Source: Sphingobacteriaceae bacterium
GTDB lineage: Bacteria > Bacteroidota > Bacteroidia > B-17B0 > Aurantibacillaceae
Assembly: GCA_947480015.1 (NCBI GenBank)
Contig: CANKBS010000006.1
Coordinates: forward strand, 1 to 64,000
Direction: 5' to 3'
DNA length: 64,000 nt
Shown: positions 1-64,000 of the stretch, piece by piece
How the letters are laid out: each line of letters opens with the position of its first letter
Position numbering within the stretch: the first letter of the stretch is position 1
Program-made: the position numbers and the translations under genes
The notes under the pieces: model-generated
The model's database searches: none
Told to the model about the DNA's origin: nothing
The model's input: only the letters and a program-made list of their open reading frames with translations

Positions 1-560
1 ACCGTATAGGTGGTGTTGATGAGTGGGTTTACCACTGAACTACCACCCTGTATGGTATATGTATTTGCTCCCGCTGGATTTATTGTAAATGATTGTCCGG
101 CACAAATAGCACCAGAGTTTACCGTTAATGTTGGGTTGGGGTTTACGGTTAAAATACTTGTTGCCCATACTTGCGATAAACATCCCGCGGTGCTTGTTCC
201 TAAAACTGTATAAGTGGCATTACTTGACGGACTTACCACTGCACTGGCACCTTGAATGGTATATGTATTTGCTCCAGCTGGATTGATTGTAAATGATTGT
301 CCGGCACAAATAGCGCCAGAGTTTACTGTTAATATTGGGTTGGGATTTACCGTTAAGATACTTGTTGCCCATGCTTGCGATACACATCCTGCCGAACTTG
401 TTCCAAGCACTGTATACGTGGCATTGCTCGTAGGACTTACTACTGCAGTAGCTCCTTGTATGGTATAGGTAATCGCTCCCGCTGGATTTATCGTAAATGA
501 CTGGCCTGCACAAATGGTTCCGTTGTTTACTGTAATTGTTGGACTGGGGTAAATGGTGAT
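1..560 (-). repeat. Tandem coding repeat, 204 bp (68 aa) period, about 3 copies
   Basis: The GCTGGATTTATTGTAAATGAtTGtCCgGCACAAAT block begins at 73, 277 and 481, which is exactly 204 bp spacing. The first two copies are nearly identical. Confidence 0.85.
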
Positions 561-1589
561 GGCTCCGGAAACACTACTTTTTGCCAAAGTGCCGTTTGAG
601 CCATTGACAGTACAATAGTAATATAATGTGCCTGAGTTGGATGTTGAAGGCGTGTATGAATTAACAGTTGAAGATGTTGTATTAGTGGCAACAAGGGTGC
701 CACCTGTATTACTATTTAACGAATTACTATACCACTGATAACTAGAAATTGTGCCTGAATTAACACCAGCACTAACCGTTAATGCAGATAAAGTACCATT
801 AAGACAGACGCTAACAGCTACTGATGAAATTGGAGGGCTTGATATATAAACACCGTTATTTACTAATATCCATAACTTACGGGTTGTGTAAGTATTTATA
901 TTATTATTAAAAGTCCAATCAGGGTGAACAGTTGGACTATTGCCAATGCCAAGGTTACCACCACCACTATTCCAATCATTAAATCCAAAAATAGTTTGAG
1001 CGGCACCATAATTATGAATTTGAAACGAACCATGACATGAGCCAATTCCCGTTCAACTATAAGTATCATTAAAATCATAAGTGCCAGAATTACCACCAAC
1101 ACCTGCTGCTACTAAACCAGGACTTAAACCAGGACCATAGCATTCAGACCACATTTCAATATTACCACTAATACCAGTTTTCGCCGTGACACCAGAACCA
1201 AGGCTCGAACTCACATTCATATTTGTAACCACTTTTTGCCATAAAAAATTAGCAGGCGCGTTTGGAATACCTAAATGAGCATTTGTAGTGTAAGTGCCGG
1301 TTGTGTTAAATTTATTCATAGAAACCCAAACCCATTTGTTGTCTAATTGAAAAAAGTAGGCAACTCTAGTATAATTTACACTTTGAGAAGAATTATTTAT
1401 ATTATAGTTAATTGCTGCTAAATTGCTGAAATTGCCATCAGTAGGTATATCCAACTGATATAAGACACCATACTGGGATGCCTCAGGAACATTTGTAGCT
1501 GCTAAAGTTGGCGTTACGCCTAATTGTGAAAATAATTTAAATGAAACTACTGTAATGAGCAAACTGGTCAATAAAATTCTGTTATTCAT
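1..1589 (-). pseudogene. Secreted adhesin-like protein with Ig/PKD-like repeats, truncated by the window edge and interrupted by one in-frame TGA (1053-1055)
   Basis: The ORF 1053-1589 starts with a signal peptide (MNNRILLTSLLITVVSFKLFSQ). Reading on past the TGA in the same frame gives TGIGSCHGSFQIHNYGAAQTIFGFNDWNSGGG... and then repeats of ICAGQSFTINPAGA.TYTIQG, with no further stop seen to position 1. Confidence 0.65.
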
Positions 1590-2135
1590 AGGTGAAATGT
1601 TTTTTCCGCACAGCGGAACTTGGACAACTGATTTGATTAATAAATAGGATTAAAAAAGCATGTGTTCACTGCCCTTAACAAATATGGTGCCAAAGTGTTT
1701 TAGTGTTTAAAATAGCTTTAATCCCCTTGATAGCAATGTATTTAGGAAATAACTTATTTTTTTAACCCGAAGTCGATTCCAAAAAATGGATTTTTGTTTA
1801 AAATCTGAACGAGGCAATAAGTTGGTTTTACAAATGAAAGAATGAAAAAAAAACAATTCGATCGTTTTATTTCAAAAAGTTGAAAGTCAGATAAATTGCA
1901 AACAAACACTACCACTTGTGGATTCAGATCTGTTTTTGGAAAGGGATTGTATTTGTCGTTAGGACAAGATGGAAAGAAGACGAGCAGAAGGAGAACCGGA
2001 AAAATGATTTTCATGTCATGTACACTGAATGAACTAAAGACGCGTTCAATTCAAAATTAAGACCAATGTTTTATGCCACTATTAAGTTAAGGTTATGAAA
2101 TAAGTCGTTTGAATTTTTTATGGGTTTTGTCGAAG

Positions 2136-2717
2136 TTATTTTTTCATCGGAAATAATTCCGCATTAAAACTTACTTGAATAACTTCCGCAATTTTCTCGA
2201 TATAAAGTGAAGGCACTTTTATGTCATGGTCAGAAACTTTGACGTCAAATTTCGAACTCATGAGGATGCTGCCATCTTTCACTTCAACAACTCCCGTAAT
2301 GGTGCGGGGCTTTTTAACGCCGTGCATGTCCAAATCGCCGGTAATTGTGACATTGGTCTTACCATTCACAGTATAATCAATGGTTTCATTTATTTTGCCT
2401 TTAAACGTTGCAAATGGAAATTTCTCGCTCTCTACATAATTCTCGTTATAATGCTCCTGCATAAATGCTGATTTAAAAATAAAAGCATTTTGAGAAGCTT
2501 GAATGGCAAAGGCACCAGTTTTGGTGTTGAGTACTGGCCTTGATACCGAATTTACGGCATCAATATTTTCCATTTTAGTTGCGCTGAAAAAGCTGATAGT
2601 ACTTTTATCACCGATATAAATTTGTGATTTTACTGAAAAAGCACTTAAGGTAAAAAAAGTTAGCGCCAATAAAGTTGTTGTGCCTGTTTTAAGCAAAAAG
2701 TTAGTTGAAGTTTTCAT
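2136..2717 (-). CDS. YceI family protein
   Basis: Signal peptide plus YceI-like pattern (STISFFSATKMENIDAVN...FKGKI...VTITGDLDMHGVKKPRTITGVVEV). Confidence 0.85.
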   Translation of the reverse strand: MKTSTNFLLKTGTTTLLALTFFTLSAFSVKSQIYIGDKSTISFFSATKMENIDAVNSVSRPVLNTKTGAFAIQASQNAFIFKSAFMQEHYNENYVESEKFPFATFKGKINETIDYTVNGKTNVTITGDLDMHGVKKPRTITGVVEVKDGSILMSSKFDVKVSDHDIKVPSLYIEKIAEVIQVSFNAELFPMKK

Positions 2718-2727
2718 GAGAAAATGA

Positions 2728-3636
2728 CTAATCGTTGGTTTTAGGACGGCCTTGTAAACTAAACACTCTGGAAATATTAAATCCTAAGCGAATACCCCAT
2801 TTAGACCAGGTGGAGGTATTGTACATGTAAAATTGATTTTCGGTTAAGCCAAATGAATTGGTAAAATTTATTTGAAATACGTGTCCGCCTGTTTCAAGGT
2901 CGTAACCAATGCCAAAACTATCGTAATAATTATCCTTACTATACTTGTTCAAACGGTAAGCGTATTCAAAGGTAATGGCCTGACGTTTGGTGAATTTATA
3001 GCGCGCTAAAAAGCCCGCAACGAAACAATCGTTTCCATTGGTTAATTTTTCAGCCAAATTTACATGCACCATAGCAGCGGTTAACTGCATGCTTAAACGC
3101 GAATTAAATTTGCGTGACACCATAATTTGATTGCAATAGGATAAACGATCGGTGTACACTTGGTATTTATCAAATCCATTGGTATTGACATGTTCGAAAG
3201 TTTGATAGGCAGCCGAAAATAAAGTAACACTTACCGGACTTCCACCATTTTTAGCTTGACGAATTAATTTATATTTTAAAAAACCATCCACGATTTTTTT
3301 TGTTGAGGTCCTTCCTAAACCAAACATAAAACGTCCATTTTGACTATACTCCAAACCTAAACGAATATTAGCCGTACCGTCTAAACCCCATGCATTGTAG
3401 GCTCCTGTGTTAGCATCACCAAAGCGGTGAGAGATTCTGAAATCGAGACTGCGACGACTCAGAACTTCGGTTGTGTGAAAATTTATTACACGCGTGGTTT
3501 TAAAAGTAGCTGTGGTAAATTCTTTTTTTGGTTTTTCATTTACCAAATTTAAAAGGTCTTCAGGGTTATCTTGAGCTTTAAACGGATTGGTAATAAAAAG
3601 CAGACTAATAAAGAGAAGTGAAAGTTTGTTGGTCAT
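2728..3636 (-). CDS. DUF5777-like beta-barrel protein
   Basis: Signal peptide; TTEVLSRRSLDFRISHRFGDANTGAYNAWGLDGTANIRLGLEYSQNGRFMFGLGRTS resembles Bacteroidota DUF5777 proteins. Confidence 0.7.
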   Translation of the reverse strand: MTNKLSLLFISLLFITNPFKAQDNPEDLLNLVNEKPKKEFTTATFKTTRVINFHTTEVLSRRSLDFRISHRFGDANTGAYNAWGLDGTANIRLGLEYSQNGRFMFGLGRTSTKKIVDGFLKYKLIRQAKNGGSPVSVTLFSAAYQTFEHVNTNGFDKYQVYTDRLSYCNQIMVSRKFNSRLSMQLTAAMVHVNLAEKLTNGNDCFVAGFLARYKFTKRQAITFEYAYRLNKYSKDNYYDSFGIGYDLETGGHVFQINFTNSFGLTENQFYMYNTSTWSKWGIRLGFNISRVFSLQGRPKTND

Positions 3637-3663
3637 AAAAATTTGTTTATTGGTAAGAAAGCT

Positions 3664-4323
3664 CTAGTTATTAGGGTAATTCGTGTCAATCCATTTTTGA
3701 ATGACTTTGATTTCGCAATCAGACATGTTGCCATCTTTTGGCATGGCCGAATAACCGGTTAGTTTGTGAATGCTGCCACTTAAACGATTGTCGGGCGCTA
3801 TGCAAGCAACAACGCCATCATAGCTCGTAAAATCAAATCCTCCACCGGCAGTCGTTGCATTGTGACAGCCTACACACCAGGTGTTTAAAATTGGCATGAT
3901 GCGATTTGTAAAAGATAAGTTGGTGGAGTCGCAGGCTTTACCGTCGCAATTGCTCGTGTTTTTAGCACCGGTATGAATCCAGTATTTTATGTATTCTAAT
4001 TCAGTTGTCGTAAGCTTTGCGCTTGATTTTGGCGGCATTTCGGGGCTAATACCGCTACATTTTGTGTATACTTCACTGAATAATGGATAATAAGGCTTTA
4101 CTTGACGCATGATTCCTTCATAATTTGTTAAATCAGAACGCCCTTCATCATCCTTGCCGCTACCGGTGTGGCAGCCTCCGGTTGTACACTTGGAAATAAA
4201 AATGGGAAGCACATTGGTTTGAAAACACACATCGGGAATGTACTTGTTACTTCGGCACTCATAAAAAAATATCAATGGAAGGATGAGTAAGGGGCTAATC
4301 AGGAGAATTAATCGGTGTTTCAT
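3664..4323 (-). CDS. Cytochrome c-like lipoprotein (planctomycete-type cytochrome domain)
   Basis: Lipoprotein-like N-terminus; CTTGGCH and CVGCH haem-binding-like motifs in two related segments. Confidence 0.75.
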   Translation of the reverse strand: MKHRLILLISPLLILPLIFFYECRSNKYIPDVCFQTNVLPIFISKCTTGGCHTGSGKDDEGRSDLTNYEGIMRQVKPYYPLFSEVYTKCSGISPEMPPKSSAKLTTTELEYIKYWIHTGAKNTSNCDGKACDSTNLSFTNRIMPILNTWCVGCHNATTAGGGFDFTSYDGVVACIAPDNRLSGSIHKLTGYSAMPKDGNMSDCEIKVIQKWIDTNYPNN

Positions 4324-4842
4324 AGGTTTATTCGCTTACTTTATTTTGTATTTTTCTGTTGTATGTTTGTCACTTCTAATTACGGCAAATTGAATCATAT
4401 GATGAGTGACAATTATCTCATTTATTAAATAATTAACGAATTTTAAATTTTGTTTCAATCATTTGGAATAAATAAAATTCCGGTCTAATCAGACTGATTA
4501 ACCTCCTTAAACTAGCCCTACCTTAAACAATACGATCAAAATCAGAAAAGAGTGGGGTTTCGTAAAAAAAAACATACTGAATCAAAAGTCTGAGAGTTAA
4601 TCAGACACAAATGTAAGCTTTTCACTCTGATTTCGAGCCAAATCCTATAGTCTTCGGGCTAATAAGCACAAAAGCCATATAGCGGATTCTCTTTTTTCGA
4701 AAGCCCGCTATCGATTATTTAGGCGCCGAAGTTACACATGTAAGAAAGTGGTCTTTCTTGTAAGAAAAAGGCTTTTCTACCACAATACCTTTGTACTCAG
4801 AAAACCACTCCCGAATTAGGAAAATATTAAAAGCACACATGA

Positions 4843-6441
4843 ATGACAAATTTAAGCAAATCCCCCGCTTGGCTTATTTCTCAAAACCTGATAAAACCTA
4901 GTTTCACATCTTTTAGCTTTAGTGATTTTTATCAATCTTTTAATAAAGCCATATCTTCTTTTTTACAACCTAAACGTTTAATAAGTGCCTTTGCCTTGTT
5001 AAGTGGCTTAACTTATTCGCAGGTTATTTTTAACGAAAGTTTTAATGCCAATTTAGGAACCATGATGTCAAGTGGTGGAACAAATGCTAATTGGATTTTC
5101 ACTAATTCTTGTGGTCGAAGTTCTATGTCCGGTCACAGTGGCACCGGATCAGCTATTTTTTCGGGGTCGGCTTGTTATTACGGTAATGGCATTGCCGCAG
5201 TAAGCGGCAATATGACTTCACCTGCATTAAACATTCCAAACGGTGGTGGTAGTCTTTCATTTAAGTATGGACTGGAAAACGAATGTGGTAATAGCAGCAC
5301 TTGTTTGTATGATGCCTTATCGGTAGGTGTTTCGAATGATAATGGCGCAACTTTTACACTGGTGGCTTCATCCATGAGTGAATTTAATGCCAATAGTGGT
5401 TGGGATACTTTTACCTTAAGTTTAAATGCCTATGCGAATAGTGCCGTTTTAATCCGTTTCCGTTTCGATTCTTTTGACGGTACCGATAATATCCATGATG
5501 GGGCATATCTTGATGATATTATAGTTACTGCTAATTGTATCCCTCCAATTTTATTGGTAAAATCAAATTTACTTGTATTTTGTGTGGGCGATACTGCTTT
5601 ATTAACCGCCAGTGGTGCAAGTTCTTATACCTGGATGCCTGGTAATTTAACTGGTTCTATAGTAACCATAAATCCACTTGCCAACACCATTTATACGGTT
5701 ACTGGAATAAATGGATGTGCTTCAACTGAAACGCTGCAAGTATTGGTAAACCCAAAACCACTAGTTTTTATTTCTAATGCCAATGTTTGTTTGGGTAGTT
5801 CTTATACGTTTAATCCTTCGGGAGCCGCTTCCTATATTTATTCCAGTGGTTCGCCGGTTGCTAGTCCGGTACAAAATACTACGTATCTCATTCAAGGTAT
5901 TTCCGCATTGGGTTGTAAAAGCACTCCGGTAAGTGTAAATCTTACCGTAAAAGCCCTTCCTAGTGTACTGGCTTCTGCTTCTAAAACTGATGTATGTATC
6001 AGTGATGCTCCGGTACAATTAGCAGGCACTCCTGCCGGTGGCATGTTTTCGGGCCAATTTGTCAACACTACTGTTTTCAGTGCATCAGTTGCTAATACGT
6101 ATGTTCAAACTTATTATTATACCGATCCACAAACGACTTGCAGCAATTCAGCGACTTCAACCATAAAAGTAAATGTGTGTGCCGAATTAAGTGATGTTTT
6201 ATTTCATAAAAAAGGCATTTCTGTATTTCCCAATCCTACTTCAAACAACATCATTATCCAAACTTATAACAACCACCATAAACAAATTAGTATTTCCGAT
6301 TTAAGTGGAAGAGTAGTATTGAATGAGAATTCAGACATTGAATTAGTTCAAGTAAATGTGATAGATTGGCCAAATGGATTTTATTTTGTACGGGTTGTGA
6401 TGAATGGAAAATCTGAAATGGTAAAACTCGTGAAGGAATAA
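4843..6441 (+). CDS. Secreted protein with Ig/PKD-like repeats and a T9SS type A C-terminal sorting domain
   Basis: C-terminus ISVFPNPTSNNIIIQTYNNHHKQISISDLSGRVVL...NGFYFVRVVMNGKSEMVKLVKE is typical of type A CTDs. Confidence 0.85.
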   Translation: MTNLSKSPAWLISQNLIKPSFTSFSFSDFYQSFNKAISSFLQPKRLISAFALLSGLTYSQVIFNESFNANLGTMMSSGGTNANWIFTNSCGRSSMSGHSGTGSAIFSGSACYYGNGIAAVSGNMTSPALNIPNGGGSLSFKYGLENECGNSSTCLYDALSVGVSNDNGATFTLVASSMSEFNANSGWDTFTLSLNAYANSAVLIRFRFDSFDGTDNIHDGAYLDDIIVTANCIPPILLVKSNLLVFCVGDTALLTASGASSYTWMPGNLTGSIVTINPLANTIYTVTGINGCASTETLQVLVNPKPLVFISNANVCLGSSYTFNPSGAASYIYSSGSPVASPVQNTTYLIQGISALGCKSTPVSVNLTVKALPSVLASASKTDVCISDAPVQLAGTPAGGMFSGQFVNTTVFSASVANTYVQTYYYTDPQTTCSNSATSTIKVNVCAELSDVLFHKKGISVFPNPTSNNIIIQTYNNHHKQISISDLSGRVVLNENSDIELVQVNVIDWPNGFYFVRVVMNGKSEMVKLVKE

Positions 6442-6476
6442 ATAGTAGGGACAGAGATTAAAAAAGTCGCACATAA

Positions 6477-6508
6477 AAAAAAGGACAAAAATTTATTTTG
6501 TCCTTTTT
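6477..6508. terminator. Intrinsic terminator-like hairpin between convergent genes
   Basis: AAAAGGACAAAA-atttat-TTTGTCCTTTTT, with A and T tracts on either side. Confidence 0.7.
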
Positions 6509-6535
6509 AATTAAATTGTATGATGTATTATTCGA

Positions 6536-8965
6536 TCAGTTTTTCACCTTTTCCTTCAACAGTGCTTGTTTCAGAACTTCTTCCATTTCGGTTACATAAT
6601 GAAAAGTTAAGCCTTTTAAATAATCGGGTTTAATATCTTCCACATCTTTTTTATTATCCAAACATAAAATCACTTCTTTAATACCCGCACGTTTAGCCGC
6701 TAGTAATTTTTCTTTAATTCCACCAACCGGTAAAACCTTACCGCGCAGAGTAATCTCGCCGGTCATAGCTAAGGCCTTTTTAACCTTGCGTTTGGTGAAT
6801 GCACTGGCTAGAGAGGTAAGCATGGCAATACCTGCACTCGGACCGTCTTTTGGGGTGCCACCTTCAGGTACGTGAATGTGAATATTGTGTTCTTCAAACG
6901 TATCAGGGCCCGCATCGATTAAATGCGGATGTGCTTTTAAATACTCTAAAGCAAGGGTAGCACTTTCTTTCATAACATCACCCAAGTTTCCGGTTAAGGT
7001 TAATTTGCCGGCTTTGCTTTTGCTTAAACTGGTTTCAATAAATAAGATATCCCCGCCTACTTGAGTCCATGCTAAACCGGTTACCACACCTGCAATGTCA
7101 TTGCCCTGGTATTTATCCTTAATATGCGAAGGACCTAAAATTTTTGCTATACTTTCTTCAGTAAGTTTTGGGATCTCCTCGCCACGGGCAATGTGTACAG
7201 CTGCTTTACGGGCAATCTTCGATATTTTCTTTTCTAAATTACGCACACCACTTTCTGCCGTGTAGGTATCTATTAAAAATTCTAGAATTTTATCGCCAAT
7301 TTTTAATTGCGATTTTTTTAAACCGCTTTCTTCAACCTGTTTCGGAATTAAATGGCGTTTTGCAATTTCGATTTTTTCCTCAACGGTATAACCATTCACT
7401 TCAATAATCTCCATACGGTCGCGCAAAGCGGGCTGTATGGTGGCTAAATTATTACACGTGGCAATAAACATCACCTTACTCAAATCGTAATCAAGCTCTA
7501 AAAAATTATCGTAAAATGACGAGTTTTGTTCAGGATCTAGCACTTCTAATAAAGCCGATGACGGATCGCCATGGTAATCGCTGCCTACTTTATCAATTTC
7601 ATCTAAAATGAAAACCGGATTAGACGTTTGTACTTTCTTCAGGTTTTGTAAAATTCTTCCTGGCATAGCGCCAATGTATGTTTTACGATGGCCGCGAATT
7701 TCACTTTCATCCTTTAAGCCGCCCAAACTCATGCGCACGTATTTTCTGTTAAGTGCCTTGGCTATGCTTTTTCCTAAAGAAGTTTTACCAACACCTGGAG
7801 GACCGTATAAACAAATGATGGGCGATTTTAAATTGCCCTTTAATTTCAATACCGCTAAATGCTCAATAATACGTTCTTTCACTTTCTCCAAACCAAAATG
7901 ATCTTCATCTAAAATGGCTTGAGCATTTTTTAAATCAAAATTGTCCTTTGTAATGTCGTTCCAAGGCAATTCGAGCAAGAGTTCTACGTAATTGGTTTGT
8001 ATGCCATGTTCTGCAGCATTCGGATTCATGCGCTGAAGCTTAGAAATATTCTTTTCAAAGATATCTTTAACTTCATCGCTCCATTTTTTAGTTAAGGCTT
8101 TTTCCTTATAACCATTTATTTCTTGCTCAAAATTATTCCCACCCAATTCTTCTTGAATGGTTTTAATTTGTTGATTTAAAAAGTATTCACGTTGTTGTTT
8201 GTCCAAATCCATTTTGGTTTTATTCTGGATTTGATTACGCAATTCAAGCATTTGGAATTCTTTGTTCAGATATTCCAAAACCAATAAGCTGCGATCCTTT
8301 AAATCCGCTACTTCCAGCATTTTTTGTTTATCCGCCGTTTTGGCGTTCATGTTACTGGAAATAAAATTGACTAAAAAAGTAGGACTATCAATGTTATTGA
8401 TCGCAAAACTCGCATCGCTTGGAATGTTAGGCGAAATTTTTACAATTTGTGTGGAGGTTTCTTTTAAGTTGGATACAATGGCCTGAAACTCCTTGTCTGA
8501 CTTAGGCGGACGAACCTCTTCAAAAGCAGTAACGCGCGCCTTGTGATAAGGTTCAGTTTGAATGTACTTTTCTATTTTAAAACGTTTTTTACCCTGAATG
8601 ATAATGGTCGTATTGCCATCGGGCATACGCAGCATTTTAATAATATGTGCAACTGTTCCAACGTTATAAAGATCGTCACCGCTTGGTTCTTCAGTACTAT
8701 CGCTGCGTTGAGCCACTACACCAATGGTTTTATCACCTTTGTTGTAATCTTTAATTAAATGGATTGATTTGTCGCGGCCTACGGTAATGGGTATCACCAC
8801 GCCCGGAAATAAAACAGTATTACGAAGCGGTAATATTGGCAGTATTTCGGGAACCTTTTCGTTCCGCATATTATCTTCATCTTCGGCGCTTAACAGTGGA
8901 ATAAAATCTGAGTCCTCATCCATGCTGTCTTTAAAGCCTATGTCGTTCAAATCGCCAAAATTCAT
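6536..8965 (-). CDS. lon: ATP-dependent endopeptidase La (Lon)
   Basis: Lon N-domain (ILPILPLRNTVLFPGVVIPITVGR), Walker A GPPGVGKTSLGKSIA, catalytic PKDGPSAGIAM. Confidence 0.98.
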   Translation of the reverse strand: MNFGDLNDIGFKDSMDEDSDFIPLLSAEDEDNMRNEKVPEILPILPLRNTVLFPGVVIPITVGRDKSIHLIKDYNKGDKTIGVVAQRSDSTEEPSGDDLYNVGTVAHIIKMLRMPDGNTTIIIQGKKRFKIEKYIQTEPYHKARVTAFEEVRPPKSDKEFQAIVSNLKETSTQIVKISPNIPSDASFAINNIDSPTFLVNFISSNMNAKTADKQKMLEVADLKDRSLLVLEYLNKEFQMLELRNQIQNKTKMDLDKQQREYFLNQQIKTIQEELGGNNFEQEINGYKEKALTKKWSDEVKDIFEKNISKLQRMNPNAAEHGIQTNYVELLLELPWNDITKDNFDLKNAQAILDEDHFGLEKVKERIIEHLAVLKLKGNLKSPIICLYGPPGVGKTSLGKSIAKALNRKYVRMSLGGLKDESEIRGHRKTYIGAMPGRILQNLKKVQTSNPVFILDEIDKVGSDYHGDPSSALLEVLDPEQNSSFYDNFLELDYDLSKVMFIATCNNLATIQPALRDRMEIIEVNGYTVEEKIEIAKRHLIPKQVEESGLKKSQLKIGDKILEFLIDTYTAESGVRNLEKKISKIARKAAVHIARGEEIPKLTEESIAKILGPSHIKDKYQGNDIAGVVTGLAWTQVGGDILFIETSLSKSKAGKLTLTGNLGDVMKESATLALEYLKAHPHLIDAGPDTFEEHNIHIHVPEGGTPKDGPSAGIAMLTSLASAFTKRKVKKALAMTGEITLRGKVLPVGGIKEKLLAAKRAGIKEVILCLDNKKDVEDIKPDYLKGLTFHYVTEMEEVLKQALLKEKVKN

Positions 8966-9027
8966 GTGTTTATTTTTTTAAGTTCTTACTAAGGTAAATC
9001 ATATTTTATGCCATAGCAAAAAATAGA

Positions 9028-10764
9028 CTATTTGGCAGTTATACGGGGCATACGAACAAAGAAGGAAAAGCCGTTTTTTTGGTATAATTTAACTAATTCA
9101 GGGCTATAAGCTAGGTCTTTTTCTGATGGTGTTTTAATGACTAAATAGGCGGGCCGGTCAATTACTCCGTTTTCCATCCACAATTGGTTTGAAACAGCAT
9201 AACTCATCACCCGCGAATGACCTTCTTTTACCATCACATCCAACTGATGCTCGATGTACTTGATCTGATCGGGATTCACATAATCTGTTTTTCGTCGGTC
9301 GGAATAAAATAAATAGGCATAACTTTTAAAGCCATGTGTTTCAATATAGCAGTTGTGTTTGGCACATTGTCGGTAAAATGCTATGGTGGCTTCCTGCGTG
9401 TATAATTCAATTTTCGGCACCAATACCACAATCGACAAATAAATAAAAGAGAAATTTAGGGCGAGTCCCCAATAAAATAATTTAATACGGTGTTTGCTTA
9501 AAGCATGAAAGATTAAGATTGATCCGCATAAGAATAATAAACCAATCACCCATTCAAATCCACTCCAACTAACATCAGCAGCCAGGTTTAGTTCGGCAAA
9601 TTGATCATTTATTAAACCACTCTTAAGTAAGGGTTGTTGAATGAATTTGAAACTCCCAATTAGGGTAAAGGCTAAGGTTAATACCGCTGTAACCAACCAA
9701 TAAATTACTTTTAAGATCTTCGAAAATTTAAAGGTCTCGAAGTATTGATTTAAACCTATTGCAGCCACAAAAGTAAGTGGGAAGTAGCATAAGGATGAAT
9801 AGTGAACGATTTTGGTTTTGAATAATGAAAACAGAATTAATACGACCCAAAATAAACAGAGTAACATTTTACGGTAATGACGCTGTGAGGGTGTTAGCTC
9901 GTTGTATTTTAAATAAGTGCCTAAAAAGATGAGGGAAGCCGGAAAACATCCGATTAATAAAACTACAAAATGATATATAAATGGCCCACTGTGTCCCGAA
10001 TCTTCTGTTTGAACCAATCGAATTTGGTAATCAATAAACTCCATAATAATTTTACCATTGCCTTTACTCCATTCAATTAAAAACCAGCTTCCCGAAACAA
10101 AAATCGTCGTAAACACAAAAATCAAAAACGGTTTAGAAAAAAGCAGTTTTAATTGTTTGTTCCAACCTAAATAAATTAATACAGTTAATGCCGTAATAAC
10201 CAATGCAGCCGGACCTTTGGTAAGAACAGCCATGCCCAGAAAGAAACCACCTAGCAGGGCATTCCATAATTCTTTTTTACCGTTTGGATTATACAGAAAA
10301 CGGTAAACATGATAAATGGCCAGAAAAATAAATAAATTAAACCAAGGATCTATGATACCCGATTTAAAATAAAAGTGGGGTAGAAGCGAGGTGACATAAA
10401 GTAAACACCAAATTAGTCCGAATTTAATGGAATGAAATTTTTTGCCAATGATATACATGGCGCACAAGGAAACAATGCTGCATACCGCATTGGGGAAACG
10501 GGCCGCAAACTCGTTCACGCCAAAAATGTTCATGCTTATTGCCTGCAGCCAAATAAAGAAGGGTGGTTTCTCCCAAAATGGTCGGAAGTTTAGTTGCACA
10601 TTCGAATAATCGCCCGATACCACCATTTCGCGTGCACATTCGGCAAAGTTCACTTCATCCCAGTCAAATAGCGCACAATTTCCAATAAATGGAATAAAGA
10701 TAATTGCCGAAATAAGAGCAATTAAAAAAAGAACCAGTTTATGATTTTTGACAAAAAGAATCAA
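9028..10764 (-). CDS. GT39/ArnT-like dolichyl-phosphate-mannose-type glycosyltransferase
   Basis: Multi-TM protein with N-terminal DWDEVNFAECAREMVVSGDY...FRPFWEKPPFFIWLQA motif. Confidence 0.88.
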   Translation of the reverse strand: MILFVKNHKLVLFLIALISAIIFIPFIGNCALFDWDEVNFAECAREMVVSGDYSNVQLNFRPFWEKPPFFIWLQAISMNIFGVNEFAARFPNAVCSIVSLCAMYIIGKKFHSIKFGLIWCLLYVTSLLPHFYFKSGIIDPWFNLFIFLAIYHVYRFLYNPNGKKELWNALLGGFFLGMAVLTKGPAALVITALTVLIYLGWNKQLKLLFSKPFLIFVFTTIFVSGSWFLIEWSKGNGKIIMEFIDYQIRLVQTEDSGHSGPFIYHFVVLLIGCFPASLIFLGTYLKYNELTPSQRHYRKMLLCLFWVVLILFSLFKTKIVHYSSLCYFPLTFVAAIGLNQYFETFKFSKILKVIYWLVTAVLTLAFTLIGSFKFIQQPLLKSGLINDQFAELNLAADVSWSGFEWVIGLLFLCGSILIFHALSKHRIKLFYWGLALNFSFIYLSIVVLVPKIELYTQEATIAFYRQCAKHNCYIETHGFKSYAYLFYSDRRKTDYVNPDQIKYIEHQLDVMVKEGHSRVMSYAVSNQLWMENGVIDRPAYLVIKTPSEKDLAYSPELVKLYQKNGFSFFVRMPRITAK

Positions 10765-11420
10765 TGTGTTTTAAAAGCAAAAATAGGTTTATTTAATTTT
10801 TCTAAGCTGTTTTTTTTAATGAAAAGAAAATAATAGAGAATGCTAAAAAACATACCAATGGCGCTTCCTGCGGTAACATCGGCCAGCCAATGCTGCGAGA
10901 GATATACCCGGCTTAGCGCAGTAAATAAAGCCAAGGCGAAGAAAAAATACTTATACGAATGATTTTTAGAAACAAAAACCAGACACATAAAAACACTAAA
11001 AGCCTGCGTGGCATGTCCGCTCGGAAAACTGTTGTGAATGAACATCTCAACCCCCTCAACCAGTTTAACAGGCTGTTTATCGATATAAGAAAAAATAAAC
11101 ATGGGTCGGTTTTCATCATCAAAAAATAAATGTTTTAGTGCGATTGAAAATAAAGAAGCCGTTAAAAAGCTACTGGTGGCGTATAATCCAAGTCGCACAT
11201 TAAAAATAAGCAGCAGGATTAAAATAAACACAGCCACTGTGCCGTCGCCTAGATAAGTGATATAGTAAAAGAACGCATCGATCAAGCGATTGCCAACTAC
11301 CTTATTAATTTCAAGATGAATGAGCACCCGATCGTAACCCAGTAGAAAATATAGAGCCGTACAAAGCAAAACCCCATACAGACTCATGACCGCTAAATTA
11401 TTTTTTAGAAAATCCTTCAA
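10761..11420 (-). CDS. PAP2-type phosphatase
   Basis: FPSGHATQAF and SRVYLSQHWLADVTAGSAIG motifs; multi-TM. Confidence 0.92.
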   Translation of the reverse strand: MKDFLKNNLAVMSLYGVLLCTALYFLLGYDRVLIHLEINKVVGNRLIDAFFYYITYLGDGTVAVFILILLLIFNVRLGLYATSSFLTASLFSIALKHLFFDDENRPMFIFSYIDKQPVKLVEGVEMFIHNSFPSGHATQAFSVFMCLVFVSKNHSYKYFFFALALFTALSRVYLSQHWLADVTAGSAIGMFFSILYYFLFIKKNSLEKLNKPIFAFKTH

Positions 11421-11423
11421 GTA

Positions 11424-12194
11424 TTATAATTTTTTTGCCTCGTTCCAGTACCCATCTAATTCTTCCAGCTTACAGTCGGCTATTTCTTTGCCCTGTTCTT
11501 TTACCTTCGCTTCCATGTAACCAAAGCGTTTGATGAATTTTTTATTGGTTTGTTCGAGGGCGTCTTCGGGATTAATATTTAAAAAACGCGCATAATTTAT
11601 GAGCGAGAATAGTATATCACCAAATTCTTTTTCGGCCTTTTCCTGATTTTTTTCAGAGACTTCTTTTTCAAATTCAGAAAGTTCTTCTTTTACCTTTTCA
11701 TACACATCTTCCGGTTTTTCCCAATCAAAGCCTACAGCACGGGCTTTTTCCTGAATACGGTAAGCTTTTAATAAGGCCGGCATACTATTGGGAACGCCCG
11801 AAAGCACCGTTTTATTGCCACCTTTTTCTTTTTGTTTTAATTGTTCCCAGTTTTGTTTTACCTGTTCATCGGTTTCAGCTTTTACATCGCCGTAAATGTG
11901 GGGGTGACGGTAAATGAGTTTTTCGCAAAGCGAATCAATCACATCTTTGATGTTAAAATCGTTGGTTTCGCTGGCTATTCGTGAATAAAACACAATGTGA
12001 AGCAATATATCACCCAATTCCTTTTTAATCTCCGTCATGTCCTTTTTAAGAATGGCATCACTCAACTCGTAGGTTTCTTCAATGCTCAGGTGACGGATGG
12101 TTTCGATGGTTTGTTTTTTATCCCAGGGACATTGCTCCCTGAGCTCATCCATTATTTTTAAAAGGCGTAAAAAGGCGCTTGCTCGTTCATCCAT
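11424..12194 (-). CDS. mazG: Nucleoside triphosphate pyrophosphohydrolase MazG
   Basis: LRKIMDELREQCPWDKKQT-like N-terminus with EETYEL and EFGDILFSLINYAR. Confidence 0.95.
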   Translation of the reverse strand: MDERASAFLRLLKIMDELREQCPWDKKQTIETIRHLSIEETYELSDAILKKDMTEIKKELGDILLHIVFYSRIASETNDFNIKDVIDSLCEKLIYRHPHIYGDVKAETDEQVKQNWEQLKQKEKGGNKTVLSGVPNSMPALLKAYRIQEKARAVGFDWEKPEDVYEKVKEELSEFEKEVSEKNQEKAEKEFGDILFSLINYARFLNINPEDALEQTNKKFIKRFGYMEAKVKEQGKEIADCKLEELDGYWNEAKKL

Positions 12195-12274
12195 ATGCGG
12201 GCAAATTTAATAAATTAATACACTTAATCTTTTAACACAAAGTAAAGGTTTGCTAATTTTATTTATTTTAGCAA

Positions 12275-13390
12275 ATGCTTAAACGGTACTTTAGCTATTT
12301 AGTCACTTTTTGCCTTATTGAAGGTGTTTTAACCGCGCAAAACGGGATTACGCAAAATCCCGATTGGCAAATAAAACCTTGTGTGAATGCGGGTTTTGTG
12401 CTGGTTCACCGAATTAGTATTGGCCATTTAGTAAAAGGCTATCCAACTATTTATGAAGTAAATATTTCAAAACCAACCCTGGGTAATAAACTCTGGCATC
12501 AAGAAAACAACAAACCCGATATTGGCCTGAGTTTACAATGTATCGATTTTAAAAATTCATCCGAATTAGGCTATGCTTTAACGGCAGCACCCTTTATCGA
12601 AATCCCCTTTAATAAAATTGAAAAAACATCGCGCGTCTTTATGCGCCTGTGTTGGGGAGCTACCTATATTACCAAATGTTTTGATATTGAGAACAACCAC
12701 AAAAACATTGCCATTGGAAGTCACTGGAATGCCTATGTGCAGTTTAAATGGTTCTGGCACTTACAACTCACTAAAAATTTACGTTTCGAGCCCGGTATTG
12801 CCTTTACCCATGCCAGTAACGGCAAATCACGCAATCCAAATTTAGGGTTAAATGTAGTGAGTTTAAATGCCGGTTTAAATATTCTTATCCCCTCTAAAAC
12901 CAAGGCTGTTGTGACGCGCATCGACTCTTCCACCAAAGTAAAATCTAAAAATGAACTCCTGGCGTTTGCAGCCATCGGTTTTAACGAACGTGAAGTGGGC
13001 AGTAAAGAACTTACCTGTTACGTGCTTTCAATGGCTTATCAACGCAACGTGCGCAATACCCATAAGTTTTCGGCGGGCTTCGATTTTTTCTATGATCAGA
13101 ATTATCAATACGATCTTGAAAATAAATTTGGAGCACCGGCTTCCGGCATCGATAAAATGCGAGTAAGTGCCCGTGTAGGATATTCTTATAATGTTGGACG
13201 AATTAGTTTTCCGATTGAACTGGGTTATTATGTTTTTCAAAAAACAAATGCCGATGCCATGATGGTAAGCCGTTTGGGCGTGCGGTATTACTCAAAAAGC
13301 GGACTCATGGCACATTTTGGTTTACGGACCCATTTTGCTGTGGCTTATGATTTTGAATATGGGCTTGGTTACCGTTATTTTCTGAAATAA
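12275..13390 (+). CDS. Acyloxyacyl hydrolase / PagL-like outer membrane lipid A 3-O-deacylase family
   Basis: Beta-barrel-like protein with signal peptide; LRFEPGIAFTHASNGKSRNPNLGLNVVSLNAGL resembles the PagL-type HxSNG motif. Confidence 0.7.
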   Translation: MLKRYFSYLVTFCLIEGVLTAQNGITQNPDWQIKPCVNAGFVLVHRISIGHLVKGYPTIYEVNISKPTLGNKLWHQENNKPDIGLSLQCIDFKNSSELGYALTAAPFIEIPFNKIEKTSRVFMRLCWGATYITKCFDIENNHKNIAIGSHWNAYVQFKWFWHLQLTKNLRFEPGIAFTHASNGKSRNPNLGLNVVSLNAGLNILIPSKTKAVVTRIDSSTKVKSKNELLAFAAIGFNEREVGSKELTCYVLSMAYQRNVRNTHKFSAGFDFFYDQNYQYDLENKFGAPASGIDKMRVSARVGYSYNVGRISFPIELGYYVFQKTNADAMMVSRLGVRYYSKSGLMAHFGLRTHFAVAYDFEYGLGYRYFLK

Positions 13391-14134
13391 ATGATGCGTT
13401 TAGTTTTATACCTTTTTTTGTTTCTTCTATTTTCGGCCTGCAGCAAACAAAGTGCGGGCGATTGTTTTAAATCAACCGGACCTGAAACGACTGAAGTCAG
13501 ATATCCCGGTACTTTTAATACGATTGAACTTTATGCTAATATGGAACTAACCATCATCAAAAGCAACGCGTGTAAAGTTGAATTAATTGGAGGGAAAAAT
13601 GTTTTAAAAAACATGTCTACCAAAGTCACCGGCTCAGTGCTTAGTCTCGAAAATTTAAACAAATGTAATTTTGTACGTGGCTATAAAAAGAAAATAAAAG
13701 CCAATATTTATTTACCCTACCTCAAAAACCTTATCAATTATGGTGTGGCGAGCATTCACATGGATGAGGCATTTGTGCAGGATTCCATTAAGTTAGCAGC
13801 CGAAAGTTCAGGCGATATTTTTGTGTCTGGAAATTTCGATTATATCCATGCCATTTCAAATGGTAATGGTGATCTCTACTTAAAAGGTAATTGTAAGTCG
13901 TTTTACCTTTATTCAAATGGCACTAATTTTGTTTGGGCGCAAGATTTGATAATTAGCAATGATGCCTATGTTGAAACGCATACCCTTGGCGATTGCTACA
14001 TTAATGCCACGCAATTAAAAAAGTTTGAATACAGTGTTGTGAAAGCCGGCAACATCTACTACAGTGGAAGTCCTACAAAGATAAGCGATTTTAGTCCGGC
14101 CGGAGCCAAAGGAAAAGCCATTCAAAAAAACTAA
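13391..14134 (+). CDS. DUF2807 head-GIN-domain lipoprotein
   Basis: Lipoprotein signal FLFLLFSACSKQ; repetitive beta-helix GIN pattern (FNTIELYANMELTIIKSNACKVELIGGKNVL). Confidence 0.8.
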   Translation: MMRLVLYLFLFLLFSACSKQSAGDCFKSTGPETTEVRYPGTFNTIELYANMELTIIKSNACKVELIGGKNVLKNMSTKVTGSVLSLENLNKCNFVRGYKKKIKANIYLPYLKNLINYGVASIHMDEAFVQDSIKLAAESSGDIFVSGNFDYIHAISNGNGDLYLKGNCKSFYLYSNGTNFVWAQDLIISNDAYVETHTLGDCYINATQLKKFEYSVVKAGNIYYSGSPTKISDFSPAGAKGKAIQKN

Positions 14135-14162
14135 TCCTGATTCTGAAAAATAGAATTAGGTA

Positions 14163-14756
14163 TTAATTATCCACAAAACGGTCTTTTAATTGCTGTTCTG
14201 CATTAATGATGTGAATAATAAAATTAAGCAAATTCAATAAGTGCATTTGCTGATTGGGTGATGTAATGAGGCGGTACTTTTCGGGATGCGTGAGTTGCAG
14301 AGCTGAAGCCACACTATAAAGCGTTAAATTGGAAACCGTTTCATAATCAATTAATTTATTTTGAACGGTCCCGAAATAGTTAACCGTGGCATCCTGTAAA
14401 TTATTTAAACTAATTTTTTGTGAGATGGGTTGGTATTCGATTAAGCCTGCACCGTATAATTTAGGACGAAGGACTTCTGAAAATTCAAGTAAACGAAACA
14501 GGTTGGTGCCTTCTACCAAAATATCCATACCACCATTTTCGTAGGTCTTTAATATGCGTGAAATCTTTACCTCACAACCATATTTTTTAACTTTCCCTTT
14601 TTCCAAAAACGGAATTCCAAAAGCCGCGTCATTATCCAAACAATCGTCAACCAAGTGTTTGTAGCGCTCCTCAAAAATATACAACTTGGTGGTTTCACCC
14701 GGAAACAAAACGGTGTTCAGGGGAAACATAGGAATGGTTAATTGTTGTGCTTTCAT
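14163..14756 (-). CDS. Stand-alone LON substrate-binding-domain protein
   Basis: QQLTIPMFPLNTVLFPGETTKLYIFEERYKHLVDDCL. The internal Met at 14756 is preferred over the ORF start at 14837 because the domain begins there. Confidence 0.85.
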   Translation of the reverse strand: MKAQQLTIPMFPLNTVLFPGETTKLYIFEERYKHLVDDCLDNDAAFGIPFLEKGKVKKYGCEVKISRILKTYENGGMDILVEGTNLFRLLEFSEVLRPKLYGAGLIEYQPISQKISLNNLQDATVNYFGTVQNKLIDYETVSNLTLYSVASALQLTHPEKYRLITSPNQQMHLLNLLNFIIHIINAEQQLKDRFVDN

Positions 14757-14962
14757 AACGCTTAAGTGTTTTTTAGCAAAAACTGTGCTAAAGGTTGAAA
14801 ATAACTTTTCGGAGATGGTGGTAATGTAATGCAGCATCGTTTAGTTAGTAATTAATACGCTAAACAAGCGTATGAAGTTGGGTAGATGAACGGTTATTTG
14901 TGAAAAAAAGGCCTCCAGCATAAAACAAATGACTGAGGCCCTACTTACCTGGAGTAAGTTCT

Positions 14963-16126
14963 TTATTGTGTAATGCCAAGTTTTTTGGCAATGCTAGCCG
15001 GTAATGCCTTTTTATGAATCATAATACTGGTGGTTTTATACAACACATAACTTTCGCTGGCATAAAAATAACCCTCACTTTGGTTCGATTCTTTGCCCCA
15101 ACTGTTTTTTACCACATAATATAAGGTGTTGTTTTGGTCTTTTACAGTGCCTACAATGTGCATACCATGGTCATCTTGTGTTTCGTAATTATCAAATGCT
15201 CTTTGTCTGATCTCCTGGGTAATTTCTAATTGTTTTTGTGGTTTTACTGATAAACTTTTTTTCTCATCATCGCTCATTTTAGCATAAGCACTTTCAGGCA
15301 CAATGGCCAAAGCATCGGCACGTAAAAACGTTTTTTCACTCACATCGGCTCCCCAGGCAATGGTATAACCAGTGTTAATCGCATGACTAAGCACTTCCTG
15401 AAATTCAGTTAAGGGTACATTGTAAACACGTTGCCAGTTCCAATTGTCGGGAATTTCTAATACAAATGGACTATAAAACGGATGATGTGTAAAGGAGGTT
15501 AAAAAAATATAATCATCGGCATTTAATCCCATAGCCTCGGCAAAGGTTTTAGGCGTGTAGCTTTTGCCATTGTAATCAAACTTCTCTGGGGTTTTTCCTA
15601 AAAATTCATCGCAAACTGAAACGACAGTATTGTGTAAGAAATTAAAATCAATTTTTTGTGTTTCATCTAATGATGCCGGTTGTAAAATGTTTTTTAGGGT
15701 TGTTTCAAGTAATTTATGATTGTGTGGGGCATTCAAATCTTTCTTGCCGCTATAAGCTTGTTCGGGAACCATACCATAATTTTTAAGCACGTGAATAGCA
15801 TCGGGAAAACCACCACCTTCACCGAAATTAGTTTTACCATGCATGCGCACGTAGTTATCGGCTTTGAGTGCATATACTTTATTCACCACATACATTTCAC
15901 TTAAATTAAAATCTTTGCTTTTCCCCATTCTGATCATTTCACTTTCGAAAAAAGATAGCGAAGAAAAAGACCAACAGGTGCTGGTTTGGTTTTGATTCTG
16001 GACAGCAGTGGCTTCCAAATTTTTTATGGTGGTGAATTTATATTCGCTGTCTTTTACATTCGTTTTTTCCTGTGCAAGTCCGCAAAGAGCTATAAACAAA
16101 AGGGAGGCAAGTAATTTAATTTTCAT
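14963..16126 (-). CDS. C1-family cysteine peptidase (bleomycin hydrolase/PepC-like)
   Basis: QNQTSTCWSFSSLSFFESE, DDHGMHIVG and VVKNSWG catalytic motifs; signal peptide. Confidence 0.9.
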   Translation of the reverse strand: MKIKLLASLLFIALCGLAQEKTNVKDSEYKFTTIKNLEATAVQNQNQTSTCWSFSSLSFFESEMIRMGKSKDFNLSEMYVVNKVYALKADNYVRMHGKTNFGEGGGFPDAIHVLKNYGMVPEQAYSGKKDLNAPHNHKLLETTLKNILQPASLDETQKIDFNFLHNTVVSVCDEFLGKTPEKFDYNGKSYTPKTFAEAMGLNADDYIFLTSFTHHPFYSPFVLEIPDNWNWQRVYNVPLTEFQEVLSHAINTGYTIAWGADVSEKTFLRADALAIVPESAYAKMSDDEKKSLSVKPQKQLEITQEIRQRAFDNYETQDDHGMHIVGTVKDQNNTLYYVVKNSWGKESNQSEGYFYASESYVLYKTTSIMIHKKALPASIAKKLGITQ

Positions 16127-16514
16127 TTGGTTTAATATTAGGTGAATAAGCTTTTATAAGTGCAAGCAAATATCTGATTTCAAAAATGCTAAACAAAACA
16201 TAATACAAAATAAAATGGATGGCGAAATTAAAAAAACCCGCTTTGTCAATAAACGAATAACTAAGTATGGCTATAAGCGCCAGTAAGAGCTTTATAACAA
16301 TACATACCAATAACACCTGTGTAAACTCAGCAAACTTGGCGCGGCGCCAGTAAATAAGGTTAAAAAGAAAGGTCATGCTTCCGAAAAACCAAACGCCATA
16401 ATGCCAGTGTATACTTGGTAGGATTTGATAATAATTTAAACTGAAGGATAAAACGACACTTAATAGGAGCGGTATGACTAACGAAGCCGCAAATTTTAAA
16501 ATAGGGCTATTCAT
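16116..16514 (-). CDS. Small multi-TM membrane protein, unknown
   Basis: Four hydrophobic segments; overlaps the neighbouring atpZ-like gene by 4 bp. Confidence 0.6.
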   Translation of the reverse strand: MNSPILKFAASLVIPLLLSVVLSFSLNYYQILPSIHWHYGVWFFGSMTFLFNLIYWRRAKFAEFTQVLLVCIVIKLLLALIAILSYSFIDKAGFFNFAIHFILYYVLFSIFEIRYLLALIKAYSPNIKPNEN

Positions 16515-16723
16515 TTTTTAGGCTGGATAAAATCTTTCACTACCAAATACATAGCAATGATAATGCCTAGTAAACTTAATACAATGGTAAAACCGGGTGT
16601 TTGATTTGTATAATAAAGATCGAGTTTTTGACCTCCTAAAGTAGAAAGGCCAATGATAAGGCCCATCTGCAGAGCCATGTTTCCATATTTAACGAGCAGA
16701 TTAGGCGGTTTTTGTTGCGGCAT
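16511..16723 (-). CDS. AtpZ/AtpI-like ATP synthase-associated protein
   Basis: 70 aa, two TM: KYGNMALQMGLIIGLSTLGGQKLDLYYTNQTPGFTIVLSLLGIIIAMYLVVKDF. Confidence 0.8.
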   Translation of the reverse strand: MPQQKPPNLLVKYGNMALQMGLIIGLSTLGGQKLDLYYTNQTPGFTIVLSLLGIIIAMYLVVKDFIQPKK

Positions 16724-17114
16724 TTAAAGGAGATGAATTCTGTACCATGTTTTTAACCTTGGCGCCCATGTTACAAGTTCCTGTAAATATAGCACCCGGA
16801 TCAATCATAAGTTTAGAAGTGATGATATCGCCAGTAATTTTTGCAGTTCCTTTTAACGCCAGCATTTCCGATACATTTACAGTACCGCGCACCTCGCCGC
16901 TCAAATCGGCATTAGTAGCCGTAATATTACCTTCTACAATGCCATGAGTGCCTAATACAAATTTGCCCGAAATAACCACGTTACCGGTAATGGTACCATC
17001 AATACGCACATCACCTGCCGAACTAATGTCGCCAATTATTTTTGTTCCGTTACCTATAAGGTTAACCGAACTTGCATCCATTACCTGATTTTTTGATGAA
17101 CCCATTCCAAACAT
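16701..17114 (-). CDS. Bactofilin (polymer-forming cytoskeletal protein)
   Basis: NLIGNGTKIIGDISSAGDVRIDGTITGNVVISGKFVLGTHGIVEGNITATNADLSGEVRGTV. Confidence 0.95.
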   Translation of the reverse strand: MFGMGSSKNQVMDASSVNLIGNGTKIIGDISSAGDVRIDGTITGNVVISGKFVLGTHGIVEGNITATNADLSGEVRGTVNVSEMLALKGTAKITGDIITSKLMIDPGAIFTGTCNMGAKVKNMVQNSSPLNAATKTA

Positions 17115-17239
17115 GATTATAATATTACACTAATTTAATTCCACCCAAAAATAAGAGATTTATTCTGCTTTAGACCTTTTTTGAACAAAAATTGGCAAAA
17201 ATTAGACGAAATAGAAGGATTTTAAGATGAAAGTCGGGA

Positions 17240-20023
17240 CTAGTTTTTAGCCTTTAATTTGGCATAATTGTCCTCAAAAAACAATTTATAGCCCGAAACA
17301 TTCTTCTTTTTATACAAAAGCGGCAAATTATCGGCAAAAATGGGGAAAATATCAATCTGATCTTTTTTCACATCACCCTTAAACATATCGGGGTCGGCAA
17401 TCACGTTTTCGTAATAACTCATTACCTCCTTGGCATTTGTGAAGGTTTTTAAAACCACCATTTGTTTTCCTAAACCAAATAAATTAGAATTCATTTCGAA
17501 CTTATGCTCCGAATAATAAACGCTATTAAAGGTGCCTAAATTCTTTTTAAAACCATCGGCAATTTTTTGATCATCGGTTGTAATAGCAACCAAAAAATGT
17601 TCCGCTTCAAAATTCACGGCAAAGGTATCCACCTTCGTGTTGCCGGGTTCAGCGACTTTAAATATTTCGGGATTTTTTTGTTTTTTAATCGAAGTCAGAA
17701 TGTCCTCCGAAAGCGTTGTTACATCAGCATTCGGATATTTGGCAACCAAAAGTTTTAAACCATACTCCAAGCTATCTATACCTTTAAGTTTACCATAACT
17801 CATGGCCTTTATAAATTCAAACTTTGGCAAGTACTCACTTTTACCAAATTTTGTAACCCCTTCTTTTGATTTGGTAAAGGCATCGGCATAATTTTTAGCG
17901 GTGTACGTTTCGTATACCGACACATAAAATTTTTCCACTTCACTTTTTTGTGCGTTCAGTTCCTGTGCATAGTCAGGATTCTTTATTAGCAAGGCTATTT
18001 CCGAATCGGGATAGTCGTTCAAAATTTTGTTCTTATAATACTCAGCCCTCTCATTATTCTTTTCTGCCAAATACACACGATACAGAATGTAATATGATTT
18101 TAAAGCATACTTATTATCCGGAAAACGGGTGTTTAATTCTTCAAATGAAGCAATGGTTTTTTTTGGGTTATTTAATTCTTCCTTGTAAATAGAACCCATC
18201 ATGTAGTAAGCCTTTATGATTTTAGCATTACTCTTATGCATGAGTGAATCGCTTAAAGGAAGATCTTTTAAATAAAAGGATTTACTGTTAGCCGTATCTT
18301 TTTTAGTACCGGCACCATTCGCAATTTCACTCGGACCATCCGGTGCAGGGTCGTCAATGGTTAACGCTTTATTTGAACGACGCCAGTTATCCTCGTGTTT
18401 GCGTTGACCCCAACGTTTCACGAAATCGGCCACGCCCAAAGCAATGGTAGAAGGATTGTAAAAATAAAAAAGAGCTGCGCCGGGACTTGAACCAAAATCG
18501 GGAGAGGTTTGTCCGGGTGCACCACCACTAGCACCCGTGGCACCACCATTGGCTTGTGCGGCAAGAAGTGCCGCTTCTTTTTCTTTACGTTTACGTTCAG
18601 CCTCTTTTTCAAGGTTGGCCATCATTTTGGTGATAAAAGCATTACGGTCAGCATCCGACATTTTAGCAATGCGTTGTAAACTATCCTCACGACTAATGGT
18701 ACGAATATAACCAACCAATGTTTCGAGCGTTTTTTTACGGGCTAAAATGGCGTTGTAATCGGGATAATCGGCCGGTAATACCGCTATGGTGCTGTCGTAA
18801 TAGGCTTCAGCAGGCTGGTAGTTCGTTAAATCAAAATTAATTTCACCTAGTTTTAAAAAGGACAAGGCTTTTTGTTTGGGATTGTTTACCGAAGTTTTAA
18901 CTGACTTTTTATAGTAAACCATGGCTTGATTTCGGTTATTCTCCTTCTCTTCAATCTCACCTAAAGTGAAGTATATCACATCAAAATAGTCGCTATTCTT
19001 AAACTCCTTGGCCATTTTTAAAAGACCTTTTTTTGTTTTTTCAGAGTTACTGCGTTTTACATCCAACAAACGTGCAATTTTAATTTTGCTATAAAACACC
19101 AGTTCATAATTGGGTTTTAACTGGATGGTTTGATTGTAGTAAGCAACAGCACGGTGGTTGTCTTTTAAGATTTCAGAAAGCTGCCCAATAATAAAAGCAT
19201 AGCGTGCTCTGTTTTTTTTGCTGATACCGGTAATGATATTGGTGTTGCGGGTAGCCTCCATTAATTTAGCAACCGCTTCGGTATACTGCCCGCGACGAAT
19301 GTAATAATCGGCCCATAACAGAGGCAATTCGTTTTTTATTTTGTTTGGCAGTTTACGTTCGTTTTTTAAAAACCCTAAAAGTGGTTCTGAACTGCTCACC
19401 GAACCAATTTCATTATTGGCTTTAATAAGCCACATCATGGCGGTGAACTTATCGTTTGATTTGTTGTAAGTTCTAATCACATACTCAAACGATTCAATGG
19501 CGCTAAAGAACTCGCGTTTATAAAAATGAGCAATGCCAATGTTAATCCAGTTATTATCAATCCATTTGCCGGCTGAAGCAATCTCATTTCCCTTTTTATC
19601 CTTAATGGCATGTTTTTGAATACACAATGAGGATTTTTTTATGGCCTTATCAAATTCGGGAAAAGTAGCTTTGGCCTTTTCGGGCGCCGGGTAAATGTAA
19701 ATGGGTAAAATCTTATCGAAGTTTTCTTTGTTGGCTTTTTCAACTTTATAAACCCCATCGTCTAAATTAACCCCCGAATAATAATAACCGTTGTAACGTG
19801 CCGTTAAATTGTGATAAGCACGGTTAACCACGGCATTTTTTTTAGTGCTGCAGGCAATTACAACAGCGAGTAAAACAAATGAATATAGAATGCGTTTAAG
19901 TAACACCGGTTTATAATAACGTGAATATAGTAATTTTAGTGTGTTTGTAAGCCGGTGTTTAAAATCAGAATACAGCAATATCAAACTGAACCAAATCAAC
20001 AAATTCCTGAACGCGTTTTTCAA
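17240..20023 (-). CDS. sprE: T9SS-associated TPR lipoprotein SprE/PorW
   Basis: Lipoprotein-like ...VVIACSTKKNAVVNRAYHNLTARYNGYYYSGVNLDDGVYKVEK followed by TPRs; pattern of SprE/PorW. The true start is probably internal. Confidence 0.85.
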   Translation of the reverse strand: MKNAFRNLLIWFSLILLYSDFKHRLTNTLKLLYSRYYKPVLLKRILYSFVLLAVVIACSTKKNAVVNRAYHNLTARYNGYYYSGVNLDDGVYKVEKANKENFDKILPIYIYPAPEKAKATFPEFDKAIKKSSLCIQKHAIKDKKGNEIASAGKWIDNNWINIGIAHFYKREFFSAIESFEYVIRTYNKSNDKFTAMMWLIKANNEIGSVSSSEPLLGFLKNERKLPNKIKNELPLLWADYYIRRGQYTEAVAKLMEATRNTNIITGISKKNRARYAFIIGQLSEILKDNHRAVAYYNQTIQLKPNYELVFYSKIKIARLLDVKRSNSEKTKKGLLKMAKEFKNSDYFDVIYFTLGEIEEKENNRNQAMVYYKKSVKTSVNNPKQKALSFLKLGEINFDLTNYQPAEAYYDSTIAVLPADYPDYNAILARKKTLETLVGYIRTISREDSLQRIAKMSDADRNAFITKMMANLEKEAERKRKEKEAALLAAQANGGATGASGGAPGQTSPDFGSSPGAALFYFYNPSTIALGVADFVKRWGQRKHEDNWRRSNKALTIDDPAPDGPSEIANGAGTKKDTANSKSFYLKDLPLSDSLMHKSNAKIIKAYYMMGSIYKEELNNPKKTIASFEELNTRFPDNKYALKSYYILYRVYLAEKNNERAEYYKNKILNDYPDSEIALLIKNPDYAQELNAQKSEVEKFYVSVYETYTAKNYADAFTKSKEGVTKFGKSEYLPKFEFIKAMSYGKLKGIDSLEYGLKLLVAKYPNADVTTLSEDILTSIKKQKNPEIFKVAEPGNTKVDTFAVNFEAEHFLVAITTDDQKIADGFKKNLGTFNSVYYSEHKFEMNSNLFGLGKQMVVLKTFTNAKEVMSYYENVIADPDMFKGDVKKDQIDIFPIFADNLPLLYKKKNVSGYKLFFEDNYAKLKAKN

Positions 20024-20888
20024 CGTTTTCCTGCGTTAATCCAATTAAACGTTCGGTACCAAAGCGCTCAACTGTAAAGCTGGCCATGGCACTACCAAAA
20101 ATAATGGCACGCTTCATGTTCTCAAAACTAATGTCTTTGGTTTTTGCTAAATAACCAATAAAACCGCCGGCAAAACTATCACCTGCTCCGGTTGGATCGT
20201 AAACATCTTCTAGGGGTAAGGCAGGAGCGAAGAATACCTCTTCTTTGTTGAATAACAGGGCGCCATGCTCACCTTTTTTAATAATGAGGGTCGTTGGACC
20301 CATTTGTAATATTTTTTGGGCAGCTTTCACTAAGGAGTATTCGCCCGATAACTGGCGGGCTTCCGAATCGTTAATGGTAAGCACATCAACCATGGCAATG
20401 GTTTTTTTTAAATCATCCATGGCAATGTCCATCCAAAAATTCATGGTATCCAAAACGATTAATTTCGGACGTTTATTCATTTGGTTGATCACGCTTTGTT
20501 GCACAGCCGGAACCAGGTTACCAAGCATTAGGAATTCACATTCCTTAGCCCCTTCAGGAACAATGGGGTCAAAATTGGCCAATACGTTTAATTGCGTGTC
20601 AAGTGTATCGCGGGTGTTGAGGTCGTTATGGTATTTTCCGCTCCAGAAAAAAGATTTTTCACCGGCTTTAATTTGTAAACCATCAAGGTTAACGCCTTCT
20701 TTTTTTAAGGTATTTAAAAAATCTGCAGGAAAATCGTCACCAATAACCGATACCAAATGGATGTCGCGGTTAAAATAAGAGGCTGCTAAAGCTATATAGG
20801 AGGCGGCTCCACCAACTATTTTATCTGTTTTCCCGAAGGGTGTTTCAATTGCATCAAAGGCTACGGTACCTACTACTAATAAACTCAT
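19965..20888 (-). CDS. PfkB-family carbohydrate/nucleoside kinase
   Basis: VGGAASYIALAASYF and DPTGAGDSFAGGFIGYLA signatures. Start taken at MSLLVVGTVAFDAIE. Confidence 0.93.
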   Translation of the reverse strand: MSLLVVGTVAFDAIETPFGKTDKIVGGAASYIALAASYFNRDIHLVSVIGDDFPADFLNTLKKEGVNLDGLQIKAGEKSFFWSGKYHNDLNTRDTLDTQLNVLANFDPIVPEGAKECEFLMLGNLVPAVQQSVINQMNKRPKLIVLDTMNFWMDIAMDDLKKTIAMVDVLTINDSEARQLSGEYSLVKAAQKILQMGPTTLIIKKGEHGALLFNKEEVFFAPALPLEDVYDPTGAGDSFAGGFIGYLAKTKDISFENMKRAIIFGSAMASFTVERFGTERLIGLTQENVEKRVQEFVDLVQFDIAVF

Positions 20889-21018
20889 GTAATTTTTTTT
20901 TAAATTTTTTGGTAAAGATATTGTTTTATTCGAAAATGTGTAGTAGTTTTGCAACCCTAATCAGAAAAATACTTGCTTTTGTAAGCGATTTTTTTGAAAA
21001 GGACAACCAGAAACAAAT

Positions 21019-21092
21019 TCCTTCTTAGCTCAGCTGGTTAGAGCACATGACTGTTAATCATGGGGTCCCTGGTTCGAGCCCAGGAGAGGGAG
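21019..21092 (+). tRNA. tRNA-Asn (GTT)
   Basis: TCCTTCT...AGAGGGA acceptor pairing; anticodon stem-loop gactGTTaatc; TΨC arm GGTTCGAGCCC. Confidence 0.96.
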
Positions 21093-21097
21093 CAAAC

Positions 21098-21128
21098 GAA
21101 AGCCATCCATGTCGGATGGCTTTTTTTA
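21098..21128 (+). terminator. Intrinsic terminator after tRNA-Asn
   Basis: AAAGCCATCC-atgtc-GGATGGCTTTTTTT hairpin plus T-tract. Confidence 0.8.
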
Positions 21129-21525
21129 TTTCTGCTTAATGGAATCTTCTTAAAACTTGCCAACTACATGTTTATTTGTGAGTAGTGGCGAATATAAATG
21201 TCATTCAATAAACAAATATTCATGTCAAGATTTATCTGAACGTATTCTTTGCTGAATTCATTCTCCTTCGTTCCTTAGATAGTTACTCAGGAGACTTTAC
21301 ACGTATAAATTTAATGTAACTCTATTTTAAAATCATGCGTTGCTCCGCAGAAGCAAACTATTTGTCATAAAAAATCAGGCAATCCATTTAAGCTCCATAG
21401 GAGCGTCCTGTTTGACACCTCATTAAGTTTAACCTGCTATAGTTGTACATAGTATGTGTATTATTAAACTAGTACCACATTAAGTTAATGTGTACATTAC
21501 CACAGTATATTTAAACACAAAAATT

Positions 21526-21966
21526 ATGGCAAAGAAAGCAGCTAAGAAAATAGCTAAGAAAGCAGTAAAGAAGCTTGCAAGCAAAAAAGCAAGTCCAAAA
21601 AAAGCAGCACCAAAAAAGAAAGCAGCCACAAAAAAAGTGGATGAAAAGAAAATAAAATACTGGGCCCTGGTTGAATTCATGAAAAAAGGCACCGATAAAT
21701 GGGTGAAGGTAAATCTGGTTTTTAATGAACCCATCTCTCAAGCCGAAATGCTCGATTTTGCCAATAGTTTTGTGGTGAAAAAAATGAAGGGACAATTAAT
21801 CAGCATTGATAAATACATTTATGATTGTTGGATTAATGAAATCATTCATCAGGTAGATAACATTAAACCCGAAATGGGCCGCTACCTGCCTTTTGGATCG
21901 GCTATTAATGAAGATGGCATTTATGAAGATATCTTACGTTTAAATCCACAACTGAAAGTGAAATAA
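21526..21966 (+). CDS. Protein with histone H1-like Lys/Ala-rich N-terminus and an uncharacterised C-terminal domain
   Basis: MAKKAAKKIAKKAVKKLASKKASPKKAAPKKKAATKK followed by a non-basic domain KYWALVEFMKKGTDKWVKVNLVFNEPIS.... Confidence 0.75.
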   Translation: MAKKAAKKIAKKAVKKLASKKASPKKAAPKKKAATKKVDEKKIKYWALVEFMKKGTDKWVKVNLVFNEPISQAEMLDFANSFVVKKMKGQLISIDKYIYDCWINEIIHQVDNIKPEMGRYLPFGSAINEDGIYEDILRLNPQLKVK

Positions 21967-21993
21967 AACCCAAATTTCTTTAGCCTTAATAGC

Positions 21994-23676
21994 ATGGCTT
22001 TATTGACCGATATTTTAAAATTATGTGCAGGGATTGGTTTGTTTCTTTTGTCCATGTATTTAATTGAAGAGGCTTTAAAGAATTTGTCGGGACGAAATTT
22101 TAAACTTTTTTTACAGCGTATTACCAAAAACAGAGCAGGGGCAGTGGCCGGAGGGGCCATTGTGACCGGCGTGTTGCAAAGCAGTTCCATGGTTTCACTC
22201 ATGGTACTTGCCTTTGTGGGGGCCGGGGTGTTTACTATGAAAAATGCCATGGCCATTATTCTTGGTGCCAACTTGGGTACCACGCTCGACAGTTGGTTAG
22301 TGGCCGGTTTGGGCTTTAAAGTCAACATCGAAATAGCAGCCTACCCCGCTGTTTTTGTTGGGGGACTGCTCTTGATCATTTTCAACAAGCGTAAATCTAT
22401 TCAAAATATTTCTTATTTCATGATTGGTTTTGGTTTGTTATTCATTGCCCTTTCCTTTATGAAAACAGCCATGGAAGGACAGGTGACTCACTTTAATTTA
22501 GCTAGCTACTCAAGCATGCCGCCACTTGTTTTTTTAGGCATTGGTTTTATGATCACGCTATTGGTGCAATCAAGTTCTGTTACAATGGCTCTAACGCTTA
22601 GCGCACTTCATGTGGGGGCCATTTCTTTTTTGCCCGCTGCCGCTTTGGTATTGGGTTCTGAAACCGGAACCGCCATTAAAATTTTACTGGGTGGCATTGG
22701 CGGTTATGCCTCTAAAAAAAGGGTGGTACTAGGCAATTTATTATTTAATGTATTTCTCACCATTTTCGCTTTTGTTTTATTAAAACCCATTTTATATTTA
22801 ATTACAGATCTTCTGCAGATAACTGATCCACTCATTGGATTGGTGACCTTCTCGAGTTTTGTTAACCTCATGTCTATTCTTATCTTTCTGCCATTTCTTA
22901 ATCACTTTGTAAAATTTTTGGAGCAGTTTTATATGGGTGCCGATACCTCAGCCACAGCCTTTATTGACAGTTCTGCCTTAAAAGAACCACATACAGCTCT
23001 TGATTTGTTTAAAAAGGAAACGGCTTTTTTTATCCATGATTCTGTTCTATTCAATTTAATGGCGTTTAGTATCAATCCGACTGAAACTGAAAATAAGTCT
23101 GAATTTAAAATGCTGAATGAGAAAAGAAAGTTTATTGAAAAAACTCAGGAAGCTCAGTACGAATTTTTGAAACAATGGCAAGGTGAGCTACAAGCCTATT
23201 ATCTTGACTTGCGAAATAAAATTGATGCGACTCAAGCCCCGGTTATTAATCAATATATCTCGGCAGTGCGCTCTGCCATGTATTCAGTAAAGTGCATAAA
23301 AGATATTGGTAGTAATATTAACAACCTTAGCAGGTCTTCCAAAGACATAAAATTTTCATTTTATTTAAACAATCAAAAACAAAGCGAAGATCTTTATAAG
23401 GCACTTGAGAAATTATTGATTGCAAAAGAACAGATACTGTTTAAAAATATGGAAGTTATTTTTGAACAAATCCAAAAGAATTACAGCCTTAGTCTGGAAA
23501 ATTTTTACAAATCGGCTGAAACGGCTCCCGTTGATGATATTGACCTGACTATAGCGATTAATTTTAACCGTGAATTATTCACCTCAAATAAAGCCATGCT
23601 AATGGCAGTAAAAGATTTTTTATTGGAAGAAGATCAAGCCCGACAACTCAACGATCTTTTGTTTTACAAAACGTAA
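21994..23676 (+). CDS. Na/Pi cotransporter family protein with PhoU-like C-terminus
   Basis: Paired GVLQSSSMVSLMVLAFVGAG / LLVQSSSVTMALTLSA repeats and GANLGTTLDSW. Confidence 0.93.
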   Translation: MALLTDILKLCAGIGLFLLSMYLIEEALKNLSGRNFKLFLQRITKNRAGAVAGGAIVTGVLQSSSMVSLMVLAFVGAGVFTMKNAMAIILGANLGTTLDSWLVAGLGFKVNIEIAAYPAVFVGGLLLIIFNKRKSIQNISYFMIGFGLLFIALSFMKTAMEGQVTHFNLASYSSMPPLVFLGIGFMITLLVQSSSVTMALTLSALHVGAISFLPAAALVLGSETGTAIKILLGGIGGYASKKRVVLGNLLFNVFLTIFAFVLLKPILYLITDLLQITDPLIGLVTFSSFVNLMSILIFLPFLNHFVKFLEQFYMGADTSATAFIDSSALKEPHTALDLFKKETAFFIHDSVLFNLMAFSINPTETENKSEFKMLNEKRKFIEKTQEAQYEFLKQWQGELQAYYLDLRNKIDATQAPVINQYISAVRSAMYSVKCIKDIGSNINNLSRSSKDIKFSFYLNNQKQSEDLYKALEKLLIAKEQILFKNMEVIFEQIQKNYSLSLENFYKSAETAPVDDIDLTIAINFNRELFTSNKAMLMAVKDFLLEEDQARQLNDLLFYKT

Positions 23677-23867
23677 TTTTCGCATTTATAGTTCGCAAAT
23701 AAAGCCTGCGAGGGAATACCCTAAAAATTAAGCACGGCGCTTAAAATTATCCAATTGATTATCAATTAATTTAATTAAAAACTTAATAAAATTAAAATAA
23801 ATATTAATTTTATTAATATTTGTATTTACATTTGTGAGGTAATCTGTGCTATTTAATAATTTCAACC

Positions 23868-24155
23868 ATGTCAAAAGAAAAAAAAATGCCGCAGAATTGC
23901 CCGAGCTGTGAAACAAAAATGAAGGTCAAAAAATTAGTTTGTCCGCATTGTGAAACCGAGGTAGAAGGTCTTTTTAATTTTCCGGTGCTTTCTTCTTTAA
24001 ATAACGAGGACCAACTTTTTATTTTAGATTTTATTAAAGTTGGCGGTAGTTTAAAAGAAATGGCTTCTGCCATGAAACTCAGTTATCCCACCATCCGCAA
24101 CCAACTCGACGAGATCATTCATCGTATTAACAGCTTTCAAAAAAATAGTAAATAA
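23868..24155 (+). CDS. DUF2089-like zinc-ribbon/HTH regulator
   Basis: CPSCETKM...CPHCETEVEGLF followed by SLKEMASAMKLSYPTIRNQLDEII. Confidence 0.85.
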   Translation: MSKEKKMPQNCPSCETKMKVKKLVCPHCETEVEGLFNFPVLSSLNNEDQLFILDFIKVGGSLKEMASAMKLSYPTIRNQLDEIIHRINSFQKNSK

Positions 24156-24160
24156 AGACC

Positions 24161-24757
24161 ATGAAAAAATTACTCTTTAATCCCTTTGAAAAATACGCAG
24201 GTTCGCTTTCGGTATTCATCGCATTACTCATCCTTTTTCTTTCATCACTGGTAGCCAATCTTGGCATGATTCATTTCGATGGGGTGATCGACATGCACCT
24301 AGGTGCCGAAACCACTTTTATGTATTCGTTTTTAGAAGGCCTCATTGATTGGCTTTGTATGGTGCTGTTCATTTACCTCTCGGCCTTAATCTTTTCGCCT
24401 TCCTCCATTCGTTTGGTGGATGTGCTTGGCACACAAGGCATGGCACGCTTTCCCTTTTTTATAACCGGCATCTTCAGCTGGCTCATCTCCACCGAAAAAA
24501 TGGAAAAATTTATTCAGTATAAAGTCTTGCATCAGGGCGAATCGGTTGAGATCACGGTTCTGGACGGTCTCGCTTTTGGTCTGGTATCGCTCATCACCCT
24601 TACCTGCCTTATCTGGATGATCTACCTGATGTTTAAAGCCTATGCCGTATCCTGCAACATGAAAGGTGGCAAAGCCGTTTCTTCGTTTATAGTAAGTCTG
24701 TTATTGGCGGAAATTCTTTCCAAAGCACTTCTTTATTTTTTATATAAATCGGCTTAA
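24161..24757 (+). CDS. YIP1-like membrane protein
   Basis: Five hydrophobic segments, co-directional with the DUF2089 gene. Confidence 0.55.
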   Translation: MKKLLFNPFEKYAGSLSVFIALLILFLSSLVANLGMIHFDGVIDMHLGAETTFMYSFLEGLIDWLCMVLFIYLSALIFSPSSIRLVDVLGTQGMARFPFFITGIFSWLISTEKMEKFIQYKVLHQGESVEITVLDGLAFGLVSLITLTCLIWMIYLMFKAYAVSCNMKGGKAVSSFIVSLLLAEILSKALLYFLYKSA

Positions 24758-24758
24758 T

Positions 24759-25271
24759 ATGAAAAACGACATTCTTTTTTCTGAACAACAATTCTGGGGA
24801 CCGGTGGCTTATTTGGTAGTGATACTCGTGAATCTTATTGTGTTTTTCGCTCTGTTGAAAGCTAAAACCAATAAAGCCGGCATCCCGCTTAAAGCCTGGC
24901 AAATGAAGCTCAAATGGGTGTTTATGTCAATCTTTTTTTTAGGAAGTATTTATTTTATGAGTTTCCGCTTAGAAACACAAATTAAAGCCGAAGGTATTTA
25001 TGTGCGCTTTTTCCCTCAACAACTCAGCTATAAGTTGTATGCTTTTTCTGATATAAAAAGTATCGAAGTTCGCGAATACAGTCCCATGGCTGAATTTGGC
25101 GGTTGGGGCTTTAAAGGCAGCGATGAAAATAAAGCCATCAATGCCTCCGGAAATAAAGGAATTCAACTTATCTTCAACAACGGAAAAAAATTACTCATCG
25201 GAACCAATAAAGAAAAAGAAGCCGGTGAGGCTTTATTAAAAATGAATAAATTATCAAATCTAAAATACTAG
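24759..25271 (+). CDS. Two-TM membrane protein with a PH-like C-terminal domain
   Basis: TM segments then EGIYVRFFPQQLSYKLYAFSDIKSIEVREYSPMAEFGGWGFKG. Confidence 0.65.
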   Translation: MKNDILFSEQQFWGPVAYLVVILVNLIVFFALLKAKTNKAGIPLKAWQMKLKWVFMSIFFLGSIYFMSFRLETQIKAEGIYVRFFPQQLSYKLYAFSDIKSIEVREYSPMAEFGGWGFKGSDENKAINASGNKGIQLIFNNGKKLLIGTNKEKEAGEALLKMNKLSNLKY

Positions 25272-25280
25272 TCAATTATC

Positions 25281-26651
25281 ATGAAAAGAATTCAAATGGC
25301 CTTCATTGCAAGCTGCTTAGCAGCGACATCTAATTTCTCGTATGCTCAGGAAAGTCCCGCTATAGGAGGTGGTTGGAGCGGTGTATTAAAAACTCCGGGA
25401 GGAAATCTTGATCTTATTTTTAAAATTGTGCAAGAAAAAAACACCATTCACGTTAAAATGGATGTGCCGGCTCAACATGCTATGGCAATCCAAGCTAGTA
25501 AATCTGTTTTAAAAGGCGATAGTTTAGTCATTGGTTTTGATATGATGCAGGCCATATTTAAAGGAAAGTATGTGAAAGACAGTGCTTATTTTAAAGGTGT
25601 TTGGCAACAAGGCGCAATTTCGCTTCCTATAAATTTATCTAAGTATCTTATTAAAGAGCCTTTACTCTCGCATCCACAGGAACCTAAGCCTCCTTATAAT
25701 TATAATAAAGAGGATATTAGTTTTGAAAACACGAAAGCTAAAATAAAATTAGCAGGCACCTTTACCTGGCCCAAACTCAAAAGAAATGTGCCGGTGGTGA
25801 TTTTAATAACAGGCTCTGGACCCCAAAACAGAGATGAGGAACTGATGGGTCACAAACCTTTTTTAGTTTTGGCCGATTATTTAACCAGTAACGATATTGC
25901 CGTGCTGCGTTTCGACGACAGAGGAGTAGGGGCTTCGGGAGGAACTTTTTCTACGGCTACCAGTAATGATTTTGCAAGTGATGTGGAGGCCGCTATTCAG
26001 TACCTCATGAAGCGTAAAGAAATTGATGTAAAGAAGATTGGTTTAATAGGACACAGTGAAGGTGGACTTATAGCACCCATGGTGGCAAGTCAGTCGAAGG
26101 ATGTTGCATTTGTAGTGATGCTGGCCGGACCCGGTGTTAAAGGCTCAGAGGTAATTGCTCTGCAAGCCACAGCAATTGGCAAAGAAGCGGGCATGACTCC
26201 CGAAGAATTAAAAACAGCGGGTGATTTAAACCGGAAAATTTATGCCATCGCCATGCGCAATTCAGTAAAGGCGGCTGATTCCATTAAGTTTCTGATGAAA
26301 GAAACGGGTATGGATGATCAAAGCATCAAAGCTCAAACACAATCTATTTTATCTCCCTGGTACCGCGGCTTTTTGGCCAGCGATCCAACGCTGTATTTGT
26401 CTAAAGTCGACTGTCCTTTTTTTGCTTTGAATGGAAAAAAAGATTTACAAGTTGTTTACAAAGAAAATTTAGCCGGTATTGAAAAGGCGCTTGTAAATAA
26501 TAAAAACCATCAGGTAAAAGCCTACGATGGCTTAAATCATTTGTTTCAACATTGCGCAAGCGGCGCTCCTTCAGAGTATGGAACCATTGAAGAAACCATG
26601 TCGCAAGAAGTTATGAGTGATATTGGAAACTGGATCTTGTTATTGAAATAA
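25281..26651 (+). CDS. Secreted alpha/beta hydrolase
   Basis: Signal peptide; ILITGSGPQNRDEE, FDDRGVGAS, GLIGHSEGGLIAP. Confidence 0.9.
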   Translation: MKRIQMAFIASCLAATSNFSYAQESPAIGGGWSGVLKTPGGNLDLIFKIVQEKNTIHVKMDVPAQHAMAIQASKSVLKGDSLVIGFDMMQAIFKGKYVKDSAYFKGVWQQGAISLPINLSKYLIKEPLLSHPQEPKPPYNYNKEDISFENTKAKIKLAGTFTWPKLKRNVPVVILITGSGPQNRDEELMGHKPFLVLADYLTSNDIAVLRFDDRGVGASGGTFSTATSNDFASDVEAAIQYLMKRKEIDVKKIGLIGHSEGGLIAPMVASQSKDVAFVVMLAGPGVKGSEVIALQATAIGKEAGMTPEELKTAGDLNRKIYAIAMRNSVKAADSIKFLMKETGMDDQSIKAQTQSILSPWYRGFLASDPTLYLSKVDCPFFALNGKKDLQVVYKENLAGIEKALVNNKNHQVKAYDGLNHLFQHCASGAPSEYGTIEETMSQEVMSDIGNWILLLK

Positions 26652-26661
26652 CACACACTAT

Positions 26662-26760
26662 TTAACCACAATGACCACAAAGAAACGGCACAAAGGACAC
26701 AATGTTAGTAAAGATTACATTGTGTCCTCTGCGAAAAACTTTGTGTCCTCCGTGGTTAAA
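26662..26760. repeat. Long imperfect inverted repeat (TTTAACCAC...GTGGTTAAA)
   Basis: Outer TTTAACCAC/GTGGTTAAA and inner AGGACACAATGT/ACATTGTGTCCT arms around a short loop. Confidence 0.8.
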
Positions 26761-26780
26761 AGAGTTGAAAGCTAAACGAA

Positions 26781-27170
26781 GCCAGCGGAAGAATCTATTC
26801 TGTGGAACAGCTAGCCTCCAATAAGGGCAGAACTTCAGGCCAGTTTCATTGCCGTGTACCCTCATTTGACGGTAGATATATAGTGCTGCGTCATTCAGAC
26901 GCCGCAACAGAGCGATTTCGAAGGCGGCGGAAGAATCTGTACTTAGAGGCTGCTAGCCATACGGCAAGGGCAGACTCATCAGGCCAGGTCAATATTCCTG
27001 TGCCCTCTGAGTGACGGTAAATTTATAGCACCTCGTCATTCAGACGCCGCATGGGAGCGATTTCGAAGGCGGCGGAAGAATCTGCACTTAGAGGCTGCTA
27101 GCCATACGGCAAGGGCAGACTCATCAGGCCACGTTCATTTTCCTTTGCCCTCTGAGTGACGCAGGCTTTT
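26781..27170. repeat. About three imperfect tandem copies of a 142-145 bp non-coding unit
   Basis: (GC)GGAAGAATCT recurs at about 26786, 26928 and 27073. Copies 2 and 3 share CTTAGAGGCTGCTAGCCATACGGCAAGGGCAGACTCATCAGGCCA...TGCCCTCTGAGTGACG. Confidence 0.85.
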
Positions 27171-27312
27171 AGTTTCAGCACAGAAGATTTTTTAAAAGTT
27201 AAAAATTAAAATAACAAAAAAAGACAATTTTTAATTACGCATTTCGCGCCAGGGATGTGGCGGGTTTAGTTCTTTTTGCCGCTTGCCTCTTCTGCGGCAA
27301 AAAAACCGCAGC

Positions 27313-27387
27313 AGGGCAGCAAGCCTGTGGCTTGATGAGCCGGCCTCTGCCTTGAGCCCAGAGCAGCCCGCCCGGGCGCCCAAAAAA
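27313..27387 (+). repeat. GC-rich dispersed hairpin repeat, copy A
   Basis: AGGGCAGCAAGCCTGTGGCTTGATGAGCCGGCCTCTGCCTTGAGCCC...CAGCCCGCCCGGGCGCCCAAA; shares blocks with 44871-44960 and, inverted, 34377-34558. Confidence 0.85.
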
Positions 27388-27566
27388 TGAAAGGATATAC
27401 GTTACTTCCCAAACTGCAAAAAAAATGAAAATTCTGAAATCTGTAAAAATTAATCCCCTCATTTTTAATCATTTGACCAAAAAACCGTGTTAAAAATTAA
27501 TCATTTGATTAAAATGGTTGATTAATTTAAAATTCCGACTTAATTTTGTGTCGGATCTTTTACCTC

Positions 27567-28178
27567 ATGGCTAAAAAAACAAATACCGAAATCAAAGCTT
27601 CTACCGAAGAAAAAATTAAAGAAGCGGCCCGTACCGTGTTTACCAAAAAAGGCTATGCCGGCACCCGCACCCGCGATATTGCCGAAGAAGCAGGCATTAA
27701 CCTGGCACTTTTAAATTATTATTTCCGCAGCAAAGAAAAATTGTTTAAAGTGGTGATGATCGAAAAAATGCAGAAACTCTTCGGCATCTTATCTCCAACC
27801 CTTAACGATGCGACTACCAGTCTGGATCAAAAAATAGTATTGATCGTGAACCTCTATGCCGATATGCTACTCAAAAATCCCGACCTTCCCATATTTGTGT
27901 TGAGTGAATTAAATCTTAATCACGATGGTTTTGGTAGCGACTTTCAACCGCATAAAATTTTGGGTGAATCGGTGTTTGTAAAACAATTGCATGCCAAACG
28001 TCCCGATATGAATCCCCTGCAATTTGTATCGGGCATTTTAGGCATGATTATTTTTCCTTTTATTGCTAAACCCATTTTCAAAAAAGCCATTGGCAGCGAA
28101 AAGGCTTTTGAAGCCATGATCAACGAACGCCGGGCCCTCATCCCCAAATGGGTGAAAGCCATACTCAAAACTAAATAA
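27567..28178 (+). CDS. TetR/AcrR family transcriptional regulator
   Basis: IKEAARTVFTKKGYAGTRTRDIAEEAGINLALLNYYFRSKEKLFKVV. Start taken at MAKKTNTE. Confidence 0.95.
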   Translation: MAKKTNTEIKASTEEKIKEAARTVFTKKGYAGTRTRDIAEEAGINLALLNYYFRSKEKLFKVVMIEKMQKLFGILSPTLNDATTSLDQKIVLIVNLYADMLLKNPDLPIFVLSELNLNHDGFGSDFQPHKILGESVFVKQLHAKRPDMNPLQFVSGILGMIIFPFIAKPIFKKAIGSEKAFEAMINERRALIPKWVKAILKTK

Positions 28179-29476
28179 TGAATCACCATGCAAAACCTTT
28201 TAAACATAAAACCATGAACATGCAACGGATCGCCTTTCTGTTTTGGATCTTTGTTTTGCCACTTTGCTCACAAACAAATAACAGCCTGGCACTTGAGGAC
28301 TGTTATAAACTGGCCAAACAAAATTATCCTTTGGTAAAACAACGCGAACTCATCGAGAAGAGTAAAGACTATTCGGTTCAAAATGCCGGTAAGGGTTATT
28401 TCCCTCAGCTTAACATCAATGGGCAGGCCAGCTACCAGTCGGCCGTTACACAAATTCCCATTCAGATCCCCGGCATGAACATTCCTTCTTTAAGCAAAGA
28501 TCAATACAAACTCTATGGCGAGATCAACCAGCCGCTTTACGATGGGGGCCTGGTAAAATCTCAAAAATTGATTCAGGAAACCAATGCCGGTGTTGAACTG
28601 CAGAAGCTGGACGTGGAATTGTATAAATTAAAAGAACGCATTAACCAGTTGTTTTTTGGCATTCTTATGATGGACGAGCAATTAAAACAAGTGGAGCTTT
28701 TAAAAAAGGATCTTCAAAGCGCGGTAGCTAAAACCGAAGCTTCCATAGCCAATGGCATTGCCTTTAAAAACAACCTCGATATTTTAAAAGTAGAACAATT
28801 AAAAATTGAACAACGCGCCATCGAATACAAGGCCAATCGCTCGGCCTATCTTCAAATGCTGGGCTTGTTCCTAAACCAAGCCTTAGATGTAAACACACAA
28901 CTGCTAAAACCACAAAATAAATTGGCTTCCCAAAACATTAGTCGCCCTGAATTACTTTTATTCGATCAGCAAAAAAAGAATGTCGATCTGCAGAACGATG
29001 TACTTCGTTCAAGGGTCTTACCAAAATTTAATCTCTTTTTACAAGCGGGTTATGGTCGCCCGGCTTTAAACATGCTTAGTAATACCTTCGAAAGTTATTA
29101 TATCGGCGGCCTGCGTCTCAACTGGTCATTAAGCGGCTTATACACTTTAAAAAACGACAAAGCCATCTTGGATCTTTCACGCAAAAACATCGATCTGCAA
29201 AAAGAACTGTTTATCTACAATACCAATCTGAGTTTAAAACAGCAAAGCGCCGAGGTGCAAAAATTAAGCGAACTGTTGCGTTCCGACGATGAGATCATTA
29301 CGCTTCGTTCACGCATAAAAACCACCAGCAGCGCGCAACTGGCGAATGGTGTGATCAGTAGCAACGATTATGTGCGGGAGTTAAATGCCGAAGATCAGGC
29401 CAGGGAAACAAAAATTTTACACGACGTACAATTGCTGATGGCTCAGTACAATCAACAAACCACAGCCGGTGAATAA
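28178..29476 (+). CDS. TolC family outer membrane efflux protein
   Basis: LALEDCYKLAKQNYPLVKQRE; coiled-coil TolC pattern. The start may be 28214 or 28220. Confidence 0.92.
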   Translation: MNHHAKPFKHKTMNMQRIAFLFWIFVLPLCSQTNNSLALEDCYKLAKQNYPLVKQRELIEKSKDYSVQNAGKGYFPQLNINGQASYQSAVTQIPIQIPGMNIPSLSKDQYKLYGEINQPLYDGGLVKSQKLIQETNAGVELQKLDVELYKLKERINQLFFGILMMDEQLKQVELLKKDLQSAVAKTEASIANGIAFKNNLDILKVEQLKIEQRAIEYKANRSAYLQMLGLFLNQALDVNTQLLKPQNKLASQNISRPELLLFDQQKKNVDLQNDVLRSRVLPKFNLFLQAGYGRPALNMLSNTFESYYIGGLRLNWSLSGLYTLKNDKAILDLSRKNIDLQKELFIYNTNLSLKQQSAEVQKLSELLRSDDEIITLRSRIKTTSSAQLANGVISSNDYVRELNAEDQARETKILHDVQLLMAQYNQQTTAGE

Positions 29477-29513
29477 TTAAAACAAAATAGTTTACCATTT
29501 AAAAACGATCAAC

Positions 29514-30404
29514 ATGAACAAAGTAATTTTAATCCTTAGTGTAGCTTTAAGTCTGTTTGCCTGTAAAAGCGGCAAAAACAACTACGATGCCAGCGGCACT
29601 TTCGAAGCCGTAGAAACCATGGTGAGCGCCGAAGCTACGGGTACCATAAAAGCATTTAAAGTGGAAGAGGGGCAGACTTTAAAAGAAAATGAACAGGTGG
29701 GCTACATTGATAGTTTGCAGTTATTTTTAAAACGCAAACAATTGCAGGCTCAGATAAAAGCATTACTAAGCAAAAAGCCCGATATCGCGGTTCAGATTGC
29801 AGCTACACAAGAGCAAATCAAACAAGCCGAGCACGAACAAAAACGCATAGCCGGTTTATTAAAAGCCGATGCAGCTTCTCAAAAACAGATGGATGATATC
29901 ACCTCACAACTAGCCATCCTTAAAAAACAACTCGAAGCTCAGGAATCTTCACTGGGCATCAGTTCCGGCAGTCTTAATGAAGAAACCACACCCATTAGCA
30001 TTCAAATAGAACAGTTGAACGATCAGTTACAAAAATGCCGCATCATCAATCCCATTAAAGGAACCATACTTACCAAATACGCAGAAGTGAATGAAATGGC
30101 TGTGGCCGGAAAACCTTTGTATAAACTCGCAGACCTTTCTACCATTATTTTAAGAGCCTATGTAACCGGTGACCAGTTTTCGCAATTAAAACTCAATCAA
30201 AATGTAAACGTTTTGGTAGATGACAGCAAAGGCAATTACCGCGAGTATGCCGGTGTATTGGAGTGGATCAGCGATAAAGCAGAGTTCACGCCTAAAACCA
30301 TTCAGACCAAAGACGAAAGAGCTAACCTGGTGTATGCCACAAAAATTAAAGTGATCAATGATGGTCTGCTTAAAATTGGCATGTACGGCGAAGTAAAATT
30401 CTAA
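29514..30404 (+). CDS. HlyD-family efflux periplasmic adaptor lipoprotein
   Basis: LFACKSGKNN lipobox; ASGTFEAVETMVSAEATGTIKAFKVEEGQTLKENEQVGYIDS. Confidence 0.92.
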   Translation: MNKVILILSVALSLFACKSGKNNYDASGTFEAVETMVSAEATGTIKAFKVEEGQTLKENEQVGYIDSLQLFLKRKQLQAQIKALLSKKPDIAVQIAATQEQIKQAEHEQKRIAGLLKADAASQKQMDDITSQLAILKKQLEAQESSLGISSGSLNEETTPISIQIEQLNDQLQKCRIINPIKGTILTKYAEVNEMAVAGKPLYKLADLSTIILRAYVTGDQFSQLKLNQNVNVLVDDSKGNYREYAGVLEWISDKAEFTPKTIQTKDERANLVYATKIKVINDGLLKIGMYGEVKF

Positions 30405-30407
30405 AAA

Positions 30408-31316
30408 ATGATTCAGGTCAATAACATAACTAAAGTTTACGGCAAAGAGAAAACCCTTGCCGTTAATGATGTTTCTTTTTCGGTAAAGGAAGGAGAGTTG
30501 TTTGGCTTGATCGGTCCCGATGGGGCAGGCAAGACCAGTATTTTCAGAATGCTCACCACCTTGTTATTGCCCGATGGGGGCAGTGCTACCGTGAATGGCT
30601 TTGATATTGTGAAAGATTTTAAACAGATCCGGAATTCGGTGGGGTATATGCCCGGTAAATTTTCTTTGTATCAGGATCTGAGCATTGAAGAAAACCTGAA
30701 TTTTTTCGCCACCGTTTTTAATACCACCGTAGAAGAGAATTATCACCTGATCAAAGATATTTACATTCAGATAGAACCTTTTAAAAAACGCCGTGCCGGA
30801 AAACTCTCCGGTGGCATGAAACAAAAGCTGGCCCTGTGTTGCGCCTTAATTCATAAACCTACCGTTCTTTTTTTGGATGAGCCCACCACCGGTGTTGATC
30901 CGGTTTCACGCAAAGAGTTTTGGGAAATGCTTAAACGACTCAAGGCGCAAAACATTACAATTGTGGTGTCTACCCCTTATATGGATGAAGCCACGCTCTG
31001 CGATCGTATTGCCTTAATTCAGGAAGGCAAGATCTTATCCATCGATACACCGGCAGCTATCACGGCTTCTTATCCCGATGAATTAATTGCTTTGAAGAGC
31101 GAAAAAATGTCAGCCTTATTAAAAGCCCTTAACGAATTCCCGAAAATTAAAAGTGTGTATGCGTTTGGTGAATATGCCCATGCCGCCTTTCAGGAGAGCG
31201 GTGTGACAGAGGAGGAGATTAAAACTTATTTAACTACACAACAAATTGCCTTACTTGAATTTAAAAAAATTGAAGCTACAATAGAAGATTGTTTTATTGG
31301 ATTTTTGAAAAACTAA
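30408..31316 (+). CDS. ABC transporter ATP-binding protein
   Basis: GPDGAGKTS Walker A, LSGGMKQKLALCCAL signature, LFLDEPTTGVDP. Confidence 0.95.
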   Translation: MIQVNNITKVYGKEKTLAVNDVSFSVKEGELFGLIGPDGAGKTSIFRMLTTLLLPDGGSATVNGFDIVKDFKQIRNSVGYMPGKFSLYQDLSIEENLNFFATVFNTTVEENYHLIKDIYIQIEPFKKRRAGKLSGGMKQKLALCCALIHKPTVLFLDEPTTGVDPVSRKEFWEMLKRLKAQNITIVVSTPYMDEATLCDRIALIQEGKILSIDTPAAITASYPDELIALKSEKMSALLKALNEFPKIKSVYAFGEYAHAAFQESGVTEEEIKTYLTTQQIALLEFKKIEATIEDCFIGFLKN

Positions 31317-31317
31317 C

Positions 31318-32058
31318 ATGCAGGAGATCGTTATAAAAACTAACAAATTAACCAAACGCTTTGGCGATTTTATTGCCGCTGATCAAATTACTTTTGATGT
31401 TTCGAAAGGTGAGATTTTTGGTTTTTTGGGCGCCAACGGAGCCGGTAAAACAACAGCCATGCGTATGTTATGCGGACTCTCACTGCCTTCCAGCGGCGAA
31501 GCCACCATTGCCGGTTTTGATATTTACAAACAAACCGAAGAAATTAAAAAGAATATCGGCTACATGAGTCAGAAATTTTCTTTGTATGAAGATCTGACCA
31601 TTTTAGAGAACATTCGTTTTTTTGGTGGCATTTATGGTTTAAGTAATGCACAACTAAAATATAAAAGCGAAGAGCTGTTAACGGAATTGGGTCTGGAAAA
31701 AGAAGCCAAAAAATTGGTGGGTTCTTTGCCCTTGGGTTGGAAACAGAAATTATCTTTTTCGGTGGCCATTATTCACGAACCAAAAATTGTTTTTTTGGAT
31801 GAACCCACTGGCGGCGTTGATCCCTTGACCCGCCGACAGTTCTGGGACCTTATTTACAAAGCTTCCGATAAAGGCATCACCATTTTTGTCACCACCCATT
31901 ATATGGATGAAGCCGAATATTGTAACCGCATCTCCATTATGGTGGATGGAAAAATTGAAGCCTTGGATAGTCCGGCGAATCTGAAAAAAATATTTCAATC
32001 AGAATCTATGGACGATGTATTTTACCAATTAGCAAGGGGCGCCAAACGCAGCGACTAA
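31318..32058 (+). CDS. ABC transporter ATP-binding protein
   Basis: GANGAGKTT Walker A, VFLDEPTGGVDP Walker B. The signature motif is degenerate (LVGSLPLGWKQKLSF). Confidence 0.95.
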   Translation: MQEIVIKTNKLTKRFGDFIAADQITFDVSKGEIFGFLGANGAGKTTAMRMLCGLSLPSSGEATIAGFDIYKQTEEIKKNIGYMSQKFSLYEDLTILENIRFFGGIYGLSNAQLKYKSEELLTELGLEKEAKKLVGSLPLGWKQKLSFSVAIIHEPKIVFLDEPTGGVDPLTRRQFWDLIYKASDKGITIFVTTHYMDEAEYCNRISIMVDGKIEALDSPANLKKIFQSESMDDVFYQLARGAKRSD

Positions 32059-32068
32059 CACAAGTAAC

Positions 32069-33175
32069 ATGAAACAGTTTTTTGCCTTTGTACGAAAAGA
32101 ATTTGCCCATGTGTTACGTGACAGGAAAACGCTGTTTATTTTATTTGGCATGCCGGTGGTACAAATCTTAATTTTCGGGTTTGCCTTAACCAACGAAGTA
32201 AAAAACTCAAAGCTTGTGATTGTTGATCAGGCAAAGGATCTGGCCTCTCAACAAATTATTTCACGAATCGAAGCCAGCCGCTATTTTGACATAGAAAAAG
32301 CCGTCATGGATCCCGCACAAATTGAAAGCGCTTTTAGAGAAGGGAAAATAAAACTGGCTTTAATTTTTCCGGCAAACTTTTCCAAAGATCTGATGCATCT
32401 GAACCGGGCACAGATTCAGGTCATAGCCGATGCCTCCGATCCCAATACTGCTAACATGCTGGGTAATTATGTGAGCAGCATTATTCAGGATCAACAAATG
32501 GCTTTGAATCAAGGTAACAAAATTCCATATACCATTGTGCCTGAGATCCGCATGTTATACAATCCCCAATTAAAAGGCGCTCCTAATTTTGTTCCGGGAG
32601 TGATGGCTTTGGTGTTAATGCTGGTATGTGTGATGATGACGGCCATTTCCATTGTTCGAGAAAAGGAAGTTGGTACCATGGAGATTTTATTGGTCTCACC
32701 TTTTAAACCACTGCTGGTGATCATTTCCAAAGCAGTGCCTTATTTGTTTCTTTCTTTAATTAATGTCATTTCTATTTTATTGTTAAGTGTGTTTGTGCTC
32801 GATCTACCTATTAATGGGAGTGTCGCCCTTTTATTCGCCGAAAGCACCCTCTTTATTATTACCAATTTAACTTTGGGTATTTTTATTTCTATTCGCACCA
32901 ATTCACAGCAGGTGGCCATGCTCATTTCGCTCATGGGCATGATGCTGCCAACCGTTTTGTTTTCGGGATTTATGTTTCCGATAGAAAACATGCCGCTGCC
33001 ACTACAGATTATTTCAAATATTGTTCCGGCTAAATGGTTTTATATTATTGTAAAATCCATCATGATCAAGGGCGTGGGCTTTGCTGCCATTTGGAAACAG
33101 ACTTTGGTCTTGCTAGGTATGACGGTTTTATTACTCGGACTCAGTTGGAAAAATTTTAAAATTCGTTTGGCATGA
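32069..33175 (+). CDS. ABC-2 type permease (YhhJ/YbhS-like)
   Basis: KEFAHVLRDRKTLFILFGMPVVQILIFGFA; SIVREKEVGTMEILLVSPF. Confidence 0.93.
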   Translation: MKQFFAFVRKEFAHVLRDRKTLFILFGMPVVQILIFGFALTNEVKNSKLVIVDQAKDLASQQIISRIEASRYFDIEKAVMDPAQIESAFREGKIKLALIFPANFSKDLMHLNRAQIQVIADASDPNTANMLGNYVSSIIQDQQMALNQGNKIPYTIVPEIRMLYNPQLKGAPNFVPGVMALVLMLVCVMMTAISIVREKEVGTMEILLVSPFKPLLVIISKAVPYLFLSLINVISILLLSVFVLDLPINGSVALLFAESTLFIITNLTLGIFISIRTNSQQVAMLISLMGMMLPTVLFSGFMFPIENMPLPLQIISNIVPAKWFYIIVKSIMIKGVGFAAIWKQTLVLLGMTVLLLGLSWKNFKIRLA

Positions 33176-34290
33176 GAATCATTGGTTTTTTATTAAGAAA
33201 GGAGTTTAGTCAGATTTTTAGAAATAAATCTATTCTGGCTCTGATCATTGTGATGCCTGTGATGCAGCTCATCATTCTGCCACTGGCAGCCGATTACGAA
33301 GTAAAGAATATTAACCTTGCCGTGATCGATAACGACCATTCAACCTATTCTCAACGCCTAATTTCAAAAATTACGGCTTCCGGTTATTTTAAATTGGCAG
33401 GCTATAATGCCTCATTTAAAGATGCCTTTGCCTTGATTGAATCCGACAAGGCTGATTTGATTCTGGAAATCCCCCAACATTTTGAAAAAAATTTAATTCG
33501 CGAAAACAAACAACAGGTGTTTATAGCAGTTAACGCTATTAACGGCACCAAGGCCAATCTCGGTGGGGCTTATCTGGCTGGTATTTTGCGGAATTACAAT
33601 GCCGATTTGCGTTTACAATTAATTAGCCCTTCTAAAGTTGATCCCTTACCGGTTATTGAAATCACATCATCCAATTGGTTTAATGCTTACATGAATTACA
33701 GGGTGTTTATGGTGCCTGGCATCCTGGCTATATTAGTTACCATGATAGGTGGATTTTTATCGGCCTTAAATATTGTAAAAGAAAAAGAAGTGGGTACCAT
33801 CGAACAAATAAATGTAACGCCCATTAAAAAACATCATTTTATTTTAGGCAAACTTATTCCTTTTTGGGTATTAGGCAATGTGGTGTTTACGGTTGGATTA
33901 CTCGTCTCCTGGCTCATTTACGGCATTATCCCTGTTGGTAATCTCTTGGTACTGTATGGTTTTATTTGGGTGTATTTATTAGCCATATTAGGATTCGGTT
34001 TACTTATTTCTACCTATTGCGAAACACAGCAACAAGCCATGTTCATTATGTTCTTTTTTATGATGATCTTTATTCTCATGGGTGGTTTATTTACTTCCAT
34101 CGATGCCATGCCGCCATGGGCGCAACTCATCGCCAAATTTAATCCTGCCACCTATCTTATTGAAGTGATGCGTATGGTTATTTTAAAAGGATCTCATCTT
34201 CGTGATGTGCTGCCTCATCTTGGCAAGGTTTTTCTCTTCGCCATTGTGCTCAACACCTGGGCCGTTATCAATTATAAAAAAACGACTTAA
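33172..34290 (+). CDS. ABC-2 type permease (YbhR-like)
   Basis: RKEFSQIFRNKSILALIIVMPVMQLIILP; NIVKEKEVGTIEQINVTPI. Confidence 0.93.
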   Translation: MRIIGFLLRKEFSQIFRNKSILALIIVMPVMQLIILPLAADYEVKNINLAVIDNDHSTYSQRLISKITASGYFKLAGYNASFKDAFALIESDKADLILEIPQHFEKNLIRENKQQVFIAVNAINGTKANLGGAYLAGILRNYNADLRLQLISPSKVDPLPVIEITSSNWFNAYMNYRVFMVPGILAILVTMIGGFLSALNIVKEKEVGTIEQINVTPIKKHHFILGKLIPFWVLGNVVFTVGLLVSWLIYGIIPVGNLLVLYGFIWVYLLAILGFGLLISTYCETQQQAMFIMFFFMMIFILMGGLFTSIDAMPPWAQLIAKFNPATYLIEVMRMVILKGSHLRDVLPHLGKVFLFAIVLNTWAVINYKKTT

Positions 34291-34376
34291 GTTCATTAGT
34301 AGAATTTTAATGACAGTATTGATTTTTACTTTATCTAAAAACTAAGCTTGAAGAGTCTATGTTTGGATTTGAATTA

Positions 34377-34558
34377 TTATTTGGGCGCTCGGGCGGGCTT
34401 TCGCTTGAATCATCTCCAGCATCATTCCTTCATTGTTTGGGCGCCTCCCAATCAGGCTCCATTATCCGGGAAGCCTGATTGGGATCGGGCAGTTCCGGTC
34501 CGATAACTATCGGACTCAAGGCACTGGCTGGCTCATCATGCCACCGGCATGATGCCCT
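34377..34558 (-). repeat. GC-rich dispersed hairpin repeat, copy C (inverted and expanded)
   Basis: Reverse complement AGGGCATCATGCCGGTGGCATGATGAGCCAGCCAGTGCCTTGAGTCCGATAGTTATCGGAC...GCCCGCCCGAGCGCCCAAATAA aligns to copies A and B. It carries an extra 12-bp stem CCCAATCAGGCT/AGCCTGATTGGG (34447-34483). Confidence 0.85.
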
Positions 34559-34897
34559 ATCCCATGGCGCGGTAATGCGTTCTCTAGCACCTATATTAAT
34601 TAAAACAATAGTAATAGTCAAACTAAAAATAGTACTATTGACACATTATTCATTACAATCGGAACTTCGAATTCGAGAATTTATGAAGCCTTGATTTTTT
34701 GGTACTGCCCACTAGCCCGAGCAAACGTGCTTAGTAACCATTGCTGTTCTCAAGAAAAAAAACAGCCTATGCTTGACCTAAACTAAAAAGCGGCATGGAT
34801 AAACTCAATTTAAAAGAATAAGTTTAAGTGTCAGACTGAAGCTTCAATTTAGCTGTGATATCGAAATGTTTGAAAAAATAAAGTAACTTAAAAATAT

Positions 34898-36013
34898 TTA
34901 CACAATCGCTTCATTCATATCCGGTAACCTTCCAAACCCCCTCAGCGATGCTATATGCGAATTCACCGCTTGCAAAAAGGTATCATTCTCTAAATAAGGC
35001 ACACCAAATTCTTCGGCCGTGGTTTTCACAATCTCTGAAATAGCAGGATAATGCACGTGACAAATGGTTGGAAACAAATGGTGTTCTACCTGAAAATTAA
35101 GTCCACCCAAATACCAGGTAATTAATTTACTGTGTCTCGAAAAATTAACAGTGGTATTCATTTGATGCACGGCCCAGTTATTTTCAATGGTACCGCTTTC
35201 ATCAGGCAGCGGATAGGTGGTGCCTTCCACGGTATGTGCCAATTGGAAGATAACGGTTAACACCACGCCGGCCACAAAATGCATCGCTAAAAAGCCAAGA
35301 GTAGTTTCACCTGACGGTAAATGAAAAAAGTAAATGGGCGCAAACAGAAAAACAAAAAAGTAAAGTACTTTATCAATCACCATTTTAAAAAGCAACACTC
35401 TGTTTTGCTTCGAACTGTTTTTGTTGATCCCTTCTTTTTTATACTTCGCATATTGTAAAAAGTCCTTTAACAGCGCCCAGTATAGGGTTAGTATCCCGTA
35501 AAAAGCAAAGGCATATAAAAACTGTAAGCTGTGATACCATTTTACACGGGTGTGTGGCGAAAAACGTAACACCAGTTTATCCTGAATGTCATTATCCAAA
35601 GTTACCACATTGGTATATGTATGATGCAGCAAATTATGTTGCATTTTCCAGTTAAAAACCGAGCCTCCTAACAAATTTAAGGTATGACCTAACCATAAAT
35701 TGGTTTTATGACTCGATGAATAAGCACCGTGGTTGGCATCGTGCATAATACTCATCCCTATACCGGCTAATCCAAATCCCATCAGTAACCATAAGATCAA
35801 ACTGATGCCAAAGCTCGGTTGAAAAATGAGAATGGCAGCGAAGGGCAATAAATACAGACTCAGCAAAGCAATGGTTTTAATGACCATTTGTGCATTGTAA
35901 TGTTTGGAGAGTTTATGCTCCTTAAAATAAGCATCCACACGCTGTCTTACAGTGGAAAAGAATTTCGATTTATCTTTATCTCTATCAATAAATCGAACGG
36001 CCTGTTGATTCAT
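34898..36013 (-). CDS. Front-end-like fatty acid desaturase
   Basis: His boxes HDANHG, HNLLHH, QVEHHLFP. Confidence 0.93.
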   Translation of the reverse strand: MNQQAVRFIDRDKDKSKFFSTVRQRVDAYFKEHKLSKHYNAQMVIKTIALLSLYLLPFAAILIFQPSFGISLILWLLMGFGLAGIGMSIMHDANHGAYSSSHKTNLWLGHTLNLLGGSVFNWKMQHNLLHHTYTNVVTLDNDIQDKLVLRFSPHTRVKWYHSLQFLYAFAFYGILTLYWALLKDFLQYAKYKKEGINKNSSKQNRVLLFKMVIDKVLYFFVFLFAPIYFFHLPSGETTLGFLAMHFVAGVVLTVIFQLAHTVEGTTYPLPDESGTIENNWAVHQMNTTVNFSRHSKLITWYLGGLNFQVEHHLFPTICHVHYPAISEIVKTTAEEFGVPYLENDTFLQAVNSHIASLRGFGRLPDMNEAIV

Positions 36014-36145
36014 AGTTTTGTTTTTTGATTAATAAAAAGATCTCGTCATGACAAAAATGTAAAAATTAAGGCATTTTTACAACATCTGCTTAGATAAATT
36101 TTAAACTATACCTTATAAAAAACGCAACAAATGGATTTACAAAAT

Positions 36146-38299
36146 TTAAAAGTGAATATGGATCAGATCCATTTTCCACAATATATACAACACGATGCCG
36201 GTTATGATGGAAAGGATAAAAATAGCAGGTAAGAATGGTCGTTTCTTTTTGGTAAAGGGATCATTCAGATTAATTTTTGCGCCCTTTGGTAATTCGGCCA
36301 ATTGTGTGAGTGTATTACCAAACTGAATGTTTACAATGGCTCTTGCATTAATGGCCCAACCATTGGCATCTAAAATGGGAGCCAAATTACGTTTACGCAA
36401 TTTTAAATAAGCAATGATCATCGATGGTCCCGAGATTAATAGAATTAAACCCAGTAATGCAAAAGGCATTTTCCACCACACTAAGCCCATAAAGCCTGCC
36501 ACAACCGATGCCAGTGCCGTGCCAATGGCGCCAATGGCTAAGCCAATGGCCGCAAAGATCCCCACAAATTTACCCACATCAAAGGGTGGGGGTGGATCCT
36601 TTTTAGCTTTTACGTCTTCTGCTTTTGAAGGCAAACTTTCAATGCCCTTGTTTAAATCGCCACTCACTTTTTCTTCCTGCGAGGCAGCTACTTTATTTAT
36701 TTGATTCTCGATAAAACGCGATACCTTGCGATACGGAGAAAAGAAAGCCTGACGGATACTGATGGGATTGTCAACGATCTTTGTTACCGAGGCATCCCAG
36801 TCTAATCCAGCTCTATCGTAAAATAAAGCATTTTTACCAACTACTAAATTATCAATATCACCATTGGTTAAAGCCGCTACGATCATCATTTTTTCATTGG
36901 TAGCTCTTGATACACATTCGCAATAAATTAAATACATGCCGCTAAACGATACCATGGCTGCGTGTTTGGCCATGTCGCTCACCTTAATACACAAGGTACA
37001 CGAGCGTTGATCGATGTATAAAGTTCCGGCCTGAAAAATAGCTTTTGATCCCGGTGTGTAAAAATCAAAAAAGGTGACAAAGTTTTTTAACAACGTAAAA
37101 ATATCGCGGTGGTAACGCACCAGTTTATCAACCAGTATGATATGATCGGCTTCACTGCTTAAATTGGCTTCCTCTTCAAATAGGTGAGTAATCTCTTCTT
37201 TTATGTCGGAATTTAATAAGTCCCTTACTCGGCTAATACCAAGACCTTCCACTTCATGACCTTCCTTTTCGGCACACCACTTGGCATAAGCTTTAAAGGC
37301 AGATTTTACTTTGGTCCATTCGGCTTCATTTAATTTTTTATGTGAGGGAAATAATTTTTTGAGCGTTAATTTTTTAAATTTTTCAATTTGTTTTTCCCAA
37401 GCAGGATTAATGCCTTCGCCAAGCGGCAAACTTCCTTCCGCTGCTATTTTTGCAATGGGGTAGGCGGCAATCTCATCCATACATTTGGACAGATCCAGAG
37501 CGCTTATGCTCTCAACCCTGGCCATTTGTAAATTTAAAACGTTTGTGGTTTGTGAATCAAAACTGGCTAAACGACAACGGATGTAAAAATCTTCCAACTT
37601 CGCATTTATGTTTTTAAAATTATCATAAGCCTCTTCTGTGTCCTCTCCAAAAGGAAGTATCACCGAAAGTTCTGCTTCTTTTTTTGCCTGCCAGTCCGAA
37701 TATTTTTTACATAAATCAAAAAACTTATCAGCGAGTTCTATGCTCACACCTTCTTTACCGCCTCTGTCCACAAGCGATCCAACACTGCTCCTGATTTCCG
37801 AAATCACTTTTTTAAAAGCTTCAGAATCGGCACTGTCTTCTGTAATAATGCCATCACCATTAAAACGAGTGCCGGCAAATATATTAACCAAGTCGGAAGT
37901 ATCACTTACGGTTAAAAGTTGAAGTTCTTCTTTTCCTATATTTTTTAAAATGGTTTGTGCCGAATCGTACAACACTTTACCTTCAACACGGCTACTGTCA
38001 ATGGCCGATAAATGAAAGTTTCCGTCCTGTTTTAAAAGATCATCGGGGTTTTTCATCAGCGAGCAAATCCAATTTACTGCCTCAATAATTTCAGGCACAC
38101 GTATTTGCCCGTCATGATCGGCATCAATTAATTCCAACGTTCTTTTGTCAATTTCTAAACCAGTAACCGGACAACTCAAGGCCGTCCATAATTTTGGATC
38201 AAGTTCTGCTAAGTGCACCAAGTCGGCCCCAGATTCGAGGTTTACACGCTTTACACCGCCTACGGTAGAAAAACTCCACACATGTTCTGCTTGCTTCAT
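36146..38299 (-). CDS. Uncharacterised 717-aa protein with a canonical EF-hand loop and C-terminal TM helices
   Basis: DADHDGQIRVPE fits a 12-residue EF-hand loop; TM segments near FVGIFAAIGLAIGAIGTALASVVAGF and AIFILSIITGIVLYIL. Confidence 0.7.
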   Translation of the reverse strand: MKQAEHVWSFSTVGGVKRVNLESGADLVHLAELDPKLWTALSCPVTGLEIDKRTLELIDADHDGQIRVPEIIEAVNWICSLMKNPDDLLKQDGNFHLSAIDSSRVEGKVLYDSAQTILKNIGKEELQLLTVSDTSDLVNIFAGTRFNGDGIITEDSADSEAFKKVISEIRSSVGSLVDRGGKEGVSIELADKFFDLCKKYSDWQAKKEAELSVILPFGEDTEEAYDNFKNINAKLEDFYIRCRLASFDSQTTNVLNLQMARVESISALDLSKCMDEIAAYPIAKIAAEGSLPLGEGINPAWEKQIEKFKKLTLKKLFPSHKKLNEAEWTKVKSAFKAYAKWCAEKEGHEVEGLGISRVRDLLNSDIKEEITHLFEEEANLSSEADHIILVDKLVRYHRDIFTLLKNFVTFFDFYTPGSKAIFQAGTLYIDQRSCTLCIKVSDMAKHAAMVSFSGMYLIYCECVSRATNEKMMIVAALTNGDIDNLVVGKNALFYDRAGLDWDASVTKIVDNPISIRQAFFSPYRKVSRFIENQINKVAASQEEKVSGDLNKGIESLPSKAEDVKAKKDPPPPFDVGKFVGIFAAIGLAIGAIGTALASVVAGFMGLVWWKMPFALLGLILLISGPSMIIAYLKLRKRNLAPILDANGWAINARAIVNIQFGNTLTQLAELPKGAKINLNDPFTKKKRPFLPAIFILSIITGIVLYILWKMDLIHIHF

Positions 38300-38577
38300 A
38301 CGGGATTAATTTTTGTTTGAATATACTTATATTTTCAAAATAAAAGGCTTCAAACCTGCTCGTTTATGCCGCTTATTTGTTTAAAGAGCGTTCTCTGTTT
38401 TTTTACTTTATCAAAAGCTTCTTAACAATTTTTCGGCTTCTTCTGATTTAAATCAGTCTAAAACGGCAAATAATCCAACAAATGTTCCTGTATAGTTTAA
38501 TTAGTTAGCCCACCTTTGTACCGTGATCAGAAAGTGTAAAATTAACGCTGATTCATCTTAAAAATAAAAAAACAAAA

Positions 38578-40269
38578 ATGAAATATATTATTATTGGTGC
38601 CGTAGCTGGCGGAGCAAGCACAGCGGCTCGTTTAAGAAGACTGGATGAAAAAGCAGAAATCGTGATTTTTGAAAAAGGCGAGTACATGTCATACGCCAAT
38701 TGCGGTTTGCCTTATTATATTGGTGAGGTAATTAAAGACCGAAATGCCTTGTTTGTGACCAGCGCCACTTCTTTTAAATTACGCTTTAATGTGGATGTAC
38801 GCACACTAACTGAAGTTTTGTCGATTGACCCCACTGCTAAAACTATCACAGCCTTTGATCAGAGAACAGGTAAACAATACAGCGAAACTTATGATAAATT
38901 GGTTTTATCGCCGGGTGCCGAGCCCATTCGCCCGCCTCTAGATGGCATTCAAAACGAAGGTATTTTTACCTTAAGAAATGTGGCCGATACCGATTACATA
39001 AAAAAATATGTGAGCGAAAAGAAAATTAAAAAGGCAGTGGTGATTGGTGCCGGATTTATTGGATTGGAAATGGCCGAAAATTTACATGAACTTGGTATTG
39101 AAATTTCAGTCATTGAAATGGGTAACCAGATTCTGGCCCCCCTCGATTTTCCTATGGCGGCTCTGGTTCAACGCCATATCCGTTCTAAAGGAGTAAACTT
39201 ATTGCTCGAGTCCTCAGTTGTAGGTTTCAAAAAAATGGGGGATCAATTAAAGGTAAAATTAAAAAACGGACAAGAACTTATTACCGAAATGGTGCTCATG
39301 TCCATTGGGGTTAAACCCGATACCAAACTCGCCAAAAATGCGGGTTTAAAAATAGGGCCTTCCAATGGCATTTGGGTGAATGCGTATTTACAAACCTCTA
39401 ATCCTTTTATTTATGCGCTTGGCGATGCCATTGAGTTTCTGAATCCCATCACCAAACAATCTATGCCGACTTATTTAGCCGGACCGGCAAATAAACAGGG
39501 ACGCATTTGTGCTAATAATTTAGTAAATGATAATACGCAAAAATATCATGGAGCCATTAATACAGCCATTGTTAAAGTTTTCGACATGACGGTAGCGACG
39601 GCAGGCACCGCTTCTAAACATTTAACACGTTCAGGTATTGAACATCTTGTTTCAACCAATCACAGTGGTTCACATGCCGGATATTATCCGGGTGCCAAAC
39701 AAATGAGCATACAAATTGCTTTTTCACCCAAGGATGGTCGTCTGTTAAGTGCACAGATTGCAGGCTTTGAAGGCGTGGATAAACGTATGGACATTTTATC
39801 CTTGCTAATAAAAGGGGAGGGCAGTGTTTACGACCTAACCGAATTTGAACATGCTTATGCACCACCTTATTCATCAGCCAAAGATCCGGTTAACATGGCA
39901 GGTTTTGTGGCCGAAAATATTTTAACCGAAAAATTGTCTGTTTTTTACTGGAATGAATTTGATAAAGTTTCGGCCGAGGATATTCTTCTGGATGTAAGAA
40001 CAGAAAAGGAGTTTCAAACTGGTTTTATTCCCGGTGCCATTAATATACCCATTGATGACTTAAGGAGCAGAATGCATGAACTCGATAAAAACAAAAAGAT
40101 TTTTATTTACTGTCAGGCCGGTTTACGTGGTTATTTAGGACACAGGATCTTAAAACAAAATGATTACAAGAAAGTACAAAATCTTTCGGGTGGATACCAG
40201 ATTTGGGAAGCTTGTGAATCGGAATTAACTGAAATTAAAAAAAGTACTGCCATCGCACAGCTGGTATAA
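38578..40269 (+). CDS. CoA-disulfide reductase-like flavoprotein with C-terminal rhodanese domain
   Basis: IIIGAVAGGASTAARLRRL, YANCGLPYYIGE (active Cys), ALGDAIEF; C-terminal rhodanese ILLDVRTEKEF...IYCQAGLRGYLG. Confidence 0.92.
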   Translation: MKYIIIGAVAGGASTAARLRRLDEKAEIVIFEKGEYMSYANCGLPYYIGEVIKDRNALFVTSATSFKLRFNVDVRTLTEVLSIDPTAKTITAFDQRTGKQYSETYDKLVLSPGAEPIRPPLDGIQNEGIFTLRNVADTDYIKKYVSEKKIKKAVVIGAGFIGLEMAENLHELGIEISVIEMGNQILAPLDFPMAALVQRHIRSKGVNLLLESSVVGFKKMGDQLKVKLKNGQELITEMVLMSIGVKPDTKLAKNAGLKIGPSNGIWVNAYLQTSNPFIYALGDAIEFLNPITKQSMPTYLAGPANKQGRICANNLVNDNTQKYHGAINTAIVKVFDMTVATAGTASKHLTRSGIEHLVSTNHSGSHAGYYPGAKQMSIQIAFSPKDGRLLSAQIAGFEGVDKRMDILSLLIKGEGSVYDLTEFEHAYAPPYSSAKDPVNMAGFVAENILTEKLSVFYWNEFDKVSAEDILLDVRTEKEFQTGFIPGAINIPIDDLRSRMHELDKNKKIFIYCQAGLRGYLGHRILKQNDYKKVQNLSGGYQIWEACESELTEIKKSTAIAQLV

Positions 40270-40552
40270 TGTCGGATCATTTTTTAAACTGAAGTAAATG
40301 TATCCTTTTGTTTTTTGTTGGGGGCTTCCCGCTGAAATATGTAGGCTTTTTTTATGAAAGCTTTACTTCTGCGCTATACGATTTTGTTGTTTGAGTCTAC
40401 TATCTTTACTAGTCAGCTTTTTAGTTCCAATTCCAATTTAGGATGGGTTCTTTTTCGAAACGCTAAATAAAACGCAATACAACCAACCTTTTTTGAATAG
40501 TCGGTAGCAATTTCTTGGTTTTATCAGATAACAATGATGGTAAAACTATAAA

Positions 40553-40565
40553 AGTATATATTTGC
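40553..40565 (+). promoter_or_regulatory. Bacteroidota-type -7 element (TATATTTGC) before the DUF4197 gene
   Basis: TAtaTTTG match just upstream of ATG 40587. Confidence 0.5.
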
Positions 40566-40586
40566 AACCTAACTAATTTTTCCAGT

Positions 40587-41327
40587 ATGAAAAAAATTCT
40601 GAGTTTTTCTTTTCTTATCATTTCTTTGTACTTGTCAGCTCAAGTAAATAAGCCCAAATTAGGTCTGCCTGATCTCTCTAATAAAGTAACTGAAATTAAA
40701 AATAACGGCACAAAGGTAAAATTAACTAACGACGAGGTAATAAAGGGTTTACGAGAGGCTTTAAGCCGAGGAACAACTAATTCGTCGTCTTTAGCCAGTC
40801 AACTGGATGGGTTTTACAAAAACCCTAAAATTTTTATTCCTTGGCCTAAAGAAGCAATGGACATGCGCAATAAACTCGTAAAAATCGGCTTAACCAATAA
40901 AATTGAAGAGTTTGAAATGAGTTTGAATCGTGCTGCCGAAGAGGCTGCATTAAAAGCGGGAGCCGTTTTTATACAAGCGATTACAAATATGAGTGTGCAA
41001 GACGGCTTTGCTATTTTAAACGGTGCCGATACGGCTGCAACTAATTTTCTACGAAAAAACACCTACAGCGCTTTGTATGAAAGTTTTTTACCTATCGTGA
41101 AGGAAGCTGTAGAAAAAGTAAAAGTAACCTCTTATTGGAGTCCGCTTGCATCTGCTTACAATAAATTTCCTGGGGTTACCAAACAAAACCCGAATTTGGA
41201 TGAATACGTTAGCAATAAGGCCATTAACGGCCTCATGGTATTGATTGCAGAGGAAGAAACAAAAATCAGAAAAGATCCAGCAGCCAGAACTTCGGAGCTT
41301 CTTAAAAAAGTATTTGGCTCGAAGTGA
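40587..41327 (+). CDS. DUF4197 domain-containing protein
   Basis: KVKLTNDEVIKGLREALSRGTTNSSSLASQLDGFYKNPKIFIPWPKEAMDMRNKLVKIGL. Signal-peptide start at 40587. Confidence 0.85.
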   Translation: MKKILSFSFLIISLYLSAQVNKPKLGLPDLSNKVTEIKNNGTKVKLTNDEVIKGLREALSRGTTNSSSLASQLDGFYKNPKIFIPWPKEAMDMRNKLVKIGLTNKIEEFEMSLNRAAEEAALKAGAVFIQAITNMSVQDGFAILNGADTAATNFLRKNTYSALYESFLPIVKEAVEKVKVTSYWSPLASAYNKFPGVTKQNPNLDEYVSNKAINGLMVLIAEEETKIRKDPAARTSELLKKVFGSK

Positions 41328-41493
41328 AAAAGGTACTTTCTCTGGTTGTATAATTCGACAGCCTTGAGTGAATACGCTTTACTGCAAAGATGCATTCTTT
41401 TTTCATGACGTTAAGTTACTGCTTAATTTTTTTGTTCACTCAAAGCTACTAACGCCACTTGCAACCTGTTTGCGGTTCGGCTTTTATTTTATC

Positions 41494-42126
41494 CTATTTT
41501 TCAGATATACCAATGTACTTTTTTAACTCAGTTTGTTTTTCTGCTTGTTTTATTAAAAAGTCTGCTACGTCAGCTCTATTAACTCCGCCTATATTAATTC
41601 CTTTAAATAATTTGTTTTCAATACGGTATTTCTCTGTCAATTCCTTGTCTAATAGCCTTCCTGGCCTCACAACTGTCCAATTCAGATCTGAGTTAGTGAT
41701 AATTTCTTCCATTTTAGATTTGTCAGCGTAAACGTCTTTTAAAAAGTATTTTAAAAACATCTTTACAATCCAAGAAACATAATTTTTACTTTCTCCAGCT
41801 CCAAATCCGGTAACAAAAATAAATGGAATATCTATCTTGTTCTCCCTATGTATTTCTACAATTAATTTTGCGAAATCCGAAAAAAGGGTAGTAGCTTTCA
41901 TATTCTTATCAGTCCCCAATGTTATAATTAGAGCATCTGCGTTTTGGATTGAATTTAACAGGTCGGCTTTATTAGTGGCATTACCAAGAATCATTTTTAA
42001 CGATTTTTTCTCTTCTAATTCAATTTCAGATCGGGAAAGGGTCGTTATCGAATGATTTCTATTTAAGCCTCTTTTTACTGTTTCTAGTCCTATTCCAGCC
42101 GAGGCTCCAATTATAGTTATATTCAT
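41494..42126 (-). CDS. NAD(P)H-binding atypical SDR
   Basis: MNITIIGASAGIGLETVKRGL Rossmann motif; DALIITLGTD; FVTGFGAGES. Confidence 0.85.
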   Translation of the reverse strand: MNITIIGASAGIGLETVKRGLNRNHSITTLSRSEIELEEKKSLKMILGNATNKADLLNSIQNADALIITLGTDKNMKATTLFSDFAKLIVEIHRENKIDIPFIFVTGFGAGESKNYVSWIVKMFLKYFLKDVYADKSKMEEIITNSDLNWTVVRPGRLLDKELTEKYRIENKLFKGINIGGVNRADVADFLIKQAEKQTELKKYIGISEK

Positions 42127-42444
42127 TTTGCTTTTTTAATGATTTCGGTTTTGAGCTAAGCGCTAACTATTGGCTAAGCGCAAAACAAACATTTACACAT
42201 GCTTTTAATCGCTTACAATTTTTTTTTAAATTTATTTTCTTTCAAATTTGCTTTAGCCATAAGGCCGATATAAAAATAACATTTTTACGGGATAAGTCGA
42301 AGAAATAATGATTCTAAATTATAATACCTCGGCTTATATTTTCTACTTAACGTTTCGTGAATAATTCTATACTATCGAAAATTTTAAAGCGCATGCCATT
42401 ACAGGCATTGCAGCCCATAGCGCCATGCCTTAGGTCAGGTTAGT

Positions 42445-42755
42445 TTGGCTATTTATGCGGAATTTTCTACCGAAATATTTCAGCGAAAAGAATCAATTTT
42501 AAAGCAGTTAGAACAAGTCAATGAGAAATTATCGAACCCAAAAGAATTGATAAAATTTACTTGTGATTTATCCTCAAACCTCACTAAAACATGGGAGTTA
42601 AACGACTACCACAAAAAACAAATTTTTCAGAATACCTTTTTCCCAACGGTTTGGTGTATGATTCAAAAAACAAGCATTATCGAACCCCAAAATAAATTCG
42701 GTAATTGGCTACATCGCTTAACTGTCAAAGGATTTAGATAATAAAAAAAGCCGAA
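42445..42755 (+). pseudogene. Decayed C-terminal fragment of a Bacteroidota serine recombinase
   Basis: IKFTCDLSSNLTKTWELNDYHKKQIFQNTFFP, then in shifted frames PNGLVYDSKNKHYRTPK and INSVIGYIA*LSKDLD. This matches the recombinase tail pattern but has frameshifts and a stop. Confidence 0.75.
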
Positions 42756-42789
42756 CATTTGAAGATTTCTCTAAAAAAGTCCGGCTTCG

Positions 42790-42873
42790 TACCCGAAATC
42801 GGGGTCGAACCGATACAACCGTGAAGTTACTGGTGTTTGAGACCAGCGCGTCTACCAATTCCGCCATCCGGGC
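42790..42873 (-). tRNA. tRNA-Leu (CAA)
   Basis: Reverse complement GCCCGGATGGCGGAATTGGTAGACGCGCTGGTCTCAAACACCAG...GGTTCGACCCC...TTCGGGTA; anticodon loop CTCAAAC. Confidence 0.95.
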
Positions 42874-42971
42874 ATTTAAATTGGGAGTGCAAAGCTAAGT
42901 TTTGTTTTACAATAAAGCAAAATATTAAGCGAAATAAGCGCTAAATACTGTGCCAATTCCATAAAAACCGC

Positions 42972-42980
42972 TATATTTGC
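42972..42980 (+). promoter_or_regulatory. Bacteroidota-type -7 element before prs
   Basis: TATATTTGC, 9 nt before ATG 42990. Confidence 0.5.
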
Positions 42981-42989
42981 AGTCCAAAA

Positions 42990-43922
42990 ATGGAGTCACA
43001 AGTAAAATTATTTTCCGGTATTGCAACTGAGGCTTTGGCCGAAAAGATTGCATCTTCCTACGGTCAGTCCTTAGGGAAAGTTGAGCATTACCGTTTTAGC
43101 GATGGTGAGTTACAGGCCTCCTATGAAGAGAGTATCCGTGGACATTCGGTGTTCATCATGCAAAGCACCATGCCGCCTGCCGATAACCTCATGGAATTAT
43201 TACTGCTCATTGATGCCGCCAAACGCGCAAGCGCCCGTCACATTGTAGCTGTTATTCCGTATTATGGTTATGCCCGTCAGGACCGCAAAGATAAACCACG
43301 TGTGGCCATTGGCGCTAAACTGGTAGCCGATATGCTGGCTGTGGCCGGTGCTACCCGTGTTATGACCATGGATTTACATGCCGATCAAATTCAAGGTTTC
43401 TTTAACGTGCCCGTAGATCACTTGTACGCTTCAACCATTTTTTTACCTTACATTAAATCACTCAACATCCCTAACCTTACCATTGCTGCACCCGATATGG
43501 GAGGCAGTAAGCGCGCCAACGGTTATGCCAAACATTTAAAAGCCGAAATGGTAATCTGCTACAAACAACGGGCCAAAGCTAATGTGATTGAAAGCATGAC
43601 TGCTATTGGTGAAATGGAAGGCAGAAATATTATTTTAGTGGATGATTTAGTGGATACCGGTGGAACCTTATGCAAGGCCGCTGACATGATGCTCGATCGC
43701 GGCGCCTTAAGCGTGCGCGCCATTTGTACACATCCTGTTCTTTCAGGTAAAGCGTATGAGAACATTCAAAACTCACGGTTAAAAGAACTGATCGTAACCG
43801 ATACCATTCCTCTAACGCAGCAAAGTGATAAAATAAAAGTACTCAGCGTGGCACCTCTTTTCGCTAAAGTGATTAGCAGCGTGCACAATTACGAATCTAT
43901 TAGCAGCAACTTTATTCTTTAA
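42990..43922 (+). CDS. prs: Ribose-phosphate pyrophosphokinase
   Basis: PYYGYARQDRKDKPRVAIGAKLVADML; IILVDDLVDTGGTLCKAA. Confidence 0.98.
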   Translation: MESQVKLFSGIATEALAEKIASSYGQSLGKVEHYRFSDGELQASYEESIRGHSVFIMQSTMPPADNLMELLLLIDAAKRASARHIVAVIPYYGYARQDRKDKPRVAIGAKLVADMLAVAGATRVMTMDLHADQIQGFFNVPVDHLYASTIFLPYIKSLNIPNLTIAAPDMGGSKRANGYAKHLKAEMVICYKQRAKANVIESMTAIGEMEGRNIILVDDLVDTGGTLCKAADMMLDRGALSVRAICTHPVLSGKAYENIQNSRLKELIVTDTIPLTQQSDKIKVLSVAPLFAKVISSVHNYESISSNFIL

Positions 43923-43996
43923 CCCGCATACTAATTAAACTAACGATTCGCTTAACAGACGCGGGCTTTTAAACGGATCAATAAAAAAAACAAAAA

Positions 43997-44629
43997 ATGA
44001 AAATAGTAACATTGAGCGGTTCGCTTAGAGCGAACGTAGGGAAAGTTGATGCTAAAGCTGTTAGAGCTATAGGTCACGTACCGTGTGTAATTTATGGTGC
44101 AGGTGAGCAAATCCACTTCAGTGCGGATATCCGTCACTTCAAAAACATCATCTTTACACCGGAAACTAATTTAGTAAACGTTGAAGTAGATGGTAAAACG
44201 TATAAAACTGTTTTACAAGAAGCGCAATACCACAAAATTAATGATCGTTTAATTCACGCCGATTTTTTACAAGTAACCGAAGACAAACCGGTAACTGTGC
44301 AATTGCCTGTTAAAACGATTGGTACTTCTGAAGGTGTGAAAGCCGGTGGTAAATTAACAATCAAATTACGTAAACTTAAAGTAAGAGGTTTAATAGCTAA
44401 ATTACCTGAGTACATCGAATTAAACATCGAGAAATTAGCGATCGGAAAATCAATTTCTGCAGGCGATATTCAAATCGATGGTTTAACTTTATTACATCCT
44501 AAAAATATTTCTGTAGTAAGTGTTGATACTACACGTACGGTAACAACTGCAGATGAAACTCCTGCAGCAGCAGCAAAAGGAACTCCAGCTCCTGCAGCAG
44601 CAGCAAAAGCAGCACCTGCTAAAAAATAA
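43997..44629 (+). CDS. rplY: 50S ribosomal protein L25/general stress protein Ctc
   Basis: SLRANVGKVDAKAVRAIGHVPCVIYGAGEQIHFS; L25 beta-domain; Ala/Pro/Lys-rich tail. Confidence 0.96.
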   Translation: MKIVTLSGSLRANVGKVDAKAVRAIGHVPCVIYGAGEQIHFSADIRHFKNIIFTPETNLVNVEVDGKTYKTVLQEAQYHKINDRLIHADFLQVTEDKPVTVQLPVKTIGTSEGVKAGGKLTIKLRKLKVRGLIAKLPEYIELNIEKLAIGKSISAGDIQIDGLTLLHPKNISVVSVDTTRTVTTADETPAAAAKGTPAPAAAAKAAPAKK

Positions 44630-44647
44630 TCACCTTCTAATAAAAAC

Positions 44648-44678
44648 AAAGCCCCGGAATTATTTTCGGGGCTTTTTT
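44648..44678 (+). terminator. Intrinsic terminator after rplY
   Basis: AAAGCCCCGGAATTATTTTCGGGGCTTTTTT. Confidence 0.88.
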
Positions 44679-44870
44679 ATGCGCTAAATTCACTAACTAG
44701 TCGAGCCTCAAATGGTCAAAAGATAGTTGAATAAAAAAATGCAAAAAACATCGAATGTTTTAATTTGTAGGAAAATCATTTTTTAATCAAAATGAGTGGT
44801 AGATTTTAATTAAATAAAACTAAACTAAAAGGATTAGAAATAAGTGTAAAATCCCCTGAGCACCTGTTTT

Positions 44871-44960
44871 AGGGCTTCAAGCCAGTGGTTTGATGAGCCA
44901 GCTTGCGCCATGAACCCGATACCTATCGGGTCGGGGCAGCCCGCCCGGGCGCCCAAATAA
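44871..44960 (+). repeat. GC-rich dispersed hairpin repeat, copy B
   Basis: AGGGCTTCAAGCCAGTGGTTTGATGAGCCAGCTTGCGCCATGAACCCGATACCTATCGGGTCGGGGCAGCCCGCCCGGGCGCCCAAATAA. Confidence 0.85.
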
Positions 44961-45047
44961 AGGGAGTGCTTTTTGAAGCGACACAAACTAAGTGATTGAA
45001 AATGCTGGTCAGCATAACACAAAATGAAATTGAAAATAAAATTGAAA

Positions 45048-46007
45048 CTAGAATTTACTACGTAAACGTGCCGAACGACGTTGCTTCTTAAAGATATAAC
45101 TTACCGAAACCTCTAAACTCATATAGGAGTCTTTCTGCCTGTCGCCTCTCTGTGCAGACTGTCCATCACCTCCAGGCAATGTAGCGCTGTAAAACGGACT
45201 ATTCGGGTCTAATCGGCCCTTGCTTGGATCGGACATTTGTGCCGACATTGGTCCATAGGCAGCTGCCAGTTTGTTTGGATCGTAATAGGTTCCACTCACA
45301 TCATCCATATAATCCGTTAGTGTTTTACGAAAAGAAAACTCAACACCAAGCGACCAAATTTTATTAATGGTTAATTTATAATAACCGCCCATTGGAATAC
45401 ATAAACTAAAATGAGAATATTGTTTCGGACCTCCATCTAAACCCTGACCTTCTGTATGTAAGGGTTTTAAAGCCACCCAGGTACCTTGAGCGTTTAAACC
45501 TTTTGGATTATAATAAAATGCACCCACTCCAACAAAACCATATAGGTTATGAGTAATGTTTTTCATACGCCCATAATTACGCTTGATGCCATACTTGCTG
45601 CCCCCTCGCTTGGTACTTTGATAACCAAACTCAATGCGCGTTGACATTTCAAATACGTTGGATTTAAAATTTAAGTTACGATTGTTCCGATAAATGTCTT
45701 GGGTTTTGGAATCGTCACCTCTCACATTTAAATAACTAAATTTAGCGGCTACATTTACAGCCCGAGCTAATTTATAACGCGCTCCAAATCCAATAGCAGC
45801 TCTGCTTTGATTAAAATTAATATCGGCCGGACTATAATCGGTGCCTTGTTTGTTACGTCCACCTAAATCTCCTAAAAAATTGGAGGTACCCATGGTGAAA
45901 AACACTTCACGCTTGTACTTTTTCCACTCGTTTGGACGCATAAAGCTTTGAGCCTGAATAGTATAGACAAAAAAAGAAAAGAAAATAAGAGAAACTTTTC
46001 TTTTCAT
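45048..46007 (-). CDS. DUF6089-like outer membrane beta-barrel protein
   Basis: KKYKREVFFTMGTSNFLGDLGGRNKQGTDYSPADINFNQSRAAIGFGARYKLA. Confidence 0.82.
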   Translation of the reverse strand: MKRKVSLIFFSFFVYTIQAQSFMRPNEWKKYKREVFFTMGTSNFLGDLGGRNKQGTDYSPADINFNQSRAAIGFGARYKLARAVNVAAKFSYLNVRGDDSKTQDIYRNNRNLNFKSNVFEMSTRIEFGYQSTKRGGSKYGIKRNYGRMKNITHNLYGFVGVGAFYYNPKGLNAQGTWVALKPLHTEGQGLDGGPKQYSHFSLCIPMGGYYKLTINKIWSLGVEFSFRKTLTDYMDDVSGTYYDPNKLAAAYGPMSAQMSDPSKGRLDPNSPFYSATLPGGDGQSAQRGDRQKDSYMSLEVSVSYIFKKQRRSARLRSKF

Positions 46008-46109
46008 TTATATAAATTGCTTCAACATCAAGCGAAGATAAGGCTTTACGGGCAAACTAAAAAACTTTCTAAATTTTTAATAAACATTAAACGGTTAATA
46101 ATTAAACGG

Positions 46110-47534
46110 TTAGCTAAAAAAAAGCTTATTAAAATTTATCAAAAATAATTTCTCAGTTGCCCTAGTTACTGCGGTATACAGCCATCTGGTGAAATTTGCA
46201 TCCATTTGATCTTCCTTTAAATATCCCTGATCAATAAATACTACGGGCCACTGACCACCCTGCGATTTGTGACAGGTAATGGCATAACTGAATTTTACCT
46301 GTAAGGCATTGTAATAAGGACTTTTCTTCAAATACGCTATGCGCGCACCTTTCGAAGGCTCATCCCTCACGTCACCCAATACATTTTCGTATAGTTTTTG
46401 TTGCTCCTCTTGCGTTAAAGCCGGAGCATCGGTAAACAAACTGTTGGTGATTAGTTTCACCTCTTGCTCAGGCAAATTCGGATAATCAACAAAGCGCACC
46501 ATACAATCACAAAAATCAAACTCGTATAAACTTTCTCGTTTGAGTAATCGGGTTATTTCCATCATGTCGCCATTCGCAATAAACCCTGCTTCGCCATTAT
46601 TATCCGGAAGCCAAAAATAATTGTTCTTTACCACCATGAGTTTATCGCCGGTGCAAAGATCTTCTTCATATAATTTGATCCGATTTCTGAAACTCTGGTT
46701 AAACAAATTGGCGCGTTTATTACTGCGCGTTATGATCACCACATTTTCTTCCCCGTATTTCGATAAACAACTGTTTAATTGATCTTCCAGCTCTTCACCA
46801 GTCACATCCACCACATCAGGTCCGCACACCAATTTCGGAAACTCAAATTCCACCCCCGTTATGCTATTCCTTAAATTGGTGGCATTTAATAAAATGCCGC
46901 TTTCTAAACGTTGCCGTGCTACCTCCTTTAATTCAAATACTTTTATGTTTAAATAAAAGGCTGTTTTTAAATAGTCTTTGTTCAAAGCCGGACTCTCGGA
47001 GCTGCCTACAGGTGGTAGCTGCGCGGTATCACCAATTAATATTAATTTACAGTGATCGCCGCTATAAACGTATTCGAATAAATTTTCAAGTAAACTGTTA
47101 AACAAACTCTCGCCTCCGCTATCGGCGCTTATCATCGAGGCTTCGTCCACAATAAACAAAGTGTGTTTGTGTAAATTTTCAGCCAAAGAAAATTGGAAAG
47201 CACCACCAGCTGTTATTTCTTTTCGGAATATTTTTTTATGGATAGTAAAGGCCGGGCGTTGCGCATAATGACTCAATACCTTGGCAGCTCTGCCGGTTGG
47301 TGCCAATAACACACTCCGCCAGCGGATGCTTGGCAGAACTTTAGTGATGGCGGAAATTAAATTGGTTTTACCAGTTCCGGCATAACCTTTTAAAATAAAC
47401 ACCCCACGCTCATCGTTGTCAAATAAAAAATCACTAATCTTTTCAATAGCTTCCTTTTGGTCGGTATTCGGAACAAAGGGTAAACTACTATGCACAAAAT
47501 CAGTAAATTCTTGTTTCGGATTTTTTTTCAACAT
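46110..47534 (-). CDS. RecD-like AAA ATPase / DNA helicase
   Basis: GYAGTGKTNLI, APTGRAAKVL, VDEASMI, ITCHKSQGGQWPVVFID, WLYTAVTRATEKLFLI. Confidence 0.92.
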   Translation of the reverse strand: MLKKNPKQEFTDFVHSSLPFVPNTDQKEAIEKISDFLFDNDERGVFILKGYAGTGKTNLISAITKVLPSIRWRSVLLAPTGRAAKVLSHYAQRPAFTIHKKIFRKEITAGGAFQFSLAENLHKHTLFIVDEASMISADSGGESLFNSLLENLFEYVYSGDHCKLILIGDTAQLPPVGSSESPALNKDYLKTAFYLNIKVFELKEVARQRLESGILLNATNLRNSITGVEFEFPKLVCGPDVVDVTGEELEDQLNSCLSKYGEENVVIITRSNKRANLFNQSFRNRIKLYEEDLCTGDKLMVVKNNYFWLPDNNGEAGFIANGDMMEITRLLKRESLYEFDFCDCMVRFVDYPNLPEQEVKLITNSLFTDAPALTQEEQQKLYENVLGDVRDEPSKGARIAYLKKSPYYNALQVKFSYAITCHKSQGGQWPVVFIDQGYLKEDQMDANFTRWLYTAVTRATEKLFLINFNKLFFS

Positions 47535-47665
47535 CGGAATTCAAAAGTAAACACAAAAAACCAGCCAAAAGCGTCCCACTTATAAAAGATCAAAAATTAT
47601 GCCCCATACGTGCGAAATATCAAAAAAATTATTGTTTAAATTAAGAATGTATTAGCTTTGTCTAC

Positions 47666-48520
47666 TTGCCAAACGAAGAATACATAATTAAACAATCCTA
47701 CAAAGAATTGCCACCTTCCGGCGATGAACTTTGTCTATCTCTTTATTTAACACCGCATAGTTTTACCTATGCGATTTTTAATAGCCATTATAGCAAAGTG
47801 TATGAATTATGTGAAGTGGAAATAACAGCATATGGTAAACAATCTCAAAGTTTAACCGAAAAGATCTTTTTTCTGATACACAACCATTTACTTCATCAGA
47901 AAAAATTTGAAAAGACAAACATCTGTATTCTTAATTCCGATTTTACATTAGTACCCGAATCATTTTCAAGCGGTGAATTTAAACATCTCCTTCAATTTAC
48001 TACAGGTAACCAAACCATTAAAATAAGCCGCGAACATAAAATCAAAGATTTAAAATTTTGTTTTTCAGCAAATCAGGATCTCATCTCCGACTTGGAAAGA
48101 TTTTTTCCCAATGCTTCAATCAGACATTCTGGCGCAGTGGCAATCGATCTTTTCTTTAGTCAGCATTCACTTATTAAATCCAATTTGTTTTTATCTATCA
48201 GTAATGGGATGATCGAACTGGTGGGTAAAGAAAACAACCAAGTTCTGTTCTACAACGTTTTTAAATACGATAACAACGAAGATGTTTTATATTACCTGCT
48301 TTTTATGATGGAACAATTTCAGCTTAATCCGCTGGAAGTAAAACTTAGCATTGCAGGTAACAGGGACTTAAATGACGAACTAATCAAGAGCATTAAAAAA
48401 TACATCAAGCAGGTTTATTTTGCCGTACATGAGCCCACAGTGCTGCTAAGCAACGAGCTAAACGATTTGCCAAAACAGTATAATTTCACTTTACTAAATC
48501 AACATGTATGCGCATTATAG
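47666..48520 (+). CDS. DUF3822 family protein
   Basis: Syntenic with rsmD (13-bp overlap). The ASKHA-like composition suggests DUF3822. TTG start. Confidence 0.7.
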   Translation: MPNEEYIIKQSYKELPPSGDELCLSLYLTPHSFTYAIFNSHYSKVYELCEVEITAYGKQSQSLTEKIFFLIHNHLLHQKKFEKTNICILNSDFTLVPESFSSGEFKHLLQFTTGNQTIKISREHKIKDLKFCFSANQDLISDLERFFPNASIRHSGAVAIDLFFSQHSLIKSNLFLSISNGMIELVGKENNQVLFYNVFKYDNNEDVLYYLLFMMEQFQLNPLEVKLSIAGNRDLNDELIKSIKKYIKQVYFAVHEPTVLLSNELNDLPKQYNFTLLNQHVCAL

Positions 48521-49068
48521 GTGGAATTCACAAAGGCAAGGTTATTAAAGTTGCTAAAGATCTTCCGGTTCGGCCAACTACCGATTTTGCAAAAGAAGCG
48601 CTCTTTAATATTTTAGCCAATAAAGTTGATTTTGAAGGTCTGGCCATTCTGGATTTGTTTAGTGGTACAGGGCATATTTCTTTAGAATTTGCTTCGCGCG
48701 GAGCTAGCTCAGTAACCGCCGTAGATCAGAGTTTTAAATGCGCCTGCTTTTTACGTTCTATTAGTAAAGATCTTAAATTGGATGTAAACGCCATGAAAGG
48801 GGATGTGTTTGAATTTATAAAAAACTGTTCGTCTAAATTTGATCTTATTTTTGCCGATCCTCCGTACGACTTAGCCACTATTCCTCAAATTCATGAAGGT
48901 ATCATGAAAAGCGGATTGCTCAAACCAAATGGCATTCTCATCATCGAACACGGCCACAAAACCAAACTCGATGAACTCAAACAATTTACACAGCACCGAA
49001 AATACGGTAATGTCAATTTTAGTTTTTTTGAAAATAAGGAAATAGAATCAATTAATTTAACGGATTAA
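48508..49068 (+). CDS. rsmD: 16S rRNA (guanine966-N2)-methyltransferase RsmD
   Basis: MRIIGGIHKGKVIKV; RPTTDFAKEALFNIL; LDLFSGTGHISLEFASRGA; FADPPYDL. Confidence 0.95.
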   Translation: MRIIGGIHKGKVIKVAKDLPVRPTTDFAKEALFNILANKVDFEGLAILDLFSGTGHISLEFASRGASSVTAVDQSFKCACFLRSISKDLKLDVNAMKGDVFEFIKNCSSKFDLIFADPPYDLATIPQIHEGIMKSGLLKPNGILIIEHGHKTKLDELKQFTQHRKYGNVNFSFFENKEIESINLTD

Positions 49069-49097
49069 AACGATTTTTTTTAACCCGGAGGTAATAG

Positions 49098-49421
49098 CTA
49101 TTTCATTATGCCGTTTGCGCGACCAATATCGGTAATCATTTGCTTTACCTTTTCGCCAATGGCATCGTCACTTGTAGCTCTTATATAAGTGTCGGTTAAG
49201 GTAAGAATGTTTTGTAGATAAAATTTTTTCATTTCGTCTATCATCATATCCTTGGTCCATAAATCAATACGTAAGGTGTTATTTTCTTTACCATCCCAAA
49301 GTGCAATCATCATACTTTTACACTCATTGCCTTCACCGGCATCGGGTGCCGACCAATGAATGGTTTGTGGCAAATTATTTTCGTCAACAATTACTTTAAA
49401 GTTTATTTCGCTGCTTTTCAT
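49098..49421 (-). CDS. gldC: Gliding motility protein GldC
   Basis: SEINFKVIVDENNLPQTIHWSAPDAGEGNECKSMMIALWDGKENNTLRIDLWTKDMMIDEMKKF. Confidence 0.93.
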   Translation of the reverse strand: MKSSEINFKVIVDENNLPQTIHWSAPDAGEGNECKSMMIALWDGKENNTLRIDLWTKDMMIDEMKKFYLQNILTLTDTYIRATSDDAIGEKVKQMITDIGRANGIMK

Positions 49422-49431
49422 AAAATATTTT

Positions 49432-51375
49432 TTATTGTCCTAAAATTTTAAATTCAATTCTTCTGTTTTGTGCATGTTCCATTTCACTGCAAGGTACTGC
49501 ATCACGGCAATGATTTAAAGGCTTGGTTTCACCATATCCTTTAGCTATGATACGTTTTGGATCAATGCTACTTTTAGTGATATACGCTCTAACTGTTTTA
49601 GCTCGTAATTCACTCAGTTTTAAATTCGCTTCATTGTTTCCCTTGCAATCGGTATGCGCACCAACCTCAATCCGAAGATTTTTATTATTCCACATCACAA
49701 GAATTATTTTATCTAAAATTTCCTTAGCCTGATTATTAATATCATACTTGCCGGTTTCAAACATCACATTTTCAACAATTAACTTATTGTCAACAATTGG
49801 AATTTCTCTTTTTTCAGTGGGGTTGGTCTTTTTATGATCAATGAGTTCAAGCCAAGGATCATCCAGTTCAATGTCTCTTAAACCCGCAATTTCAGCCGTT
49901 ACTGGTTTATATGAGAATTTATTTCCTTTCTGATGGGTCATAATCTTAATGAGATTATCCTCACTGCTATAAATCAAAATGTTCTTAAACACATCCAGAA
50001 TATTATCGGTATTATCGGCGCTTAAATAAAAACGTTTTAAAAATGGTAGATACTTAAATTTGAATGTCCCCAGGTTATCCGTTAAAGCACTATCTATAAC
50101 TTCATAACTATCATTCAATAAAATGATCTTTAATTTCCCAATCGGGTTATTCACATTGTCCCCAAAAATAGTGGCCTTAATTTCCATCTTCATTTCATCC
50201 TCATCAATCGATAAATCGTTGAATGTTTGATTGTAAGTAGAGCCTAATTTCATGCTTGTACGGCCTGCTGTTAAGGTGTCTAGGGTGGCTATGTAATTAT
50301 CCTCCTTGCTTAATAAATCAACTTTTTCACCAGTTGCCACATCGGCTTTATCAACACCAATATAGTAATTGTGATCAGGCTTAATGTCCTCAAAAACAAA
50401 GGTGCCAAACTCATTGGTTTTTGTTTTTTTGATCACGGTATTTAATTTATTCGATAGATAAACATGTTTATCAGCAAAGAATTTTTTCTCCTTGGCCGCT
50501 GAAGAAACCAACTTCCCTCCAATATTCGTGGTGAAATTATTGTCTACCAGCTTCCTAATCTCATCCGGTCCAAGCCTCCACACATTAGTTAGGCCATCTG
50601 TTTTCGAATTTGCAATACTGCTACTTTTAGTGCTCATGAGGGTAAACATATTTTTAGCAGCCTCATTATCCTTGGCCTCTAATTTTAGCCCTTCTACTTC
50701 CGATACCATAATACCGGTAAATGCAAATGCACCAAAACGATTGGTAGATCCGCTTTTTAAAACCGATCCACTTTTTGAAAGAACCGAGATCGGACGATTG
50801 CTCACCGTTAATTTTTTATTCGAATTTAGAATTATTTTTCCTGCTAAAATGCTGGATTGCTCTACCTGTGGAACTTCGTTAGTAACTAAAGGAGGAATAA
50901 CAGCTTCAACTTTTTTGCGCACCTTTAAAACACTTCTCGAAAAAGCATTGTTATAGGCCGTATCATCAACCATGCGTTTATTACCATCAAAAATGATTTT
51001 ATGAAAGCTGTTTTTAAACACATTGGTATCAATATCTTCATCCGTTTTATCCACAAAGGGTACATCCATTTCGTAACGCATCAGATACTCATGTTTCTCA
51101 GGCGGTACGTGATTGGCGTATACTTCCAAAAACATGAGTGGACTTCGGGCATTCTCAAAATAAATCTGATATTTTTTGCCAAAATCCAACTGTATTTTAA
51201 AGTCAGATTTAGTGCCGGTGTTTAAGGTTTTGGTAATAACGGCTCCCTCTTTAACCGTAATTTTTGTATTGTAGATAACTGAATTGTTTAACAAATTATG
51301 ACCAATAATTGTTATTTGCCCCCTTAGGAATGAAACAAAACAAACAATTACCAGTAAAAAATAAATCTTTTTCAT
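49432..51375 (-). CDS. OmpA-family C-terminal domain protein with carboxypeptidase-regulatory-like repeats
   Basis: IEVGAHTDCKGNNEANLKLSELRAKTVRAYI...RIIAKGYGETKPLNHC...EHAQNRRIEFKI. Confidence 0.93.
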   Translation of the reverse strand: MKKIYFLLVIVCFVSFLRGQITIIGHNLLNNSVIYNTKITVKEGAVITKTLNTGTKSDFKIQLDFGKKYQIYFENARSPLMFLEVYANHVPPEKHEYLMRYEMDVPFVDKTDEDIDTNVFKNSFHKIIFDGNKRMVDDTAYNNAFSRSVLKVRKKVEAVIPPLVTNEVPQVEQSSILAGKIILNSNKKLTVSNRPISVLSKSGSVLKSGSTNRFGAFAFTGIMVSEVEGLKLEAKDNEAAKNMFTLMSTKSSSIANSKTDGLTNVWRLGPDEIRKLVDNNFTTNIGGKLVSSAAKEKKFFADKHVYLSNKLNTVIKKTKTNEFGTFVFEDIKPDHNYYIGVDKADVATGEKVDLLSKEDNYIATLDTLTAGRTSMKLGSTYNQTFNDLSIDEDEMKMEIKATIFGDNVNNPIGKLKIILLNDSYEVIDSALTDNLGTFKFKYLPFLKRFYLSADNTDNILDVFKNILIYSSEDNLIKIMTHQKGNKFSYKPVTAEIAGLRDIELDDPWLELIDHKKTNPTEKREIPIVDNKLIVENVMFETGKYDINNQAKEILDKIILVMWNNKNLRIEVGAHTDCKGNNEANLKLSELRAKTVRAYITKSSIDPKRIIAKGYGETKPLNHCRDAVPCSEMEHAQNRRIEFKILGQ

Positions 51376-51401
51376 TTCAGCAAGTCTTAAATTTAAACGT
51401 T

Positions 51402-52544
51402 TTAGATAGCTTGTCCAAAATTTTCTTTTACATAGTTTTCAATATGCTTCATGAGTTCCTTTTCTAGTCCCTTATGATATTTTTTAATATTTAATTTTAT
51501 TTTATTTCCCTCTTCAAAAGCTTTATATCCACGTTCGTACTGCTTTTCAATCGAATCAAGATAACCTTTGCTTATTTTCTGCTCATAAGGTCTACCACGT
51601 TTTTTAATATTTATGTTCAAATTAGTTTTATTGGTACGGAGGTATACAAATAAATCGGGTTTAGGAATCTGAGATGCCAAAGCCATGAAGTGTTTTTCAA
51701 AAAGGGTATATTCCTTACTTTTTAAATTAACTTTTGCAAACCATAAACTTTTAAACACACTAAAATCACTAATTACCAAAGCCGTATGGTGTTCAAAATG
51801 TTTACTAAGCTGCTCAAACCGACTGATGAGAAAACTGTACTCAAGTGGAAAAGCGTAAAACGCAGGATCTTTATAAAACAAGGGCAGCAAATGGTTTTGC
51901 TCAAATTCTTCGGCCAAATAGCTTGTTTTTAATCTTTTTGCCAAGGCCTTAGCTAATGTCGAGGTTCCAGAAGCCAAATTGCCTTCAATACAAATATAGC
52001 GGAGCTGTTTTTTTTCTTCCAATACCGTAACTTCTAATTTGTCTTTTGTAAGGGTTAAAAGCTGCTTCATGGTTTTTTTAAACTGTGGGTGTAGTAAATC
52101 TTTTTCAATTTCAACCAAAGGCACTAACACAAATTTACGTAAATGCATGCGGGGATGCGGCACCTGTATAGCTGTCTCATCAATAATTTCAGAATTATAA
52201 AACAAAATATCTAAATCAATTGTCCTGTCAGAATTCTGATCGTCCGTTCTAATCCTGCCAAGTTTTTTTTCAATCCCGAGCAAGGCCTTTAAAAGTTCTT
52301 GAGCACCTAATGGGGTCTCAAGTTTAATAACCTGGTTGAGGTATTTTTTATCCGAACTAATCCCCCATGCTTGTGTTTGATAGTGCTTGGATGTTTTTAA
52401 TAAGGTGCCACATTGCTTTTCAATGGCCTTGAGGGCTTTATTTAAATTAGCCCTTCGGTCTCCTATATTTCCGCCTAACCCTAAAAAAGCTATATTCATA
52501 CCATGTTTAGGAAACGACTCATTAATATTTTTAATTTTACGCAC
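51402..52544 (-). CDS. folK: HPPK (FolK) fused to a deoxynucleoside kinase domain
   Basis: FolK: AFLGLGGNIGDRRANLNKAL...RTIDLDILFYNSEII...VPHPRMHLRKFVLVPL. dNK: RYICIEGNLASGTSTLAKALAKRL. Confidence 0.93.
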   Translation of the reverse strand: MRKIKNINESFPKHGMNIAFLGLGGNIGDRRANLNKALKAIEKQCGTLLKTSKHYQTQAWGISSDKKYLNQVIKLETPLGAQELLKALLGIEKKLGRIRTDDQNSDRTIDLDILFYNSEIIDETAIQVPHPRMHLRKFVLVPLVEIEKDLLHPQFKKTMKQLLTLTKDKLEVTVLEEKKQLRYICIEGNLASGTSTLAKALAKRLKTSYLAEEFEQNHLLPLFYKDPAFYAFPLEYSFLISRFEQLSKHFEHHTALVISDFSVFKSLWFAKVNLKSKEYTLFEKHFMALASQIPKPDLFVYLRTNKTNLNINIKKRGRPYEQKISKGYLDSIEKQYERGYKAFEEGNKIKLNIKKYHKGLEKELMKHIENYVKENFGQAI

Positions 52545-52619
52545 AGCTGCAAAGATATAAAATAGGCCTTTTGCAACAGACTTTACACCAATTTAATTAA
52601 AACAATAAAATAAATACGT

Positions 52620-54392
52620 ATGAAACAGTTTTTTGGGGCATTTTTCGGGTCGATTATAGGGATTGTTGTTGCCACTCTGCTGGTTGTGGTGCTTACCATT
52701 GCTCTTCTGAAATCGAGTTTTAGTTCGGCTTTTAAAGACGATCATGAAACAAGCGTGGTTAAAAAAAACGCCATTCTTAAACTTGAGTTTGAAGGTACAA
52801 TCACCGAACGCCAAAAAGAAAACCCATTTAAAGAACTGGGCAACATGAATCCCTTTGGAGGAGAAGTAGGCATGGGACTTAACAACCTCATTCGAAAAAT
52901 AAATTCTGCAAAAACCGATGAGAATATAAAAGGACTTTACCTCAGTTTTAAGAATCTGGAATCTGGTTTTGCCACGTTAACCGAGTTACGCAATGCATTA
53001 TCTGATTTTAAAAGTTCAGGCAAATTTATTTACGCCTACTCCGAAAATTATTCTCAAAAGGAATATTATCTGGCTTCGGCAGCTACAAAAGTGTTTTTAA
53101 ATCCTCAAGGCAACCTCGATTGGAAAGGCTTAAGCATGAGCCTCATGTTTTTTAAACACAGCTTCGAAAAACTCGACCTCGACATTCAGGTATTTCGTCA
53201 TGGTAAATTTAAAAGTGCAGTGGAGCCTTTTTTATTGGATAAAATGTCGGCCGCTAATCGTTTTCAATCGGAAACCTTTTTAAACAGTATCTGGAATGCG
53301 ATGTTGCTGAATATATCTAAAGACCGCAACCTTACGATTGATAAGCTAAACGACATGGCCAATAAACTCGAAATTATGTTTCCTGAAGATGCTTTATCGA
53401 AAAAATTAGTCGACGCTACGGCATACGAAGACGAAGTGATTAACGAATTAAAAAACAAAACCGGCATAAAAGAAGCTGACAAATTAAAGTTTGTTGAATT
53501 AGAAAAATACGAACCAAAAACAAACTCAAAATTAAAAGCCTCTAAAATTGCAATTATTTATGCCAACGGCAGCATCTCAAGCGGCGAGGGCAATGATGAG
53601 GAAATTGGAAGCGATCGCTTAGTAAAAGCCATTAAAGATGCCCGACTTGATGATAATGTAAAAGCCATTGTGCTTCGTGTTAATTCGCCAGGAGGCAGTG
53701 CTTTGGCCAGTGATGTCATTTGGCGCGAAATGTTTTTAGCCAGAAAAACTAAACCAACTATTGTAAGCATGGGCAATCTAGCCGCCAGTGGCGGTTATTA
53801 TATAAGCTGTGCTGCCGATCGCATTTTCGCTCAACCAAATACCATTACAGGTTCCATTGGCGTATTTGGCATTATTCCAAATATTCAAACCATGCTTGAG
53901 AAAAAATTAGGCATTACCATCGATACCGTGAATACCAATAAATATAGCGATTTGGCAACAGGTCTGAGACCAGTAACTGAAAAAGAATTTGCCTTTATTC
54001 AAGCTTCGGTTGAAAAGGTTTACGATACATTCACCAAACGAGTGGCCGAAGGTCGCCACATGACGCAAGCCATGGTAGATAGCATTGGTCAGGGTAGGGT
54101 ATGGGCGGGTTCCGACGCTATAAAAATTAATCTGGTCGACGAATTAGGTGGATTGTCGGATGCTTTGACCTATGCCGCTAAAAAAGCCAAACTCAGGGAG
54201 TATAAGGTGTTGGAATTGCCAAAACAAAAAAATCCTTTGGATGAACTTTTTGGTAAAAAAGAAACAGAATTGGAAACTAGAATTATTAAGAAAAATTTAG
54301 GCGCTGTGTATTCTTATTTTAAACACGTACAAACCATGATCAGCCTTAAAGGCGTTCAGGCCCGCATGCCATTTGAAATCATCATGAATTAG
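52620..54392 (+). CDS. sppA: Signal peptide peptidase SppA (67K type)
   Basis: IVLRVNSPGGSALASDVIWRE; MGNLAASGGYYISCAADRIFAQPNTITGSIGVFG. Confidence 0.95.
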   Translation: MKQFFGAFFGSIIGIVVATLLVVVLTIALLKSSFSSAFKDDHETSVVKKNAILKLEFEGTITERQKENPFKELGNMNPFGGEVGMGLNNLIRKINSAKTDENIKGLYLSFKNLESGFATLTELRNALSDFKSSGKFIYAYSENYSQKEYYLASAATKVFLNPQGNLDWKGLSMSLMFFKHSFEKLDLDIQVFRHGKFKSAVEPFLLDKMSAANRFQSETFLNSIWNAMLLNISKDRNLTIDKLNDMANKLEIMFPEDALSKKLVDATAYEDEVINELKNKTGIKEADKLKFVELEKYEPKTNSKLKASKIAIIYANGSISSGEGNDEEIGSDRLVKAIKDARLDDNVKAIVLRVNSPGGSALASDVIWREMFLARKTKPTIVSMGNLAASGGYYISCAADRIFAQPNTITGSIGVFGIIPNIQTMLEKKLGITIDTVNTNKYSDLATGLRPVTEKEFAFIQASVEKVYDTFTKRVAEGRHMTQAMVDSIGQGRVWAGSDAIKINLVDELGGLSDALTYAAKKAKLREYKVLELPKQKNPLDELFGKKETELETRIIKKNLGAVYSYFKHVQTMISLKGVQARMPFEIIMN

Positions 54393-54429
54393 TTTATAGT
54401 TATGAGTGCTTAGTTTTTAGTTTATATTC

Positions 54430-54464
54430 TTGACTCTTGACTCTTGACTCTTGACTCTTGATTC
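54430..54464. repeat. Heptanucleotide simple repeat (TTGACTC)n
   Basis: Four exact TTGACTC units then TTGATTC in the sppA/GT4 intergenic region. Confidence 0.9.
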
Positions 54465-54514
54465 TTGCCTAGTGTCTCATGAATCTGTAATCTGTAATCT
54501 TCAATCTATAATCT

Positions 54515-55699
54515 TCAATTTTTAACCTTTAATTGCTCGTCATAAAGCCCCGCCATATCGTCGCACAAACGTATATAACTGAATTTTTTTATAACCTCTT
54601 CACTGGCAATCCCCGCGCCTTTCGATAAAACATCAAACCCTTCAAGAGCCAATAGTAAATTCTTAATAAAATCTTCCGGTTTATCCGGGTCCGATAACAA
54701 ACCGCAATCAGGATGTAAAATATCTTTTATACCCCCAACATGTGTACTCACAATAAATTTAGAAGCAGCCTGAGCTTCAATTAAACTCACCGGCGTGCCT
54801 TCGTTAGTTGAGGTTAAACAAACCAAATCCAAGCCGGCTAAAGCAACATCAACTTCCTTAATCCAACTGGTAAAAACAATGGCGGCTTTGCCGTTCGCCC
54901 CATTTGCATAAGGCATGCGCTTCACATCCAAATACGATTGTAAGGCCTCTTTGGTTTCACCATCCCCAATAATAAATGCTTTTATTTTTACTGAACTTTT
55001 ATTTAATACCGCTTCTATCGCATCAATAAATAAAAAATGATTTTTAATTGGAGCCAGTCTGCCAATTATTCCAATCGCAATTGCATCCTCTTCCACTAAA
55101 TACTTTTTACGAAAGTCCTTTCTTTTTTCAAACATATTTTCTTTAAAGCGCCTTAGGTCAAAACCCAATGGAATGACACTTATTTTATCGGCTTTACAAA
55201 TGTGATAAATCTCAGCGAGTTCGTTTTTTTGAATGGCACTGATTGCAACAATAGCACTGCTTTTTTTTGCCAAATAACGCTCTATACTTTTAAAAACAAA
55301 GGTGGTTAATTTTCCAAAATATCCTTTAAACACATGGCCATGAAAGGTGTGCACAATAATGGGAACACCACTGTGAATAGCCGCTAGTCGACCTATTGCT
55401 CCAGCTTTGCTGGCATGCGTATGCACGATGTCAGGTTTATATTCTTTTATAATTTTTTTAATGCGACAATAGGCAAAATAATCTGCCAATGGATTAATGC
55501 TACGGCGCATTTCTTCAATCAATAAGGGCTTTAAACCCATCGACTCAGGTATAAATAAACTGCTTCCTTCTCCTTTTTCTTCAGGTCCACCAATCAATAA
55601 GGTCTCAAATCGATTGGGCATATAACGGCTTAGATAAGATACATTATAACTAATGCCTCCTAAATTAAAACGGTTTATAATTCGAAGTACTTTTGGCAT
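54515..55699 (-). CDS. GT4-family glycosyltransferase
   Basis: RFNLGGISYNVSYLSRYM; DIVHTHASKAGAIGRLAA; LTSTNEGTPVSLIEAQAASKFIVSTHVGGIKDIL. Confidence 0.93.
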   Translation of the reverse strand: MPKVLRIINRFNLGGISYNVSYLSRYMPNRFETLLIGGPEEKGEGSSLFIPESMGLKPLLIEEMRRSINPLADYFAYCRIKKIIKEYKPDIVHTHASKAGAIGRLAAIHSGVPIIVHTFHGHVFKGYFGKLTTFVFKSIERYLAKKSSAIVAISAIQKNELAEIYHICKADKISVIPLGFDLRRFKENMFEKRKDFRKKYLVEEDAIAIGIIGRLAPIKNHFLFIDAIEAVLNKSSVKIKAFIIGDGETKEALQSYLDVKRMPYANGANGKAAIVFTSWIKEVDVALAGLDLVCLTSTNEGTPVSLIEAQAASKFIVSTHVGGIKDILHPDCGLLSDPDKPEDFIKNLLLALEGFDVLSKGAGIASEEVIKKFSYIRLCDDMAGLYDEQLKVKN

Positions 55700-55778
55700 G
55701 TCATTTATTTATTTTTTATTCCATTCATGATGAAAATCATTTCTTACACTCTTAACAAGGGTTTCAAAGCCCCTACCT

Positions 55779-58700
55779 GTGCCGAACCACTATTTTTTAC
55801 CTGATTTTGGATGTAAATATAGTTTTTTACCATTTGCGAAAATTATTTATCTTAGTTCCCATAATTTGAAAACGATTAATCACATACTCATTTGGATTTT
55901 TCTCGCATTCGTCCAACCTTTTTTTTCTCAGCAACTACGTTTTAAACACATCACGTCTGAAGATGGTTTAAGTACCAATTTTGTAAAAACAATCCTTCAA
56001 GATGATTTGGGCTTTATGTGGTTTGGAACCCAAGATGGTTTAAATAAATACGATGGCTGTCAAATTAAAATTTTTAAAAACGACCCTACTAACCCCAATT
56101 CCTTGTCCTGCTCCGATATTACCGCGTTAAAACAAGTAAAATCCGATCTCATTTTAGTTGGTACCCGCGAAGGCTTAAACCTCTTTAACCCTGTAACAGA
56201 AAACTTTTCAACGCTTCAAAAGATAGATGGCCGACTCAATACCAAAATAAATGTCATTTATAAAATGGATGAAGATAATGCCTTGGTTGGAACCGAAGGC
56301 GGACTCTTCGTGTTAAATCTTACAGCACACACGATTAAAAATCCCTACTTTAAAGTAGAAGAAAAGGTGAATGTGAAATGTATCGAAAAAGTGAACGATG
56401 TTGTTTATGTGGGTACCAGTGATAAAGGTTTATGGAAATTAAATAAAAAAAACCAACTCGAACACGTTGAGTTTATTATTCCCGATTACATTAAAGCCAA
56501 TCTCGACGACCTTAATTCCATTACTCATATTAACCAATACGGCAGTAATATGTACCTGGGAACCTATGGTTATGGTATTTATAAAATCGATCGCCAGTTT
56601 GAAATTCAGGAAAAAATCTCTTTCAGTAAACAAAATGAAGGCTCCGATTATATCAAGGATTTTTCAATTCGGAATAACAAAATATTTGCCGCTACCGCTC
56701 ATGGTGTTTTAGTATATAATCTCTTGTCACAAGAAATTAATTTTTACACCAAACAAGAAACGCCATTAGCGCTAAACTCCAATCCCTGTACCTGTATTTT
56801 CAGTGATAATGAAAATAATTTCTGGATTGGAACAGATATAGGAGGAGTGAATATTTCCTTTTTCCGCTCTCAAAAATTCCCTAATTCTACGTTTAATTTC
56901 GAAACAGACTACGATAATATCTATGCCTTTTATGAAGATAAACGCGACACCGTTTTAATTGGTGGTGTTAATACCTTCCATGAACTTTTCTTGGCTAACG
57001 GTAATTCAGTTGCCCATAATAAAAGCCTCGAAAATGTCACAGTACTCAGTATCGTCAAAGAAAGTAAATCTACCTTTTGGATTGGCACCAATGGTAATGG
57101 ATTATACAAGTACGACAAAGCCAGCAGAAAATCAAAACAAATATTAAACAGTCAGTTGGGTGGAACCGTTTTGTGTTTGAAACTAGTAGGAGATTATTTA
57201 TACGCCGGTACGGTTGGTGATGGATTAATTAAAGTAGATCTTAAAACCAATGAACCAACTCAGTTTACCGAGGACGATGGTTTGCCTGATATGAGCATCA
57301 ATACCATTTTTGTTGATTCCAAGGCGCATGTTTGGCTCGGTACATACGACGGCGGCATGGTAAAACTGTCGGGTTTTGACAAAAACGGAAAATTGCCCAT
57401 AGAAAAAATTTACGATCACAAAGGCAAACTCGGTCAAATCGCCTCTAACATGGTTATGGGTATTAATGAAGATAAAGCCGGTAACATTTGGGCCGCTACT
57501 GCTACCGGCCTGAGTAAATTAGAAGCCAATGGCTCATTCCACAATTTTTACGAAAAAGACGGATTAGCCAATTCATTTTTATATTCCCTACTTAAAGATA
57601 GTCTGGATCATTTTTGGATGAGTTCTAATTCAGGCATCATTAGCTTTAACCCTCAGTCAAGCGAAAAAGAAATCACCTTTAAAAATTACAGTATTAAGGA
57701 CGGCCTTGTAAATACCGAATACAACATGGGCGCTGCATTTGCCTCAACTACCGGCATGATGTATTTTGGTGGAGCCAAAGGATTTAATGCATTTCGCCCA
57801 ACTTCCATCAAAGATAATTTACATGCTCCGGGAGCATATGTGATCAGTTACAAACGAGGAGGACACGATGTGGAGACCGATTCACTTATCACCTATAAAA
57901 AACATTTAAACTTAAACTGGCAAGAAAACTACTTTCAATTTGAATTAGTAGCCATCGATTTTACTGATCCTGCAAAAAATAAATTCCGATATATGCTCGA
58001 AGGTTATGATGCAAATTGGTCGGCGCCTACCAATGTGCGTTATGTGTCCTACACGGCCTTACCTGGTGGGGAATACGTGTTCAAAGTGAAAGCTGCCAAT
58101 AACGATGGTATTTGGAATGAAAAACCATTTGAAATTAGAATAACTGTAGTGCCACCATTCTGGAAAACAAAAACTTTTTATGTGCTTGTTATTCTACTTG
58201 GTTTAGGAGGAATATACGGTTACACCACATACCGCACAAAAGCCATTATGAATGAGAACCGGATCCTCGAAAACAAAGTTGCTGAGCGTACCCGCGAACT
58301 GGAAGAAAAGAACCGTGATATTACCAGCAGTATTGAGTATGCCAAACGAATTCAGGAAGCCATCCTTCCTTCAAAGGAAAATATTTTCAGTAAACTCAAA
58401 AAAGTATTTATCCTTTATCAACCTAAAGATATTGTGAGTGGCGACTTTTACTGGTTTGCTGAAAAAAACGGATTAAAAATATTTGCAGTGGTTGACTGTA
58501 CCGGCCATGGCGTGCCGGGTGCCTTCATGAGTATGATTGGCCATAATCTCTTGCATCAAATCGTTTTAGAAAAAGGTATTACCGACCCCGGTGATATTTT
58601 AAATCATTTACATAAAGGCGTAAAAGAGGCTTTGCGTCAGGGTCACAATGAAATTAATACCAATGATGGTATGGATGTTTCGATCATTTCCATTAACGAT

Positions 58701-59075
58701 ACTACCAAAGATATTAACTGGGCTGGGGCTAACCGGCCGCTGGTTATTATTGATGCGAACAAAGAACTGATCAAATACGATGGAAATAAATTTCCAGTTG
58801 GAGGCGCTCAAATGGATGCCAGCAGAGTATTTACCACACGTAATATTAAAGTTTCTACAGCCTCTATGGCTTATATGTTCTCCGATGGTTATGCTGATCA
58901 ATTTGGCGGCGAAAAGGGTAAAAAGTTCATGGTAAAACGTTTCCACGATCTCTTAGCTACCATTCACCTTCAATCGGCCGAAGAGCAACGCCTCGAGTTA
59001 AAAAAGAACTTCGAACAATGGAGCCATAACCACGAACAGGTGGATGATGTTTTAATTGTTGGTATTGAGATTTAA
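55779..59075 (+). CDS. Beta-propeller/Y_Y_Y sensor fused to a SpoIIE-type PP2C phosphatase
   Basis: Propeller repeats (TSEDGLSTNFVKTILQDDLGFMWFGTQDGLNKYDG); Y_Y_Y YEANWS-like segment; TM; SpoIIE QPKDIVSGDFYWF...VVDCTGHGVPGAFMSMIG. The likely start is TTG 55866 rather than GTG 55779. Confidence 0.93.
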   Translation: MPNHYFLPDFGCKYSFLPFAKIIYLSSHNLKTINHILIWIFLAFVQPFFSQQLRFKHITSEDGLSTNFVKTILQDDLGFMWFGTQDGLNKYDGCQIKIFKNDPTNPNSLSCSDITALKQVKSDLILVGTREGLNLFNPVTENFSTLQKIDGRLNTKINVIYKMDEDNALVGTEGGLFVLNLTAHTIKNPYFKVEEKVNVKCIEKVNDVVYVGTSDKGLWKLNKKNQLEHVEFIIPDYIKANLDDLNSITHINQYGSNMYLGTYGYGIYKIDRQFEIQEKISFSKQNEGSDYIKDFSIRNNKIFAATAHGVLVYNLLSQEINFYTKQETPLALNSNPCTCIFSDNENNFWIGTDIGGVNISFFRSQKFPNSTFNFETDYDNIYAFYEDKRDTVLIGGVNTFHELFLANGNSVAHNKSLENVTVLSIVKESKSTFWIGTNGNGLYKYDKASRKSKQILNSQLGGTVLCLKLVGDYLYAGTVGDGLIKVDLKTNEPTQFTEDDGLPDMSINTIFVDSKAHVWLGTYDGGMVKLSGFDKNGKLPIEKIYDHKGKLGQIASNMVMGINEDKAGNIWAATATGLSKLEANGSFHNFYEKDGLANSFLYSLLKDSLDHFWMSSNSGIISFNPQSSEKEITFKNYSIKDGLVNTEYNMGAAFASTTGMMYFGGAKGFNAFRPTSIKDNLHAPGAYVISYKRGGHDVETDSLITYKKHLNLNWQENYFQFELVAIDFTDPAKNKFRYMLEGYDANWSAPTNVRYVSYTALPGGEYVFKVKAANNDGIWNEKPFEIRITVVPPFWKTKTFYVLVILLGLGGIYGYTTYRTKAIMNENRILENKVAERTRELEEKNRDITSSIEYAKRIQEAILPSKENIFSKLKKVFILYQPKDIVSGDFYWFAEKNGLKIFAVVDCTGHGVPGAFMSMIGHNLLHQIVLEKGITDPGDILNHLHKGVKEALRQGHNEINTNDGMDVSIISINDTTKDINWAGANRPLVIIDANKELIKYDGNKFPVGGAQMDASRVFTTRNIKVSTASMAYMFSDGYADQFGGEKGKKFMVKRFHDLLATIHLQSAEEQRLELKKNFEQWSHNHEQVDDVLIVGIEI

Positions 59076-59107
59076 GATTATTTATTATATTTGTCGACAC
59101 TTATATA

Positions 59108-59737
59108 ATGCTCGTCGATAAAAATGCCTGTTTGATGATAAAATATGCAAAATCTGCGTTTTTAACTTTCTGTCTTATTTCACTCCTGAGTTCTTGCACC
59201 AAGAAACAAGTGGCCGAGGTGGATAATGAGTCCCAATCCCTAATAGGTTATGCCATTGCCGAACAAGAATTTATTGGCATTGTGCCACAAATTTATGAAC
59301 TGACCATGCATACCTCCGGTTTAGCAGCCACCACCTATGTGCCTGGTTGCGATTCCTTGCATTATGTGATTGGCGATTTATCTGATTTTTCCCCTAATCC
59401 AGTATTTAACATCGAACTGAATACACTCCTTTCAAGTTGTTCTACAACATTCCCTGATGGAAAAGGCAGAACAGGGAAAATAACTCTTCGCTTCCAAGCC
59501 CTACATAAAAATATTTCACAATTGGTGATAAAACTTCAAAATTACCAATCGGATGGCATTGCTTATTCATGCGATAGTTTGGTAGCCACTGCAGGAACGG
59601 CCACCAATACCGCAAACGCAGTAAATTTTGATCTTAAGCTTGTGAACGGACTTTGTAAATCGGAACTCTGGCAGATCAAATACAACATGGATACACATAT
59701 AAATTTTGACCCTTCCACCGAAAATACGGCCACTTAA
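59108..59737 (+). CDS. Lipoprotein, unknown; probably the N-terminal part of one gene interrupted by TAA
   Basis: LLSSCTKKQ lipobox; in frame with 59738-59977 across a single TAA. Confidence 0.65.
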   Translation: MLVDKNACLMIKYAKSAFLTFCLISLLSSCTKKQVAEVDNESQSLIGYAIAEQEFIGIVPQIYELTMHTSGLAATTYVPGCDSLHYVIGDLSDFSPNPVFNIELNTLLSSCSTTFPDGKGRTGKITLRFQALHKNISQLVIKLQNYQSDGIAYSCDSLVATAGTATNTANAVNFDLKLVNGLCKSELWQIKYNMDTHINFDPSTENTAT

Positions 59738-59977
59738 ATGCACGGAGCCGGTTCAGGCATAAACCGAACAGGGCTCGTGTTCGTCAGGGAAACAGCCGGT
59801 AAGGGTTACGAAGATTATGTAGTGAAACATAAAAAATGCGCCCATATTGAAAAAGGATTGGTGAAAATAAGTCCTATAGGATTTAAACCGCGACTGCTTG
59901 ATTTTGGTAATGGAAATTGCGATGAAGATGCAACTTTTACGATAAATGAAAATACTGTGGCTTTTAAATTAAAATAA
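59738..59977 (+). CDS. Probable C-terminal continuation of the preceding lipoprotein
   Basis: HGAGSGINRTGLVF...KGLVKISPIGFKPRLLDFGNGNCDEDATFTINENTVAFKLK resembles the C-terminal segment of Bacteroidota surface lipoproteins with a G.G.NRNG...DFGDGTCDN.A pattern. Confidence 0.55.
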   Translation: MHGAGSGINRTGLVFVRETAGKGYEDYVVKHKKCAHIEKGLVKISPIGFKPRLLDFGNGNCDEDATFTINENTVAFKLK

Positions 59978-60014
59978 TATATATTTACAACAAATTAAAC
60001 CAATTAATTCCATA

Positions 60015-60563
60015 GTGGACGTTTTTGATATATACGATAAAATGGAGCGTAATAACATCCTGCTTTCATTTAAAGGTGAGATCACTTCCGATCTTTTAAC
60101 GTCAATTCTCCAGATTATGGAGAATAAAATGGATAACATGCAGGAAGAACCTAAAATGAAAAAAAAGGTTTACAATGTCTTAGTTGAATGCCTGCAAAAC
60201 TTATATCACCACTTGGACGAAATTACGGAGGTAGATTCCGAAAAAATTCGTTCAGCTATTTTTACCATTGGTAAAATGGATAATAAATATTCAATCATTA
60301 CTGGAAACTATATTTTAAACGAAAATATTAATGGCTTAAGAAATCGTTTAGATGAAGTTAATTCGTTATCAAAAGAAGAGTTAAAAGAATATTACAAAAA
60401 AGTATTAAATAACGGTGAAATGTCGTTAAAAGGCGGCGGAGGTTTAGGAATGATTGACATTGCCCGAAAAACTGGTGAAAAATTAGAATATAATTTTTTG
60501 GAAATTGACAATAAAGTTTCTTTCTTTACACTTAATATAAAAGTATCAAATCAACAAAATTAA
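60015..60563 (+). CDS. SiaB-family protein kinase (GHKL-like, DUF6272)
   Basis: GTG start. KKKVYNVLVECLQNLYHHLDE (N-box-like) and LKGGGGLGMIDIARKTGEKLEYNFLEID (G-box-like). Confidence 0.85.
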   Translation: MDVFDIYDKMERNNILLSFKGEITSDLLTSILQIMENKMDNMQEEPKMKKKVYNVLVECLQNLYHHLDEITEVDSEKIRSAIFTIGKMDNKYSIITGNYILNENINGLRNRLDEVNSLSKEELKEYYKKVLNNGEMSLKGGGGLGMIDIARKTGEKLEYNFLEIDNKVSFFTLNIKVSNQQN

Positions 60564-60575
60564 AAATTTACAACT

Positions 60576-60956
60576 ATGGAAAAATACTCTATCGAAGGCA
60601 CACCTAAAACGCCAAGTATAAATTTTGACTTAAATGGTGGTATCCTAGAAGTAAAAGGACGTTCAATTCCAGAGAACTCGATCGAATTTTACAAACCTTT
60701 GGTGGATGCATTAGATAAATACGCCAGTGCAGCGAAACCTGCTACTACGGTAAATGTACAGTTAGAATATTTTAATACGTCTTCGTCTAAATGCATCCTC
60801 GATGTTTTTAAAAAACTTGAAGGAATTAACAAAGGCGGAAGTGCGGTTACCATTAACTGGCATTACGAAGAAGACGATGAAGATATGTTGGAAGCCGGCG
60901 AAGATTATCAGGCCATTATCAACGTGCCCTTCAAAATGATTATGGTAAATGAATAA
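60576..60956 (+). CDS. SiaC-family regulatory phosphoprotein (DUF1987)
   Basis: EGTPKTPSINFDLNGGILEVKGRSIPENSIEFYKPLVDAL...LEYFNTSSSKCILDVFKKLE. Confidence 0.92.
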   Translation: MEKYSIEGTPKTPSINFDLNGGILEVKGRSIPENSIEFYKPLVDALDKYASAAKPATTVNVQLEYFNTSSSKCILDVFKKLEGINKGGSAVTINWHYEEDDEDMLEAGEDYQAIINVPFKMIMVNE

Positions 60957-60977
60957 TATTCATTTTTCAAACGAATA

Positions 60978-61003
60978 ACCCTGCCTTTGGCGGGGTTTTT
61001 TTA
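60978..61003 (+). terminator. Intrinsic terminator after the siaC-like gene
   Basis: ACCCTGCC-ttt-GGCGGGGTTTTTTT. Confidence 0.8.
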
Positions 61004-61034
61004 TTATATTTGTGTCCCTTTTAAAAGCAAAAAT

Positions 61035-62090
61035 ATGTCAACCAAAATTTCAGAATTATTAGGCGCTAATGCTGACAAATTATTAAATCATACCTGTAAA
61101 ACAATTTCCAAAGATCTGATCCATTTACCGGGTAACGATTTTGTAGAACGCATCTTTTCGCCATCAAACAGAAACCCGCAGGTTTTACGAAGTTTAAACC
61201 AATTATATAATAATGGACGATTATCAGGAACCGGATACATGAGTATCTTGCCGGTTGATCAGGGTATTGAACACAGTGCTGGCGCAAGTTTTGCTCCAAA
61301 TCCAATTTACTTCGACAGTGAAAATATAGTTAAATTAGCCATCGAAGGCGGCTGTAATGCCGTTGCATCTACATACGGTGTTTTAGGCTCAGTGGCCCGT
61401 AAATACGCTCACAAAATCCCCTTTATTGTAAAAATAAATCACAACGAATTTTTATCCTACCCTAATAAGTTTGATCAAATTATGTTTGGTTCGATTGAAG
61501 AGGCATGGAACATGGGCGCTGTGGCAGTGGGAGCAACCATTTATTTTGGTTCACCAGAGTCGGGACGTCAAATCGTAGAGGTAGCTAAGGCTTTCGACAG
61601 AGCGCACGAATTAGGAATGGCTACCGTATTATGGTGCTATACCCGAAACAATGCCTTTAAAAAAGATGGCGTTGATTATCACACGGCTGTTGATCTTTCT
61701 GCTCAAGCCAATCACTTGGGGGTTACCATTCAAGCCGATATCATCAAACAAAAATTATCCGACAAAAATGGTGGCTATACCGCATTAAATTTCGGTAAAA
61801 CACATCCAAACGTTTATTCTGATTTAACTACCGATCACCCAATCGATCTTTGCCGTTATCAGGTTGCTAATTGTTATATGGGACGTATGGGATTAATTAA
61901 CAGTGGTGGCGAAAGTAAAGGCGAAAGCGATTTGTCAGAAGCTGTTACAACAGCTGTAATTAACAAACGCGGTGGTGGCCAGGGATTAATTAGTGGACGA
62001 AAAGCCTTCCAAAAACCCATTAAAGAAGGTGTTAGTTTATTAAATGCTATTCAGGATGTTTACCTGGATAAAACAATTACAATTGCTTAA
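61035..62090 (+). CDS. Class I fructose-bisphosphate aldolase (DhnA/FbaB type)
   Basis: [55 protein letters not shown]. Start taken at MSTKISELL. Confidence 0.94.
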
Positions 62091-62178
62091 TAACAGAAAT
62101 TAATTTTTAGTGTTTAGTTTTTAATAATGTTTAAGACGGAAATTAAGAACTAAAAACTATCAACTAAAAATTTAAAAT

Positions 62179-63024
62179 ATGGGTTGGTTTAAACGATTAA
62201 AGGAAGGGATTACGACCTCTACCAAAGAAAAGAAAGAAACGCCGGAAGGCTTGTGGTACAAATGCCCTTCTTGTAAAAAAATACATACGGTTCAAGATCA
62301 TATTGCAAGTAAATACGTTTGTTCGGAATGCAGCTACCACGAAAAAATTGGCAGTAAAGAATATTTTGAAATCCTTTTCGATAATAATAAATTCACCGAA
62401 TTACATGAAAATCTGGTAAGTGGCGACCCGCTTGATTTTACCGATACAAAAAAATACACCTCCCGTTTAACCGATACCATTCGCAAAACGAATTTAAAAG
62501 ATGCTCTGCGTTCGGCATATGGTAAAGTCGATGGGAATGACCTGGTGATTTGCTGCATGGACTTCACCTTTATTGGCGGAAGCATGGGGTCGGTAGTTGG
62601 TGAAAAAATTTCACGTGCCATCGATTTTTGTATTAAAACCCGAACACCTTTGCTCATTATCTCAAAATCGGGTGGCGCACGTATGATGGAAGCCGCCTTT
62701 TCTCTTATGCAAATGGCTAAAACTTCTGCAAAGTTAAGTCAGCTGGCTCAACACAAATTACCCTATATTTCACTTTTAACGGATCCTACCACAGGTGGCG
62801 TGACAGCAAGTTATGCTATGCTGGGCGACCTCAACATAGCCGAACCGGCTTCTCTCATCGGTTTTGCTGGACCAAGGGTGGTAAAAGAAACCATTGGTAA
62901 AGACCTGCCAAAAGGCTTTCAAACAGCTGAATTTGTGCTCGAACATGGTTTTTTAGATAAAATTATTCCTCGTAACGAACTCAAAGAAAAACTCGCAGCA
63001 CTCCTTAAAATGTTCAAAAACTAG
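62179..63024 (+). CDS. accD: Acetyl-CoA carboxylase carboxyltransferase subunit beta
   Basis: Zn ribbon [77 protein letters not shown]. Confidence 0.98.
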
Positions 63025-63134
63025 GAGAATTCCCCCTAAAAGTTTAATTAATTGAAATTCAGCAGGGTAGTTATGTGTACTTACCCAACTTTTAACTAAC
63101 TTTATTCGTATAAGTTTATAGAGTAAGGTTAATT

Positions 63135-63686
63135 ATGAATATTCAGCAGCAACTGATTGCATTATGCATTAAGCGCGACCGAAAGGCTGAATATGATTTG
63201 TATAAACTTTCCTACAGTTATTTAATGAGTATTTGTCTGCGTTATTCACGCGATAAGGATAGCGCTTCTGAAATGCTAAACTCCGGTTTTTTAAAAATCT
63301 TAAACAACCTAAGCAGTTATAAGCCTGAAATTCCTTTTAAAGCCTGGATACGACGAATCATGGTTAACACCTTGATAGATGAATACCGTAAAAATAAACG
63401 AGCGAAAGAAAAAGTTACCTATGTTGAAGAGTATTACGACAATTCAGATTTTTCTGAAGTAAACGAGGCCTTGAGTAGAATTAACTACAATCAAATAGTG
63501 GAACATATTAACCGATTGCCCGAAGCTACAAAGAAGGTGTTTAATTTATTCGCCATTGATGGTTACTCTCATAAAGAAATTGGTGTTCTGCTTCAAATCA
63601 GTGAAGGCACCTCAAAATGGCATCTGAATGCGGCTAGACAAAAATTAAAAGAGTATTTAGAAAACAGTGTATTAACAAAGGTTTAA
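63135..63686 (+). CDS. ECF-type RNA polymerase sigma-70 factor
   Basis: Region 2 KPEIPFKAWIRRIMVNTLIDEYRKNKR; region 4 LPEATKKVFNLFAIDGYSHKEIGVLLQISEGTSKWHLNAARQKLKEYL. Confidence 0.95.
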   Translation: MNIQQQLIALCIKRDRKAEYDLYKLSYSYLMSICLRYSRDKDSASEMLNSGFLKILNNLSSYKPEIPFKAWIRRIMVNTLIDEYRKNKRAKEKVTYVEEYYDNSDFSEVNEALSRINYNQIVEHINRLPEATKKVFNLFAIDGYSHKEIGVLLQISEGTSKWHLNAARQKLKEYLENSVLTKV

Positions 63687-63700
63687 CCAATAGAACAGAG

Positions 63701-64000
63701 ATGAGTTTCGAAGAAGAATTTGACAAGATTATACGACAAAAGGCGGAGGACGCGAATTACCCCTTTGATGAAAGCCATTGGGAAAAAACCAGCCGACTGT
63801 TGGATGCACAGCAAAAAGTAGCCAAAGGCATTGCTTATAAAAAACTTGCTGTTTCAGCTTTTACCCTTCTATTAGTAGGTTCTGCGTCACTAGGTGCTTG
63901 GTATGTCCTTTCCGAAAAAACAACAACAAATTCCGATCTAAAAGCCGCACTTTCCACCAAACAAATTAATAAGCTACCATCACAAAATTATACGCCTACG
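63701..64000 (+). CDS. Membrane protein (anti-sigma-like position), truncated by the window edge
   Basis: ATG 63701 gives MSFEEEFDKIIRQKAEDANYPFDESHWEKTSRLLDAQQKV...LAVSAFTLLLVGSASLGAWYVL, open to the end, directly after the sigma gene. Confidence 0.65.
   Translation, partial: MSFEEEFDKIIRQKAEDANYPFDESHWEKTSRLLDAQQKVAKGIAYKKLAVSAFTLLLVGSASLGAWYVLSEKTTTNSDLKAALSTKQINKLPSQNYTPT

Follow-up and report, generated by a model that had tools for sequence, protein, structure and literature searches.

Bacterial partner switches are known to act on sigma factors and diguanylate cyclases. The SiaABCD switch of Pseudomonas contains the phosphoprotein SiaC, which in its free form binds a diguanylate cyclase at the stalk. 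Pseudomonas SiaC is phosphorylated on Thr68 in an NTSS motif (PMC7647112), and residues K77, R80, I81, S82, D83 and Q86 of the diguanylate cyclase SiaD contact SiaC around Thr68 (PMC8457831). Mycobacterium offers an example of an FHA-ABC exporter, Rv1747, that a Ser/Thr kinase modulates (PMC3908365). Our literature search found no paper that links SiaC to ABC transporters or to partner switches of Bacteroidota.

The window analyzed here, a stretch of 64,000 nucleotides from a Sphingobacteriaceae bacterium (contig CANKBS010000006.1), encodes homologs of SiaA, SiaB and SiaC. The best overall explanation of our data, to which we assign a probability of about 0.5, is a Sia-type switch with a conserved input half, in which the output has been replaced by an ABC exporter. 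All genes described below lie on the forward strand. The gene siaB (60015-60563) codes for a SiaB-family protein kinase (DUF6272), which matches PF19788 and exceeds the cut-off of NF038262; the conserved Glu, which is catalytic, and Asn of its N-box align with those of SiaB from P. aeruginosa. The adjacent siaC (60576-60956) codes for a phosphoprotein of 126 amino acids with matches to PF09345 and to PDB entries 6kko and 7e6g. It is the only SiaC in the genome. Its Thr68 codon (60777-60779) lies within N67-T68-S69-S70, so that both motif and numbering are those of the Pseudomonas phosphosite, and the NTSS motif is invariant in 121 of 121 close relatives. The initial annotation had described 60015-60956 as an adjacent SiaB-like kinase and SiaC-like phosphoprotein; its gene calls and domains are correct.

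The role of SiaA falls to a membrane phosphatase encoded upstream (55866-59075). The open reading frame had been listed with a start at 55779, but translation probably begins at the TTG codon at 55866; the resulting protein of 1069 amino acids has the length of its orthologs. The domains proposed earlier, a propeller, Y_Y_Y, a transmembrane segment and SpoIIE, were all recovered. A signal peptide is followed by the Reg_prop repeats of a beta-propeller, a Y_Y_Y domain (57957-58148, residues 727-790 of the frame counted from 55779), one transmembrane segment, a coiled coil and a cytosolic SpoIIE/PP2C domain (58482-59069). The latter two parts match the SiaA profile NF038263 with an E-value of 5e-54 over the PP2C domain plus linker; the score lies under the full-length equivalog cut-off. 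The protein also matches PDB entry 6k4e (E 4e-35). All metal-binding Asp positions of SiaA are conserved and the PP2C metal site is complete, as expected of a membrane-bound phosphatase homologous to SiaA.

The interval of 1.1 kb that had been thought to separate this gene from siaB is occupied by a conserved lipoprotein gene (59108-59977), which the initial annotation had overlooked. It codes for about 290 amino acids, and 46 of the 63 loci that are informative have it. In this assembly an in-frame TAA (59735-59737) interrupts it, and the conserved C-terminal part resumes in frame. The model of the protein shows a long, mostly beta-strand fold; we found no known family and no convincing fold match for it. 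The phosphatase and lipoprotein genes are 32 bp apart, the lipoprotein gene and siaB 37 bp, and siaB and siaC 12 bp. On the sequence, the four genes probably form one unit. This unit should end with siaC, because a strong intrinsic-terminator-like stem of nine pairs with a T run follows at 60977-60997.

The neighborhood is conserved, as the initial annotation had proposed to check. In a set of 80 named loci, drawn entirely or almost entirely from uncultured Bacteroidota genomes, siaB precedes siaC in 78. A SpoIIE gene occurs no more than four genes upstream in 47 of the 63 loci with enough sequence, while the other 16 have siaB and siaC without a SpoIIE gene upstream. The order SpoIIE-lipoprotein-siaB-siaC is maintained across the genus and recurs in several further families, for example in loci L086-L092 from other families of the class, and a propeller-SpoIIE gene lies upstream of siaB-siaC even in two loci of another class (L237, L238). 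Furthermore, SiaB and SiaC occurred together in 50 of 60 genomes searched, and the remaining 10 had neither. With its homology to SiaA, SiaB and SiaC and its conserved catalytic and phosphorylation sites, the core of a Sia-type switch, including the propeller-SpoIIE phosphatase, is very likely real. SiaB would phosphorylate SiaC on Thr68, and the propeller-SpoIIE protein would remove the phosphate once its sensor part is engaged.

The genome contains ten SpoIIE genes. Nine are of the SiaA type (NF038263 E-values of 1e-41 to 5e-65), all with complete PP2C sites, and one is RsbU-like. The sensor inputs of the nine comprise three propellers, including a propeller-PAS protein, two TPR proteins, a four-helix bundle, a YfiR-like domain, a GldL/GldM-like region and one membrane region that is unclassified. 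The copy most similar to SiaA is another propeller protein (C1; E 5e-65 versus 5e-54 for the copy in the window). Two further SiaB-family proteins occur in the genome without a SiaC neighbor. In relatives with SiaC the number of SpoIIE proteins per genome reaches at least 44, and that of SiaC proteins ranges from 1 to 15. Good-quality genomes without SiaC have only 0-3 SpoIIE proteins each, all with RsbU-like scores; this pattern implies that the SiaA-type phosphatases depend on SiaC. We consider it fairly likely that about nine sensor phosphatases converge on the single SiaC, with probably most of the eight others also dephosphorylating it, so that many sensors would feed one SiaC. The genome also encodes two STAS proteins, which were considered as alternative substrates and rejected. 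One has 115 amino acids and lies beside a FUR-family gene, and the other is a SulP transporter; the RsbU-type phosphatase may be served by the smaller of the two.

No output target had been named for this switch, and comparative data now provide a candidate. It was first spotted in the neighborhoods of SiaC paralogs and is a protein of about 1020 amino acids with a TerB domain, a beta domain, an ABC ATPase and an ABC2 membrane domain (Pfam). It is accompanied by proteins of about 300 and about 145 amino acids. The window genome has a single copy on contig C17, together with a lipoprotein of 303 amino acids and a secreted protein of 142 amino acids as the companions. An AlphaFold2 model has a pLDDT of 85. 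The best Foldseek matches, with weak E-values of 0.02-0.1, were nearly all FHA domains and also included the TerB-like 2h5n; on these matches we regard the beta domain as FHA-like. An FHA-like fold, an ABC ATPase and an ABC2 membrane domain thus occur in one chain, as in Rv1747-like exporters. Judged by sequence only, a comparison of 26 sequences showed no invariant Arg or Ser, the canonical pThr-binding residues, ahead of the NG motif; the domain may therefore have an FHA fold without phosphopeptide binding. A comparison by eye of the TerB module with the SiaD stalk as a possible homolog was unconvincing.

The evidence that connects this exporter with SiaC comes from relatives, because in the window genome it lies on another contig than siaB and siaC. 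The exporter was found in 48 of 50 genomes with SiaC and in 1 of 10 without; counted by family, the numbers are 14 of 15 and 1 of 9 (Fisher p 1e-4). In a phylum-wide sample of 248 genomes it occurred in all five SiaC-positive genomes of the class and, apart from two trivial matches, in none of the 234 genomes without SiaC. In about 10 of 15 families the exporter gene adjoins siaC. Nine families besides that of the window have the two genes no more than about 3 kb apart, on the same strand or convergent, and in the genus of the window the exporter gene is found near paralogous siaC genes. In genomes of one family (f15) a single same-strand run contains SpoIIE, siaB, siaC, the exporter gene directly downstream of siaC, and the gene for the 300-residue companion. 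Moreover, two proteins from two genomes (L185, L186) are natural fusions of SiaC with a TerB-FHA module, which is the N-terminal module of the exporter. Several observations argue against the exporter. One SiaC-positive genome (G059, 91% complete) lacks it, one genome without SiaC (G058) has a divergent copy, and the SiaC paralogs of relatives also occur in other contexts. The exporter also lacks the SiaD-stalk motif that is known to be bound by SiaC. On balance, co-occurrence, adjacency and fusion give about even chances that the TerB-FHA-ABC exporter is a direct target that SiaC would contact.

The situation is different in other classes of Bacteroidota. The exporter is absent from the nine SiaC-positive genomes of other classes in the phylum sample. 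There, at 9 of 10 siaC loci, the gene following siaC carries a helical stalk of about 80 amino acids. Its motif K-x-x-R/K-I-[SG]-D-x-x-Q corresponds, in a comparison of residues by eye rather than a formal alignment, to the SiaD residues that contact SiaC. Fusion partners of the stalk are GGDEF, HisKA/HATPase, SpoIIE and a membrane segment, and elsewhere it stands alone beside an AAA+ gene; the stand-alone form gave no PDB match by sequence. No stalk was found at about 160 loci of the class to which the window belongs, and a stalk profile gave no match in about 1.04 Mb (about 27%) of the window genome. The stalk outputs of the other classes and the exporter of this class suggest that the input half of the switch was kept while the output was exchanged.

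Other readings of the locus have to be weighed against this one. The propeller-SpoIIE protein might be a mere neighbor, and another of the nine SiaA-type proteins the real or main SiaC phosphatase. All nine have intact PP2C sites, the C1 protein is nearer to SiaA, and 16 loci of the class manage without a SpoIIE gene upstream of siaB and siaC. However, the gene in the window is the copy kept beside siaB and siaC across the genus and in other families, and a propeller-SpoIIE gene keeps that place even in another class; a contribution by the others is compatible with the main view if all nine converge. We therefore consider this reading unlikely. Of the earlier proposal that the propeller-SpoIIE protein is the phosphatase partner of SiaC, the linkage is supported, and the role of a sole dedicated partner, as stated, is not. 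As to the output, a canonical pathway could act through c-di-GMP by a diguanylate cyclase encoded elsewhere, as the homology of SiaA, SiaB and SiaC might suggest, along with the GGDEF outputs at two loci of other classes that have the same order of propeller-SpoIIE, siaB and siaC. However, no GGDEF domain was found in the window genome, which is 99.99% complete, or in any of the 60 genomes searched, whereas control genomes gave matches. The earlier statement that no diguanylate cyclase is present thus holds for the whole genome, and at this search sensitivity the canonical output is refuted.

The genes downstream of siaC offer another candidate output. Those for fructose-bisphosphate aldolase, AccD and an ECF sigma factor (at 63135) follow siaC in most members of the genus. 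Yet the terminator intervenes and these genes are not found beside siaC in other families, so that we ruled them out as highly improbable. The core could also be real with some other protein as its target, for example a stalk-bearing protein, a histidine kinase, or a sigma or anti-sigma factor. In that case the exporter would co-occur through a shared regulon or lifestyle. The stalk proteins after siaC in other classes agree with this, and the stalk scan spanned only about 27% of the window genome. The absence of a stalk at the loci of the class speaks against it, as do the TerB-FHA-SiaC fusions and the repeated adjacency of siaC and exporter in differing orientations. We regard such a target as a real, if doubtful, possibility.

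In our preferred reading, the most likely target would be the exporter on C17 with its two companions. SiaC would bind the N-terminal TerB-FHA module, with a positive or negative effect, and the exporter gated in this way may ship an envelope component. More tentatively, SiaB and SiaC may be a general adaptor across Bacteroidota with swapped outputs (diguanylate cyclase, histidine kinase, phosphatase, AAA+). Within the class of the window this adaptor would gate the exporter directly and integrate from a few to at least 40 different membrane sensor phosphatases into one or a few SiaC proteins. If true, a switch that gates a transporter and has many interchangeable upstream sensors would be a new signaling layout in a large uncultured group without GGDEF proteins. 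It would give a testable answer to the role of the SiaC family in organisms without SiaD, a question that work on SiaC has so far left unanswered, and the stalk would be a socket for exchanging SiaC outputs in related classes.

The comparison with described systems places the locus as follows. It shares with SiaABCD of P. aeruginosa (PMC7647112, PMC8457831) a membrane-sensor PP2C phosphatase, the SiaB kinase, SiaC with Thr68 in NTSS and the adjacency of the genes. It differs in the propeller/Y_Y_Y sensor, which is not that of SiaA, in the extra lipoprotein gene of the operon, in about nine phosphatases per SiaC and in the exporter as the probable output. Because SiaD is missing, as is any GGDEF protein, the locus does not belong to the full SiaABCD pathway; it probably works like SiaABCD with the output replaced. 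In other Bacteroidota classes the Sia modules (L235, L237-L244) have the same siaB-siaC pair, twice with a propeller-SpoIIE gene upstream, but they place a SiaD-like stalk protein after siaC, which is not found beside siaC in the window. The RsbU/RsbV/RsbW and SpoIIE/SpoIIAA switches likewise combine a SpoIIE phosphatase, a GHKL-type kinase and a STAS-like phosphoprotein, with several phosphatases converging. In contrast, the switch in the window has no linked sigma factor, uses the SiaC and SiaB families instead of STAS and RsbW, and has far more types of membrane sensor per substrate. The hybrid two-component systems of Bacteroidota likewise receive their input through a periplasmic Reg_prop propeller with Y_Y_Y. 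They end in a histidine kinase and an AraC regulator, whereas the propeller protein of the window has no histidine kinase or DNA-binding domain and ends in the SpoIIE phosphatase. Finally, the exporter resembles Rv1747 of the Rv1747/PknF system of Mycobacterium (PMC3908365) in being an ABCG-type half transporter with an N-terminal FHA fold and a link to Ser/Thr phosphorylation. In contrast to Rv1747, the exporter adds a TerB domain, does not conserve the canonical FHA phospho-pocket, and is tied to a partner switch and not to a Hanks-type kinase.

SpoIIE phosphatase genes reach at least 44 per genome among the relatives in the genus, as against 1 to 13 genes for the phosphoprotein SiaC; one genome of the genus gave 95 SpoIIE candidates at first look. 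Two more SiaB-family kinases lack an adjoining SiaC: one (L023:6489-7064) is kept throughout the genus, and the other (L024:6673-7194) has a degenerate N box in which the Glu is replaced. Paralogous Sia loci (L185, L186, L181 and L192) carry SpoIIE, CheB, CheR and GAF genes; their kinases are paired or are tandem double-SiaB proteins.

The lipoprotein gene of the window operon (59108-59977, forward strand) contains an in-frame TAA at 59735-59737. Beyond it the conserved C-terminus stays in that frame, and the gene is uninterrupted in relatives. This codon may reflect a recent mutation, an assembly error or readthrough. Elsewhere in the window, a single ORF (51402-52544) was judged by eye to be an apparent fusion of a folate-pathway pyrophosphokinase with a deoxynucleoside kinase. 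At another locus (L223:4096-8149) a class III nucleotide cyclase gene lies immediately downstream of a SulP-STAS transporter with a cyclic-nucleotide domain.

At L239, L240, L242 and L243 the SiaD-like stalk is fused to a membrane protein or to SpoIIE, or stands alone next to AAA+ ATPases. The papers found do not describe these stalk-linked SiaC outputs. On contig C25 of the window's genome, a SpoIIE phosphatase (L020:5616-7769) has a GldL/GldM-like N-terminal part (PF22827, PF12081). GldL and GldM are motor proteins of type IX secretion and gliding, and the domain resemblance suggests a possible motor- or proton-coupled input into the Sia switch.
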